From Dehalococcoidia bacterium (lineage in GTDB: Bacteria > Chloroflexota > Dehalococcoidia > Dehalococcoidales > JAUXAP01): a stretch of 45,451 bases of DNA. The stretch lies in the NCBI GenBank assembly GCA_030619865.1, contig JAUXAP010000007.1, positions 1-45,451 on the forward strand, given 5' to 3'. Below the pieces are notes generated by a model that was not told where the DNA came from, did not search any database, and saw only the letters and a program-made list of their open reading frames with translations. Both the position numbers and the translations under genes were made by a program. This document shows, piece by piece, positions 1 through 45,451 of the stretch; positions within the stretch are counted from its first letter, which is position 1; each line of letters starts with the position of its first letter.

Positions 1-665
1 ACATATTTCTGGTTTCTCTCCTCGCCAGCACAGCAGAGGTCATAGAAATTCTGAACTATCTCCTGGTTTATGTGTTTAAAATTTTGAGCTAAACTGGAAC
101 CCGTTTTCCTAAACCGTTCATTGTCAATTAGAAACACGGCGTCAGCATATTGACTTACCGTGTTGAGACAGGTAGCAGTGTTCATTACTGCGTAAGAAGT
201 GTTCCCCTTCTCTTCGAATGCAAATGGAAGCACTACCATAGCGTAAATAGGTTTCGCCACCCTCTCTTTAAGTTCTTTTATTGTCCAGCCGATGGTCCCA
301 GAGCCGGTGCCTCCCCCTCCGCTAGCTACGGTCATAATGGCATCGGTCTCATGGAACTTTTGAGACTTTAAAATAGTATCAGTGACCACTGCATGACTGT
401 CTTTGATAATTTCGGCGGCGGTAGCATTTATTTTTCCTACTCCGTGACCAAAGGTACTCATAGTGCCGACCAGGATTCTATGGTTCTTGTCACCTGGAAT
501 ATGTTTGAAACCACCTAAATCTGCTTCATCAGTATTAATTGCGAAAGCATCAGTCAGAATTTCAATCCGCCGGTTAAAAAGCGACTTGGCATAATTGTTT
601 ATGGCGTAAAACTCGTCAGCAATATTGCAGCCACATTGCCCAAAACCTACCACTACTAGTTTCAT
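1..665 (-). CDS. CetZ/FtsZ-like tubulin family GTPase (partial, C-terminus beyond window)
   Basis: The minus strand reads open from an ATG at 665 to the left edge (221 codons, no stop), so the C-terminal domain is missing. The start is fixed by a strong AGGAGGTG ribosome binding site a few bases upstream. Residues 7-14 (GFGQCGCN) form the nucleotide-binding first loop and residues 115-123 (SGGGGTGSG) the tubulin/FtsZ signature loop. VVLPFAFE near 144-151 and FLIDNERFRKTG near 178-189 resemble the core after the signature. From memory, the N-terminus (MKLVVVGFGQ), the HGVG motif near 74-77 and the DNxxxRKTG...INxEIV stretch look closer to archaeal CetZ than to standard bacterial FtsZ. Expected role: GTP-dependent cytoskeletal polymer affecting shape or division. 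The family call (tubulin superfamily) is firm; the CetZ subgroup is an inference. Confidence 0.85.
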   Translation of the reverse strand, partial: MKLVVVGFGQCGCNIADEFYAINNYAKSLFNRRIEILTDAFAINTDEADLGGFKHIPGDKNHRILVGTMSTFGHGVGKINATAAEIIKDSHAVVTDTILKSQKFHETDAIMTVASGGGGTGSGTIGWTIKELKERVAKPIYAMVVLPFAFEEKGNTSYAVMNTATCLNTVSQYADAVFLIDNERFRKTGSSLAQNFKHINQEIVQNFYDLCCAGEERNQKY

Positions 666-838
666 TTTTCACCTCCTGATGAATTTTTAAACTGTTTAGG
701 TTTACCTCAAATTTGACTCGGTGATTAATCTTTCGAAACAGTATACATGATCAATAATAAAAATTCCAGTTTCTATTCGGTTTTTATACCTATACACCAT
801 TTATTGTACCTCAGGTGAATTCATTGTAAATAGAGAGA

Positions 839-860
839 TAGTACTATATACATAGTACTA
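839..860. promoter_or_regulatory. Perfect inverted repeat, possible operator or hairpin
   Basis: TAGTACTAT (839-847) and ATAGTACTA (852-860) are exact reverse complements separated by ATAC. The arms and short AT-rich spacer look like a dimeric repressor site. As RNA it would be a weak AT-rich hairpin with no T-run, so it is a poor terminator. It sits between the divergent tubulin and zinc-ribbon genes, about 175 bases from the tubulin start and 310 from the other. No regulator gene is adjacent. The function is inferred. Confidence 0.4.
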
Positions 861-1122
861 CGGAGAAGGAAAAGCATGGAATTCAACAAGAGGGCGGCTT
901 CTCTAGCCAACCCTGAAGGTCTAACAGGCTCCAGAATCAATTATAACAATTAGCCTGCACTAGATAAGATCTATTTCACATGAACCGCTAAGGTAGTAAC
1001 GTAGGGCTTCATATATAACTAATCATTCATATTTACACTCTATTGACACTTTATGTAGCTGACCTAACTTTGCCAAGGATCTCTTTTAAGTGAACAAAAT
1101 GACGTTCCGCTCAGTGTTAATA

Positions 1123-1150
1123 TTGACAAATTACCTCTGTCAGGTATAAC
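1123..1150 (+). promoter_or_regulatory. Sigma70-type promoter for the zinc-ribbon/coiled-coil gene
   Basis: TTGACA at 1123-1128 and TATAAC at 1145-1150 are separated by 16 bases. Transcription would begin near 1157, leaving a very short leader before the ATG at 1170, with the purine-rich GAGAAGAGG (about 1155-1163) at or just inside the transcript start. Confidence 0.6.
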
Positions 1151-1169
1151 TTTAGAGAAGAGGTATCTG

Positions 1170-1727
1170 ATGCCAAAGTGTCCTAATTGCGGTCTGAAAG
1201 CTGAGATAACAAGGGATTGGGCCTGCCGATGGTGTGGCTATCCATTGATATCGAGGTATTATACCAAGGAGAAAGTAAAAAGAGAGGCTGAAGAGGCCAA
1301 GAAGGCTAGAAAGGAAACAGAGAAGGCCAGAAAGGAAGCTGAGGAAGCCGAAAAGCAGGCTAGGAAGGAAGCCAACAAACTGGCCAAGGAGAAGACAAAA
1401 AGAGAGGCTGAAGAAGCCAAGAAGGCTAGAGAAGAAATTGGCGCAGAGACCTATTATGAGAAAGAAGTTAAGCTAGTGTTACCGTCGCTAGTAAGTTTTG
1501 AGCGATTAAGGCAACTTGAGAAACACATAGAACGGGTTGAGAACCTGAAAATAGTATGGACTGCGGGGTCCGAGGACGAAGGCGAAATAATCGCTGTATT
1601 ATTACAGAAACCATTGAATTTGATTGCCATCCTCAGCGAAATGCCTATGGTACAAGAGGTTCATAAAAAGGGGGAAACTATTGTGCTAATGCTAAAGACT
1701 CCCGTAGGCAATTCCGAAGATTACTGA
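1170..1727 (+). CDS. Zinc-ribbon protein with charged coiled coil and conserved C-terminal domain, unknown function
   Basis: The 185-residue protein starts with a zinc ribbon (CPNC at 4-7 and CRWC at 19-22). A very charged Lys/Glu/Ala heptad-like helix follows (roughly 35-90), then a compact C-terminal domain (about 100-178) with alternating hydrophobic strands. No signal peptide or membrane segment is seen. The helix-coding DNA contains a 120-base internal duplication: 1264-1310 and 1384-1430 match at about 43 of 47 bases, exactly 40 codons apart. The gene stands alone with its own promoter. I do not recognise a characterised family. The architecture suggests an oligomeric scaffold or nucleic-acid/protein-binding factor, which is inference only. 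Confidence 0.75.
   Translation: MPKCPNCGLKAEITRDWACRWCGYPLISRYYTKEKVKREAEEAKKARKETEKARKEAEEAEKQARKEANKLAKEKTKREAEEAKKAREEIGAETYYEKEVKLVLPSLVSFERLRQLEKHIERVENLKIVWTAGSEDEGEIIAVLLQKPLNLIAILSEMPMVQEVHKKGETIVLMLKTPVGNSEDY
1264..1430 (+). repeat. Internal direct repeat (120-base period) in coiled-coil coding DNA
   Basis: Bases 1264-1310 recur at 1384-1430 with about four differences, and the intervening bases carry related Lys/Ala/Glu codons. The 120-base offset is a whole number of codons, so copies can be gained or lost without breaking the reading frame. Confidence 0.65.
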
Positions 1728-1870
1728 ATCGTCCCCCTTAAAAGACGTTCGTACCATTTTCGATGTTCTTTTCAAGCAACTTCCAAATATTTTGCAATTG
1801 CATCCTTTTCCCTCTGGAGTAGTTGAAAGCTTGATAAAAAGAAAACCAAAGAGAACTAGACATAAAAAAG

Positions 1871-1942
<72 letters not shown>

Positions 1943-1951
1943 GGCAGGCAA

Positions 1952-1981
1952 AATATAGCATAATCCAAAATACGCTGTCAA
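1952..1981 (-). promoter_or_regulatory. Promoter of the tRNA gene
   Basis: On the minus strand TTGACA (1976-1981) and TATATT (1952-1957) are 18 bases apart, and the -10 box lies about 10 bases upstream of the tRNA 5' end, as expected for a tRNA promoter. Confidence 0.6.
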
Positions 1982-2046
1982 TTCCAGGAAATACAGGGGA
2001 AATTGGTAGTCAAGGAATGATTAGGGTTGTAGAAGAGCAAGGAACG

Positions 2047-2211
2047 CTACCTTCCTCGCTTTTCATAGTCAGGACACCAAGTGGCGTTAGGACGCGCCGG
2101 ATTGTGGCATGCCCCACGCCAATCCCACTTGCAGCTATCACACAGGAATATATTTATTCCCAGCATCTTCTTAATCCTGATGATAATCCTGCGTCTCCAA
2201 GAAAGCTTCAT
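2047..2211 (-). CDS. Small cysteine-rich protein (54 residues), probable zinc-binding
   Basis: This short minus-strand frame runs from ATG (2209-2211) to TAG (2047-2049). The protein has a basic N-terminal helix rich in Arg, Ile and Lys (1-16), then CDSC at 24-27, CH at 35-36 and WCPDY at 45-49. The CxxC...CH...C pattern is typical of a small metal-binding fold and unlikely by chance in a 54-codon frame. An internal ATG at codon 16 is an alternative start. The ribosome binding site is weak (AGGG about 7 bases upstream). The overlapping plus-strand frame has no such pattern. The function is unknown; from memory, similar short proteins occur in Chloroflexota genomes. Confidence 0.5.
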   Translation of the reverse strand: MKLSWRRRIIIRIKKMLGINIFLCDSCKWDWRGACHNPARPNATWCPDYEKRGR

Positions 2212-2353
2212 CTTTAACCCTAAATAATCTATAAAAATACTCCCCTACAATATCAGATTGGATGCTATCCAGCAATAATTGTGGTAAAATATAACCAGTT
2301 TTTTCTCAAGGATTTTCAAGAGTAATCTAACCAAGGTGAAAGGATGACTTGCC

Positions 2354-3310
2354 ATGACCACCCGTCAAGCCAAAAAGGAAGAGCAGGAGCTAAATCTGGA
2401 GTCGCTTACTCATAATAACCTAACCTGGGTCAACATTGAGCGACCGACAGAACGAGAGACAGAATATCTGGCTCAAAATTACCCTTTCCATCCCCTGGAT
2501 TTGGATGACTGCCTCAGCCGAATACAGCGGCCCAAAATAGACGAATATAAGGACTACCTGTTTTTAGTCTTCCACTTTCCCGTATTCAACACAGAGACAC
2601 AAGTAACTAAGCCCAGTCAACTATCAGTATTTATTGGCGAAAAATACCTTATTACCCTGCACAAAGGGGAGCTTAAGCCACTGGTAAAATTGTTCCGTGA
2701 ATGCCAGATTGATGAAGAATCACGCCAAGAGAATTTCAGCCAGGGTTCCAGCTATCTCCTCTACCGCATAATTGATAGGCTGGTTGACTACTGCCTACCA
2801 ATTCTAAACAAGATTGGCGATAATATTGAACGCACTGAGGACAACATTTTCTCAAGCAAGGGTATGCCTAAGGCGATTGAGGACATATCCATACTTCGGC
2901 GCGATGTCATCTCCTTCCGCCGCATCATCTGGCCAATGAGAGCGGTTATCAGTTCTCTAGAACCCAAGATTCATCGCTTTACTAAGATGGATATGAAGGT
3001 TTACTTTGGTGATATGGTTGACCACGTGGATAAGATTTGGGATGGCTTAGACGAATATAAAGAGATAATTGAAGGGCTAAGTGATACTCATGATTCATTA
3101 GCCACTAATCGCACCAATGAGGTTATGCGAAGGCTGACCGTTATTGCTACTATCCTGCTACCTATTACTGTAGTGGCCAGTATCTTCGGAATGAACATCC
3201 CATTGGGGCCTTTTAGAGATTCTCCATACTCTGCCCTTTATATATCCCTTATCTGCTTGGTCATAATTAGTGGCATGCTTTACTTCTTCCGCCGTCAGCG
3301 CTGGATTTGA
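2354..3310 (+). CDS. corA: CorA-family magnesium/cobalt transporter
   Basis: This 318-residue protein has the CorA layout: a long cytoplasmic N-terminal alpha/beta domain, a long helical stalk (about 150-255), and two C-terminal membrane helices. The GMN selectivity motif is at 279-281, just after the first helix (about 260-278), and the loop NIPLGPF follows it. The C-terminus is basic (FFRRQRW), as expected for a cytoplasmic tail. It should form a pentameric Mg2+ channel in the inner membrane. The ATG at 2354 follows the purine-rich AAGGTGAAAGG. A nearer ATG at 2344 is in another frame. Its stop overlaps the TTG start of the next gene, so the two are probably co-expressed. Confidence 0.93.
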   Translation: MTTRQAKKEEQELNLESLTHNNLTWVNIERPTERETEYLAQNYPFHPLDLDDCLSRIQRPKIDEYKDYLFLVFHFPVFNTETQVTKPSQLSVFIGEKYLITLHKGELKPLVKLFRECQIDEESRQENFSQGSSYLLYRIIDRLVDYCLPILNKIGDNIERTEDNIFSSKGMPKAIEDISILRRDVISFRRIIWPMRAVISSLEPKIHRFTKMDMKVYFGDMVDHVDKIWDGLDEYKEIIEGLSDTHDSLATNRTNEVMRRLTVIATILLPITVVASIFGMNIPLGPFRDSPYSALYISLICLVIISGMLYFFRRQRWI

Positions 3311-4002
3311 CTACGCAGGATACAAAAAGTTTTGAAATGAATGTCTCTCACCGATTTGTGATTGTTGCCGCTCTCTTTGTTACCTGCCTAATTACCGCCA
3401 ATATCATTGCCGTAAAGGTGATAAACCTTGGCCCCTTCATCCTGCCAGCCGCCATTATTATTTTCCCCTTGAGTTACATTTTTGGAGATATTTTAACCGA
3501 GGTCTATGGGTATCGCTGGGCAAGAAAGGTCATCTGGCTTGGTTTCTTTTGCAACCTCATCTTCGTCATCTTTGCCTGGGTAGGGCAGGTTTTACCTCCG
3601 GCTCCCCTCTGGGAAGGACAGGAGGCTTATGCGACTATTTTGGGCTATACACCGAGACTGCTCATCGCCTCTTTTTGCGGGTACTTTGTCGGTGAGTTTG
3701 CTAACTCCTTTGTGCTGTCCAAGATGAAGATTTTGACCCGGGGGCGCTGGCTGTGGAGTCGGACTATTGGCTCCACCATAGTCGGGCAAGGGCTGGATAG
3801 TCTGATATTTATTACCGGAGCCTATCTCGGCACCCCCTTCTTTGTACCCATCATTATTTTGCATCACTGGCTGGCAAAGACTGCTATTGAAGCTGTGGCT
3901 ACTCCGTTTACTTATGCTCTGGTCAACTTCCTAAAGAAAAAAGAGGCAATTGACACCTATGACTATGAAACAAATTTTAATCCCTTCCGCATCTCAGATT
4001 AG
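3307..4002 (+). CDS. VUT-family (YhhQ-like) putative queuosine precursor transporter
   Basis: The 231-residue protein has about six hydrophobic segments. It carries the conserved FPLSYIFGDILTEVYGY stretch (about 52-68) that marks the YhhQ/VUT family, and later GQGLDSLIFI and HHWLAKTAIEA. Family members import queuine or 7-deazaguanine precursors for tRNA modification, so salvage of a queuosine precursor is the likely role. The frame is open from a TTG overlapping the corA stop. The first ATG is at 3337 (residue 11) and fits the start of the first membrane helix better. Neither start has a good ribosome binding site. Confidence 0.87.
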   Translation: MTTQDTKSFEMNVSHRFVIVAALFVTCLITANIIAVKVINLGPFILPAAIIIFPLSYIFGDILTEVYGYRWARKVIWLGFFCNLIFVIFAWVGQVLPPAPLWEGQEAYATILGYTPRLLIASFCGYFVGEFANSFVLSKMKILTRGRWLWSRTIGSTIVGQGLDSLIFITGAYLGTPFFVPIIILHHWLAKTAIEAVATPFTYALVNFLKKKEAIDTYDYETNFNPFRISD

Positions 4003-4026
4003 AAAAGGAGAGCTACTAACAGAGCA

Positions 4027-4797
4027 ATGAATATTCAGGTCCTGGGCGCACATAACTGCGAATCAAAAGATTCAAAGCTTATCAGCCTACTAATTGATGA
4101 TACCCTGGCTATAGATGCCGGTGGGCTTACCTCCACCCTCTCCTTCCCAGCTCAACAAAAGATCAAGGCAATCCTGCTCACCCATCAACACTATGACCAT
4201 ATCAGGGATATCCCGGCTATTGCCATGAATTTTTATCTCTCGGGTGCTACTATCAATATCTACTCGACACCACCGGTGTATGATGCCCTCACCACCTATC
4301 TGCTAGATGGCAAGCTTTATCCTAACTTCCTGGAACAGCCTCAAGAGAATCCAGTAATTAAGTTCACCATAATAGAACCACTCAAGACAGAGCAAATTGA
4401 AAGCTATAGCATCCTTGCTGTCCCGGTAAACCATCCTGCTCCTACTGTTGGCTACCAGATTACCTCCCCCGATGGTAAGGTAGTATTTTATACCGGGGAC
4501 ACCGGACCAGGTTTGACTGATTGCTGGAAGTATGTATCGCCCCAACTACTTATTACCGAGACTACGGCACCAGACAAGTATAAAGAATTTGCCAAAGAGT
4601 CGGGGCATCTTACTCCTAGTTTGCTTAAGCAGGAACTGGTTAGCTTCCGAGAACTTAAGGGCTACCTGCCACAAGTAGTTGTGATTCACATGAATCCTAG
4701 ACAAGAGAAGGAGATAGAGGCTGAAATAGCTGCTGTAGCCGACGTCTTACATAATTCAATCACCCTCGGCTATGAAGGGATGCAACTTCACCTGTAA
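4027..4797 (+). CDS. MBL-fold metallo-hydrolase
   Basis: The 256-residue protein has the metallo-beta-lactamase metal-binding motif THQHYDH (52-58). An early Asp (AIDAGG, about 28-33), a later His (NHPAP, about 138-142) and the strand FYTGDTGPG (about 155-163) complete the usual metal site. A later stretch, IHMNPRQEKEIEAE, provides a final His. The sequence resembles the class II cyclic-nucleotide phosphodiesterase and RNase Z-like side of the superfamily, but the substrate cannot be read from sequence. No signal peptide is seen, so it is probably cytoplasmic. It starts 24 bases after the transporter gene, with an AAAGGAG element upstream, probably in the same transcript. Confidence 0.85.
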   Translation: MNIQVLGAHNCESKDSKLISLLIDDTLAIDAGGLTSTLSFPAQQKIKAILLTHQHYDHIRDIPAIAMNFYLSGATINIYSTPPVYDALTTYLLDGKLYPNFLEQPQENPVIKFTIIEPLKTEQIESYSILAVPVNHPAPTVGYQITSPDGKVVFYTGDTGPGLTDCWKYVSPQLLITETTAPDKYKEFAKESGHLTPSLLKQELVSFRELKGYLPQVVVIHMNPRQEKEIEAEIAAVADVLHNSITLGYEGMQLHL

Positions 4798-4837
4798 AAC
4801 TCATCCATAAGCAGCAGGCAATAAGGGGGTGAGGTAA

Positions 4838-5320
4838 ATAAGCGCTCTCAAGTTTATAGTTGACAATAATGTAGGCAAGCTAACCAAATGGCTGAGGATA
4901 ATGGGGTATGATACCCTGTTCTTTGACGGCAGTGATGACTCCCGCATGGTAGCTATTGCTCTAGCTGAAGGAAGAGTGATACTAACCAGAGACACCCAGA
5001 TTATGAAAAGACGGGTGGTAACCAGTGGACAGCTCAAAGCCATCCTTATCAAGAGTGATGAACCTGAGCAACAGATGCATCAGATAATAGATACTCTAAA
5101 CCTAGATTGCCGGTTTAGACCATTCGCTATCTGTCCTGAATGTAACCAACCCCTGCTGGAGAGGAGCAAACAGCAGGTAAAAGACCGGGTGCCTCCCTAC
5201 GTTTTCCAAACACAGAACCAATATATGGAGTGTCCAGCCTGCCACCGAATCTACTGGAGAGGAACCCACTGGCAGGCAATGACCAGGAAGCTAAAGAGAT
5301 TTATGAAAAGCCAACCATAG
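4838..5320 (+). CDS. Mut7-C domain protein (PIN-like RNase domain plus zinc ribbon), apparent ATA start
   Basis: The Mut7-C family normally begins with a short strand ending in Asp, followed by LxRLxKWLRxxGYD. Here that segment (KFIVDNNVGKLTKWLRIMGYD) is encoded upstream of the first ATG (4901), which would remove about 21 conserved residues. The open frame is bounded by a stop at 4835-4837, and the next codon is ATA at 4838, preceded by a good GGGGGTGAGG ribosome binding site. No ATG, GTG or TTG lies between, so ATA initiation or a recent change of the start codon is likely. From this start, Asp9 and the acidic stretch DGSDDSR plus LTRDTQ form the nuclease-like site, and CPEC...CPAC in the C-terminal part forms a zinc ribbon. 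Predicted role: RNA cleavage. Confidence 0.8.
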   Translation: MSALKFIVDNNVGKLTKWLRIMGYDTLFFDGSDDSRMVAIALAEGRVILTRDTQIMKRRVVTSGQLKAILIKSDEPEQQMHQIIDTLNLDCRFRPFAICPECNQPLLERSKQQVKDRVPPYVFQTQNQYMECPACHRIYWRGTHWQAMTRKLKRFMKSQP

Positions 5321-5369
5321 TTCTGTGGTATCTAGGGAACTTACCCCTGCTCTCAGAAAACAGGTTGGG

Positions 5370-5398
5370 TTGACAAACAGCAAACAGGTGTCTATAAT
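5370..5398 (+). promoter_or_regulatory. Consensus sigma70 promoter of the mbh operon
   Basis: TTGACA (5370-5375) and TATAAT (5393-5398) match the consensus exactly with a 17-base spacer. Transcription should start near 5405, giving a leader of about 50 bases before the first hydrogenase gene. No other promoter of this quality is seen before 13539. Confidence 0.85.
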
Positions 5399-5456
5399 TA
5401 CCCACAGCAACGGGAAAGCACCGAGCGCGGCCCATTAAGGGTCGACATTAGAAAAC

Positions 5457-6017
5457 TTGGTTTCATATAATGAGCAAGTATTTAATTCACGAGTGCCTAT
5501 GATATCATTTTTAGCGACGACGGTTTTTGTCTTTTTGATATACTTGGTTTTGACAACAGCCTCGGGTGATTTGTTTCTCTGGAGTAGAGAGGAGTTAATT
5601 ATCGGGGCTGTTTTTTCTATTATTTTAGGAGCAATAACAAGGAATATGTTCTTCAAGAGAAACCTTCGCATGCTAAACCCAAAGAGATGGTTTCTCTTCT
5701 TTGTCTATGTTGTGGGGCCATTCTTTTGGGGAATGGCAAAGGCAAATATTGATGTTGCCTATCGTGTAATAACAGGAAGGATAAACCCAGGCATAGTGAA
5801 GATTTCTCCCAAGTTGAAGACTGACCTGGGTATAACTATGCTGGCTAACTCCATAACCCTAACTCCGGGAACATTAAGTGTGGATATTGATGAAAAGACA
5901 AATGACCTTTATGTCCATTGGATAAATGTTAAGAAAGAAGCCTTAGAAAAGATGCCCAGAGATTATAAATACGTATGTGGTAAATTTCCTGACTGGGTAA
6001 GAAGGGTGGCAGAATAA
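5457..6017 (+). CDS. mbhA: Membrane-bound hydrogenase subunit MbhA (MrpE/MnhE-like)
   Basis: This 186-residue protein matches the MnhE family: two or three N-terminal membrane segments followed by a soluble tail containing MLANSITLTPGTLSVDID (about 123-140), the family's most conserved stretch. It is part of the sodium/proton antiporter module of the complex. The frame opens at TTG 5457, with AAGG about 15 bases upstream. GTG 5493 or ATG 5499 would give a more usual MnhE N-terminus, but they also lack a good ribosome binding site, so the start is uncertain. It is the first gene after the strong promoter and overlaps mbhB by one base. Confidence 0.88.
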   Translation: MVSYNEQVFNSRVPMISFLATTVFVFLIYLVLTTASGDLFLWSREELIIGAVFSIILGAITRNMFFKRNLRMLNPKRWFLFFVYVVGPFFWGMAKANIDVAYRVITGRINPGIVKISPKLKTDLGITMLANSITLTPGTLSVDIDEKTNDLYVHWINVKKEALEKMPRDYKYVCGKFPDWVRRVAE

Positions 6018-6271
6018 TGCCGTGGCTTCCTGTAGCCATATTCCTCGCAGTTTGCATAGGTCTAATACTGATTAGAGTATTCTTAGGTCCTACACATCCC
6101 GACCGACTGGTAGGACTGGATACCTTAAACACTGTGGTTGTAGTGTCCATGGTCATCCTAGGAGCCGCATTCAACGAAGTAATATATATTGATGTGGCTA
6201 TCGTCTATGCCCTACTTTCTTTCGTGACCACGCTTTTTATAGCCAAGTATATAGAAAAGGGTAAATTCTAA
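6017..6271 (+). CDS. mbhB: Membrane-bound hydrogenase subunit MbhB (MrpF/MnhF-like)
   Basis: The 84-residue protein has three membrane helices and the GPTHPDRLVGLDTLN motif (about 24-38) of the MnhF family, in the first cytoplasmic loop. It is a small antiporter-module subunit of the Mbh complex. Its ATG shares a base with the mbhA stop (TAATG), and its stop shares a base with the mbhC start, so the three are translationally coupled. Confidence 0.9.
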   Translation: MPWLPVAIFLAVCIGLILIRVFLGPTHPDRLVGLDTLNTVVVVSMVILGAAFNEVIYIDVAIVYALLSFVTTLFIAKYIEKGKF

Positions 6272-6633
6272 TGGCACTGGATATAATTACCTACATACTT
6301 ATTGCTATCGGGTGCTTTTTTAATATATTAGCCGTGGTCGGGCTGCTCCGTTTCCCTGATGTTTACACCAGATTGCACGCCGGGACAAAATGCACTACCT
6401 TTGGCTCCATATTCTTAATTCTGGCAGTAGTCATACAATCAATAAATGTTTGGGTGACAGAGGGTATTATTTCTTCTCCACAATCAGTACTTACCATACA
6501 TGCCCTTATCGCCTTAGTCGCTATTTTGCTGACCAATCCTACCAGTGCTCATGCCATGAGCCGAGCAGCACATAGGAGTGGAGTCAAACCAGCCAAAGCA
6601 GTTACCGACGACCTCGAGAAGGAAAAAACATGA
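6271..6633 (+). CDS. mbhC: Membrane-bound hydrogenase subunit MbhC (MrpG/MnhG-like)
   Basis: The 120-residue protein has three membrane segments. It carries the MnhG signature in the first loop, GLLRFPDVYTRLHAGTKCTTFG (about 24-45), and LLTNPTSAHAMSRAAHRSG (about 86-104), which is also conserved in the family. It belongs to the antiporter half of the complex. The C-terminal 20 residues are hydrophilic. It overlaps mbhD by four bases (ATGA). Confidence 0.9.
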   Translation: MALDIITYILIAIGCFFNILAVVGLLRFPDVYTRLHAGTKCTTFGSIFLILAVVIQSINVWVTEGIISSPQSVLTIHALIALVAILLTNPTSAHAMSRAAHRSGVKPAKAVTDDLEKEKT

Positions 6634-6872
6634 TTGAGTCAGGAATTTTGCACATAATTATACCTGTTTTGCTGGTAGTATGTGCATTATTGGTTGCTAT
6701 ATTCAAGGACCTCATCGCAGCTGCTATAACTTTAGCCGTTTTTAGTTTGCTCTTAGCCCTAGAATTTTACCTGCTCCAAGCTCCCGATGTGGCTATTGCT
6801 GAGGCTGGTGTAGGAGCAGCTATTACCGTAGCCATATATATTCTGGCTATAAGAGCAACAAAGCGCACGTAG
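6630..6872 (+). CDS. mbhD: Membrane-bound hydrogenase subunit MbhD (DUF4040-like)
   Basis: This 80-residue protein has about three membrane helices and the conserved [17 protein letters not shown] stretch (about 48-64). In Mrp antiporters this segment is part of the MrpA C-terminal region. In Mbh complexes it is a separate small gene, as here. It is expected to lie in the ion-translocating part of the complex. The ATGA overlap with mbhC indicates coupled translation. Confidence 0.87.
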
Positions 6873-6880
6873 GAGGAAGA

Positions 6881-7147
6881 GTGAGAAAAACTGCTATAGT
6901 GGTATCGTTGATTATCTTCGCCGCCTTATTAGTGGTAACAGCATTTCTGATTCACCCCTTTGGTGACCCTCCATCTGACATGGACGACTACATAATAGCA
7001 AATACACAACGTGAAACTGGAGCCAACAACGCGGTAACGGCCGTGGTCTTTGATTATAGAGGTTATGATACCTTGGGTGAGGCTACCATTTTGTTTACTG
7101 CAGTAACTGGAGTGGTTATGCTCTTCAGGAGAAGGAAAAGGGCCTAA
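6881..7147 (+). CDS. mbhE: Membrane-bound hydrogenase subunit MbhE
   Basis: The 88-residue protein has an N-terminal helix, an extracellular-type loop ([41 protein letters not shown] with breaks), and a second helix ending in RRRKRA. The [21 protein letters not shown] segment (about 50-70) is conserved in MbhE and in the MrpA C-terminal end. The start is GTG at 6881, after a GGAGGAAGA ribosome binding site. Its position between mbhD and mbhF is the same as in Pyrococcus. Confidence 0.87.
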
Positions 7148-7150
7148 ACA

Positions 7151-7615
7151 ATGATGATGTCTAAAATTGTGCGCACCATGACTCATCTCCTAGTCCCGCT
7201 TACTTTCATATATAGTGTATATCTCATAATGCATGGGCACCTGACTCCGGGAGGTGGGTTTCAGGGAGGCGGTGTATTTGCCTCTGCCGTCGCCTTACTT
7301 ATCGTTGCTTTTGGTTCCCAAAACATTCATAAAAGCTTAAAGGAGCACCACCTTTCCATCCTGGAAAGCAGTGGAGCGCTGATATTCATCGGCCTAGCAT
7401 TTGGAGGCCTAGCTGCTGTATTCTTCTACAATTTCCTTACTGGCTCCTCTATTTTTGGCCGTATCCCCCCCACTGGTTCTAACCCTGGGGATATATGGAC
7501 CGGAGGAGTAATTCCACTAATGAACTTTGCAGTAGGTTTAAAAGTCATTGCCGGTCTGTCTGCCATCCTCTTGACTATGGCTTTAGCCACCAGCCTGAAG
7601 GAGGTTGAAGAATGA
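7151..7615 (+). CDS. mbhF: Membrane-bound hydrogenase subunit MbhF (MrpB/MnhB-like)
   Basis: The 154-residue protein has four membrane helices and the MnhB signature GHLTPGGGFQGGGVFASA (about 29-46). It is an antiporter-module subunit. The gene starts with three ATG codons in a row (7151-7159), and any of them could serve. It ends in a four-base overlap with mbhG. Confidence 0.9.
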   Translation: MMMSKIVRTMTHLLVPLTFIYSVYLIMHGHLTPGGGFQGGGVFASAVALLIVAFGSQNIHKSLKEHHLSILESSGALIFIGLAFGGLAAVFFYNFLTGSSIFGRIPPTGSNPGDIWTGGVIPLMNFAVGLKVIAGLSAILLTMALATSLKEVEE

Positions 7616-7968
7616 CCGGAAACATCCCGTTCAATATCCCCTTCGTGGCAGTAGCGGCATTAATAAGCATTGCCATATACATTATTATATCCCAAAGGAA
7701 TTTGATAAAAATTGTAATGGGTATCAGTATTCTGGCAGCAGGCATTAATCTATTCTTAATCACTTTGGGGTATAGAGAAGGGGGAGTTGCCCCCATTTAC
7801 ACCCATGCCCCGCAAGATGTCATGGTATTGCCTGTTCCTCAGGCGCTGACTCTTACCAGTATTGTTATTGCCGTAGCAACCTTAGCCTTGATGCTTTCCC
7901 TAGTAATAAGTATTTACCGTCATACTGGAAGCATAGATTCAGAAGAGTCTAGAAGGATGAAAGGGTAG
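7612..7968 (+). CDS. mbhG: Membrane-bound hydrogenase subunit MbhG (MrpC/MnhC/NuoK-like)
   Basis: This 118-residue protein has three membrane helices. GISILAAGINLFLITLG (about 37-53) corresponds to the second helix of the NuoK/MrpC family. DVMVLPVPQALTLTSIVIAVATLAL (about 70-94) is the usual third-helix motif, where PxPQALxLTxIVI is strongly conserved. It couples the antiporter half to the rest of the complex. It overlaps mbhF by four bases. Confidence 0.9.
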   Translation: MTGNIPFNIPFVAVAALISIAIYIIISQRNLIKIVMGISILAAGINLFLITLGYREGGVAPIYTHAPQDVMVLPVPQALTLTSIVIAVATLALMLSLVISIYRHTGSIDSEESRRMKG

Positions 7969-7972
7969 TAAG

Positions 7973-9532
7973 CTGGATACTCTATTAACTCACTCGCCCA
8001 TCTTGATAATAGCTATACCCCTACTGGCGGCATTCTTAACGCCGCTAATAGGTAGGATAAGTGGAAAGGCCAGAAACATATTCGTAATAACCAGCCTGGC
8101 ATTTGTAGGATTTCTGGTTATTATCCTGGCAAGGGATATCTTCCTCAATGGGTTGCATGTCTATACACTCGGTGCGGCTGAACCTATCCCCGCGGGTTAT
8201 ATGGTGCCCGTGCGCATAATGCTGGAAGTAGACAGCCTATCCATATTTATGGGCATAATAACGGCCACTATTTCTCTGATAGCGGTTATATACTCTTTTT
8301 CCTTTATGAAAGGGGAAACAGGACACAATAGGTTCTACACCCTCCTGCTACTTTTGGTGGCAGGCATGTTTGGAATGGAATTCACCGGCGACATGTTCAA
8401 TCTATTTGTGTTCTTAGAAATAGCTTCCATTTCTGGAGCAGCGCTGGTAGCTTTTAGAATAAGGTTTGCCGATTCACCAGAAGGTGGATTCAAATATATA
8501 GTTGTTTCTGCCATTTCGGCTTTGATGGTTCTATTTGCTATTGGCTTATTCTATGCCCAGTATAATTTGCTCAATATAGGGGCTCTTGCCCAAGCAATGC
8601 AATATACGATGCTGGACAAGATGGCTTTAGCCATACTGATAGCCGCCTTTGCTATAAAGCTAGGGACAGTGCCCATGCACATGTGGCTCCCTGATACCTA
8701 TTCTGTTGCCCCAGCCAGCATAACAGCTATGCTGTTAGCGGCAAGCCAAGCATCCATGTATGCTCTTTTCAGGATATGTTTTACCCTCTACGGGGTTACC
8801 CTAAACCTAGCCACAGTAGGATGGATAGTGATAGTCCTCGGTTTATTTAGCATGTTCATCGGGGTCACTATGGCTCTCCGCCAGACAGACCTCAAGCGCT
8901 TGATAGCCTATAATTGTGTCTGTGAGAGTGGGTTTATACTACTTGGGCTTGGGGTTGGTCTCGCCGTTTTAGGTAATCCGGGAGCTTTAGCCACTTATGG
9001 AACGATGGCTATCAGTGGTGGCATCTTCCATATGATAAATCACGCTCTATTTGAAGGTCTTCTGTTCCTAGTCGCCGGGGCTATTTTCTATCGCATCGGC
9101 ACCAGAAACCTCAATGAGATGGGTGGCCTCGGTCATCTTATGAAGTTCACATCAATATTGTTCTTACTTGGAGCTTTGGCCAGCTCTGGTATCCCTCCCT
9201 TCAATGGCTTTGCCTCAAAGATATTGATTTATGAGTCTGTATACCAGTTCAATCCAATCCTAGCCATAATCGGCATATTGGTGTCAATTATAACTTTGGC
9301 TGTCTTTATGAAGGCCTTTTTCTCCGCCTTTACCGGACCGGTGCTGCCTAAATATAAGGATGTAAGAGAAGTACCAAAATCGATGATGATTGGCATGGCC
9401 ACTCTGGCTGTAATCATTGTTCTCTTTGGTCTGTTCCCTGGACTGGTTCGTGAGTGGCTAACTGACCCTGCAGCTAATGCTCTAATAAACCAGGGAGCAT
9501 ATATCGAAGGGGTTATGGGAGTTGTTCCGTGA
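7973..9532 (+). CDS. mbhH: Membrane-bound hydrogenase subunit MbhH (MrpD-like ion-pumping subunit)
   Basis: This is the large antiporter-like subunit, with about 14 membrane helices and the proton_antipo_M domain. FNLFVFLEIASISGAAL provides the conserved membrane Glu, and AIKLGTVPMHMWLPDTYSVAP the conserved Lys plus the WLPDxYxxAP motif. The in-frame TTG at 8003 cuts into the first helix and has no ribosome binding site. A CTG at 7973 has AAAGGG 7 to 12 bases upstream (overlapping the mbhG stop) and restores a normal N-terminus (MDTLLTHSP...). I therefore use 7973, giving 519 residues. It is expected to move H+ or Na+ across the membrane using the redox energy of the hydrogenase arm. Confidence 0.88.
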   Translation: MDTLLTHSPILIIAIPLLAAFLTPLIGRISGKARNIFVITSLAFVGFLVIILARDIFLNGLHVYTLGAAEPIPAGYMVPVRIMLEVDSLSIFMGIITATISLIAVIYSFSFMKGETGHNRFYTLLLLLVAGMFGMEFTGDMFNLFVFLEIASISGAALVAFRIRFADSPEGGFKYIVVSAISALMVLFAIGLFYAQYNLLNIGALAQAMQYTMLDKMALAILIAAFAIKLGTVPMHMWLPDTYSVAPASITAMLLAASQASMYALFRICFTLYGVTLNLATVGWIVIVLGLFSMFIGVTMALRQTDLKRLIAYNCVCESGFILLGLGVGLAVLGNPGALATYGTMAISGGIFHMINHALFEGLLFLVAGAIFYRIGTRNLNEMGGLGHLMKFTSILFLLGALASSGIPPFNGFASKILIYESVYQFNPILAIIGILVSIITLAVFMKAFFSAFTGPVLPKYKDVREVPKSMMIGMATLAVIIVLFGLFPGLVREWLTDPAANALINQGAYIEGVMGVVP

Positions 9533-9545
9533 TATGGAGCTATAG

Positions 9546-9890
9546 ATGTTAATTGGACAATCTGGCTTTGCTTTCTGGAACCCTATCGTTTGGGTCATCG
9601 CCTTTATAGTGGTGATGGCAATAGCTTTCTTTTTCAGGAGTCGAGGGCAGAAAAAATATAAAAAGGATACTGCCCAAACGAAGATTTTCCTATCTGGCGA
9701 AGAGGTGCCTGAGGCAGAGGAGCGGCATGTGAGAGCGGACAATGTATACTGGGGATTCTTTGAAACCCTTAAAGGATACTATAGCGTAATTTTAAGACCA
9801 CATACGGGGATAATAAATGACTATATAATCTGGTTCATAGCTGTTATAGCTGTAATTGCCATAATAATCTTTATCGCGGGGGTAGTTTAA
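9546..9890 (+). CDS. mbhI: Membrane-bound hydrogenase subunit MbhI
   Basis: The 114-residue protein has one membrane helix near each end (about 10-30 and 92-113), joined by a hydrophilic loop with many charged residues. The loop contains VYWGFFETLKGYYSVILRPHTGIINDYIIWF (in part), similar to the segment that links the antiporter and hydrogenase modules in Mbh complexes. The assignment rests on this segment and on its exact position between mbhH and mbhJ. Confidence 0.82.
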   Translation: MLIGQSGFAFWNPIVWVIAFIVVMAIAFFFRSRGQKKYKKDTAQTKIFLSGEEVPEAEERHVRADNVYWGFFETLKGYYSVILRPHTGIINDYIIWFIAVIAVIAIIIFIAGVV

Positions 9891-9895
9891 GGGAT

Positions 9896-10330
9896 ATGAG
9901 TCTTAAGGCATTTAAGAGAGCACTTTGGGTTTACCACCTTAACACCGGGTCGTGCAATGGCTGCGACATTGAGATCCTGGCGGTGCTTACTCCCAGGTAT
10001 GATGTTGAGCGTTTTGGCATCAGGCTAGTTGGCACACCGCGCCACGCCGATGTATTACTGGTAACCGGTCCGGTGATTAAGCAGATGGTGCCGCGGGTCA
10101 AGCGCATCTATGCGCAAACACCTGACCCCAAGGTAGTAATGGTAATTGGTAACTGCGGTTCGGAAGGGGGAGTTTTCTACGAATCCTACAATTTGGCGGG
10201 GCCAATAGACCAGATTATACCGGTAACTGTTTATGTTCCCGGATGTCCCCCCAGACCTGAAGCCATTATTGAGGGAGTAGCTAAAGCCTGGGTAAAGCTG
10301 GAACAGCTTGAGCAGCAGGGGGTGTTATAG
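9896..10330 (+). CDS. mbhJ: Membrane-bound [NiFe] hydrogenase small subunit MbhJ (NuoB-like)
   Basis: This 144-residue protein is the minimal group 4 small subunit. Cys20 and Cys23 (GSCNGCDIE), Cys87 (GNCGSEGG) and Cys117 (PGCPPRPE) are the four ligands of the proximal [4Fe-4S] cluster. Other [NiFe] hydrogenase small subunits are longer and carry extra clusters, so the short length supports a group 4 complex. It has no twin-arginine signal, so the active site faces the cytoplasm. An AAGGG element lies just before its ATG. Confidence 0.92.
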   Translation: MSLKAFKRALWVYHLNTGSCNGCDIEILAVLTPRYDVERFGIRLVGTPRHADVLLVTGPVIKQMVPRVKRIYAQTPDPKVVMVIGNCGSEGGVFYESYNLAGPIDQIIPVTVYVPGCPPRPEAIIEGVAKAWVKLEQLEQQGVL

Positions 10331-10867
10331 GTGGAAATACTAAGTCCGCAAGCAATAGTTAAGAGCTTCAAGACCACTCTGGGAGGTGGTTTGATCGATT
10401 CCAAGATTTCGGAACGAGAAATTGCCGTCAAAAAGAATCTCTTCATAACAATTTGGATAAACGTAAAGAAAGAGGCGTTTAGAAAAGCAGTAGAACACAT
10501 CTGCCAACTCCAGGAATACCCCCATCTGGCAATAATCTCATCCTCTGACCTTGGAGATAGCGTTGAGCTGATATACCACTTCACCATATATTACGGGAAT
10601 CACCTTCAGGAGATATCACTGGGGCTTCGTGTCAGATTACCCAAAAAAGACCTGAAGATACCAACGGTTACCGACCTTATTCCCGGCGCAGTGTTTACTG
10701 AGCGGGAAACTCAAGAAATGATAGGAGTAGAAGTGGTCGGCATCCCGGATAACAGACGGCTGTTCCTGCCTGAGGACTTTCCAGAGGGTGTTTACCCCTG
10801 GAGAACAGACGAGAAGGGACTACCTAATGATATGTTTAGAGTGCTACCGGGGAGGAAGCCAAAATGA
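10331..10867 (+). CDS. mbhK: Membrane-bound hydrogenase subunit MbhK (NuoC-like)
   Basis: The 178-residue soluble protein belongs to the 30-kDa complex I subunit family. LRVRLPKKDLKIPTVTDLIPGAVFTERETQEMIGV (split around 102-137) and the ending RRLFLPEDFPEGVYPWRTDEKG are the typical NuoC elements. It should hold the large and small subunits together on the cytoplasmic side. The start is GTG at 10331, preceded by AGGGGGTG. It starts directly after the mbhJ stop and overlaps mbhL by four bases. Confidence 0.88.
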   Translation: MEILSPQAIVKSFKTTLGGGLIDSKISEREIAVKKNLFITIWINVKKEAFRKAVEHICQLQEYPHLAIISSSDLGDSVELIYHFTIYYGNHLQEISLGLRVRLPKKDLKIPTVTDLIPGAVFTERETQEMIGVEVVGIPDNRRLFLPEDFPEGVYPWRTDEKGLPNDMFRVLPGRKPK

Positions 10868-12108
10868 CAGTAGGTGAGACGAGAAAAGCAACTTATACTA
10901 TACCTATAGGTCCAATTCATCCGGCGCTAAAGGAACCGGTTCGGCTTGACCTTACCATTGATGGTGAAGAGGTTGTGGGGGTAGATGTCGCCCTGGGACA
11001 CGTCCACCGCGGTATAGAATGGCTCGGGATGCATAGAAATAATCCTATCCAGAGCTTATACCTAGCAGAACGGATATGCGGCATCTGCAATGTATGTCAT
11101 CCATTTGCCTTTGCCATGGCTGTTGAGCAAGCGGCTGGAATCACTCCACCGGAACGCGCTGAATATATAAGGACTATTATCGCTGAAATGGAGCGAATAC
11201 ATTCCCATCTACTATGGGCAGGGGTTGCCGCTCACGAGATTGGCTTTGACACTATATTTTATCTTGCCTGGCGTGTCAGAGAAGACATAATGGACGTGAT
11301 GGAATACGTGACCGGAAACCGAATTACCAAGGGCATGTTTCAAATCGGCGGGGTGAGAAGAGATATTACCGCCGAACAACTCCCCAGGATTAGACAATCC
11401 CTGGAATACTATAAGAGCATATTTGGCCAGCTTAAAAGGGTGTTCTTGGATGATAGGACGATACGGATGCGGACAAAGAATGTAGGCATCCTGAAGAGAG
11501 AAGACGCTCTAAAACTACTTACGTGTGGACCAACGGGTAGAGCGAGCGGCGTAGCCAAAGATGTCAGGCAAGACCAGGCTTATGCTGCCTATGCCGATTT
11601 GGACATTAAAGCCATCACCCCTGACATACTCACCGGCACTGTCGTTGGTGATGTCTATGACCGGATTATTGTTCGATTACTGGAGGTTAAGCAGTCAATT
11701 GAAATCATCGAGCAGTGTATAGAAAAAATGCCATCTGGTCCGATACTGGCGCAACCAAAGACGGCAGCACTTCTAAATGCACTAACCAAAGCCGAAGGTG
11801 AAGGCATCGGGCGAGCTGAAGCACCCAGGGGTGAAGTCATACATTATGTTCGTTTAGAAGCCGGGAGAGAGACCGTCTCCACCTGGAAAGTAAGAGCTCC
11901 CACCTATACAAACCTAATGGCAATGCCAACACTTCTCATTGGTGGGCAAATTGCTGATGTCCCCATAGCTTTTGCCTCTATTGACCCCTGTTTCTCATGT
12001 ACCAATAGAGCGGTTATTGTTGATAGAAAAACAAATAAGAAATTTTTGCTTACCGACAAGGAATTGCGTGAACTCAGCATCGAAAAAACGAGGAAGCTAA
12101 AGTGTTGA
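10864..12108 (+). CDS. mbhL: Membrane-bound [NiFe] hydrogenase large subunit MbhL (catalytic)
   Basis: The 414-residue protein has both nickel-binding pairs: RICGICNVCH with Cys72 and Cys75, and DPCFSC with Cys376 and Cys379. Both pairs are intact, so this is a true hydrogenase rather than an Mbx/Mbs-type sulfur-reducing homologue or NuoD. The protein continues for 32 residues after Arg382 (DPCFSCTNR). This matches the length and pattern (VVD...KEL...SIE) of the tail that HycI removes from E. coli HycE, and a HycI-like protease gene lies at 13566-14045. The active site should reduce protons with electrons from ferredoxin. It overlaps mbhK by four bases and the mbhM start by seven. Confidence 0.95.
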   Translation: MTVGETRKATYTIPIGPIHPALKEPVRLDLTIDGEEVVGVDVALGHVHRGIEWLGMHRNNPIQSLYLAERICGICNVCHPFAFAMAVEQAAGITPPERAEYIRTIIAEMERIHSHLLWAGVAAHEIGFDTIFYLAWRVREDIMDVMEYVTGNRITKGMFQIGGVRRDITAEQLPRIRQSLEYYKSIFGQLKRVFLDDRTIRMRTKNVGILKREDALKLLTCGPTGRASGVAKDVRQDQAYAAYADLDIKAITPDILTGTVVGDVYDRIIVRLLEVKQSIEIIEQCIEKMPSGPILAQPKTAALLNALTKAEGEGIGRAEAPRGEVIHYVRLEAGRETVSTWKVRAPTYTNLMAMPTLLIGGQIADVPIAFASIDPCFSCTNRAVIVDRKTNKKFLLTDKELRELSIEKTRKLKC

Positions 12109-13115
12109 ACTTACTAGGTATCGACAATCCCCTAGAACTCGCGGTAATAATCGTTGGTTCATTTATTCTGGCACCGGTCTTCGGGATGCTTTATCGAGGT
12201 ATAGACCGAAAGCTGGTGGCTCGCATGCAGGGGAGGATAGGCCCACCGATAATCCAGCCCTTCCGTGATATCCGAAAGCTACTTATGAAAGAAAATATCA
12301 TACCTGATGGTGCTATCCAATGGCTGTTTACCGCCGCTCCGTTTATCGCCCTGATAGCTTCGGCTTTATTACTGCTTTACATACCCCTGTTTGGGCGAGG
12401 AGCACTTTTAGGCGGCACTGGTGACGCGATATTAGTATTATACCTGTTGATAATACCATCTCTAGCCTTTGTCTTAGGCGGCTTTGCTTCCAGTTCACCC
12501 TATGCCACGGTGGGTGCGCAACGTGAGATGGTCCTGATGATGAGTTACGAATTCCCTCTGGCCGTGGTTATAGTCACTCTCGCCTCGCGTATCGGGCTGG
12601 TCACCAACGCTAATCCATTTATGTTAGCTACGATTGCCGCAAATCCCATATGGAACTTAGTCGGTCCACTAGGAATTGTGGGGGCGTTGATACTGGTGTT
12701 TACCCTCATAGTGGTTACAATCGGGGAAGCCGCCAAGGTACCGTTTGACATAGCCGAGGCAGAAACTGAGATTGCCGGTGGATTACTGGTTGAATATTCA
12801 GGCAGAAACCTGTCTTTGTTCTACCTTGCCGATATCATAAAGGCTTTTGCCATGGTATCACTGGTAGTTGCTTTATTCTTCCCATACAACCTCTCTCCTC
12901 TGGTCGGAATTGGCATACCCGTCCTTGCCGGCATAGTAGACGGCTTATTCTTCCTCATCAAGGTTTTTGTGGTAATGTTCCTCAGTATAACACTAATACG
13001 CACGGCAATGGCGCGATTTAAGATAAGCCAGGTAAGCTACATCTATATAATCGCCATGACACTGATAGCTCTGGTTGGTTCAATACTAATAGGGATAGAT
13101 TTACTGGTATTTTGA
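12102..13115 (+). CDS. mbhM: Membrane-bound hydrogenase subunit MbhM (NuoH-like membrane anchor)
   Basis: The 337-residue protein has about eight membrane helices and NuoH landmarks: ARMQGRIGPP (about 40-49), VPFDIAEAETEIAGGLLVEYSG (about 209-230) with conserved acidic residues, and a final helix cluster. It anchors the hydrogenase arm in the membrane and connects it to the ion path. The start is GTG at 12102, inside the end of mbhL, so translation is coupled. Confidence 0.92.
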   Translation: MLNLLGIDNPLELAVIIVGSFILAPVFGMLYRGIDRKLVARMQGRIGPPIIQPFRDIRKLLMKENIIPDGAIQWLFTAAPFIALIASALLLLYIPLFGRGALLGGTGDAILVLYLLIIPSLAFVLGGFASSSPYATVGAQREMVLMMSYEFPLAVVIVTLASRIGLVTNANPFMLATIAANPIWNLVGPLGIVGALILVFTLIVVTIGEAAKVPFDIAEAETEIAGGLLVEYSGRNLSLFYLADIIKAFAMVSLVVALFFPYNLSPLVGIGIPVLAGIVDGLFFLIKVFVVMFLSITLIRTAMARFKISQVSYIYIIAMTLIALVGSILIGIDLLVF

Positions 13116-13125
13116 GGTTAAAGAT

Positions 13126-13539
13126 ATGTTTGAAGCAGCTAAGACAATACTAAAGCAACTCTTTCTAAAGCCGGCGACGAACAAGTTTCCGGCAAAATAT
13201 GCCCCGCCATCAACCATTCAGTTCCTAGATAAGGTCACCAAAGGTGAATTGAAGATGATACCACCAATACCGGTGCCACCCGGGTTCCGGGGAAAAGTTG
13301 CCTTTTACAAGGATAAATGCACCGGCTGTAAGCTATGCGTCAGAATCTGTCCTACTCAAGCTATAGAATTCTTGCCGGAAGAGAAAAAGGTGAAGGTATT
13401 TATCTCCAGATGTTGCTTCTGCTCTCAGTGTGTTGAAATCTGCCCGGTAGATGCCCTCGCCATGACCGACGAGTTCCTGCTTTCCAGCTTTGATAAATAT
13501 GCTGATGAACTGGTGGTAACTGATACTCCAACGAAATAA
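13126..13539 (+). CDS. mbhN: Membrane-bound hydrogenase ferredoxin-like subunit MbhN (NuoI-like)
   Basis: The 137-residue protein carries two [4Fe-4S] motifs: Cys65/68/71/75 (CTGCKLCVRICP) and Cys96/99/102/106 (CCFCSQCVEICP), with a spare Cys97. The N-terminal 50 residues are amphipathic and contain PPIPVPPGFRGK. It is the entry point for electrons from reduced ferredoxin and passes them to MbhJ. It is the last gene of the 14-gene run. Confidence 0.92.
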   Translation: MFEAAKTILKQLFLKPATNKFPAKYAPPSTIQFLDKVTKGELKMIPPIPVPPGFRGKVAFYKDKCTGCKLCVRICPTQAIEFLPEEKKVKVFISRCCFCSQCVEICPVDALAMTDEFLLSSFDKYADELVVTDTPTK

Positions 13540-13565
13540 TCGTCCTCAAATTTGGCCTCAGATAA

Positions 13566-14045
13566 TTAAGTTTCAAGCGGCTTTATTTCATTTAGCCGCT
13601 CCTCTATTATAAACTTGGCCACCACATCTCCACTTCTTTGCACTTTGCTCGACAGTACTGTACCAACTTCCATCTTGTCAGGTTGAATCCCTATAAGTAC
13701 AACCTCACCGCAGAACTCACTTACATAAGATATAAAAACGGATAGTGGCATAATATGTGTTGAAAAATGCATAACTTCTATTCTTTCTGGAGGTATAATT
13801 CTATATGAACCCGGGCTCAATCCCATATCAGCGGCATCTACTAATATAAGCGTATCAGGATTATGTTTTCTAATAACTGACGTGTAATTCTCTGGAGTTG
13901 TACCGCAATCTATTACGATAACTTCGCTTTTAGCCTCCGTGAATTTAGCCTCTTTGAAGTATTTATTGAGCTTTTCCGCAATATAAATACCAATTCCATC
14001 GTCACCCTTTAGTATGTTGCCTATACCCAAGACCACTTCTTTCAT
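13566..14045 (-). CDS. hycI: HycI-family hydrogenase maturation protease
   Basis: The protein (about 159 residues) has the family's N-terminal GIGNILKGDDGIG (7-19), with Asp16 as a probable nickel ligand. LVDAADMG (second ligand region) and HFSTHIMPL (His ligand) follow. These enzymes cut the C-terminal extension from the hydrogenase large subunit after nickel is inserted. I chose ATG 14045 because it places the family motif at the N-terminus and has AAGGTGG 8 bases upstream. A longer frame to 14123 adds 26 unrelated residues. It converges on mbhN, 26 bases apart, and should process MbhL. Confidence 0.92.
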   Translation of the reverse strand: MKEVVLGIGNILKGDDGIGIYIAEKLNKYFKEAKFTEAKSEVIVIDCGTTPENYTSVIRKHNPDTLILVDAADMGLSPGSYRIIPPERIEVMHFSTHIMPLSVFISYVSEFCGEVVLIGIQPDKMEVGTVLSSKVQRSGDVVAKFIIEERLNEIKPLET

Positions 14046-14079
14046 AGCACAAGCCACCTTAACCTGAAAAGTAACCAGT

Positions 14080-14109
14080 ATTATACTAGGTGAAGAAGCA
14101 TGAGGGCAA
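14080..14109 (-). promoter_or_regulatory. Promoter of hycI
   Basis: On the minus strand TTGCCC (14104-14109) and TATAAT (14080-14085) are 18 bases apart, about 35 bases upstream of the chosen hycI ATG. This supports the start at 14045, since the longer frame would begin inside the promoter. Confidence 0.55.
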
Positions 14110-14136
14110 TTTCTTGCCAACAAGGCTTAGCTAAGG

Positions 14137-14165
14137 TTGACCACAGTCTAGTATATTGTTACACT
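14137..14165 (+). promoter_or_regulatory. Promoter of the nnr-coaX-coaBC-valS run
   Basis: TTGACC (14137-14142) and TACACT (14160-14165) are separated by 17 bases. The first gene starts at 14196, after an AGGAAGG ribosome binding site. Confidence 0.5.
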
Positions 14166-14195
14166 TCAAATTAGCCTTTACACAGGAAGGTTATA

Positions 14196-15758
14196 GTGAA
14201 AATTGTAACTACCAACCAGATGCGCCAGATAGAACAAGAATGTGCCAAGGTCGGCTTACCTACAAGCGTGCTTATGGAAAATGCGGGAAAGGTCGTAGCC
14301 GAAGAGGTCAGACAAATCCTGGGCGCTATTGACCAGCAGCACATCCTAGTCCTAATAGGACCCGGTAACAATGGTGGCGACGGATTGGTTGCTGCTCGCC
14401 ATCTTCACGACTGGGGAGCTAAGGTGACTCTTTACTTTTTTGGTCAGAGACCACCAGATGACCAAAATCTTAAGTTGGTTAGGGAACGGGGAATAACTTG
14501 CATTGAGGCGGCTCAGAATGGAAATCTAGGCAGTTTCGAGGAGTTATTGTCCCAAACGACTACTAGTGCCATTATTGATGCCCTATTTGGCACTGGCAAG
14601 AGTCGTCCGCTCCGGGGCATCTTCCGAGAAGCATTAGAGAAAGTGAATGGAGTTAAAAAGAAGCGGCCATCTCTGCGTATCATTGCTCTGGATTTACCTT
14701 CCGGGCTTAATGCTGATACCGGTGCTGTAGACCCTGCTTGCCTTTATGCTGATAATACTATCACCCTCGGCTTTCCCAAGCCAGGTCTATTCAACTTCCC
14801 TGGGGCAGAAAGGGCAGGCAAAATAATTATAGCTGACATCGGTATACCCTCATCCTTGGCTGAACGGGTGACTACAGAGCTCATCACCGACGAGTGGGCT
14901 AAATCAGTTCTTCCGAAGCGCCCTCTTGAAGCTAACAAGGGAAGCTTTGGTAGGGTTCTGGTTGTTGCTGGTTCAATCAATTACATTGGTGCTGCCTACT
15001 TAGCCTGCAGCGGAGCCATGAGAGTTGGGTCAGGATTGGTGACATTGGCGACAGCGACCAGCTTACAACCTATTCTAGCCTCCAAACTAACCGAAGCAAC
15101 CTATCTCCCTCTGCCCGAATCCCATCCTGGCATTATTTCCCCCCAAGCAGCTGAGCTAATACACCAACAACTTGACCATTATGATGTTCTACTTTTAGGT
15201 TGCGGGCTGGGGCAGAGCCAATCAGTCATAAAATTCATCAAGTCAACACTTTTTGAGTCGAAGCTAGCGCCATCATCCCTAGCCCTTGATGCTGATGCTC
15301 TTAACACCCTGGCTGAAACCCCAAACTGGTGGCAGCAGCTACCTGATGATGCTATACTTACCCCGCATCCCGGCGAAATGGCAAGATTAACCGGGTTATC
15401 CGTAGATGAGATACAATCAGATAGAATAGACACAGCTAAAAAGGTAGCTCTAGAGTGGCACAAAACGGTTGTCCTGAAAGGAGCCTATACTGTTATTGCC
15501 GCGCCAGATGGACAAGTTAGGGTTAGCCCCATAGCCAACCCGGGGCTGGCATCTGCCGGAACCGGCGATGTTCTTACTGGGGCTATAGCCGGACTGGCAG
15601 CTCAAGGGTTGTCTCTCTTTGACGCTGCTGCCTGTGGTGTCTACCTCCACGGTAAAGCTGGCGAGATGGTTAAGGTCAAGCTAGGCGATGCTGGTATGAT
15701 TGCTACTGACCTTTTACCAGCACTGCCCCCGGTAATCAAGCAACTAAAGGAGAACTAG
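14196..15758 (+). CDS. nnr: Bifunctional NAD(P)HX epimerase / ADP-dependent NAD(P)HX dehydratase
   Basis: This 520-residue fusion repairs hydrated NADH and NADPH. The N-terminal YjeF epimerase domain (about 1-215) contains GPGNNGGDGLVAARHL (about 54-69) and ALDLPSGLNADTG. The C-terminal ribokinase-like dehydratase domain (about 225-515) contains NKGSFGRVLVVAGS, LTPHPGEMARL and NPGLASAGTGDVLTGAIAGL, the last being the nucleotide-binding signature. The start is GTG at 14196, 4 bases after AGGAAGGTTA-like purines. It opens a run of cofactor and translation genes on the plus strand. Confidence 0.95.
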   Translation: MKIVTTNQMRQIEQECAKVGLPTSVLMENAGKVVAEEVRQILGAIDQQHILVLIGPGNNGGDGLVAARHLHDWGAKVTLYFFGQRPPDDQNLKLVRERGITCIEAAQNGNLGSFEELLSQTTTSAIIDALFGTGKSRPLRGIFREALEKVNGVKKKRPSLRIIALDLPSGLNADTGAVDPACLYADNTITLGFPKPGLFNFPGAERAGKIIIADIGIPSSLAERVTTELITDEWAKSVLPKRPLEANKGSFGRVLVVAGSINYIGAAYLACSGAMRVGSGLVTLATATSLQPILASKLTEATYLPLPESHPGIISPQAAELIHQQLDHYDVLLLGCGLGQSQSVIKFIKSTLFESKLAPSSLALDADALNTLAETPNWWQQLPDDAILTPHPGEMARLTGLSVDEIQSDRIDTAKKVALEWHKTVVLKGAYTVIAAPDGQVRVSPIANPGLASAGTGDVLTGAIAGLAAQGLSLFDAAACGVYLHGKAGEMVKVKLGDAGMIATDLLPALPPVIKQLKEN

Positions 15759-15769
15759 ATAGAAACACT

Positions 15770-16537
15770 ATGCTACTAGCCATTGATATTGGAAATACTA
15801 ATATTATCTTAGGGGTTTTTGAAGGTGAGGAGCTTCGTGCTACCTGGCGCATGGCTACAGGTATTGACCGTACGACAGATGAGTATACTGCCCTACTGCT
15901 CAACTTGCTACAGCAGCAGGGGCTAGGCACACCTGATATTAAAGAGGTAGCCCTATGCAGTGTTGTCCCTCCACTGACCGCTACTTTTGAGCAACTATTT
16001 CAACAATATTTCCACATCTCGCCACTGGTGGTAGGAGCTGGAGTGAAGACCGGGGTACGCATCCGCATGGACAACCCCAGAGAGGTTGGTGCTGACCGCA
16101 TTGCGAATGCCGCCGCTGCCCACCACCTCTACCGTGGTCCGATAATCATCGTTGACCTAGGCACAGCCACTACCTTTGATACCGTATCCAAGGAAGGTGA
16201 TTATCTGGGAGGGGCTATTGCTCCTGGTATAAGCACCGCTTCTGAGGCTCTATTCATACGGGCAGCTGCGCTACCACGAGTAGAATTAGTCCCTCCTAAG
16301 CATACTATTGGCACCAATACCATTACTGCTATGCAATCAGGAATTGTCTTTGGCTATGTAGGACTTGTTGAAGGGATGGTGGCTCGTATTCAACAGGAAT
16401 TGGGAGAAAAAACTAAGGTAGTGGCTACTGGAGGCTATGCCGAACTCATCGCTAAAGAAACAGCGGTAATTGATGTGGTAAACCTCAATTTGACATTGAT
16501 AGGACTAAGACTTATCTATCTAATGAACAAATCCTAG
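15770..16537 (+). CDS. coaX: Type III pantothenate kinase
   Basis: The 255-residue protein has the CoaX phosphate-binding start LLAIDIGNTNI (2-12), the GADR motif (EVGADRIANAAAAH, about 105-118), and IVDLGTATTFD (about 126-136). It phosphorylates pantothenate as the first step to coenzyme A and typically needs a monovalent cation. It lies 11 bases after nnr and just before coaBC, so two CoA steps are encoded together. Confidence 0.95.
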   Translation: MLLAIDIGNTNIILGVFEGEELRATWRMATGIDRTTDEYTALLLNLLQQQGLGTPDIKEVALCSVVPPLTATFEQLFQQYFHISPLVVGAGVKTGVRIRMDNPREVGADRIANAAAAHHLYRGPIIIVDLGTATTFDTVSKEGDYLGGAIAPGISTASEALFIRAAALPRVELVPPKHTIGTNTITAMQSGIVFGYVGLVEGMVARIQQELGEKTKVVATGGYAELIAKETAVIDVVNLNLTLIGLRLIYLMNKS

Positions 16538-16555
16538 CCCGATGAGGAGATAGTG

Positions 16556-17743
16556 ATGTTAACCGATAAAACTATAATTCTGGGCATAACCGGAGGGATA
16601 GCTGCCTACAAAGCAGCCGACCTTGCCAGTAAACTAACCCAGGCTGGAGCTAAGGTTGAGGTGGTGATGACCAAATCGGCTACCGAATTCATAAGCCCAC
16701 TAACTTTCCGAAGTCTTACTGGTAGACTGGTCGTAACTGACATGTTTGAGCCAGCTTCTGAGTTCAGCATTGAGCATATAGCCCTAGCCGAGGCGGCTGA
16801 TGTAGTGGTTATTGCCCCGGCTACAGCTAATACCATTGCCAAACTAGCCGGAGGTATTGCCGATAATATACTGTGCTGCACTGTGTTAGCTACTAAAGCA
16901 CCAGTTATTGTAGCACCGGCCATGAATGTCAACATGTACCAGAACTCTATCACTCAGGATAACCTGGCTAAACTTAAAGCCCGAGGCTTTACCATTGTTG
17001 GCCCTGAATACGGTCGTTTAGCCTCAGGAAAAGTAGGTCTGGGACGCCTAGCTGAGATTGACAAAATCATAGGCACCATAAAGCAGGTACTGGACAGAAA
17101 CAGTGACCTTTCAGGTAAACGTATCGTGGTTACGGCCGGTGGTACGCAGGAACCCATCGACCCTGTCCGTCATATTGGGAACCGCTCCTCAGGCAAGATG
17201 GGCTATGCCATGGCTGAGGCAGCCCGGGATAGGGGAGCCGAGGTTAAACTAGTCACTGCCCCCACCTCCCTCCCAGAGCCAGCAGGCATGGAGGTTGTTC
17301 ACATTAAAACCGCTGCCGAGATGAAGAGAGCAGTAGCTAAAGCAGTAGCCCAGGCTGATGCTCTGATTATGGCTGCCGCTGTGGCTGATTATCAGCCAAA
17401 AAATGTAGCTAAAGCCAAAATTAAGAAAAAAAGCCCCAGCTTAACCCTGGAGCTAATCAGAACGCCAGATATTCTGGCTGAAGTAAAAGGCAACTTCCTC
17501 AAAGTCGGCTTCGCCGCTGAGAGTGAGGACATGGTAGCCAATGCCAAACAAAAGCTTGAGAAGAAAAAACTGGACATGATTGTAGCCAATGATATTACTG
17601 ATAAAGACAGCGCCTTTGGTAGCGATACCAATAAAGTAACCTTAATTAGCCGGGATGGCAAGATAGATAATCTCCCTCTGCTAACCAAAAGAGAGGTGGC
17701 GGACAGGATACTGGACAAGGTGGTGGGGCTATTAAAAGGGTAA
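16556..17743 (+). CDS. coaBC: Bifunctional phosphopantothenoylcysteine decarboxylase / phosphopantothenate-cysteine ligase
   Basis: The protein (about 395 residues) joins the flavoprotein CoaC domain (about 1-185) to the CoaB ligase domain (about 188-395). CoaC features are GITGGIAAYKA (10-20), the catalytic His74 (SIEHIALAEA) and PAMNVNMY. CoaB features are VTAGGTQEPIDPVRHIGNRSSGKMGYA (split) and AAVADYQPKN. It carries out the middle steps of coenzyme A synthesis. I prefer ATG 16556 over the adjacent GTG 16553 because GAGGAG is then at normal spacing. The C-terminal half uses KKK-rich loops, which is unremarkable. Confidence 0.95.
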   Translation: MLTDKTIILGITGGIAAYKAADLASKLTQAGAKVEVVMTKSATEFISPLTFRSLTGRLVVTDMFEPASEFSIEHIALAEAADVVVIAPATANTIAKLAGGIADNILCCTVLATKAPVIVAPAMNVNMYQNSITQDNLAKLKARGFTIVGPEYGRLASGKVGLGRLAEIDKIIGTIKQVLDRNSDLSGKRIVVTAGGTQEPIDPVRHIGNRSSGKMGYAMAEAARDRGAEVKLVTAPTSLPEPAGMEVVHIKTAAEMKRAVAKAVAQADALIMAAAVADYQPKNVAKAKIKKKSPSLTLELIRTPDILAEVKGNFLKVGFAAESEDMVANAKQKLEKKKLDMIVANDITDKDSAFGSDTNKVTLISRDGKIDNLPLLTKREVADRILDKVVGLLKG

Positions 17744-17773
17744 GGTCATTAAGCAATATTTGAAGAGGCATAC

Positions 17774-20452
17774 ATGACAGAAGCACCGAAAATTCAATAT
17801 GAAATGCCCAAGGCGTATGAGCCGGGCAAGGTTGAGCAGAAGTGGTATCAGTTCTGGCTGGAAAAGGGCTACTTTAAGCCTAAGATAGACCCACAAAAGT
17901 CGCCATTCGTCATCATCATGCCGCCGCCCAATGTTACCGGCGAACTTCACGTCGGGCATGCTCTAACTGCCACCCTGGAGGATATTATGACCCGCTGGCA
18001 CCGGATGAAGGGTGAGCCTACCCTATGGCTGCCCGGCGTTGACCATGCTGGCATTGCCGCTCAGGTAGTAGTAGAGCAACTGCTAGCTGAGGAAGGGCTA
18101 GACCGACACCAGTTAGGCAGAGAGAAGTTCCTGGAAAGAATGTGGCAGTGGGCGAAAAGCTGTCGCCAGACTATTGCCAAGCAGCACCAGAGACTGGGCG
18201 TTTCCTGCGACTGGGATAGAGAGGTCTTTACCCTGGATGAAGGACCAAGCCAGGCAGTGCGCACTGCGTTTGTTCATCTGTATGACAAAGGATTAATTTA
18301 TAGAGGGGAACGGATTATCAACTGGTGCCCCCGTTGTGCTACCGCCCTCTCTGACCTTGAAGTAGAACACAAGGAGTTGACCGGACACCTGTATTACGTC
18401 CGCTACCATCTGGCTGAGAGCGATAAGGATTTTATCACCGTAGCCACCACCCGACCTGAGACCATACTCGGTGATACGGCGGTAGCGGTCAACCCTAAAG
18501 ATAAGCGGTTTAAGGCTATGATAGGTAAGAAAGTTATTCTCCCCGCGGTGAACAGAGTAATACCCATCGTGGCTGATGAGGCTGTTGACCCTAGCTTTGG
18601 CACCGGTGCGGTCAAGGTCACCCCAGCTCACGACCCGGTAGACTTTGAGGTGTCTCAGCGACAGGGATTGCCTCTGGTAAACATATTAAACCTGGATGCC
18701 ACTATGAATGAAAACGCCGGACCTTATGTTGGGCTTGACCGCTTCGCTTGCCGCAAAGCCATACTATCCGACCTTAAAAAAGACGGGCTTCTGGTAAAGG
18801 TTGAACCTTATACCCACTCAGTAGGACACTGCGCCCGTTGCCAGACAGTTGTTGAACCGATAGCCAGTAAGCAATGGTTCATCAAAACCCAACCCCTGGC
18901 TCAACCGGCTATTAAAGCCGTCTTAGATAAGCGAATCGCTATTATCCCCCAGCGCTTTACCAAGGTCTATCTCAACTGGATGGAGAATATTCGCGACTGG
19001 TGCATCAGTCGCCAGCTATGGTGGGGACACCGAATCCCGGTGTGGTATTGCCAGGACTGTGGTGAATTAACAGTAACTACCGACGAGGCTAAATCTTGTA
19101 GCCACTGTGGCTCAGCCAATATAGAGCAAGACCCAGATGTCCTTGATACCTGGTTTAGCTCAGCGCTGTGGACTCACTCTACCCTGGGCTGGCCTGATGA
19201 CACCGAGAGCCTGCGTTACTTCTACCCAACCACAGTGATGGAAACCGGCTACGACATCCTCTTCTTCTGGGTAGCCAGAATGATTATGATGGGTCTGGAA
19301 GATACCGGTGACATTCCCTTCCGCATCGTCTACCTGCATGGTCTGGTGCGCGATGAGAAGGGAGAGAAGATGAGCAAGATTAGGGGTAATGTGCTTAATC
19401 CCATTGACACACTGGAGAAATATGGCACCGATGCCCTGCGCTTTGCCCTATCCACCGGCACATCGCCAGGAAACGACATCAAACTAACCCCGTCAAAGCT
19501 AGAAGCTAGCCGCAACTTTGCTAACAAACTGTGGAATGCCACCCGGTTTGTAATCAGGAGTATTGAAACAGACCTTACTGATGTGAAAATTCAGTGGAAT
19601 CTTCTTCCAGTAGAAGACCGCTGGATTCTAAGTCGGCTTAACCGCACCATATCAAGTGTAACCAGCCTGATGGAAGACTGCCAGTTTGGAGAATCCCAAA
19701 GGCAAATCCATGACTTCTTGTGGGGTGAATTCTGCGACTGGTATATTGAGATATCAAAAATTCGATTCCGCCCTGAAGCTACAGAAGTGCTGTCACCAAT
19801 CCCGGTTCTGGTTCATGTGCTGGAGACTTCGCTTCGTCTGCTACACCCCTTCATGCCCTTTATCACTGAAGAGCTATGGCAAAATCTCAAGAAGCATCTG
19901 CCCCCAGACTGGCAAGCAACTGAGTCTATAATGATAGCCGCCTACCCTCAGGCTGATGAGACAACTCTTGACCCAGAGTCAGAGCGAGTTATGGAATCTA
20001 TAATTGAGATAATCCACTCTATCCGCAATGCCCGGGCTCAATACAAAGTAGAGAGTGCCAAATGGATTGAGGCACAAGTCTATGCCGATAAGCTTACATC
20101 AGCTATTATCCCCTATTCTCAAGCTATCCAGACCCTGGCTAGGGTAAGACCAGTTACCTTCCTGGATAGCAGGCAAGAAGGCCTACCAAGGGAAAAGGCT
20201 CTGGTATTAGTGCTCAAGGAGACCGAGGTAGTCATCCCTATGGAGAGTATGGCTGATTTGGAAGCGGAGAGGAAACGGCTACAGGATGAGATAAAACGAA
20301 GTCAAGCCGAGGTGACCCGTCTTGAAGCCAGACTCGAGGACAAAGCCTTCTTGACCAAGGCACCAGCAGCTGTTATTGATAAAGAACGCCAGAAACTCTA
20401 TACTCTAACCGATAAACTAGAAAGGCTCAAACAAAAAATCCTCAAACTTTAA
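17774..20452 (+). CDS. valS: Valyl-tRNA synthetase
   Basis: The 892-residue class I synthetase has PPPNVTGELHVGH (50-62) as its HIGH motif, the editing domain in the 200-330 region (TTRPETILGDTAVAV), and EKMSKIRGNVLNP, where residues 532-536 read KMSKI. The last residue differs from the common KMSKS. Zinc-type Cys pairs are seen at about 183-186 and in CxxC...CxxC near 424-448. The C-terminal 70 residues form the usual ValRS coiled coil. It charges tRNA-Val. It starts 30 bases after coaBC. Confidence 0.96.
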   Translation: MTEAPKIQYEMPKAYEPGKVEQKWYQFWLEKGYFKPKIDPQKSPFVIIMPPPNVTGELHVGHALTATLEDIMTRWHRMKGEPTLWLPGVDHAGIAAQVVVEQLLAEEGLDRHQLGREKFLERMWQWAKSCRQTIAKQHQRLGVSCDWDREVFTLDEGPSQAVRTAFVHLYDKGLIYRGERIINWCPRCATALSDLEVEHKELTGHLYYVRYHLAESDKDFITVATTRPETILGDTAVAVNPKDKRFKAMIGKKVILPAVNRVIPIVADEAVDPSFGTGAVKVTPAHDPVDFEVSQRQGLPLVNILNLDATMNENAGPYVGLDRFACRKAILSDLKKDGLLVKVEPYTHSVGHCARCQTVVEPIASKQWFIKTQPLAQPAIKAVLDKRIAIIPQRFTKVYLNWMENIRDWCISRQLWWGHRIPVWYCQDCGELTVTTDEAKSCSHCGSANIEQDPDVLDTWFSSALWTHSTLGWPDDTESLRYFYPTTVMETGYDILFFWVARMIMMGLEDTGDIPFRIVYLHGLVRDEKGEKMSKIRGNVLNPIDTLEKYGTDALRFALSTGTSPGNDIKLTPSKLEASRNFANKLWNATRFVIRSIETDLTDVKIQWNLLPVEDRWILSRLNRTISSVTSLMEDCQFGESQRQIHDFLWGEFCDWYIEISKIRFRPEATEVLSPIPVLVHVLETSLRLLHPFMPFITEELWQNLKKHLPPDWQATESIMIAAYPQADETTLDPESERVMESIIEIIHSIRNARAQYKVESAKWIEAQVYADKLTSAIIPYSQAIQTLARVRPVTFLDSRQEGLPREKALVLVLKETEVVIPMESMADLEAERKRLQDEIKRSQAEVTRLEARLEDKAFLTKAPAAVIDKERQKLYTLTDKLERLKQKILKL

Positions 20453-20461
20453 GGAGGAAGA

Positions 20462-20932
20462 ATGGCCGAGAAAATACTTATTCCACTGGATGGTTCTAAC
20501 GTAGGTGAGGCTGCCTTGTCGTATGTTAAGGAACTAGTTTCCAAGCTATCACCACAGGCAAAGGTAGAAATTACCCTCCTCCAGGTAGTATCACCACTGA
20601 CTCACTATGTTTTTGCCGGAGAGGCAATGGCTCCAACCCCCTATACCGATCAAGAGATAGAGCAAAATAAAAAGCAAGCTATGGGCTACCTCAAGAAGGC
20701 TAGCAAAGGTCTAAGAAGTCAAGGAGTCACTGTAAAGACAAAAATAGTAATTGGTAGTGCTGCTGAAGAGATTATTAGCGTCGCTGATGAAATCAATGCC
20801 GACTTGATTGCTATGTCAACACACGGACGCTCAGGCATAAGTCGGTGGGCTTTCGGCAGTATTACTGGCCGGGTACTACGGGGAGGACATAAGCCGGTAC
20901 TCGTGGTGAGAGCACCAAAGAAGACTGCCTAA
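20462..20932 (+). CDS. Universal stress protein (UspA family)
   Basis: The 156-residue single-domain protein has the family's N-terminal ILIPLDGS (5-12) and the C-terminal ATP-binding pattern STHGRSGISRWAFGSITGRVLR (about 120-141), followed by KPVLVVR. The glycine pattern suggests an ATP-binding Usp. Its ATG is 9 bases after valS, with AAGGAGGAAG between, so it is probably co-transcribed. Its partner and signal are unknown. It converges on the SDR gene. Confidence 0.92.
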   Translation: MAEKILIPLDGSNVGEAALSYVKELVSKLSPQAKVEITLLQVVSPLTHYVFAGEAMAPTPYTDQEIEQNKKQAMGYLKKASKGLRSQGVTVKTKIVIGSAAEEIISVADEINADLIAMSTHGRSGISRWAFGSITGRVLRGGHKPVLVVRAPKKTA

Positions 20933-20951
20933 ATTAGGCTCTGGATTTCGC

Positions 20952-21788
20952 TTAGTCCCTAGTGAAGCCACCATCAACATTTAACGCCTGACCGGTAATA
21001 TTTCTCGCGTCTTCGGAAACAAGAAATACGACGGCATGCCCCATGTCCTCCGGCGTCTGCTCTCTTCTTAACGGCATTATGGGACCTAGCTCTGGGAATC
21101 TCCCCTCCGCCATCCCAAGAAACCATTCTCTGGGCGTCAACCCCTTCCATTCAGGTCTGGTTTTAATTCTCCGGCTGGCGCCTCTTTCAAAGGCATCAGT
21201 ATAGACTACTCCGGGACAGACACAATTAACATTAATGTTGTGCTCGCCTAATTCACAAGCCAATGACTGAGTAAATCTTATTACGCCAGCCTTCATAGTG
21301 CCGTAAGCGGCGCTTACATGGGGATGGGGAAAGCCGTACCTGCCAGCTATTGATGATATATTCACAATCTTGCCGCTTTTCTGTTTAATAAAATGAGGTA
21401 TTACTGCCCGGCACATCAAAACTGCTGACCTAAGATTCTGCTCATATGACCCGTCCCACTCCGCTTCTATTGGGTCCAGAAAACCTGTCCCAACTTCTTT
21501 TTTCTTAGCCGCACCCCCAACATTGTTCACCAGTATGTCTATCTTGCCAAAAGTGCTTATGGTTTCCTCAACCACCAATGCCACCTTCTCACTCTCGGTA
21601 ACATCGGCTACTATGGTCAATGATTTGCGACCTAAGCCCTCAATCTCAGCAGCAACCTTCTTGGCAGTTTCTTCATGGAGGGAATTAACAGCAACATCTG
21701 CCCCCTCCTCAGCAAGGCAGAGGGCAATACCCCGCCCAATCCCTCGCCCCGCTCCAGTGACAATAGCTACTTTACCTTCTAACTTCAT
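20952..21788 (-). CDS. Short-chain dehydrogenase/reductase (FabG-like)
   Basis: This 278-residue classical SDR has the nucleotide-binding TGAGRGIG (11-18), NNVGG near 88-92, the catalytic Ser in NISSIAG, and YGTMK (YxxxK). Compared with FabG it has about 25 extra residues before the C-terminal MPLRREQTPEDMG...ALNVDGGFTRD, which may shape the substrate pocket. The substrate cannot be told from sequence. The ATG follows AAAGGAGAG and a promoter at 21820-21848. It is a single-gene unit. Confidence 0.92.
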   Translation of the reverse strand: MKLEGKVAIVTGAGRGIGRGIALCLAEEGADVAVNSLHEETAKKVAAEIEGLGRKSLTIVADVTESEKVALVVEETISTFGKIDILVNNVGGAAKKKEVGTGFLDPIEAEWDGSYEQNLRSAVLMCRAVIPHFIKQKSGKIVNISSIAGRYGFPHPHVSAAYGTMKAGVIRFTQSLACELGEHNINVNCVCPGVVYTDAFERGASRRIKTRPEWKGLTPREWFLGMAEGRFPELGPIMPLRREQTPEDMGHAVVFLVSEDARNITGQALNVDGGFTRD

Positions 21789-21819
21789 TTAGCACTCTCC
21801 TTTAATTTCAGTGTTGCTA

Positions 21820-21848
21820 ATTGTAGTCGCCCTATAGCTTACTTACAA
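21820..21848 (-). promoter_or_regulatory. Promoter of the SDR gene
   Basis: On the minus strand TTGTAA (21843-21848) and TACAAT (21820-21825) are 17 bases apart, 32 bases upstream of the SDR start. Confidence 0.5.
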
Positions 21849-21896
21849 GCGTTTAAATAAAGAAAAATACTGAGGGAATGAGAATATAATCCTTAT

Positions 21897-22616
21897 TTAT
21901 CCTTTACCAGTTACCAGTTTCTCAGGAAAACTGCTGCCCTTTAGCTGCTCCAGCGCCTTCTTAGTATCACTGGCAACCCTAGTTTTATCACTTTGCTCAA
22001 ACCGGTACTTAAATAGCCAGTAGGTAAACTCCTTTAGCTCGGTCAGGCTTATAGACCTAACCTGAGGGTAGCCTTTCTCCCGTCTAAACCGCTTCAGCAA
22101 TACCGTTTCAGTAGCCCCATATATCCGCCGGTAAACCTCGTTAGCAGTATCATGCCCTTTATTATAACCCAAAGTCCACCTCTCCTTGCGCACCTCTTCC
22201 TGCACTGCCAAAAATAAAGCCTCCTCCACAGTAATGCCATAAAAGTAGTTAAGATATTGATGATATTTATCACCGATAAGCCCCTTGAATTTACTTACAG
22301 TCAGGTTAAGTGGTGGCTCACCATGGAAAAGAAGAGCCGTCTTCTGCTCGTCAGGCAATAAGCTATCTACCGCCTCACACAGGCGCTCAGCCAGAATCAG
22401 CCAGTCAAAGGCTTCACCAGCGATAAGGTAGCGATAGGTTCGCCCGTTATGGGTCTCCTCAGCAGTAGTCCATAACCCAATAGCCTCAAGCAGAGCAATA
22501 TACCAGTGCTTCCCACCGGTGATAGCTTGCTCTAAATGTCTTATTACCTCAGCATCTCCTGCCGGAGTTAACTGAGAGGATGGTACCTGGTTATCTAAAT
22601 CGGTCACTATCATCAC
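21897..22616 (-). CDS. Conserved-looking hypothetical protein downstream of polX
   Basis: The 239-residue soluble protein has no membrane segment and no motif I recognise. It is rich in aromatic residues: GKHWYIALLEAIGLW near 36-50, YHQYLNYFYG near 119-128, and a helical C-terminus with ELKEFTYWLFKYRFEQSDKTR. The gene begins right after the polX stop. GTG 22616, ATG 22613 or GTG 22607 could start it. The last has AAGGTG at a proper distance. Translational coupling to polX suggests a related role, but no function can be assigned. Confidence 0.75.
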   Translation of the reverse strand: MMIVTDLDNQVPSSQLTPAGDAEVIRHLEQAITGGKHWYIALLEAIGLWTTAEETHNGRTYRYLIAGEAFDWLILAERLCEAVDSLLPDEQKTALLFHGEPPLNLTVSKFKGLIGDKYHQYLNYFYGITVEEALFLAVQEEVRKERWTLGYNKGHDTANEVYRRIYGATETVLLKRFRREKGYPQVRSISLTELKEFTYWLFKYRFEQSDKTRVASDTKKALEQLKGSSFPEKLVTGKG

Positions 22617-22617
22617 C

Positions 22618-24336
22618 TTAGTATGATGTAAAATAGGCTATAACTTCCTTCAATGGTCTGGTATTCAGTATGTCCTGCGTCTGGCACCAGCCCCGCCTGG
22701 CCACCCCCACCCCAAAGCGCATAAAGCTCAGACGCTCAATGCTATGGGCGTCGGTGTTAATTACCAGTTTTACCCCTAGCTCTCTTGCCCGATAGGTATG
22801 AATGTCTTTAAGGTCAAGCCGATTCGGTGCAGCGTTGATTTCCACTATAGTATTAGTTTTAGCCGCCGTTTGCAGGACAGCCTCCATATCTACTGCCACC
22901 GGCTCCCTATCTGGCAACAGACGACAGGTAGGATGAGCCAGCACATCTACATTAGGATTCTCAATAGCTCCTATAATTCGCCTTGTCATCTGCTCTTCAC
23001 CCTGATTCAGGCCAGAATGTACCGCTGCCGTAACAATATCCAGCTCTGCCAGAAGCTCGTCAGGTATATCCAGGCTGCCGTCGGCACGAATATCCACCTC
23101 AATACCGGTGAAGATATGAATGCCATCTAATTTCTGGTTGACTTTCTTGATTTCCGATATTTGCTGCTTCAGCCGTTCCGCATTCAGCCCGTGGGCAATG
23201 CCACGTCCACCCGAATGGTCAGTGATTCCCAGATACTGATAGCCAAGGTCTCTGGCAACTAGTGCCATTGTCTCAATAGTATCATGGCCATCACTCCAGT
23301 CGCTATGAACATGGAGGTCTCCCTTTATGTCAGGTAATTCAACCAGCTTGGGTACAGTGCCTTGCTCTGCTCTTTCTATCTCTGGCCCACCCTCTCTTAT
23401 CTCGGGTGGGATAAATTGCAGACCCTGCCGCTTGTAGAAAGCCTCCTCGGTGACAAATTTCTCCAGCTTTTCAGTTGCCAGGTCAGTGATGCCATACTCA
23501 CTTAATTTTAGTCCCTGCCGGTGTGCCCTCTCCCTGAGGTTGATATTATGCTGTTTACTGCCGGTAAAATACTGGAGCAAAGAGCCAAATGAGTCGTGTT
23601 CAACAATTCTCAGGTCAACCTGAAGCCCGCCGGAAACGACCACGCTCGCCTTGGTTGTACCGCTGGCTAAGACCTCCCTGACCTGAGGCAAGGTAACAAA
23701 GGCTTGAATTACTTCCCTGGCATTATCGGCAGTGCCCATAATATCAATATCGCCTATTGTTTCCCGAAAACGGCGCAGGCTTCCGGCTGGAGTCAGGTTC
23801 TTTAAACCAGGCAACCCCTTGAGTCTAGCTGAAATCTCATCTACTACCGGTAGTGCTTCACCGATAGGGATGCGCTGGTCTTTTCTCCTTAGTGCCTGAA
23901 TGTGTCGCAGGATGTTTTCGGTTACCTTATCTCCCATACGGGGCAGCGAAGCCACCTTACCGCCAACGATAGCTGCCTCTAGTTCATCTACTGTCTTTAT
24001 GCCAAGCTCACCGGATAGCAGCATAGCTGTCTTAGGACCAATGCTGGGTACATCAAGCAGGGTGCTAATGCCTTCGGGGAATTCAGCTTTCAGTTTCTCG
24101 TAGTAATCAAGCTTACCGGTGGTTACCAGTTCGGTAATCTTCTTGGTGATAGCCTCCCCCACCCCGGGGATTTCTTTTAACCTATCCTCAGCGGCTAGTT
24201 GCTCCACTTCAACCGAGAGGTGGTCAATAGAACGAGCCGCCCTCTGGTAAGCCCTTATCTTAAACGGGTTCTCCCCCTTAAGCTCCAGAAGGTCAGCAAT
24301 ATCCTCAAATACTTTGGCAATTTCACTGTTCCTCAT
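22618..24336 (-). CDS. polX: Family X DNA polymerase with PHP domain (PolX)
   Basis: The 572-residue protein has the bacterial PolX arrangement: helix-hairpin-helix 8-kDa region (IPGVGEAITKKI, about 55-66; VPSIGPKTAMLL, about 95-106), nucleotidyltransferase palm (GSLRRFRETIGDID, with catalytic Asp pair in GDID; third acidic residue in VDLRIV), and a C-terminal PHP domain from about 335. The PHP domain has the metal-binding HVHSDWSDG, ITDHSGG, EVDIRADG and INTDAHS elements. It is expected to fill short gaps in base-excision repair and to have 3'-5' exonuclease activity. The ATG overlaps the end of the preceding 80-residue gene by 14 bases, with GAGAGG upstream. Confidence 0.95.
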   Translation of the reverse strand: MRNSEIAKVFEDIADLLELKGENPFKIRAYQRAARSIDHLSVEVEQLAAEDRLKEIPGVGEAITKKITELVTTGKLDYYEKLKAEFPEGISTLLDVPSIGPKTAMLLSGELGIKTVDELEAAIVGGKVASLPRMGDKVTENILRHIQALRRKDQRIPIGEALPVVDEISARLKGLPGLKNLTPAGSLRRFRETIGDIDIMGTADNAREVIQAFVTLPQVREVLASGTTKASVVVSGGLQVDLRIVEHDSFGSLLQYFTGSKQHNINLRERAHRQGLKLSEYGITDLATEKLEKFVTEEAFYKRQGLQFIPPEIREGGPEIERAEQGTVPKLVELPDIKGDLHVHSDWSDGHDTIETMALVARDLGYQYLGITDHSGGRGIAHGLNAERLKQQISEIKKVNQKLDGIHIFTGIEVDIRADGSLDIPDELLAELDIVTAAVHSGLNQGEEQMTRRIIGAIENPNVDVLAHPTCRLLPDREPVAVDMEAVLQTAAKTNTIVEINAAPNRLDLKDIHTYRARELGVKLVINTDAHSIERLSFMRFGVGVARRGWCQTQDILNTRPLKEVIAYFTSY

Positions 24337-24565
24337 CAGCGGTAAGCCTCTCCCTTATCCGCTCCCAATCCGGGTTACCGTGATTAAAGAACGACTCAAA
24401 ATTACCCTTCAGCCGCTCATAATAGTCGCCCTCAGCATAGTTATCTTGAACATACTGGTAGAAAGCCCCCACCAGACCATCCATAGGAATATCCTTAGGG
24501 ACCTTCAGACCTGAGTCCTCAAACTCCGAATCCAAAAACTCTTTAACAACCTGCCTAGTAAGCAT
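24323..24565 (-). CDS. Small acidic hypothetical protein upstream of polX
   Basis: The 80-residue acidic, soluble protein contains VVKEFLDSEFEDSGL, PMDGLVGAFYQYVQDNYAEGDYYERLKGNFESFF (in parts) and a final DWERIRERL, and is predicted mostly helical. It starts at ATG 24565 after a GGGGAG ribosome binding site and its end overlaps polX. I do not recognise a family. The overlap and good ribosome binding site support it as a real gene in the same transcript. Confidence 0.72.
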   Translation of the reverse strand: MLTRQVVKEFLDSEFEDSGLKVPKDIPMDGLVGAFYQYVQDNYAEGDYYERLKGNFESFFNHGNPDWERIRERLTADEEQ

Positions 24566-24579
24566 GTTTAGAACTCCCC

Positions 24580-26484
24580 TTATCTAAATCTCCAATTTGC
24601 GACTACCTCGTGTATTCTATGTAGGTATTTCTTTTGTAAATCATTGACTGCAACGTTGAAGGAGTCAATTTCCCTACCAGCAACTAAAGGGGCTTCAGCA
24701 CTTCCTAGTTTTCTTAGTGCCAGCACCCTACAAAATGCCTCCCCGACAAGTTCTGCTAAGATTACTTTTCCCTGCTCAGTCTCAACTCCCTCTAAATGTT
24801 CGCCAAAGTAATTTGCAACAACAGGGAACTTTGTATAGACCTTAATTTCTGCTGTGTCCTCTTTGTATTCTACCCGCTGTGGAGGATTAGGGGTTGGGTC
24901 TGGTGTAATGTCACGGATAAACCCTCCCTTCATTCCTCCACCCTTTCCCTGTTTCTTACTGAGCGGATGCACTTTGACATGTGTTATCGCTTTTTGCCCA
25001 TTCAACTCACAGTGTATATCGGTCTCTTCTTCATTGACTCTTCCAACTACCTTAAAAACACCATAGCATAAATTAGGGTGCCCCTTGGAACGCTGGTCAA
25101 GGCTAATATGCTGTGATAAAAGCTGAATATTCATGTTATCTGACCGTAAAGTCACTGTACTTCCAGTTAGCCTAACCAATTCCAACGGAGCATAAACCCC
25201 AAAAGACCGAGGTTTATCAGCCTCAATATATGCGTATCTTGGAAGTATGGTTAACTCGTCAATGGTCTCTGTTGGTTCAATAGACGGTTGCCATTCTTCA
25301 AATTCTTTTTTCGCTAATTCATTTAGCAGATTGCATAATTTCCTTAGCATTTTCTTTGTAGGTTCGGCTACCTCTTTTTTCTCTTTCCCTTTTTCTAGTT
25401 CTCTCTTTTTCTCTTGAATCAAAGGGTCTAAAACCTTTTCTATCATGCCTCCAATAGCTTGGCAATATTCGTGACGCCATTCAATTCCCCCACGATTGAA
25501 ATCGATTATCCCTGTTTCTCCTTGTCTGATTTTTTCCGATATTCCCTCGCAATAAGCTTCACCAAAGAAGTAAAAGGCAGCTGGGTCATTATCGTATCTA
25601 AAGAGTCGGTTATCTAAGATGGACGCCTCCGTTTTTATTAGAATTCCAGCTTTTGCAAATGGGTTTAGACGTGGTGAGTCTAGCGGCACAGAGCCCTCAG
25701 AAATTCTCAGCCTTATTGAATCACCATATTCCGCAAGTTTTAATTCTTTGTCATATACCACTTTGCCTTTCGTAGGCTCAAACAAGATGCTTATGTTGCT
25801 TCTCTTTATGTCCTTGCCCTTTTCGAAGCCTGCAAAGTGTAGAAGCACCTTTCTGTTCTCAGAAGAGGTTATCCCTCTCAAAGCATAATGATCTCGAATC
25901 TGCTCCTTTAGTTTATCGCACTCCGGGACTGTTATTTTCTCGTTGGTTACCCTTATTTTCACTAAAGTGCCATTCCCTTGCTCAATGCCCACACTGTGTC
26001 TTAACTCTGTAGAAGCATTTGGCACTTCTTCGCTTGGACACCACTTAGGTCTCCTTACTTTTTCATCCCACCACATCTTTGCTGCATTGAGGGTATTGTC
26101 CTTGATTGTATATATCTCTCCCTCTCCTAAAGCAATGATAGCTTCTTTTAACCCACGCCCAAACAATCCTCTGACAGTACGCCCTGCTTCAAATCCGCTT
26201 GTCTCTCCCGCAAACTCTACTGCTTTCTCTAACTTTTCTCTTGTCATACCCTCGGCGTAATCTCTCATCCAAAAATCCTTACACACTCCACCCTTTTGTC
26301 TAGTAACAAAAATTTCTATCTTGCCATTAGCTTCAATTCCCTGATCCTCAAGGCGCCTGTAGCTATCATCACAGTTAGTAACCAGTTCCACTGCTGCGTC
26401 AACAAGGCTCCTTATTGAAGCGTCAGCCGATTGCTTAGCAAATCTGGGATTCATAGGGAGTTCACGCTCTTGCTTAAATTCCAT
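24580..26484 (-). CDS. GHKL-fold ATPase (HSP90/gyrase B/MORC-like), unknown role
   Basis: The protein (634 residues from ATG 26484) starts with a GHKL ATP-binding domain. Its N box is ELVTNCDDS (33-41, Glu33, Asn37, Asp40), the G1 box MRDYAEGM (73-80) and the G2 box RGLFGRGLK (105-113). About 380 residues follow with no kinase, helicase or protease motif that I see. They include a charged helix (KKRELEKGKEKKEVAEPTKK) and, towards the C-terminus, a Gly/Pro-rich linker (KGGGMKGGF...PDPTPNPP). No membrane segment is present. AAGGAGGGG precedes the ATG, one base after the upstream gene's stop, so they are coupled. By eye the GC content is lower than in secA or polX. The overall type resembles ATPases found in DNA-handling or anti-phage systems, but no known system is recognised. 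Confidence 0.85.
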   Translation of the reverse strand: MEFKQERELPMNPRFAKQSADASIRSLVDAAVELVTNCDDSYRRLEDQGIEANGKIEIFVTRQKGGVCKDFWMRDYAEGMTREKLEKAVEFAGETSGFEAGRTVRGLFGRGLKEAIIALGEGEIYTIKDNTLNAAKMWWDEKVRRPKWCPSEEVPNASTELRHSVGIEQGNGTLVKIRVTNEKITVPECDKLKEQIRDHYALRGITSSENRKVLLHFAGFEKGKDIKRSNISILFEPTKGKVVYDKELKLAEYGDSIRLRISEGSVPLDSPRLNPFAKAGILIKTEASILDNRLFRYDNDPAAFYFFGEAYCEGISEKIRQGETGIIDFNRGGIEWRHEYCQAIGGMIEKVLDPLIQEKKRELEKGKEKKEVAEPTKKMLRKLCNLLNELAKKEFEEWQPSIEPTETIDELTILPRYAYIEADKPRSFGVYAPLELVRLTGSTVTLRSDNMNIQLLSQHISLDQRSKGHPNLCYGVFKVVGRVNEEETDIHCELNGQKAITHVKVHPLSKKQGKGGGMKGGFIRDITPDPTPNPPQRVEYKEDTAEIKVYTKFPVVANYFGEHLEGVETEQGKVILAELVGEAFCRVLALRKLGSAEAPLVAGREIDSFNVAVNDLQKKYLHRIHEVVANWRFR

Positions 26485-26485
26485 T

Positions 26486-27103
26486 TCACCCCTCCTTTTC
26501 AGACAAGGCTTGCCCACATGCTTCTAGGAAATCAAGCAATTTTACTTCATTATAATCACTAGCCAAATTTTCAGCATATTGGAAATTTTGTTTTAAAACC
26601 TCTAAAGGAGTCTCCAAAGTACATCGGAGAAGACCCCTTAACTCCATTTCGGCCACTGAAAAACCTTCTCTATCTTCTAAAAACCTCCTGAACGCAGCAC
26701 TTTCCTTTAGAAAATAAACAAGCGCTGTGTCAGCACCCCTAAGAGGTTTTGGGGTAGTTTTTCCAGCTATTCCTGAACTTACAAACAAGTGTTCTGTTTC
26801 CTCTGCTACCTTTTCACCAAATCTAGTGAGTGAAAATAGGGTCTTGATACCACCAACAACCCATCCTCTTTGACGGAGCGTCCTCACAGGACGGTCAAAC
26901 TTAAGGGAATCAGGCCATTGTGGATAGCGAGAAAAACCGAATGCTTTTGGGAACAAGGTAAAGCATTCTTTAACCAGTCGCTCAAATGAGCATCCCTCGC
27001 CGTTTCTAGTCACAGAGTAAATGCCAAAAACAATCAGATTCTCTTTCGGAATCCTATTATATTTCTCCTCAGGGAATGCACTCGCGAAATGGTCAGTATT
27101 CAT
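26486..27103 (-). CDS. Hypothetical protein, possible winged-helix domain, partner of the GHKL ATPase
   Basis: The protein has about 205 residues from ATG 27103. Its N-terminal half (ENLIVFGIYSV...SFERLVKECFTLFPKAFGF, then PVRTLRQRGWVVGG and LFSLTRFGEKVAEE) has the helix-helix-wing pattern of a winged-helix DNA- or protein-binding domain. The C-terminal half is helical, with LKESAAFRRFLEDREGFSVAEMELRGLLRC. The start is uncertain. ATG 27103 overlaps the upstream stop and has GAAGAGG directly beside it. ATG 27118 or 27151 would extend it. Its stop is one base from the ATPase start, so the two products probably work together. The winged-helix call is inferred from pattern only. Confidence 0.72.
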   Translation of the reverse strand: MNTDHFASAFPEEKYNRIPKENLIVFGIYSVTRNGEGCSFERLVKECFTLFPKAFGFSRYPQWPDSLKFDRPVRTLRQRGWVVGGIKTLFSLTRFGEKVAEETEHLFVSSGIAGKTTPKPLRGADTALVYFLKESAAFRRFLEDREGFSVAEMELRGLLRCTLETPLEVLKQNFQYAENLASDYNEVKLLDFLEACGQALSEKEG

Positions 27104-27284
27104 CCTCTTCAACACCATTCCAGCAATCAAGGTGACAAGCGTAGCGAACACAAGAGCCTTGAAAATCTAATTCATCACCCGACTTCCTTATTTCCCCTTC
27201 AGCTACAACAAGGATATTCTGCCTTTTCTTCATCGGTTCTCCACACTTATCACAGGTGGTAACGCCTAAATGAGCCTCCATCAT
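27093..27284 (-). CDS. Small zinc-finger-like protein directly downstream of secA
   Basis: The 63-residue protein contains CDKCGEPM (11-18), a hydrophobic strand NILVVAEGEI, and near the end GSCVRYACHLDCW. The CxxC...C...CHxxC pattern suggests one or two zinc sites, LIM-like in spacing. The start at ATG 27284 is set by a strong AGGAGG 6 bases upstream. A longer frame to 27332 runs into secA and is not used. It lies 13 bases after the secA stop, so it should share the secA transcript, and it overlaps the next gene. The function is unknown. Confidence 0.72.
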   Translation of the reverse strand: MMEAHLGVTTCDKCGEPMKKRQNILVVAEGEIRKSGDELDFQGSCVRYACHLDCWNGVEEDEY

Positions 27285-27297
27285 TGTGAGCCTCCTC

Positions 27298-29934
27298 TCA
27301 CCTTCCGCAGCAGTATTTGTATTTTTTGCCACTGCCGCAGGGGCAGGGGTCGTTGCGACCTATCTTCTTACCCTTAACCTTGAGCTTTTTACCAACCCTA
27401 CCACTTCCAGCGGCTACCTGAGCTGCCACCGGTGCCCTCCGTGGAGCCTCCGGTCGGGCAAGGCTGACATGAAATATAGTACGAGCCACATCATGCCGAA
27501 TAGTGTCCATCAGCACCTGAAATTGCTCATATCCTTTACGCTTATAGGCATCTATTGACTTTACCTGACGCAAAGTCTGCCATCCTGCCTCCAAGCGCAT
27601 ATGCTCCATATTAGTCAGGTGCTCCACCCACAGGTTGTCAATGTTGCGAAGCATTATCAGGCGCTCCAGCTGCCTCATACTATCGGCGCCCAACTCCTTC
27701 TCTCGCTGTTCATACATAGCCTCGGCTTGCTCAACTAGCTTATCTTCAATCTGCTTTGGCTTCATCTGGGAAAGAGCATTAGTGTTGAATGCTGGCGGTA
27801 AGGGAAAGATAGTGGAGACGTCAGCAACTAAGTTGGCTATATCCCCATTGCCACGCTCACACCCAGCATGAGCTGCCACCATACCCTGGATTTCCTCTCT
27901 AACCATTGACAGGATGTTTGCCTTCAGGTCAGCGCCACTTAGTATCTTTCCTCGCTCACCATAAATAAGCTCACGCTGCTTATTAACTACATCATCATAC
28001 TCCACCAGCTGCTTACGTATATCAAAATGGTAGCCTTCTACCCTGACCTGGGCACTTTCAATAGACCGGTTTACCAATCTATTCTCAATAGGGGTATCCT
28101 CACCCATACCCACCAACTCCATAAAGCCCTTAATTCGGTCACCGCCAAAACGGCGCATAACATCGTCCTCCAAAGACACATAGAAGCGAGAACTACCGGG
28201 GTCGCCCTGCCGCCCGGCTCTACCCCTGAGCTGGTTATCAATTCGTCTTGCCTCATGCCGCTCGGTGCCAATAATATGAAACCCGCCGAGTTCGACAATT
28301 TTCTCATGCTCCTGCTGCCACTCCTCCTCGTCTCTCCCTTCAGGGTTTCCACCCAGTATAATATCAACGCCACGCCCAGCCATATTGGTCGCCACAGTTA
28401 CCGCCCCTGGTCGCCCTGCCTGAGCGATGATACCAGCCTCTTTCTCATGGTGCTTAGCATTAAGTACCTGGGACGTGATACCCTTCCTCTTTAGCTGGTC
28501 ACTCAGCTCTTCCGATTTCTCAATTGATACGGTGCCGATTAGCACCGGTCGCCCTTCCCTGCTAAGCTGCTCCACTTCACGCACCACCGCCCGGAATTTA
28601 GCCTTCTCATCCTTGTAAATCTGGTCCGGGTGGTCTATACGGACCATTGGCTCATTGGTAGGAATAACCACTACCTCAAGCTTGTATATCTTGTAAAACT
28701 CCTCAGCCTCAGTCGCCGCCGTGCCGGTCATCCCGGCCAGCTTGTCATACATACGGAAGTAGTTCTGGACGGTAATGGTAGCAAATGTCCTAGTCTCCTG
28801 CCGAACTTTTACGTGTTCTTTGGCTTCTATTGCCTGATGCAATCCGTCTGAGTACCGACGGCCGAGCATTAACCGACCAGTGAACTCATCAACAATAACC
28901 ACTTCTCTATCCTTGGTAACCATATATTGTCGGTCTCGCTTATATAATTCCTTGGCATTAAGGGCATTTCTCAGGTGGCGCATCAGGTCAGCGTTAGCTG
29001 GGTCATAGAGGCTGGCTGACTTTAATAATCCTTCTCGCTTGAGCATTCTTTCCACATTGGCATAGCCGATGTCAGTAAATTCTACACTGCGCTCCTTTTC
29101 CTTAATTTCATAGTCTCGCCCTCTTTCAAGGCGAGGGGCAAGCCGGGCAAATACTTGATATCTCTGTGTTGCCTCTACATCAGGAGCGCTGATAATAAGC
29201 GGAGTACGTGCTTCATCAATAAGGAGGTTATCTACCTCATCGACAATGGCATAGTTTAACGGACGTTGAACACACTGGGAGGGGTCAACAACCATATTGT
29301 CCCGCAGGTAGTCAAACCCAAACTCACTACTGGTGCCATAGGTAATATCAGCCTCGTAAGCCTCACGGCGGGAGATAGGGCGAAAATGGTGCCACCGCTT
29401 CTCCCCTGAATCGAAGCTGGGGTCATAAAGTCGGGAGGGAGCACGCTCATCTGGCGCCTGCTGAGGATAACTACTGGCGACACTTACGCCTAAGGCGTGG
29501 TAGATAGGTGCCATCCAGTAGGGGTCTCGCCTAGCTAGGTAGTCATTAACTGTAACCAGGTGGCAGCCCCGACCGGTAAGGGAATTGAGGTAAAGGGAGA
29601 GAGTAGCCACCAGAGTTTTACCCTCACCAGTCTTCATCTCAGCTATTTTGCCCTGGTGAAGGACAATGCCCCCCATCAACTGGACATCGAAGTGACGCTG
29701 CTCTATGGTGCGCTTAGCCGCCTCACGAACAGCAGCAAAAGCCTCAGGCAGAAGCTCATCAAGCGAACTACCAGCTTTAAGCCGCGCCTTAAACTCATCA
29801 GTCTTGCCCCGAAGCTCAGCATCAGTGAGCCGCTCAAATTCAGGCTCCAGCACATTTATTTCATCTACTATTGGCTGTAGCCGCTTCAGCTCCTTCTCAT
29901 TAGAATCAACAAGAATACCTAACCATTTGAACAT
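27298..29934 (-). CDS. secA: Preprotein translocase ATPase SecA
   Basis: The 878-residue protein has the full SecA layout: DEAD-like motor with Walker A MKTGEGKT (about 98-105) and VDEVDNLLIDEA, preprotein cross-linking region, second motor domain with MAGRGVDIILGGN and QLRGRAGRQGDPGSS, helical scaffold, and a C-terminal zinc tail (CPCGSGKKYKYCC). It drives protein export through SecYEG. The ATG follows AGGGGTGAG and lies 9 bases after prs. SecA is essential, so the genes behind it are likely to be transcribed constitutively. Confidence 0.97.
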   Translation of the reverse strand: MFKWLGILVDSNEKELKRLQPIVDEINVLEPEFERLTDAELRGKTDEFKARLKAGSSLDELLPEAFAAVREAAKRTIEQRHFDVQLMGGIVLHQGKIAEMKTGEGKTLVATLSLYLNSLTGRGCHLVTVNDYLARRDPYWMAPIYHALGVSVASSYPQQAPDERAPSRLYDPSFDSGEKRWHHFRPISRREAYEADITYGTSSEFGFDYLRDNMVVDPSQCVQRPLNYAIVDEVDNLLIDEARTPLIISAPDVEATQRYQVFARLAPRLERGRDYEIKEKERSVEFTDIGYANVERMLKREGLLKSASLYDPANADLMRHLRNALNAKELYKRDRQYMVTKDREVVIVDEFTGRLMLGRRYSDGLHQAIEAKEHVKVRQETRTFATITVQNYFRMYDKLAGMTGTAATEAEEFYKIYKLEVVVIPTNEPMVRIDHPDQIYKDEKAKFRAVVREVEQLSREGRPVLIGTVSIEKSEELSDQLKRKGITSQVLNAKHHEKEAGIIAQAGRPGAVTVATNMAGRGVDIILGGNPEGRDEEEWQQEHEKIVELGGFHIIGTERHEARRIDNQLRGRAGRQGDPGSSRFYVSLEDDVMRRFGGDRIKGFMELVGMGEDTPIENRLVNRSIESAQVRVEGYHFDIRKQLVEYDDVVNKQRELIYGERGKILSGADLKANILSMVREEIQGMVAAHAGCERGNGDIANLVADVSTIFPLPPAFNTNALSQMKPKQIEDKLVEQAEAMYEQREKELGADSMRQLERLIMLRNIDNLWVEHLTNMEHMRLEAGWQTLRQVKSIDAYKRKGYEQFQVLMDTIRHDVARTIFHVSLARPEAPRRAPVAAQVAAGSGRVGKKLKVKGKKIGRNDPCPCGSGKKYKYCCGR

Positions 29935-29943
29935 AACTCACCC

Positions 29944-30882
29944 CTACTCAAACATAGCTCCTATGGATTTTCCAGTGTGGATGCGATGAATAGCTTCACC
30001 TAACAAGGGTGCCATAGGCAAAACAGTAATCTTATCCAATTTCTTATCGCCGGTAACAGGAATAGTATCAGTAACAGCCACTTCTTTAACCGGGCATGAG
30101 CCTATCCTCTTGATAGCCGAACCAGAGAATACCGGGTGGGTACAGCAGGCATATACCTCCTTAGCTCCCTGCTCCATCAAGGTAGAGACAGTATTTATCA
30201 GCGAACCGGCGGTGTCTATTTCGTCGTCAACGGTAAGAGCCACCTTGCCTTCCACTTCGCCAATAACATTTAGTGTCTCAATCTGACCAGCATTACCAAC
30301 CCGTCTCTTTTCCATAATAGCCAATGGGGCATTTAGCTTAGCTGCCAGGTCTCGTGCTCGTTTGGAAATGCCTATATCAGTAGCAACTACAACCAGGTTA
30401 TCAAAAGCTCTCTCTTTGAAATAATCACTTAATAAGTAAAGGGCGGTCAGTTCGTCAACGGGTATGTTAAAGAAGCCTTGAATCTGCTCGGCGTGCAAAT
30501 CCACGGTCAGCACTCGATTAGCCCCAGCCACAGTAACCAAGTCAGCCACCAGCCTAGCCGTTATCGGTACCCGGGGCTGGTCTTTCTTATCAGTGCGGCC
30601 ATAGCCATAATAAGGAATCACAGCAGTAATACGCCCAGCTGATGCCCTCTTTAAAGCATCAATCATAATCAATAGCTCAACCAAACTCTTATTGACTGGG
30701 GAACTGAGAGGCTGAATAACAAAGGTATCTCTCTCACGGACATTCTCCAGAATACGAACAAAGATATTCTCATTACTAAACTCAAAGACTTCACACTTGC
30801 CCAGTGGGATACCCAGGTATTCAGTAACTGCCTGCGCTAAGGCAGGATGGGCATTACCGGTAAATACCTTTAACTCATCCAT
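29944..30882 (-). CDS. prs: Ribose-phosphate pyrophosphokinase
   Basis: The 312-residue protein has the class I PRPP synthetase motifs: YGYGRTDKKDQPR (about 93-105), the signature DLHAEQIQGFFNIPVD (about 127-142), a VATDIGISKRA flag region, and the PRPP loop TVDDEIDTAGSL (about 214-225). It makes PRPP for nucleotides, His, Trp and NAD. A GGAGG lies 9 bases before the ATG. It is the first gene of the minus-strand run prs-secA. Confidence 0.96.
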   Translation of the reverse strand: MDELKVFTGNAHPALAQAVTEYLGIPLGKCEVFEFSNENIFVRILENVRERDTFVIQPLSSPVNKSLVELLIMIDALKRASAGRITAVIPYYGYGRTDKKDQPRVPITARLVADLVTVAGANRVLTVDLHAEQIQGFFNIPVDELTALYLLSDYFKERAFDNLVVVATDIGISKRARDLAAKLNAPLAIMEKRRVGNAGQIETLNVIGEVEGKVALTVDDEIDTAGSLINTVSTLMEQGAKEVYACCTHPVFSGSAIKRIGSCPVKEVAVTDTIPVTGDKKLDKITVLPMAPLLGEAIHRIHTGKSIGAMFE

Positions 30883-30927
30883 TAGCTATTACCTCCATTA
30901 AATACAGTCTTAACCTACGTCTTTAAC

Positions 30928-30933
30928 ATTATA
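30928..30933 (-). promoter_or_regulatory. Extended -10 promoter of the prs-secA run
   Basis: TATAAT on the minus strand is preceded by TGC, an extended -10 element that can work without a good -35 box. No clear -35 hexamer is seen 17 bases upstream. It lies about 45 bases from the prs start. Confidence 0.5.
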
Positions 30934-30965
30934 GCACTATTGTTTATCTACCTCACCCTCTTTAA

Positions 30966-30994
30966 TTGACTTGACATATTAGCCGTGCTATCAT
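30966..30994 (+). promoter_or_regulatory. Promoter of the uracil-DNA glycosylase gene
   Basis: TTGACT (30966-30971) and TATCAT (30989-30994) are 17 bases apart, giving a transcript start about 13 bases before the ATG at 31014. A second TTGACA at 30971-30976 overlaps but lacks a -10 box at the right distance except a weak TAAACA. Confidence 0.5.
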
Positions 30995-31013
30995 AAACAA
31001 AAGGCTAGAACGT

Positions 31014-31616
31014 ATGTCACCACTGAGTGAGCTTTATGAAGAAATCGCACTCTGCCAACAGTGTGAAATAGCTAAATACCGAACCAAGATAGTGCCTGGT
31101 GAAGGGGCAGAGGATGCTGATATAATGTTTATCGGTGAGGCGCCAGGCTGGCACGAAGACCAACAAGGGCGTCCCTTTGTTGGTCCAGCGGGACAATATC
31201 TAGACCAGCTGCTTGCTTCTATCAATTTAAAGCGCGAGCAGGTTTATATTGCCAATGTAATTAAGTGCCGTCCGCAAGGAAACCGCGACCCCTTACCTAC
31301 CGAAATACGTAACTGCCGTAAATGGCTAGAGCGCCAGATTGAGTTAATCCGTCCCAAGATGATTGTAACCTTGGGGCGTTACTCTATGGCAATGTTCTTT
31401 CCGGGCAAGAGCATAAGCAAGATTCATGGTACAGCTCAGAAGCAGGACAACGCTATCTACTATGCTATGTATCACCCAGCAGCGGCTCTTCATCAGCAAA
31501 GTTTGCGCCAGACGATAGAGACCGATATGCACAAAATTCCCTCACTCCTAGCCCAGGCAGAAAGTATGACCGAAGCCGAGCAACAGCCACAGCAATTAAA
31601 TATGTTTGAGGTTTGA
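31014..31616 (+). CDS. Uracil-DNA glycosylase, family 4 (iron-sulfur type)
   Basis: This 200-residue protein has the four cluster cysteines of family 4 UDGs (Cys14, Cys17, Cys85, Cys101), the active-site motif GEAPGWHEDQQGRPFVG (41-57) and the MYHPAA motif near 154-159. It removes uracil from DNA. The last residues QLNMF (194-198) closely match the QLxLF beta-clamp-binding motif, suggesting it docks on the replication clamp. It overlaps the frame of the next gene, so it is probably translated with RNase J. Confidence 0.93.
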   Translation: MSPLSELYEEIALCQQCEIAKYRTKIVPGEGAEDADIMFIGEAPGWHEDQQGRPFVGPAGQYLDQLLASINLKREQVYIANVIKCRPQGNRDPLPTEIRNCRKWLERQIELIRPKMIVTLGRYSMAMFFPGKSISKIHGTAQKQDNAIYYAMYHPAAALHQQSLRQTIETDMHKIPSLLAQAESMTEAEQQPQQLNMFEV

Positions 31617-31621
31617 AGATT

Positions 31622-33280
31622 ATGGCTAAACCAAGGCTCAGAGTAATCCCTCTCGGTGGGCTAAACGAAATCGGCAAGAATATGATGGCGATGGAATATG
31701 AAGACGACATTATCGTCATTGATGCCGGTCTTATGTTCCCCAAGGAAGAAATGCTAGGTATTGACCTGGTAATCCCTGATATCAACTACCTGCTGGAGAA
31801 ACGAGAAAAGGTAAGAGGCATAATCATTACCCACGGTCATGAGGACCATATTGGTGCTCTACCCTATCTGTTGCCTCAGCTTAATGTGCCTGTCTATTCA
31901 ACAAAGCTTACCCGAGGGCTTATCTCAGTCAAGCTTAAAGAGCGAAAGGCATTATCAGGAGCTAACCTTAAGGTTATACCTCCTGGCAGCCAGTTCATCC
32001 TTGGGAAATTCAAGATTGCGTTCTTCCCTGTTTGCCATAGCATACCTGACGCAGTAGGTCTAATCATACATACTCCCATTGGCACCATAGTTCACAGTGG
32101 GGATTTCAAGCTTGACTATACCCCAGTTAGCGGCAAACCAACTGACCTATCACGGTTGGCTCAACTAGGTGCCCAAGGGATTTTGCTCCTCCTTTCCGAC
32201 TCTACCTATGCTGAACTACCTGGCTACACTCCCTCAGAAAGGGTGGTTGGCGAAACCCTGGACCACATTATGGCTAATGCCCCAGGCAGGGTGATTATAA
32301 CTACCTTTTCATCATTGGTTTCCCGCATCCAGCAGGTTATTGATTCAGCAGCTAAACACCAGCGCCGGGTCTTTATTCTCGGACGCAGCATGACTGATAC
32401 GGTTCGCATGACATTAGAGCTGGGCTATCTTAATGCTCCTGACGGGGTACTGGCTCGGCTTGATGAACTTAAAGGTATGCCTCATGACAAAATTGCCTTT
32501 GTTACTACCGGGAGCCAGGGAGAGCCTACCTCAGCTCTGGTCCGTATAGCCAATCGAGACCACCGCCAACTTCACATAGTTCGTGGAGATACGGTAGTCC
32601 TTTCAGCGACCCCCGTCCCAGGCAATGAAGCTCTAGTCAACAGAACCGTGGACAACCTTTTTAAGCAAGGGGCCCAGGTGCTATACAGTAAGGTGGAACA
32701 GGTGCATGTCCATGGGCACGGTAGTCAAGAAGAGCTAAAACTGCTGCTAAACTTAGTCAAGCCAAAATTCTTTATGCCTATCCATGGCGAATATCGTCAC
32801 TTGAGCCTTCACGCTAAACTAGCCCAATCGGTAGGCATTCCAAAGGAAAACATCTTCGTGCTGGAAGACGGAGATATCCTTGAGCTCAACCCACAGGCAG
32901 CCAAGATATCAGGCAGGATTACTGCAGGCAATGTGTATGTCGATGGTCTGAGCGTGGGTGATATCGGCAGTGTTGTTCTCCGTGATAGAAGGATGCTGTC
33001 AAAGGATGGAATGGTAGTAGTGATTATTGCTATCAACAGGCAAACCGGCAAACTGGTGGGGCGTCCTGATATTGTATCACGAGGTTTTGTTGATACCAGA
33101 GAGTCCAAAGATATGCTGGATGAGAGTCGCGACCTAGTAGCCCGAGCCCTAGACCATGGTCGTAACCGTCCTGCCGATTGGGGCTTTATCAATACTAAGG
33201 TTAGAGATACTTTGCATAAATTTTACTACGAGCAGACTAAACGCCGACCTATGATTCTTCCTTTTATGGTAAAGGTATAG
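31622..33280 (+). CDS. rnj: Ribonuclease J
   Basis: The protein (about 552 residues) starts MAKPRLRVIPLGGLNEIGKN and has the metal site HGHEDH (71-76), a typical RNase J N-terminus, the beta-CASP domain, HVHGHGSQEEL, and the C-terminal domain ending in RRPMILPFMVKV. RNase J processes and degrades mRNA and rRNA from the 5' end or internally. ATG 31622 fits the family start. An upstream in-frame TTG at 31613 adds three residues. It is 5 bases after the UDG stop. Confidence 0.95.
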   Translation: MAKPRLRVIPLGGLNEIGKNMMAMEYEDDIIVIDAGLMFPKEEMLGIDLVIPDINYLLEKREKVRGIIITHGHEDHIGALPYLLPQLNVPVYSTKLTRGLISVKLKERKALSGANLKVIPPGSQFILGKFKIAFFPVCHSIPDAVGLIIHTPIGTIVHSGDFKLDYTPVSGKPTDLSRLAQLGAQGILLLLSDSTYAELPGYTPSERVVGETLDHIMANAPGRVIITTFSSLVSRIQQVIDSAAKHQRRVFILGRSMTDTVRMTLELGYLNAPDGVLARLDELKGMPHDKIAFVTTGSQGEPTSALVRIANRDHRQLHIVRGDTVVLSATPVPGNEALVNRTVDNLFKQGAQVLYSKVEQVHVHGHGSQEELKLLLNLVKPKFFMPIHGEYRHLSLHAKLAQSVGIPKENIFVLEDGDILELNPQAAKISGRITAGNVYVDGLSVGDIGSVVLRDRRMLSKDGMVVVIIAINRQTGKLVGRPDIVSRGFVDTRESKDMLDESRDLVARALDHGRNRPADWGFINTKVRDTLHKFYYEQTKRRPMILPFMVKV

Positions 33281-33311
33281 CTTCAAAGCATTAGGTTCAC
33301 TAAGGAGTTAT

Positions 33312-35444
33312 ATGGCGAAGAGCAAAGCTAATATGAGGAATAAATCAATAAAGAGGCCGAGGAAAAAGTCGCGGCGAGGTTGGCTGTTCCATCCTGGGAT
33401 ATTGCTGGTTGCTATCGTAGCGCTACTAATCTGGTGGTGGCCAACGCTGACCTCATGGACTAGCAATGTTGCCAGCAGTGCCTGGAAACTGCTTGGCTGG
33501 GGACTAGTGTTAATAGCCATATTTCTCGTAATTCTAGCCGTAACGGTATGGCGATGGAAAGCATCCACCCTTATTCGCCATTGGAATCAGTGGCTAGGTG
33601 CTATCGTCCTCACCCTAGCTGTGTGGGGAATACTAGCTTTTTTTGGTCTGGGTGGCATCTTTGGTTTACATATCACCGGTATTCCACGGATAGTGGGATT
33701 AGCCATTATAGGCATTGTCTTTGTAGCCCCCAAGGCTTGCTTCCACCTCGTAGCTAAAGCCATTTCATGGTTAGGTAAACCACGGAAAAGGAAACCGGCT
33801 CCCAGACTAACCCCCCAACAAGAGCCACCATTTCCTTCAATTACGGTAACCCCTGAACCCCCATTGATAGAACCAAAAAGGAAAGAAGTTACCCCGGTGA
33901 TTGCTCCCATCCCGGTTCAGCAGGAATTGCGGCAGGTAGCTCAGGAAGTATGGAAGAAATATGGCGAATCATCAACATTAACTACTATTGATGGCTGGCG
34001 GTTACCACCTATTGATATCTTGGATAGGTCTCCTGAGGTTGAGTTCAGTGAAGCCGACAATCTACAGAGAGCCAAGCTTATTGAAGAAGCTCTAGCCAGT
34101 TATGGTGTTGAAGCTAAGGTTGTGCAGATAAACGCTGGGCCAACAGTTACTCAGTTTGGTGTGGAACCAGGCTGGGACAGGAAGATGAAGGAAATAAGGG
34201 AAAGAGATAGAGATGGCAATGTCAAGATAAGGCTGGAAGAAGTATCCAGGACAAGGGTTAAGGTGGAGAGGATTACCTCACTAGCTAACGACCTGGCTCT
34301 GGCTCTAGCGGCATCCAGCATCAGGATTGAAGCCCCGGTGCCGGGTAAATCGGTAATCGGAATTGAAGTGCCCAATACAACTTCAAGTGTGGTTAGCCTG
34401 CGAGGAGTAATAGAGACCACTGCCTTCCAGAGAATAGAGACAAAGTCTAAGCTAGCTTTGTCACTAGGTAAAGGTGCTGGTGGCGAAGCAATAGCTGCTG
34501 ACTTAGCCAGAATGCCCCATCTGCTTATTGCCGGCGCTACTGGAAGCGGCAAGACTGTTTGCCTGAATTCTATTATCTGCTGCCTGTTATTACATAATAC
34601 CCCTAATGAAGTTCGGTTCTTTATGATTGACCCCAAGAGGGTAGAGTTAACCCCGTTTAATAGCATACCCCACCTGGCGACACCAGTCATAGTCGACACC
34701 AACAAGGCCCTAGGCACACTGCGCTGGCTCAACCAAGAGATGGATAATCGCTACCAAAAATTGGCTACGGCTGGGGCTCGCAACACTGAAGACTACAATA
34801 GAAAGAAGGCTGGGGACGAGAGACTCCCTTACCTGATACTAATTATTGATGAGCTAGCCGATTTAATGATGGCCGGCTTTGATGAGGTAGAGCATATCCT
34901 GTGCCGCTTAGCTCAGCTTGCCCGAGCTACTGGCATCCATCTCGTCGTGGCTACCCAGCGCCCATCGGTAGATGTGGTCACCGGCTTAATCAAGGCTAAC
35001 TTCCCCACCCGCATTAGTTTTGCCGTTACCTCACAGGTAGATTCACGCACTATTCTTGACATGGCCGGTGCTGAAAAACTGCTGGGCAGAGGAGACATGC
35101 TCTATGCGCCCACTGAGGCAGCTAAACCTAAACGCCTTCAGGGATGCTATGTCTCTGATGTCGAGACAGAGAGGCTTGTTTACTTCTGGAACAGCCAGCG
35201 GAGGGAAGCGGTGGCTCCACTAAAGATTGAAGAGCTTACCCCATTTGTAGCTGCTGGCAGAAGAGATAGCTATCCTAGGGACCCACTCCTGGACGCTGCC
35301 AAGCAACTGGCCAAGGAACACAAGAACATTTCAACCTCATTCCTGCAACGGCGTTTGCATATCGGTTACCCCAGAGCCGCCCGCATTATGGAACAGTTTG
35401 AGGAGGACCAAGCCAAAGAGGAGCAGGATAACACCACCACCTGA
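33312..35444 (+). CDS. ftsK: DNA translocase FtsK/SpoIIIE
   Basis: The 710-residue protein has a very basic N-terminus, three to four membrane helices (about 22-150), a Pro-rich linker, and the FtsK motor. The Walker A is GATGSGKT (408-415), the Walker B is IIDELADLMM, and VATQRPSVDVVTGLIKANFPTRI is the family signature. The C-terminal gamma domain (DPLLDAAKQLAKEHKNISTSFLQRRL...) should recognise polar DNA sequences. It pumps chromosomal DNA at division. AAGGAG lies 4 bases before the ATG. Confidence 0.95.
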   Translation: MAKSKANMRNKSIKRPRKKSRRGWLFHPGILLVAIVALLIWWWPTLTSWTSNVASSAWKLLGWGLVLIAIFLVILAVTVWRWKASTLIRHWNQWLGAIVLTLAVWGILAFFGLGGIFGLHITGIPRIVGLAIIGIVFVAPKACFHLVAKAISWLGKPRKRKPAPRLTPQQEPPFPSITVTPEPPLIEPKRKEVTPVIAPIPVQQELRQVAQEVWKKYGESSTLTTIDGWRLPPIDILDRSPEVEFSEADNLQRAKLIEEALASYGVEAKVVQINAGPTVTQFGVEPGWDRKMKEIRERDRDGNVKIRLEEVSRTRVKVERITSLANDLALALAASSIRIEAPVPGKSVIGIEVPNTTSSVVSLRGVIETTAFQRIETKSKLALSLGKGAGGEAIAADLARMPHLLIAGATGSGKTVCLNSIICCLLLHNTPNEVRFFMIDPKRVELTPFNSIPHLATPVIVDTNKALGTLRWLNQEMDNRYQKLATAGARNTEDYNRKKAGDERLPYLILIIDELADLMMAGFDEVEHILCRLAQLARATGIHLVVATQRPSVDVVTGLIKANFPTRISFAVTSQVDSRTILDMAGAEKLLGRGDMLYAPTEAAKPKRLQGCYVSDVETERLVYFWNSQRREAVAPLKIEELTPFVAAGRRDSYPRDPLLDAAKQLAKEHKNISTSFLQRRLHIGYPRAARIMEQFEEDQAKEEQDNTTT

Positions 35445-35471
35445 CAAATCATAGTGAAGTCAGGAACCCAC

Positions 35472-35496
35472 TAAAAAGATGGAGGCCCTGCCATCT
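35472..35496 (-). terminator. Possible rho-independent terminator for the minus-strand membrane-protein gene
   Basis: AGATGG and CCATCT form a 6-bp stem with an 8-base loop (35477-35496). On the minus strand the stem runs into TTTTT-AG right after, three bases past the stop of the 35499-35906 gene. There is no T-run on the plus strand, so it would not serve ftsK. The stem is short, hence the moderate confidence. Confidence 0.45.
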
Positions 35497-35498
35497 GA

Positions 35499-35906
35499 TC
35501 ACAGGAGCAGAACAATGGGCACAACAGTAGCTATCAGCCCTATAAAAACGACCACCAAAATGAAAAGATTGTATCTGGTATTGTAATCGCTCAAAAGAGA
35601 CGCATCATAATACCCTTCTACACCCTGGTCTTTGTACATCTTCAGCAGCCCATTTATCAGCTTTAATCTTGTTTGCTTTCCCCTTAACAACCCAAATATT
35701 ACGACGAGGTTGACCACTATCAAGAGAGCAATAAACATGAAGAACACGATCCATGTAGTAGTAGTAACATCCCCACCCCCAGCCACTGCAGAATTAACAG
35801 CCAGAGTTACCAGATTAAGAAGAATCGCAGTGATGACAAAAATCGTGTCCGTGCGTGCATTCTGTTGGAGTTCTGTAATAATGTGCTGATGAACTCGCTC
35901 AATCAT
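35499..35906 (-). CDS. Small integral membrane protein, unknown function
   Basis: The 135-residue protein has a short helical N-terminus (ERVHQHIITELQQNARTD), two close hydrophobic helices (about 21-42 and 50-73), a cytoplasmic amphipathic loop with LINGLLKMYKDQGVEGYYDASLLSDYNTRYN (in parts), and a third helix to the C-terminus (about 112-135). No family is recognised. AAGGAGG 4 bases before the ATG gives a firm start. It follows the small basic gene by 24 bases. Confidence 0.75.
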   Translation of the reverse strand: MIERVHQHIITELQQNARTDTIFVITAILLNLVTLAVNSAVAGGGDVTTTTWIVFFMFIALLIVVNLVVIFGLLRGKQTRLKLINGLLKMYKDQGVEGYYDASLLSDYNTRYNLFILVVVFIGLIATVVPIVLLL

Positions 35907-35930
35907 ATAACCTCCTTCTAATATCTTGTA

Positions 35931-36080
35931 TTATTTTTCAAGCCTGCGTCTTAATCGCTTGAGAATAGCATCCATATATATCTTAGCCAGATTTCGCCCA
36001 TGCTTGGGTATTCGTTCTCGCTTTTTCTTAAGCCGTTTCTCGCGGCGCTCTTGTCTTGTCTTTACCTTCTCTTCGTTCAC
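35931..36080 (-). CDS. 49-residue basic protein overlapping the uvrB stop
   Basis: The frame runs from GTG (36078-36080), which overlaps the uvrB TGA in a GTGA junction, to TAA (35931-35933). The protein is nearly all helical and highly basic ([20 protein letters not shown], then [20 protein letters not shown]), with no cysteine. The stop/start overlap indicates translational coupling. Its charge suggests nucleic-acid or ribosome binding, which is inference. No ribosome binding site of note is seen. Confidence 0.5.
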
Positions 36081-38065
36081 TTCTTTATTTCCACGTACTC
36101 AAACTCTTTTCTCAACTCAATGATGCGGTCACGCAGCAGGGCTGCCTTCTCAAATTCAAGGTTTCTGGCAGCTGTCTTCATCTGCGCTTCCAGTTCTTTA
36201 ATTAGACGAACTACATCTTCTTTACTAGTAATAGCTTCAGCCACATAAGGAGTACGAGTTTCAGCCACCGCCCGCACTCGCTCGGTGATATCTTTGATTG
36301 CCTTCTTTATCCCCTGTGGGGTAATGTTATGCTCTCTATTATAGACTTCCTGAATCTGACGACGACGCTGTGTTTCCTTTATCGCCGCCGCCATAGAATT
36401 AGTAGTAGTATCAGCATACATAATGACCTGCCCATCTATGTGGCGAGAGGCACGTCCCATTGTCTGAATCAATGACCCTTCTGACCTTAAAAAGCCCTCC
36501 TTATCTGCATCAAGAATAGCCACCAGACTTACCTCCGGCAGGTCGAGCCCCTCCCGAAGCAGGTTTATCCCGACGACTACATCGTAAACGCCAAGGCGGA
36601 GGTCGCGCAGTATCTCCACCCTTTCCAATGTATCAATCTCAGAGTGAAGATAGTGGGTCTTTATCTCCAGCTCTATCAGGTAATCAGCCAGCTCCTCGGC
36701 CATTCTCTTGGTCAGTGTAGTTACCAGGCAGCGCTCCTTTTTATCAACCCGGGTCTTAATCTGCTCTAACAGGTCGTCAATTTGCCCCTTGGTTGGTTTA
36801 ATCTCAACGGTAGGTTCAAGGAGACCGGTGGGGCGGACTAGTTGCTCCACCACCTGCTGGCTGTGCTCATACTCATACTCGGCCGGCGTGGCTGAAGTGT
36901 AGATAACATGGTTGATACGCTGCTCAAACTCGGTGAAGTTCAGCGGGCGATTGTCCAGAGCCGAAGGTAGACGAAAGCCATATTCCACCAGGGTTTCCTT
37001 ACGGGAACGGTCACCGTGATACATACCCCGAATCTGGGGGATGGTCATATGCGATTCATCAATAAATAGCAGAAAGTCGTCAGGAAAGTAGTCCAGCAGT
37101 GTCCACGGTGGACTTCCCGGAGCCCGCCCTGACAGGTGGCGGGAATAGTTCTCCACCCCGGCGCAGTAGCCGGCTTCCTTGAGCATTTCTATATCATAAT
37201 TGGTGCGTGACTCAAGCCTGGCTGCCTCCAGCACCTTCTCCTGTCGCTTGAGCGTGCTCAGCCTCTCCTCCAATTCTTGTTTTACGGTTTCAATAGCCCG
37301 CATCAGCTTATCATGCGAGGTAACAAAGTGCTTGGCGGGATAAATGTCCACCGAGTCCAGTTCAGCTAATAGCTCGCCGGTTAACGGGTCTATCTCTACA
37401 ATACGCTCAATATTATCGCCGAAGAACTCAACCCGTAGGGCTAGCTCCTCATAAGCCGGTTGTATCTCCAGGGTATCGCCGCGAATACGGAACCTGCCGC
37501 GGGTGAAGTCAACGTCGTTGCGCTCATACTGCATATTGACCAACTGGCGGAGGAGCTTCTCCCGACGGTAACTGTTGCCCCGCTTGAGGCTGCAGACAAA
37601 GCTGCGGTATTCCTCAGGCTCGCCCAGTCCATAGATACAGGATACCGAAGCGACAATAAGCACATCCCGACGTTCAAAAAGGGAACGGGTGGCGGCATGG
37701 CGCAGCTTATCTATCTCCTCGTTTATGTCAGCCTCTTTCTCAATATAGAGGTCATGGCGAGGAACATAGGCTTCAGGCTGATAGTAGTCGTAATAGCTGA
37801 CGAAGTACTCTACGGCGTTATTGGGGAAGAACTCCTTAAACTCAGTGGCAAGCTGAGCGGCCAGTGTCTTGTTATGGCAGATAACCAGGGTGGGCCTGTT
37901 TACCCGCTCAACAACATTAGCCATGGTGAACGTCTTACCGCTGCCGGTAACCCCCAGCAGCGTCTGGCGCTTAAAGCCCTTATTCAACCCCTCCACCAGC
38001 TCATCCACCGCCTGGGGCTGGTCACCGGTCATCTTAAAATCAGAAACTATTTCAAAGTTTGGCAT
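36077..38065 (-). CDS. uvrB: Excinuclease ABC subunit B
   Basis: The 662-residue protein has Walker [11 protein letters not shown] (about 38-47), the beta-hairpin with [17 protein letters not shown]-box-like [10 protein letters not shown], the RPTGLLEP region, helicase motif [11 protein letters not shown], and a C-terminal UVR motif ([24 protein letters not shown] in parts) that binds UvrC. It verifies DNA damage and loads UvrC in nucleotide-excision repair. The ATG has only a weak purine stretch upstream. It lies 23 bases after the DUF4870-like gene. Confidence 0.97.
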
Positions 38066-38088
38066 GTTTACTTCTGCTAATATAAATT

Positions 38089-39078
38089 TCAGTAACTGGC
38101 ACTCTGCTTGACTGTATGGATAATCAACTTAATAGACCTGACAAGTATTCCGATACCCATTCCAATTGAAATGAGAATTAGAAGTATTCTTACGCCTGTA
38201 TATGTAGCGTCGGCGGCAGTAGTATTGGGTATTACGCTGAAATCGAAAGGATAGACAGACAGCAGAGTTAAAACCGTGGCAAGCCCAAACGCGTTTAAGA
38301 TGATAAGCACAATTTCACGCAGCGTATACCTGTCGAAGATAATCAAAATAATATGGCCTATTATAGCTAAACTTAATGCTGTGGTAAGAATTGGCAGCCA
38401 TAAATTGATGTCTTCTGTAAAGAACGGGTATCTGATCCACGTAGTAACACCACCTACCGTTTCCGAATGATAATAGGCTACATAAGTATTAAAAAAATTG
38501 AAGAATACTAATAAAACAATACTCCATGCGATTGTAAAAGCGGACCCTGTTATTCTCCCACCTCTTGTGCTTTTAAAGAACTGCTCTACCTTATCGCCAA
38601 CTTGTTTGCCTAAATCTGCACTGGGAGGTGGGGGCGGTTCTGTTTTTATTCCTGATGGCGCTACTATTTTCTCGGCAACATCACCAGCCAAGGGGAGCTT
38701 GTATTGCTCACCACTGTATGCCTTAACCATCAAGATTATCCAGAGTATAAACCCTGTAATCCGTAGAATCCAAGAAAAGGCACCCCCGACTATGGGTATC
38801 CAACCAAGGATACCCCAAGCAATTGTAAGGGCGCCAAATACAACAATCGACTGCACAGCGTGAAAGCGGACCCATCTGTTTTTCTGCTCCAAAATGAGAA
38901 AGACGATGCCGCTTATCCAGCCGCCAACATAACATAGTAATCCGGCAATATTTGGCTGCAGCCCGGTACTTGTACTTCCTAGCTCTGTCTGTTTTTCCCT
39001 CTCTATCTGCTCCCGCGCCTCAATCCGCGCCTTCTCTTCCTCATAGATTTTCTGCTTTTCTTCTGACGATAAACCCAT
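38089..39078 (-). CDS. DUF4870-like membrane protein with extra C-terminal membrane domain
   Basis: The 329-residue protein starts with a charged helix ([25 protein letters not shown], in parts), then a DUF4870/Tic20-like domain (about 43-125: [22 protein letters not shown] and [13 protein letters not shown]). A Pro-rich hydrophilic linker ([11 protein letters not shown]) and four to five more membrane helices (about 175-320) follow. The N-terminal half matches a widespread small membrane domain of unknown function. The C-terminal half is unfamiliar. AAGGAG 7 bases before the ATG supports the start. Confidence 0.82.
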
Positions 39079-39145
39079 TTCAATACTCCTTATGGTTTTT
39101 ACTCTGGGTGAATGGTCTCTGCTTTGTCAAAGTTTTAACTAGTTA

Positions 39146-39730
39146 TTACTTCCCCCCAAAATACTGTAGTGCCAGCTTAACCCTTTCCTCCAGACTCAAC
39201 TCAGAAGAGGCGGGCAGGGTGGCTACGGCGCGGGTGGCTTCAGCCATGGAATAGCCCAGGGAGGTTAAGGAAACTAACACTTCGGCGTTTTCCTGAGCTA
39301 ACTCAGCGGCGGGAGTTGTTATCCAGCCGGCACCTATCTTCTCCTTAAGCTCCAGGATAAGGCGGTTAGCCATCTTCTTGCCTATCCCGGGAACCATAGT
39401 CAGCATGTCAGCACTGCCGGTAGCAATAGCCATAGTAAGCCGTTCCACACTCATCGCTGAAAGCATCGCCAGTGCCAGCTTGGGACCTAATCCCGATACT
39501 CCAATCAAGGTCTGGAAAAGCCCCAGCTCATCAGCCGAGGTAAAGCCATAGAGGGTAGCGTTATCCTCCCTGAGATGAAAGTGAGTGTGCAGCTTTATCT
39601 CCTCACCAATACTGCCAAGACTACTCAAGGCGGAGGTGGACATATATACCTGAAAACCTACCCCGCCAACATTAATAATGGCACAGTCACTACCCAGCGC
39701 CTCTAATTTCCCATGAAGACTAGCTATCAC
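39146..39730 (-). CDS. ruvA: Holliday junction DNA helicase subunit RuvA
   Basis: The 194-residue protein has domain I ([32 protein letters not shown]), tandem helix-hairpin-helix motifs ([16 protein letters not shown] and [19 protein letters not shown]) and domain III ([20 protein letters not shown]). It binds four-way junctions and loads RuvB, whose gene is not in this window. I chose GTG 39730, which starts the family sequence, has GAGAGG 8 bases upstream and overlaps the ruvC end by 11 bases. The frame open to 39907 adds 59 non-homologous residues. Confidence 0.95.
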
Positions 39731-40238
39731 TTCTTCTACCTCTCTCTTGCTTAGCCAGCAAACTCTCCAGGTGTATCTCACGCAGGTGGCAAATAGCCAC
39801 TGCCAGAGCATCGGCGGCATCATTCGGCTGCGGCACCTGAGATAATCCAAGCTGGAGCTTGACCATTTCCTGAATCTGCTCCTTGGAACTAGCCCCGTAA
39901 CCAGCAACCTTCTGCTTTATCTGGGTCGGAGTATATTCATAGACGGGGATTTTCCTATCAGCTGCCGCCAGGATAGCCACCGCCTGAGCTCTACCTATTG
40001 CCAATGCCGACTTTACATTCTTAGCCACAAAAGGCTGCTCTACAGCCACCGCATCAGGCTGATAATGCGAGATAATTTCTGAAAGTCGGCCATGCAAATA
40101 GCTCAAACGCTCCCCGATTGGGGAGCGTGCCGGACTGTTTAAGGCGCCACAATCAACCAGGGCTATTTCATCCCCCCCACCTTCTATTATCCCGTAGCCC
40201 ATAGTTACTGTGCCCGGGTCAACACCCAAAATTCTCAT
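39720..40238 (-). CDS. ruvC: Crossover junction endodeoxyribonuclease RuvC
   Basis: The protein (about 172 residues) has the RuvC/RNase H-like core: [15 protein letters not shown] with the first catalytic Asp, VEQPF with the Glu, and a final acidic pair in [16 protein letters not shown]. It resolves Holliday junctions. ATG 40238 is preferred over the in-frame GTG 40241. It sits between yebC and ruvA in the usual order yebC-ruvC-ruvA, with a 4-base gap to yebC. Confidence 0.95.
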
Positions 40239-40242
40239 CACA

Positions 40243-40989
40243 TTACTGATACTTCTCTAGAATAGAGTCGGAAAAGTCGGCATTACTGGATACATGTTGC
40301 ACTTCATCCAGCTCCTCCAACTTATCCAATAGCCTCAGTGTCTGTAGTGCTGGCTTCTCCTCAAGCTCAACCATAGTCTTGGGCACCATAGATAGTTCAG
40401 CCGAGTCTATAGGTAAATTTTCCTGCTCCAGTGCTGCCCTGACCGTCTCAAGCTCCTCAGGCTTGGTATAAACCTCTACATAAGCATTCTCTACCTTAAC
40501 ATCCTCGGCACCGGCATCTATAGCCCGCAAGGCTAATTCCTCAACATCTAAATTATCGGTCTTTACCATAATTAATCCTTTTGAGTCAAAGAGCCAGGCC
40601 ACACAACCGCTTTCCCCCAAATTACCACCGTGACGGGAAAATATGTTCCTCACGTCCTGCACGGTTCGATTGCGGTTATCACTCAGAGCTTGCACCAGAA
40701 TAGCAGTGCCCTTGGGACCATAGCCCTCAAGGGTCATTTCTACCAGAGTAGCCCCCTCCAGAGTGCCGCTACCTCGCTTAATAGCCCGCTCTATGTTATC
40801 CAGAGGCATATTGCTATCACGGGCTTTTTGTATTGCCAGACGCAGCCGAAAGTTTATCTCCGGGTTACTGCCTCCCTGACGCACCACCACAATAATCTCG
40901 CGGGTCAATTTAGTAAAAAGCTGACCCCGTCTGGCATCAGTTACTGCCTTCTGGTGCTTAATTGAAGCCCATTTAGAATGCCCTGACAC
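40243..40989 (-). CDS. yebC: YebC/PmpR-family (TACO1) protein
   Basis: The 248-residue protein has the family's [14 protein letters not shown] start (GTG codon) and [45 protein letters not shown] and [11 protein letters not shown]. Members act as transcription regulators or as translation factors that relieve ribosome stalling. GGAGGG lies 6 bases upstream. It leads the ruv genes, as in many bacteria. Confidence 0.95.
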
Positions 40990-41070
40990 TTCTAACCCTC
41001 CATAGCCAGCTAATCGAATTCTCTAGTTAATTTTATCACCTCACCTGCTTACGGTCAAAAGGAGGCAACC

Positions 41071-41436
41071 TCACCTTGTTTCACCGACAACAAAGGCGAT
41101 AGCGTATTCTTTGGAATGGGAGAGGCTGATAGCAAGTCTATTCAAACCCAAGTCATCAGCTTGACTCTTCGCTTTACCGTAGAGATAGACTACAGGTCGG
41201 CCGCTAGGCTCAGATAATATCTCAATATTCCTTAAAGCAATACCCTGGGTTTGGACTCCAACTGATTTTATTACTGCTTCCTTGCCAGCAAAACGGGCAG
41301 CAAGAGATGAAGGCTTGTCGCGGTATAGCCTAAGCTCTGGCTCAGTATATACCCGGTGAAGAAACTTCTCTCCCCAGCGGGTTATAGCCCCTTCAATGCG
41401 AGCTATCTCAATTATATCTACACCAATATAGTGCAT
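41071..41436 (-). CDS. acpS: Holo-[acyl-carrier-protein] synthase
   Basis: The 121-residue protein has the AcpS motifs GVDIIEIARI (5-14, Asp7 as Mg ligand) and RFAGKEAVIKSVG (about 48-60, catalytic Glu), and ends in ISLSHSKEYAIAFVV. It transfers phosphopantetheine from CoA to ACP for lipid synthesis. GGTGG precedes the ATG. It is 81 bases upstream of yebC on the same strand. Confidence 0.94.
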   Translation of the reverse strand: MHYIGVDIIEIARIEGAITRWGEKFLHRVYTEPELRLYRDKPSSLAARFAGKEAVIKSVGVQTQGIALRNIEILSEPSGRPVVYLYGKAKSQADDLGLNRLAISLSHSKEYAIAFVVGETR

Positions 41437-41610
41437 TCTTAGCCACCATACTTATAAGCAGAGAATCCCTCCGAGTTTACCTTAAGTAAATGAGTTAAGC
41501 AAGAGAACCAAGGTTGCCTCATTCCAGATTATATGATAAACTTCGGCTGGTATTTACCTTGATTTCACTAATATATCAGTTTCCCTATGGTTAGAGCGAG
41601 AGAAGAGTCA

Positions 41611-42051
41611 GTGTCAGAACCTAATCTGGTTGGTTTTTTGTGCAAATGGTGTAGCTATGCTGGTGCCGATTTAGCCGGAACTAGCCGTAAGAAATATCCA
41701 GCCAATATAAAGATAATAAAAGTCCCGTGCTCGGGAAGAGTGGACCCACTTTTTATCCTCAAGGCACTACGTCTAGGTTTTGACGGTGTGTTAGTTTCAG
41801 GCTGCCACCCTGGTGAGTGCCACTACCAAACGGGAAACTACCGTGCCCGAAGGAGAATAGCTATAACCAAGAAATTCCTTGAATATATGGGCATTGACCC
41901 TCAGCGGATTCAGGCTAGCTGGGTTTCAGCTTCAGAAGGAGGAAAATTCGCCGAGGTAGTTACCGAAGTGACGAGAGAGTTAAAGGAAATCGGCCCCAAC
42001 CAACTGTTTACTGATGAAAGGCAGGGTGATGGAGCAAAGGCTACGGACTGA
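41611..42051 (+). CDS. flxD: MvhD/FlxD-family iron-sulfur protein (HdrA partner)
   Basis: The 146-residue protein belongs to the MvhD (FlpD) family. FLCKWCSYAGADLAG has Cys11 and Cys14, VPCSGRVDP has Cys40, and SGCHPGECHYQTGN has Cys65 and Cys70. These ligate a [2Fe-2S] cluster and hand electrons to HdrA. I chose GTG 41611 because MSEPNLVGFLCKWC is the usual family start and GAGAG lies 7 bases upstream. ATG 41587 is in frame but has no ribosome binding site. It is first in a four-gene run and overlaps the next gene. Confidence 0.88.
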   Translation: MSEPNLVGFLCKWCSYAGADLAGTSRKKYPANIKIIKVPCSGRVDPLFILKALRLGFDGVLVSGCHPGECHYQTGNYRARRRIAITKKFLEYMGIDPQRIQASWVSASEGGKFAEVVTEVTRELKEIGPNQLFTDERQGDGAKATD

Positions 42052-42979
42052 GGCAAAAACCCTGCTCGAGCAAGATAAGGTTGATTATATTATTGGCTTT
42101 GAACCAGGAATCCTGAAATTTACCACTACTCCTTTAATAACCAAGGACAAAGACGATATCGACCGCCTGGTAATTAACTCTTTTATCGCAAACAATCTGG
42201 CAAACTTCCTGACCGAACTCAAAGGCCGGGTCGGCATCGTTGCCAAGGGCTGTGATAGCCGTTCTATTGTCAGCTTGATACAGGATAACAAGGTAGCCAG
42301 GGAGGATGTGGTAATCCTGGGCGTTCCCTGTCCGGGGATTATTGACCTGAGTAAGGTAGAAAAACTGGTTGGCAAAGACAGGGATGAGCTAGACGACATC
42401 GCCCGGGAAGGGGATAAAGTAGTAATAACGACTGATGGCAAGAGAAACGAATTCTCCATTACTGAAGCCCTCTTTGACAACTGCTTAGGCTGCGAACTTC
42501 CCACTCCACAGGAGTATGACATTCTTCTTGGTGAACCAACATCTCCAGTTGCCGAGATAGCGGCAAGCCAGACGCAGATAGCCCGATTGAAAGAAATGAC
42601 CCCACAGGAGAGGTGGGAGTTCTGGAAAAACGAGTTTAGCCGCTGCATCCGGTGCTATGCCTGCCGAAATGTGTGTCCCGCTTGTTTTTGCCAGCGGTGC
42701 TTTGTCGAGGAAACCGAGCCGCAGTGGGCGCTACCAGTGCCAAAGTGGCAGGATAATCTCCTCTTTCAGGTAGTTAGAAATATTCATGTCGCTGGAAGGT
42801 GCACCGACTGTGGTGAATGCGAACGGGCCTGCCCAGTGAATATCCCTCTGAGAAGCTTGACTAAAGAGATGTATGACATAGTTAGTGACCTGTTCCAATT
42901 TAAGGCAGGAATGGATAAGGATGCACCACCGCTAATGACCCACTATGAGCAGGAAGAAGCTGAGGATTTGGTAAGGTAA
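42029..42979 (+). CDS. flxC: FlxC-like protein (FrhB-like N-terminus, two [4Fe-4S] motifs)
   Basis: The protein has about 316 residues. The N-terminal two thirds resemble the F420 hydrogenase/dehydrogenase beta-subunit family (GIVAKGCDSRSIVSLIQ, VVILGVPCPGIIDL, DNCLGCELP). Two ferredoxin-type motifs follow, encoded near 42643-42690 (CIRCYACRNVCP, with extra cysteines in ACFCQRC) and 42799-42837 (CTDCGECERACP). It should carry electrons between the flavin reductase (FlxA) and FlxD/HdrA. ATG 42029 has AAAGG 7 bases upstream. An in-frame ATG at 42014 adds five residues. It overlaps flxD by 23 bases. Confidence 0.83.
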   Translation: MEQRLRTEAKTLLEQDKVDYIIGFEPGILKFTTTPLITKDKDDIDRLVINSFIANNLANFLTELKGRVGIVAKGCDSRSIVSLIQDNKVAREDVVILGVPCPGIIDLSKVEKLVGKDRDELDDIAREGDKVVITTDGKRNEFSITEALFDNCLGCELPTPQEYDILLGEPTSPVAEIAASQTQIARLKEMTPQERWEFWKNEFSRCIRCYACRNVCPACFCQRCFVEETEPQWALPVPKWQDNLLFQVVRNIHVAGRCTDCGECERACPVNIPLRSLTKEMYDIVSDLFQFKAGMDKDAPPLMTHYEQEEAEDLVR

Positions 42980-42983
42980 AGAA

Positions 42984-44006
42984 ATGACTAAGAAGATAAA
43001 TAAAAGGGATATAGGTAAGCTCCTTACCCAGTGGAATCAGGAATTTGCCATATTCGTGCCATCCAAGGAAGGTGATACCACCAAAATGACTAGTTGGGAC
43101 GGTAAGGACGTTAGCTTCCTTGATTGGTATAGAAATACAGTCATACCCCCCAAGGCGAGCTTCTTCCCTCCCTTAGAAGAAATGTTCCACTTTCAAAAAA
43201 ATAAGGGGAGCTATGATTTAGAACTTCCTGCCTCTGATGGCCAAAAGAAGCTTATTTTTGGTATTCGTCCCTGCGATGCTAAAGCTCTGGCTATTCTAGA
43301 TATGATCTTTAAGGATGCCTATGAGGACCCCTATTACCTGTCCAAGAGGGAAAATACCGTCTTGGTCGGGCTGGGGTGCACTAATCCCTATGACAGCTGC
43401 TTTTGCACCTCTCTGGGAAGCAACCCCTCCGACTCGGCTAATGTTGACATAATGCTCACTGATATAGGCGACCAGTTTTTGATGGAAGCAATTACTGATA
43501 AGGGCAAAAGCCTAATAGCCAACACCAGCGGACTAGACGATGCTACTGAGGCTGACGAAGCCAGAGCCAAAGAAGCACAAGAGACATCCTATCGTAAGGT
43601 AACCAAAAGAGTAGATACCAAGGATATCGAGGAAAGGCTATTATCCTGTTTCGAGGACCAAGACTACTGGGAGAAAGTAACCGCCAAGTGCATAAGCTGT
43701 GGCATCTGTACTTTTCTTTGTCCTACCTGCTACTGCTTCGATATTAATGATGAGCTAGTTAAACGGCAAGGGGTAAGATTCAGGAGCTGGGATAGCTGTG
43801 CCCTGCCTATCTATACCAAGATGCCAATGGAAAACCCGCGAGAGGAGAAATGGCAGCGAGTAAGGCAAAAAGTGTGTCATAAATATGAATTCTACCCAAT
43901 GAACTTTGATGTTATTGCCTGTACTGGCTGCGGACGGTGCATTCGCCAATGCCCGGTTAACTGGGATATTACCCAGATACTAGCCAGCTTGCCAGTCAAG
44001 GTATAG
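42984..44006 (+). CDS. flxB: FlxB-like protein (sulfhydrogenase beta / AsrA-type iron-sulfur subunit)
   Basis: The 340-residue protein resembles the beta subunit of cytoplasmic sulfhydrogenases and anaerobic sulfite reductase subunit A. It has FGIRPCDAKALAILD (about 92-106) and CTNPYDSCFCTS near 133-144. Two [4Fe-4S] motifs follow: Cys236/239/242/246 (CISCGICTFLCP), with Cys249 and Cys251 after it, and Cys313/316/319/323 (CTGCGRCIRQCP). It lies between flxC and flxA and should pass electrons to or from the flavin subunit. Confidence 0.87.
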   Translation: MTKKINKRDIGKLLTQWNQEFAIFVPSKEGDTTKMTSWDGKDVSFLDWYRNTVIPPKASFFPPLEEMFHFQKNKGSYDLELPASDGQKKLIFGIRPCDAKALAILDMIFKDAYEDPYYLSKRENTVLVGLGCTNPYDSCFCTSLGSNPSDSANVDIMLTDIGDQFLMEAITDKGKSLIANTSGLDDATEADEARAKEAQETSYRKVTKRVDTKDIEERLLSCFEDQDYWEKVTAKCISCGICTFLCPTCYCFDINDELVKRQGVRFRSWDSCALPIYTKMPMENPREEKWQRVRQKVCHKYEFYPMNFDVIACTGCGRCIRQCPVNWDITQILASLPVKV

Positions 44007-44025
44007 CTTAAACGGAAAGGTAAAA

Positions 44026-44898
44026 ATGCCAGTTATTGATATTAGTCACAGAAAGAAATTCCTTGCCAAAGGGAATGTTTACCTCCCACATATAGTAGTA
44101 ATAGAGAAAATAATTGACGAAACCCCTACTGTCAGAACTTTCCACTTCAATTTCAAAGATGAGAAGTTACGGAAAGAGTTCACCTTTGAATCAGGGCAGT
44201 TTGCTGAGTTTTCGGTTTTCGGTATTGGCGAAGCTCCCTTCTGTATTTCCTCCAGTCCAACCCGAAGCGGCCACCTAGAGTTTGCCGTGCAACGGGTAGG
44301 AAGAGTAACTAATGCCTTGCATCGGCTTGGCGTTGGTGCCGAGATAGGTTGCCGAGGCCCATATGGCAATAGCTTCCCTCTTGATTTCTTGCAGAGTAAA
44401 AACCTGGTTTTTATTGCCGGCGGCATTGGCTTAGCCCCACTGAGAGCCTTAATCTGGAATGTCATAGACAACAGGGACAAGTATAAAAATATAGACATTA
44501 TTTATGGAGCTCGTAGTCCAGCCGACCTATGCTTCAGGTATGACCTGGATTCGTGGAACAAGGATAAAACGGTAAATATAGTAACTACTGTTGACAAAGG
44601 TGATGAAAGCTGGACGGGAAGAGAGGGCTTCGTTCCTCAGGTATTGGAACAGGTGGCACCCTCAGCCACAAAAGCAGTAGCTATCGTTTGCGGACCGCCG
44701 ATTATGATACGATTTACCTTCCCCGTCTTAGAAAAACTAGGCTTTACCCCAAAACAAGTGATAACTACCCTGGAAAAAAGAATGAAGTGTGGCATAGGTA
44801 AGTGTGGGCGATGCAATATTGGTAATCTCTACGTATGCCGTGATGGACCGGTATTCTCCTATGCTCAGATTAAGAACTTCATCTCAAGCGAGTATTAG
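44026..44898 (+). CDS. flxA: FlxA-like FAD/NAD(P)-binding reductase (sulfhydrogenase gamma / AsrB-type)
   Basis: The 290-residue protein belongs to the ferredoxin-NADP reductase-like group seen in sulfhydrogenase gamma, AsrB and PyrK. FCISSSP (about 66-72) is the FAD motif, FIAGGIGLAPLRALI (about 127-141) the NAD(P)-binding loop, and CGPPIM near 225-230 is conserved. A C-terminal [2Fe-2S] motif (CGIGKCGRCNIG...YVC) follows. It should oxidise or reduce NAD(P)H and feed the iron-sulfur partners. Its stop is 9 bases from the convergent hdrA stop. Confidence 0.9.
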   Translation: MPVIDISHRKKFLAKGNVYLPHIVVIEKIIDETPTVRTFHFNFKDEKLRKEFTFESGQFAEFSVFGIGEAPFCISSSPTRSGHLEFAVQRVGRVTNALHRLGVGAEIGCRGPYGNSFPLDFLQSKNLVFIAGGIGLAPLRALIWNVIDNRDKYKNIDIIYGARSPADLCFRYDLDSWNKDKTVNIVTTVDKGDESWTGREGFVPQVLEQVAPSATKAVAIVCGPPIMIRFTFPVLEKLGFTPKQVITTLEKRMKCGIGKCGRCNIGNLYVCRDGPVFSYAQIKNFISSEY

Positions 44899-44907
44899 AG
44901 GACACCG

Positions 44908-45451
44908 CTATACCAGCATCCCCTCCATCTCAGCCACGATTTGCTCATTGGTAAAGTGACTAAGGTTTATGGCATGACTGGGGCAACCGCTAACACAGGC
45001 ACCACAGCCCTTACACAAAGCTTCGTTGACCTGACATACCTCCTTCTCCTCATCAAAGGAGATAGCACTGTAGGGGCAAACAAGTTCACAAATCCTGCAG
45101 CCAGAACAGATTCTTTCATCAATAACGGCGGTGGCTGCCTCAATCTCCACCGTACCTTTGCTAATCATAGCCAGAACCTCGGCAGCAGCGGCTGATGCTT
45201 GAGCTACCGTATCCGGTATGTCCTTTGGTGCCTGACAGCAGCCAACTACAAAGATACCATCACTCATCGTCGCTACCGGGTCTAGCTTGGGATGCTTCTC
45301 CAGAAAGAAACCATCAGCACTGCGACCAATACCAAATAACCGCCCTACTGCCTCAATATCCGATTGTGGCTCTAATGCCACACTCAGAATAACCATATCT
45401 ACCGGTAAACGGCACTGCCGACTGTCTATTTCATACTGAACAATCAGCTTC
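44908..45451 (-). CDS. hdrA: HdrA-type heterodisulfide reductase flavoprotein (partial, N-terminus beyond window)
   Basis: The frame is open from the right edge to TAG at 44908 (about 180 residues). It contains the C-terminal part of HdrA: CRLPVDMVILSVALEPQ, then a flavoprotein tail GIFVVGCCQAPKDIPDTVAQASAAAAEVL, and two ferredoxin motifs (CSGCRICELVCP, CKGCGACVSGCP). HdrA carries the bifurcating FAD in the rest of the protein, which is outside the window. No ATG inside the window is the true start. It is transcribed towards the flx genes, not with them. Confidence 0.92.
   Translation of the reverse strand, partial: KLIVQYEIDSRQCRLPVDMVILSVALEPQSDIEAVGRLFGIGRSADGFFLEKHPKLDPVATMSDGIFVVGCCQAPKDIPDTVAQASAAAAEVLAMISKGTVEIEAATAVIDERICSGCRICELVCPYSAISFDEEKEVCQVNEALCKGCGACVSGCPSHAINLSHFTNEQIVAEMEGMLV

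Follow-up and report, generated by a model that had tools for sequence, protein, structure and literature searches.

Whether CetZ, a branch of the tubulin/FtsZ superfamily described as archaea-specific in the Brown and Duggin papers (PMC9856176; PMC11621097, 2024 literature), also serves bacteria is the question raised by a partial gene at the start of a contig from a Dehalococcoidia bacterium. An earlier note, made from the letters alone, had proposed that this gene looks closer to archaeal CetZ than to bacterial FtsZ and would represent a second cytoskeletal tubulin in a bacterial chromosome. The window analyzed here, 45,451 nt long, is the whole contig (G000:C7), and its source assembly is a metagenome-assembled genome (MAG) of 823 kb that is 58% complete and divided into 27 contigs. 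The reading frame starts with ATG at 665, is open over 221 aa, and continues off the contig start, and the product comprises the N-terminal 221 aa (the GTPase domain and the start of helix H7), with the remainder lying past the contig end. The relevant features are listed below.

3..665, minus strand: partial gene for a CetZ-type tubulin homolog (open frame; PF00091 at 88.9 bits; nearest PDB entries, by sequence as well as by fold, are the three CetZ structures)
670..677, minus strand: Shine-Dalgarno sequence AGGAGGTG, separated by 4 nt from the ATG of the gene downstream (read from the sequence)
435..446, minus strand: HGVG motif, aa 74-77, common to archaeal CetZ, where FtsZ has LGVG (alignment; the H/L position is a CetZ-diagnostic column)
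297..323, minus strand: T4 loop SGGGGTGSG, aa 115-123, glycine-rich and GTP-binding (alignment)
54..125, minus strand: DNERFRKTG...INQEIV stretch, aa 181-204, matching DNDAWRKTG...INEEIV of CetZ1 (phmmer alignment to 4b46)

The three motifs quoted in the original suggestion (SGGGGTGSG, HGVG, and DNxxxRKTG...INxEIV) are present. The GTP-contacting motifs of the T1-T4 pocket are intact in the alignment, and the S following GGTG represents the CetZ state, where FtsZ has T. Upstream of the gene, promoter and terminator scans yielded scores little above those of shuffled sequences. A 185 aa protein encoded at window positions 1170-1727 (plus strand) diverges from the cetZ promoter region; it combines an N-terminal zinc-ribbon-like CPxC...CxxC part with a long charged helix, and a distantly similar protein is encoded at a further cetZ locus (L058:3-548, E 4e-8).

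Assignment of the fragment to the superfamily is secure, as its match to the Pfam Tubulin/FtsZ GTPase domain PF00091 (6.7e-25, 88.9 bits) is far beyond chance, while its score against the FtsZ equivalog TIGR00065 (52.2 bits) lies far under the cut-off of 295 bits. Among solved structures, the best sequence matches are CetZ1 (4b46, 4e-31), CetZ2 (4b45, 6e-21), and Methanosaeta CetZ (3zid, 5e-12), and the first FtsZ (1.7e-6) follows only after these three entries. The same ranking is obtained by fold: when the fragment was modeled with AlphaFold2 (mean pLDDT 82), CetZ1, CetZ2, and MtCetZ were its top three PDB matches (TM 0.84, 0.84, and 0.81), with FtsZs at about 0.60-0.73 and the TubZ fold, at 0.71, also below CetZ. 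From the full-length model of the paralog on contig C8, whose C-terminal half is poor (mean pLDDT 61, 16-row alignment), only the match ranking was used. In a set of CetZ/FtsZ diagnostic columns made here, with Dehalococcoidia alone on the FtsZ side, the fragment covers 26 columns and is CetZ-type in 13, FtsZ-type in 5, and neither in 8; Methanosaeta CetZ gives 12/5/32 of 51 columns on the same set.

Since the window copy breaks off immediately ahead of the catalytic T7 loop, with the C-terminal domain missing, both were read from orthologs at 60-72% identity, and statements on the T7 loop and tail of this copy are inferred from them. The CetZ_C domain (PF21011; curated cut-off 21.6 bits) reaches 13.2 bits over 30 residues on the truncated copy and 60-64 bits in three full-length orthologs of its clade. 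The T7 acid is Asp (LDAGDI/IDAGDI) in these orthologs and in the genome's own paralog, as in FtsZ, whereas CetZ1 has the catalytic Glu218. According to published analysis, FtsZ-type residues also occur in Pyrococcus CetZ (D250, E274); the T7 residue varies inside the family, and we do not regard the Asp as barring CetZ membership.

A phylogeny of 52 rows, inferred under LG+C20 with archaeal CetZ taken from plasmid records and PDB alignments, places the protein outside bacterial FtsZ: FtsZ forms a group of its own (100/99), and the window clade (100/100) stands on the CetZ side, which also holds haloarchaeal and "canonical" bacterial CetZ, among Dehalococcoidia-type CetZ proteins that all join at 87/89. 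These placements refer to a tree built without CetZ from Thermococcales, Methanosarcina, and Archaeoglobus, archaeal FtsZ, TubZ, or tubulins (eukaryotic ones included). Sequence, fold, tree, and the CetZ_C domain of the orthologs agree, and we regard it as almost certain that the gene encodes a bacterial CetZ and hold with equally high confidence that the protein is distinct from the division FtsZ.

The genome itself carries three tubulin-superfamily genes: a standard ftsZ directly after ftsA on contig C23 (FtsZ_C domain at 110 bits), a complete CetZ-like gene after gapA on contig C8 (CetZ_C at 57.7 bits, no FtsZ_C), and the window copy on C7, which has no ftsA or other dcw-type neighbor. The proposal of a CetZ-type tubulin separate from FtsZ stands, since neither of the two outcomes named as overturning it, a place inside bacterial FtsZ or being the sole FtsZ of the genome, was observed. 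The count of two has to be corrected, as two CetZ-like genes stand beside FtsZ. The window protein and the C8 copy are 51% identical and are not orthologs. The former belongs to a rarer, third subfamily found in 12 genomes (11 besides its own), at 60-72% identity. The bacterial setting that had been noted is borne out by its contig neighbors, which include CorA, ValS, PolX, SecA, an FtsK-type ATPase, UvrB, and RuvA.

Of 400 Chloroflexota genomes sampled, 28 carry the CetZ_C domain, every one of them a member of the class Dehalococcoidia. A sample of 196 genomes from that class contained 46 carriers, and Haloferax volcanii was the sole match in a set of 14 controls. Within the order, the window protein finds matches in 131 of 156 genomes, closed genomes included, and there are usually two or three CetZ paralogs per genome. 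Presence in the order is both broad and old. Relatives named in public records are Dehalococcoidia or Dehalococcoidales MAGs, and the closed relatives G008, G047, G074, and G056 all carry CetZ, so that an archaea-only distribution of the family does not hold. CetZ is not essential everywhere in the order, because some members, among them the closed genome G268, have no detectable copy. Several members of the order in which CetZ is lacking, such as G004, G003, and G015, have at least two genuine FtsZ copies instead, and Dehalococcoides itself apparently has two FtsZ and two CetZ. In Dehalococcoides mccartyi 195, DET0343 is the ftsA-linked FtsZ, and the FtsZ annotation extends to DET0589 and DET0636, whose transcripts were measured (PMC5102406); the gene order suggests that the main CetZ could be DET0589.

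That Dehalococcoidia have CetZ-like proteins is already published: the portion of Santana-Molina et al. 2023 (PMC9871819) available to us reports them in "sparse", paraphyletic Dehalococcoidia, with a CetZ C-terminal HMM at about 1e-10, and these represent the same protein group in the same class. The term "sparse" does not fit the near-universal presence in the order (131/156). Relative to that portion of the paper, the present analysis adds this near-universal presence, an exclusion from walled lineages, an FtsZ-like tail, a coiled-coil neighbor, and the third subfamily. The mutual exclusion of CetZ and transpeptidase, the DIPSLL-like tail, and the coiled-coil neighbor of one paralog appear to be undescribed.

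Within the class, CetZ occurs almost only in lineages without a peptidoglycan wall. The penicillin-binding transpeptidase domain PF00905 is present in 93 of the 196 genomes, and co-occurs with CetZ in a single genome against 21.8 expected (Fisher p 2e-14, a value that overstates independence because it goes back to a single loss of the wall and two or more acquisitions of CetZ, the 46 carriers not being independent observations). In the sole exception, G359, the transpeptidase lies on a 3.4 kb contig, is absent from five siblings, and is probably contamination. PF00905 was found in none of 36 further genomes of the order, comprising these five siblings and 31 others, all tested carriers of the window clade included. 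Strong MreB matches (E about 1e-120) are likewise confined to transpeptidase-bearing genomes, and CetZ carriers show weak MreB matches only, at around 1e-13. In a published reconstruction (PMC10284905), Dehalococcoidales and the marine radiation share an ancestor in which peptidoglycan was lost, as a single event; Dehalococcoides cells are described there as irregular discs that lack it. About 58 wall-less genomes of the 196-genome sample, more than half of the wall-less ones, have no CetZ. By analogy with Haloferax, on which the link to shape rests, the Dehalococcoidia CetZs are good candidates for a shape skeleton of wall-less cells.

A further property of the Dehalococcoidia-type proteins is their C-terminus, where CetZ_C is followed by a helix-like linker and then by a conserved tail at the extreme end. 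A motif [ILV]-P-x-[LIVF] within the last 12 residues occurs in 109 of 117 nonredundant Dehalococcoidia-type CetZ proteins, in comparison to 16 of 841 other ORFs of those loci. The commonest exact form is DIPSLL, and window-clade tails read ELPTLD, NIPTLD, DIPRLA, and similar. These tails resemble the end of FtsZ in the same genomes, ELD[VI]PSFLRRP (DIPSFLRR-type). SepF was found in none of the 196 genomes of the class though FtsZ is present, with positive controls matching in seven named genomes; its absence would leave FtsA as the obvious tail receptor. To judge from tail sequences, FtsA as the anchor of the CetZ tail is a tentative suggestion.

Gene neighborhoods differ among the paralogs. 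The main one belongs to a conserved cluster, eno - (c7) - gapA - cetZ - dnaX - ybaB - recR, following gapA in about 39 genomes with enolase nearby in 30. In six genomes, the window-clade gene has gapA immediately on one side and, on the other, a further cetZ or the end of the contig, a placement that shows it to be at home in bacterial chromosomes. The second paralog adjoins, usually convergently, a long coiled-coil protein of 400-900 aa that is rich in alanine and glutamate and is built on a 25-residue repeat; a conserved C-terminal motif around RLExLxxMY is present at 26 of 30 loci. Second-paralog loci often also encode a charged helical protein of 150-190 aa (21 cases), and Pfam gave no match for the members that were scanned. 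The long coiled-coil protein is a candidate cytoskeletal partner of the second CetZ paralog. It is unmatched in the window's genome, a result obtained with a repetitive query and no positive control on a 58% complete MAG from which the second paralog is also missing. Examples of the coiled-coil protein are L033:8735-10531, L153:7328-8803, and L164:4733-6067, with about 27 other loci, and a 7+7+11 pattern within its repeat is possible.

Taken against known systems, the closest likeness is to Haloferax volcanii CetZ1 and CetZ2 (4b46, 4b45), which are nearest in sequence and fold and share the GTP pocket, HGVG, the SGGGGTGSG-type loop, and CetZ_C. The archaeal proteins likewise occur as several paralogs beside FtsZ in hosts without peptidoglycan. 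They differ in being only about 34% identical, in their separate position in the tree, in their host, which is a bacterium here, in T7 (E218 there, D in the Dehalococcoidia type), and in their tail, ELDPLF/ELESLF as opposed to [D/E]-[I/L/V]-P-[S/T]-L-[L/D]. Bacterial FtsZ shares the superfamily, the GTPase fold, and a C-terminal peptide of the same kind, which reads D-[I/V]-P-S-F-L-R in the FtsZ of these genomes, but the window protein falls far under the TIGR00065 cut-off, its own paralog has CetZ_C rather than FtsZ_C, no ftsA adjoins it, and a separate FtsZ is present. TubZ/PhuZ and BtubA/B are also prokaryotic filaments of the superfamily, whereas Dehalococcoidia CetZ is chromosomal with stable synteny, and BtubA/B match weakly. 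The PHROG PhuZ family gave no match for the window protein and only E=0.034 for the paralog, a tblastn search of phage records with the paralog found nothing, and plasmid matches were haloarchaeal only.

Taking these observations together, the reading we favor is that of a GTP-driven, membrane-tethered CetZ filament that organizes shape in bacteria without peptidoglycan; its identity component is well supported, its function is inferred, and as a whole it is probable rather than assured. CetZ would bind GTP in the intact T1-T4 pocket and polymerize head to tail, with a T7-loop Asp from one subunit completing the GTPase site of the following one, the part played by Glu218 in CetZ1; that the protein is a polymerizing GTPase is likely. 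The C-terminal D-I-P-S-L-L tail would anchor the filament at the membrane, with FtsA as the simplest link, and the filaments and their paralogs would position surface material and give form to cells lacking both a peptidoglycan wall and MreB, with one paralog probably working with the neighboring coiled-coil protein. Whether the role would be in shape or surface organization rather than in division is, by analogy, evenly balanced.

The principal alternative is a divergent second division FtsZ that co-assembles with or modulates the Z-ring, its DIPSLL tail binding FtsA at midcell as the FtsZ tail does. The similarity of the tails, the FtsZ-like Asp in T7, and the annotation of such Dehalococcoides genes as "cell division protein FtsZ" (PMC5102406) would all fit, but phmmer, the Pfam C-terminal domain, the tree, and the fold group the protein with CetZ, many relatives carry a genuine second FtsZ besides, and the genes adjoin gapA/dnaX/recR or coiled-coil genes rather than a dcw-type context, so that we consider it unlikely. 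Somewhat less probable still is a metabolic or signaling scaffold, in which filaments organize enzymes instead of shape and the proximity of gapA and enolase is functional. Besides this recurrent proximity in the main copy, it could draw on archaeal CetZ neighborhoods, which also include biosynthesis genes (PMC9856176). However, with dnaX-ybaB-recR in the same cluster, the arrangement resembles a conserved set of housekeeping genes, gapA is not near the window copy, and the exclusion from wall-bearing genomes finds no explanation in a scaffold.

The position of the gene at a contig end in a fragmented, incomplete MAG could also suggest an archaeal fragment mis-binned into a bacterial assembly. 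This was rejected and has a negligible probability, given SecA, UvrB, RuvA, and ValS on the same contig, orthologs at 60-72% identity that other MAGs of the order carry within bacterial clusters (gapA-cetZ-cetZ-dnaX), and CetZ in four closed relatives.

A widespread bacterial CetZ family whose occurrence goes with the lack of peptidoglycan and MreB would make the shape and division of the disc-shaped, wall-less Dehalococcoides testable in cultured strains, and would offer a second, independent system for asking whether it is wall-less cells with surface layers, and not archaea as such, to which CetZ is tied. A CetZ with an FtsZ-like tail provides a concrete hypothesis of two tubulin-family filaments sharing, or competing for, a membrane anchor in one cell. 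A bolder scheme, which we put forward as speculative and rather doubtful, is that CetZ filaments, FtsA-tethered by an FtsZ-type tail and braced by the long coiled-coil protein with 25-residue repeats, replaced the wall and MreB as the shape system in the peptidoglycan-less half of the class, and that CetZ was acquired at least twice (Dehalococcoidia-type and canonical-type), each time only by wall-less lineages. Under this scheme, a tubulin-family cytoskeleton would do in bacteria what it does in archaea without walls.

The canonical-type proteins form a second bacterial CetZ set, from other families of the class, with CetZ_C at up to 137 bits; haloarchaeal CetZ joins this set at 98/97 in the tree, and a separate acquisition from archaea is likely on sequence grounds. 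Copies at L095, L109-L112 (G155, G513, G464, G454, and G429), and L113 (G489) are much nearer haloarchaeal CetZ, score 94-137 bits with CetZ_C, and have no DIPSLL tail. A fast-evolving CetZ paralog, also without the DIPSLL tail, was observed at L107:4721-5878 (plus strand), L108:10528-11640 (minus strand), and L104:6019-7179 (minus strand). In the L107 copy, the GTP-binding loop is degenerate (DGNFGSM, not GGGTGSG) and HGVG is lost. All three genomes keep a second CetZ copy, with intact motifs in the L107 genome, and judging from its sequence, the fast-evolving paralog is possibly a nonhydrolyzing partner subunit.

Follow-up and report, generated by a model that had tools for sequence, protein, structure and literature searches.

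A winged-helix protein and a MORC-like GHKL ATPase, a probable two-gene defence module at a secA-polX cargo site of Dehalococcoidia

Results

Anatomy of the locus

A winged-helix gene and the MORC-like GHKL-S5 ATPase gene behind it, located between secA and polX in a Dehalococcoidia bacterium, probably constitute a horizontally acquired two-gene defence module within a site for defence cargo. We infer from this location that the module acts against phages or other foreign DNA: the same slot is filled with changing anti-virus genes in relatives, and the pair is therefore probably an undescribed defence module. Neither the pair nor the secA-polX hotspot was found in the open-licence literature searched. 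The genes concerned are arranged as follows within the window, i.e. the whole stretch of 45,451 nucleotides that was analysed.

27298-29934, minus strand: secA, upstream border of the hotspot
27093-27284, minus strand: zinc gene, encoding a small zinc-ribbon-like protein of 63 aa with CxxC and CHxxC motifs; first resident gene of the site
26486-27103, minus strand: winged-helix gene, 205 aa, encoding an N-terminal winged helix and a C-terminal helical domain; partner of the ATPase
24580-26484, minus strand: GHKL-S5 ATPase gene, 634 aa, with a MORC-like fold followed by an all-beta region and a helical tail
24323-24565, minus strand: p80, encoding a small acidic protein (pI 4.4); closes the cargo on its downstream side
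22618-24336, minus strand: polX, downstream border of the hotspot
21897-22616, minus strand: a 239-aa protein, family unassigned; next core gene past polX

The initial annotation had described an AT-rich, tightly coupled same-strand run between secA and polX, and both the gene coordinates and the base composition (GC of 0.423 against approximately 0.50) bear this out. The winged-helix gene overlaps the zinc gene by 11 bases, and the ATG of the ATPase gene lies one base past the winged-helix stop codon. The coupled run extends through p80 into polX, these two genes sharing 14 bases. Positions 24580-27284 have a GC content of 0.423, compared with 0.506 for secA, 0.497 for polX and 0.467 for the window; a value as low is reached by 2.1% of the 2.7-kb stretches of the window, and similarly AT-rich stretches exist elsewhere in it, e.g. 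at 1-2000. A PADLOC scan of five proteins from the run gave no match, there being no model for the ATPase or the winged-helix protein, and searches with PHROGs and NCBIfam yielded nothing useful. By eye and Pfam, the run contains no SFII helicase, nuclease or methylase. Residues are numbered below as in the search queries, which relative to the called genes carry one extra N-terminal residue in the case of the ATPase and 16 in that of the winged-helix protein.

The secA-polX site receives defence cargo

We sought polX and secA in 61 genomes, the window's own included, and found secA in 57. Forty stretches were taken for their useful secA or polX positions, a non-random choice, and 33 of these could be assessed once four without secA and three more without the next core gene had been left out. 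In these same-order genomes, the secA-polX site holds less than 0.45 kb (down to 6 bases) in 22/33 cases and 0.9-3.6 kb in the other 11. The pair is absent from the site in all 33, with polX present in most, and the ATPase occurs in none of the 40 other same-order genomes. Relatives with secA and polX but without the genes had been proposed as a check, and the outcome agrees with the initial view of a foreign-looking insert behind secA. The genes are furthermore not universal in the class, differ in base composition from their flanks and match no housekeeping complex, so that neither of the two observations named at the start as refuting was made.

Known defence genes occupy the same site in other genomes. 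Insert GC is below flank GC in 11/11 filled sites, and in all 11 the cargo is of a defence type, with Pfam matches above the curated cut-off in 10 and below it in G040. The classes represented are restriction-modification, modification-dependent nuclease, toxin-antitoxin and PD-T4-2-like, and the Pfam assignments are as follows.

G027: HNH and methylase
G021, G018: EVE
G029: GmrSD_N and RelA_SpoT
G014: GmrSD_N and a 166-aa gene
G002: PIN
G003: BanI-like enzyme and methylase
G523: BsaWI enzyme and methylase
G040: YhcG-like nuclease, weak
G519: methylase and HNH
G522: methylase and MvaI/BcnI enzyme

The G014 gene matches the PADLOC model PD-T4-2_A with an E-value of 4e-156; PD-T4-2 is described as guarding its native strain from T4 (PMC9519451). 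The N4/N6 methylase family PF01555 is found at 5/33 sites against 0.04 expected (P 8e-10), the expectation following from 130 occurrences in 79 Mb (rounded genome sizes) and 24 kb of gaps. Identified cargo genes run, by eye, in the direction of secA at the filled sites, which fits the use of the secA transcript; expression of the pair probably rides on the secA operon. The secA-cargo arrangement is also seen in other orders of the class, with EVE, BsaWI-type, PD-T4-2-like and methylase-HNH cargo among the matches listed for 19 stretches, a biased set because p80 or the zinc gene was the ground for selection. The secA-polX interval is a defence-cargo site that recurs across the class. P2/P4 hotspots reportedly also hold variable defence cargo between constant borders; in contrast, two core genes, secA and polX, form the borders here, and the filled sites showed no integrase.

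The zinc gene and p80 belong to the site

The initial annotation had proposed a three-gene cassette made up of zinc gene, winged-helix gene and ATPase gene. Its description of the first as a small zinc protein stands, the cysteines of the CxxC and CHxxC motifs being the sole support. The cassette, in contrast, does not hold. The zinc gene is also present at the site in G014, G523, G040 and G516, with a weak match in L030, as well as in the class-sample genomes G277, G696, G658 and G614. It precedes differing cargo, namely a PD-T4-2-like system (G014), a BsaWI-type restriction system (G523) and a nuclease (G040), and elsewhere occurs without the ATPase, save for the weak L030 match. Because of this shifting company we take the conserved unit to be two genes, in line with the 74/80 loci at which these are paired (see below).

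At the other end of the cargo, p80 encodes an acidic protein of 70-80 aa (pI 4.1-4.4 in the four measured). It comes last in the cargo of G027, G021, G029, G014 and G523, stands alone at the site in G011, G514 and G012, and closes cargo away from secA, or on stretches without secA, in G593, G671 and G690. It adjoins the ATPase in L030-L032; in L031 and L032 it follows the pair between ATP synthase genes. An exclusive partnership of p80 with the pair is ruled out by its presence at the end of other cargo and on its own. In the class sample, p80 is found in 17/245 genomes and the zinc gene in 7/245. The two would be site genes that frame exchanged cargo, and p80 may serve for framing, for regulation or as a DNA mimic. 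In G028 (L126) and G006 (L165) the first codons of the zinc gene remain just past secA and run into polX (by eye), 5-prime scars that look like the result of cargo deletion. Separately, a diverged relative of the zinc gene was noticed by eye at approximately 3738-3971 of L258 (G575), between two aminoacyl-tRNA synthetase-like genes.

The winged-helix protein is the near-constant partner of the ATPase

With a 14-row alignment as query, a scan of GTDB contigs retrieved 236 ATPase relatives, and the best 80 of the 236 were used. A profile search located the winged-helix gene at 74/80 of these loci, directly upstream and on the same strand in 72 (median gap 7.5 bases) and downstream in 2. The six loci without it are L047, L048, L055, L068, L099 and L100: the first four form one clade in the ATPase tree, L100 is outside the tree's sample, and L099 is cut by a contig end and starts 59 bases before the ATPase gene. 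Even the distant 750-800-aa ATPases of L026-L028 have a winged-helix gene just upstream (E-value approximately 1e-10 or better). No other neighbour is as constant across the ATPase loci, and the conserved unit is two genes, those of the winged-helix protein and the ATPase. The ends of the pair were searched for inverted repeats at 26 loci, and no common terminus was found. In many Anaerolineales loci the pair is preceded by a 511-aa gene that has no Pfam match and by eye resembles a membrane glycosyltransferase; this gene was dropped.

The predicted structure of the winged-helix protein (pLDDT 87.7) places the winged helix at residues 28-126, followed by a helical C-terminal domain. Foldseek returned no match at E < 0.001, and Pfam a below-cut-off match only; on re-examination of the Foldseek list, the best structural match of the winged helix was AF1382 (Z 10.8). 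When a family was missing from such structure lists, as STAS proteins are, this was given no weight against it. The model thus upholds the earlier call of a probable DNA-binding winged-helix protein. In the Anaerolineales proteins, the two domains are often separated by a long A/K/P-rich stretch; the three linkers measured (L020, L022 and L024) are 52-70% A+K+P and carry a charge of +41 to +50. These strongly basic linkers are reminiscent of histone H1 tails.

Regulators such as MntR and DtxR have similar winged helices, and the pair could in principle be a GHKL kinase with a winged-helix transcription factor that controls its neighbours in the manner of CapK/CapS. CapK (an HTH-STAS-GHKL kinase) and CapS (a STAS-wHTH repressor) are described upstream of immune operons (PMC13373217), so that here too GHKL and winged-helix proteins meet at immune loci. 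However, Pfam identifies no STAS domain in the ATPase or the winged-helix protein at E-values up to 1, the ATPase, equipped with an S5 transducer, matches MORC, HSP90 and TopoVI-B, and the neighbours vary by locus, with no constant controlled operon. We consider this regulatory reading improbable.

The ATPase combines a GHKL domain with an S5 transducer

By its N, G1 and G2 boxes, the ATPase is a member of the GHKL superfamily. The boxes had been reported as complete, and are indeed invariant in 43/43 homologues, at residues E34, N38, D41, D76, G80, G110, G112, K114 and T174. HATPase_c_3 was the sole Pfam match (E-value 1.4e-5). The predicted structure (pLDDT 89.1, pTM 0.63) is more informative: over residues 11-369 it can be aligned, at Z 19-21, to the ATPase modules of MORC3, MORC2, SMCHD1 and TopoVI-B, and HSP90 is also matched. 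The best structural matches are the eukaryotic MORC3 (5ix2; Z 21.2, RMSD 3.7 over 304 aligned residues), MORC2 (5of9; Z 21.2) and SMCHD1 (6mw7; Z 20.9). As the match covers residues 11-369, an S5 transducer lies behind the GHKL domain, and the model further contains a strand-rich region at approximately 413-507 and then a helical tail. The statement that the ATPase lacks a recognisable further domain has accordingly been superseded.

Pfam detects no nuclease domain, TIR domain, CW finger or SMC hinge. Past residue 369, R538 is the sole invariant position, and conservation stays below 90% at every acidic or lysine position. A conserved catalytic site would thus be missing past the S5 domain, which speaks against cutting.

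Our comparison with known families covered the MORC S5 motif, the paraMORC3 nuclease and the CapK/CapS STAS domain. As described by Iyer (2008; PMC2292703), prokaryotic MORC and paraMORC proteins are GHKL plus S5 ATPases with a patchy, laterally spread distribution near restriction-modification genes, and the ATPase studied here is alike in each respect. It differs from strict MORCs in that the published S5 motif GhXhhpXXRhl occurs in 0/43 members, and from the MORC/paraMORC proteins of that account in its constant winged-helix partner. VcSduA/paraMORC3 (Shedu) likewise has a GHKL ATPase in a defence setting, and its phage defence is reported to need this ATPase (PMC12137116); there, a C-terminal PD-(D/E)xK nuclease is fused to it in one protein, whereas here two proteins are present and no nuclease was matched. 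Members of the MORC2/MORC3 and SMCHD1 families are described as silencing transposons and genes; unlike these, the pair has neither CW finger nor SMC hinge by Pfam, and the partner is a separate protein. The protein is a MORC-like ATPase with a near-constant winged-helix partner, in which the GHKL-S5 combination that defines (para)MORCs is present and which would work like them.

Spread and mobility of the pair

The ATPase was found in 15/400 genomes of the phylum, the window's own included, and relatives occur in many bacterial and three archaeal phyla. The window and L030 are sisters in the ATPase tree (100/98), nested among records from Spirochaetota, Bathyarchaeota, Bacteroidota and Nanoarchaeota, and L037 and L039 are sisters across domains (100/100). 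The cross-phylum records are mostly MAGs, for which binning errors are possible, and the spread may be inflated. Searches of viral contigs, plasmids and phages did not find the ATPase.

The pair might alternatively be a module for chromosome maintenance or repair that acts together with PolX. polX lies within the stretch at 21/80 GTDB loci. In the window and L030 it follows as the next core gene, and at 20 Anaerolineales-type loci it lies close by on the opposite strand. The ATPase is close to fixation in one Anaerolineales genus (10/12 genomes), and together these observations leave room for a resident chromosomal role. Most close relatives elsewhere, however, have no polX nearby, the 33 assessed same-order sites lack the pair with polX present in most, and the swapping of a repair partner for restriction systems is hardly expected. 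A repair module is therefore unlikely, if slightly less so than the regulatory reading.

More direct evidence on mobility comes from L034, in which the pair (8950-12960) is located between the two halves of a methylase(-HNH) gene. The halves match residues 14-79 (55%) and 77-265 (77%) of the G519 hotspot methylase. A stretch of approximately 10-13 bases recurs at either side of the insert, which is flanked by copies of a repeat end; 32 such copies, most of them single, occur in that genome, against 0 in the control. In L034 the pair therefore appears to have moved as a single unit. Downstream of the pair, L037 and L039 carry methylase fragments that share 63% identity with the G523 hotspot methylase; L095 has a methylase three genes away, 71% identical to the one in G027. 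Through this kinship, the same cargo pool is seen to meet the pair in unrelated genomes.

We compared near and far neighbours at 30 loci outside the main Anaerolineales group, near being within 2.6 kb (150/155 genes) and far 5.5 kb or more (130 genes). Among the PADLOC matches listed, the best type II methylase model hit 9/150 near genes against at most 1/130 far genes per methylase model, and mad2 hit 7 near against 2 far genes. The Pfam scan covered the near set, so that the near/far contrast rests on PADLOC; among the families listed, it counted N6_N4_Mtase 9, PIN 6, MazE 3, N6_Mtase 3 and Mrr_N 2 times. No helicase was among the best 25 Pfam families listed near the homologues, and housekeeping genes are common among the near neighbours too. 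The near/far contrast in defence genes is modest and partial.

Methylases or their fragments adjoin the pair in several phyla, which raises the question of whether it is a restriction-modification accessory whose methylase was lost or left behind. paraMORCs are described in restriction-modification operons (PMC2292703), and winged helices of type IV enzymes as reading 6mA (PMC11037411). Against this, no intact methylase is a constant neighbour, PF01555 is found 0 times in the window's own genome (58% complete), and the pair in L034 splits a methylase gene instead of partnering it. We give such an origin little credence, much as for the regulatory pair.

Discussion

For the two-gene defence module that we favour, a mechanism can be sketched from fold and conservation. 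The invariant ATP motifs and the MORC-like module point to an ATP-gated dimer acting on DNA: the ATPase may dimerise on ATP like MORC, HSP90 and TopoVI-B and close as a DNA clamp. Reading or loading of DNA would likely fall to the winged helix, which would recruit the ATP-driven clamp to foreign DNA. Since the pair has no nuclease site of its own, it would block, compact or mark DNA rather than cut it. More tentatively, and with some doubt on our part, the pair could be a prokaryotic counterpart of MORC silencing in bacteria and archaea, a nuclease-free clamp guided by the winged helix that traps or compacts invading DNA; in Dehalococcoidia it would be one of many interchangeable cargoes of the secA operon, exchanged between the zinc gene and p80 without a visible integrase.

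In plants and animals, transposons are silenced by MORC ATPases, whose prokaryotic relatives have been assigned to restriction systems on the strength of gene context. A widespread, nuclease-free two-protein form would make MORC-type handling of DNA accessible in a small and testable bacterial model. The secA-polX site itself offers a handle for discovery, as unassigned Chloroflexota genes located there are defence candidates by position.

A minor observation concerns polX, which in G515, G022, G024, G511, G015, G040, G519 and G522 is cut to approximately its first 90 residues, a small intact-looking gene.
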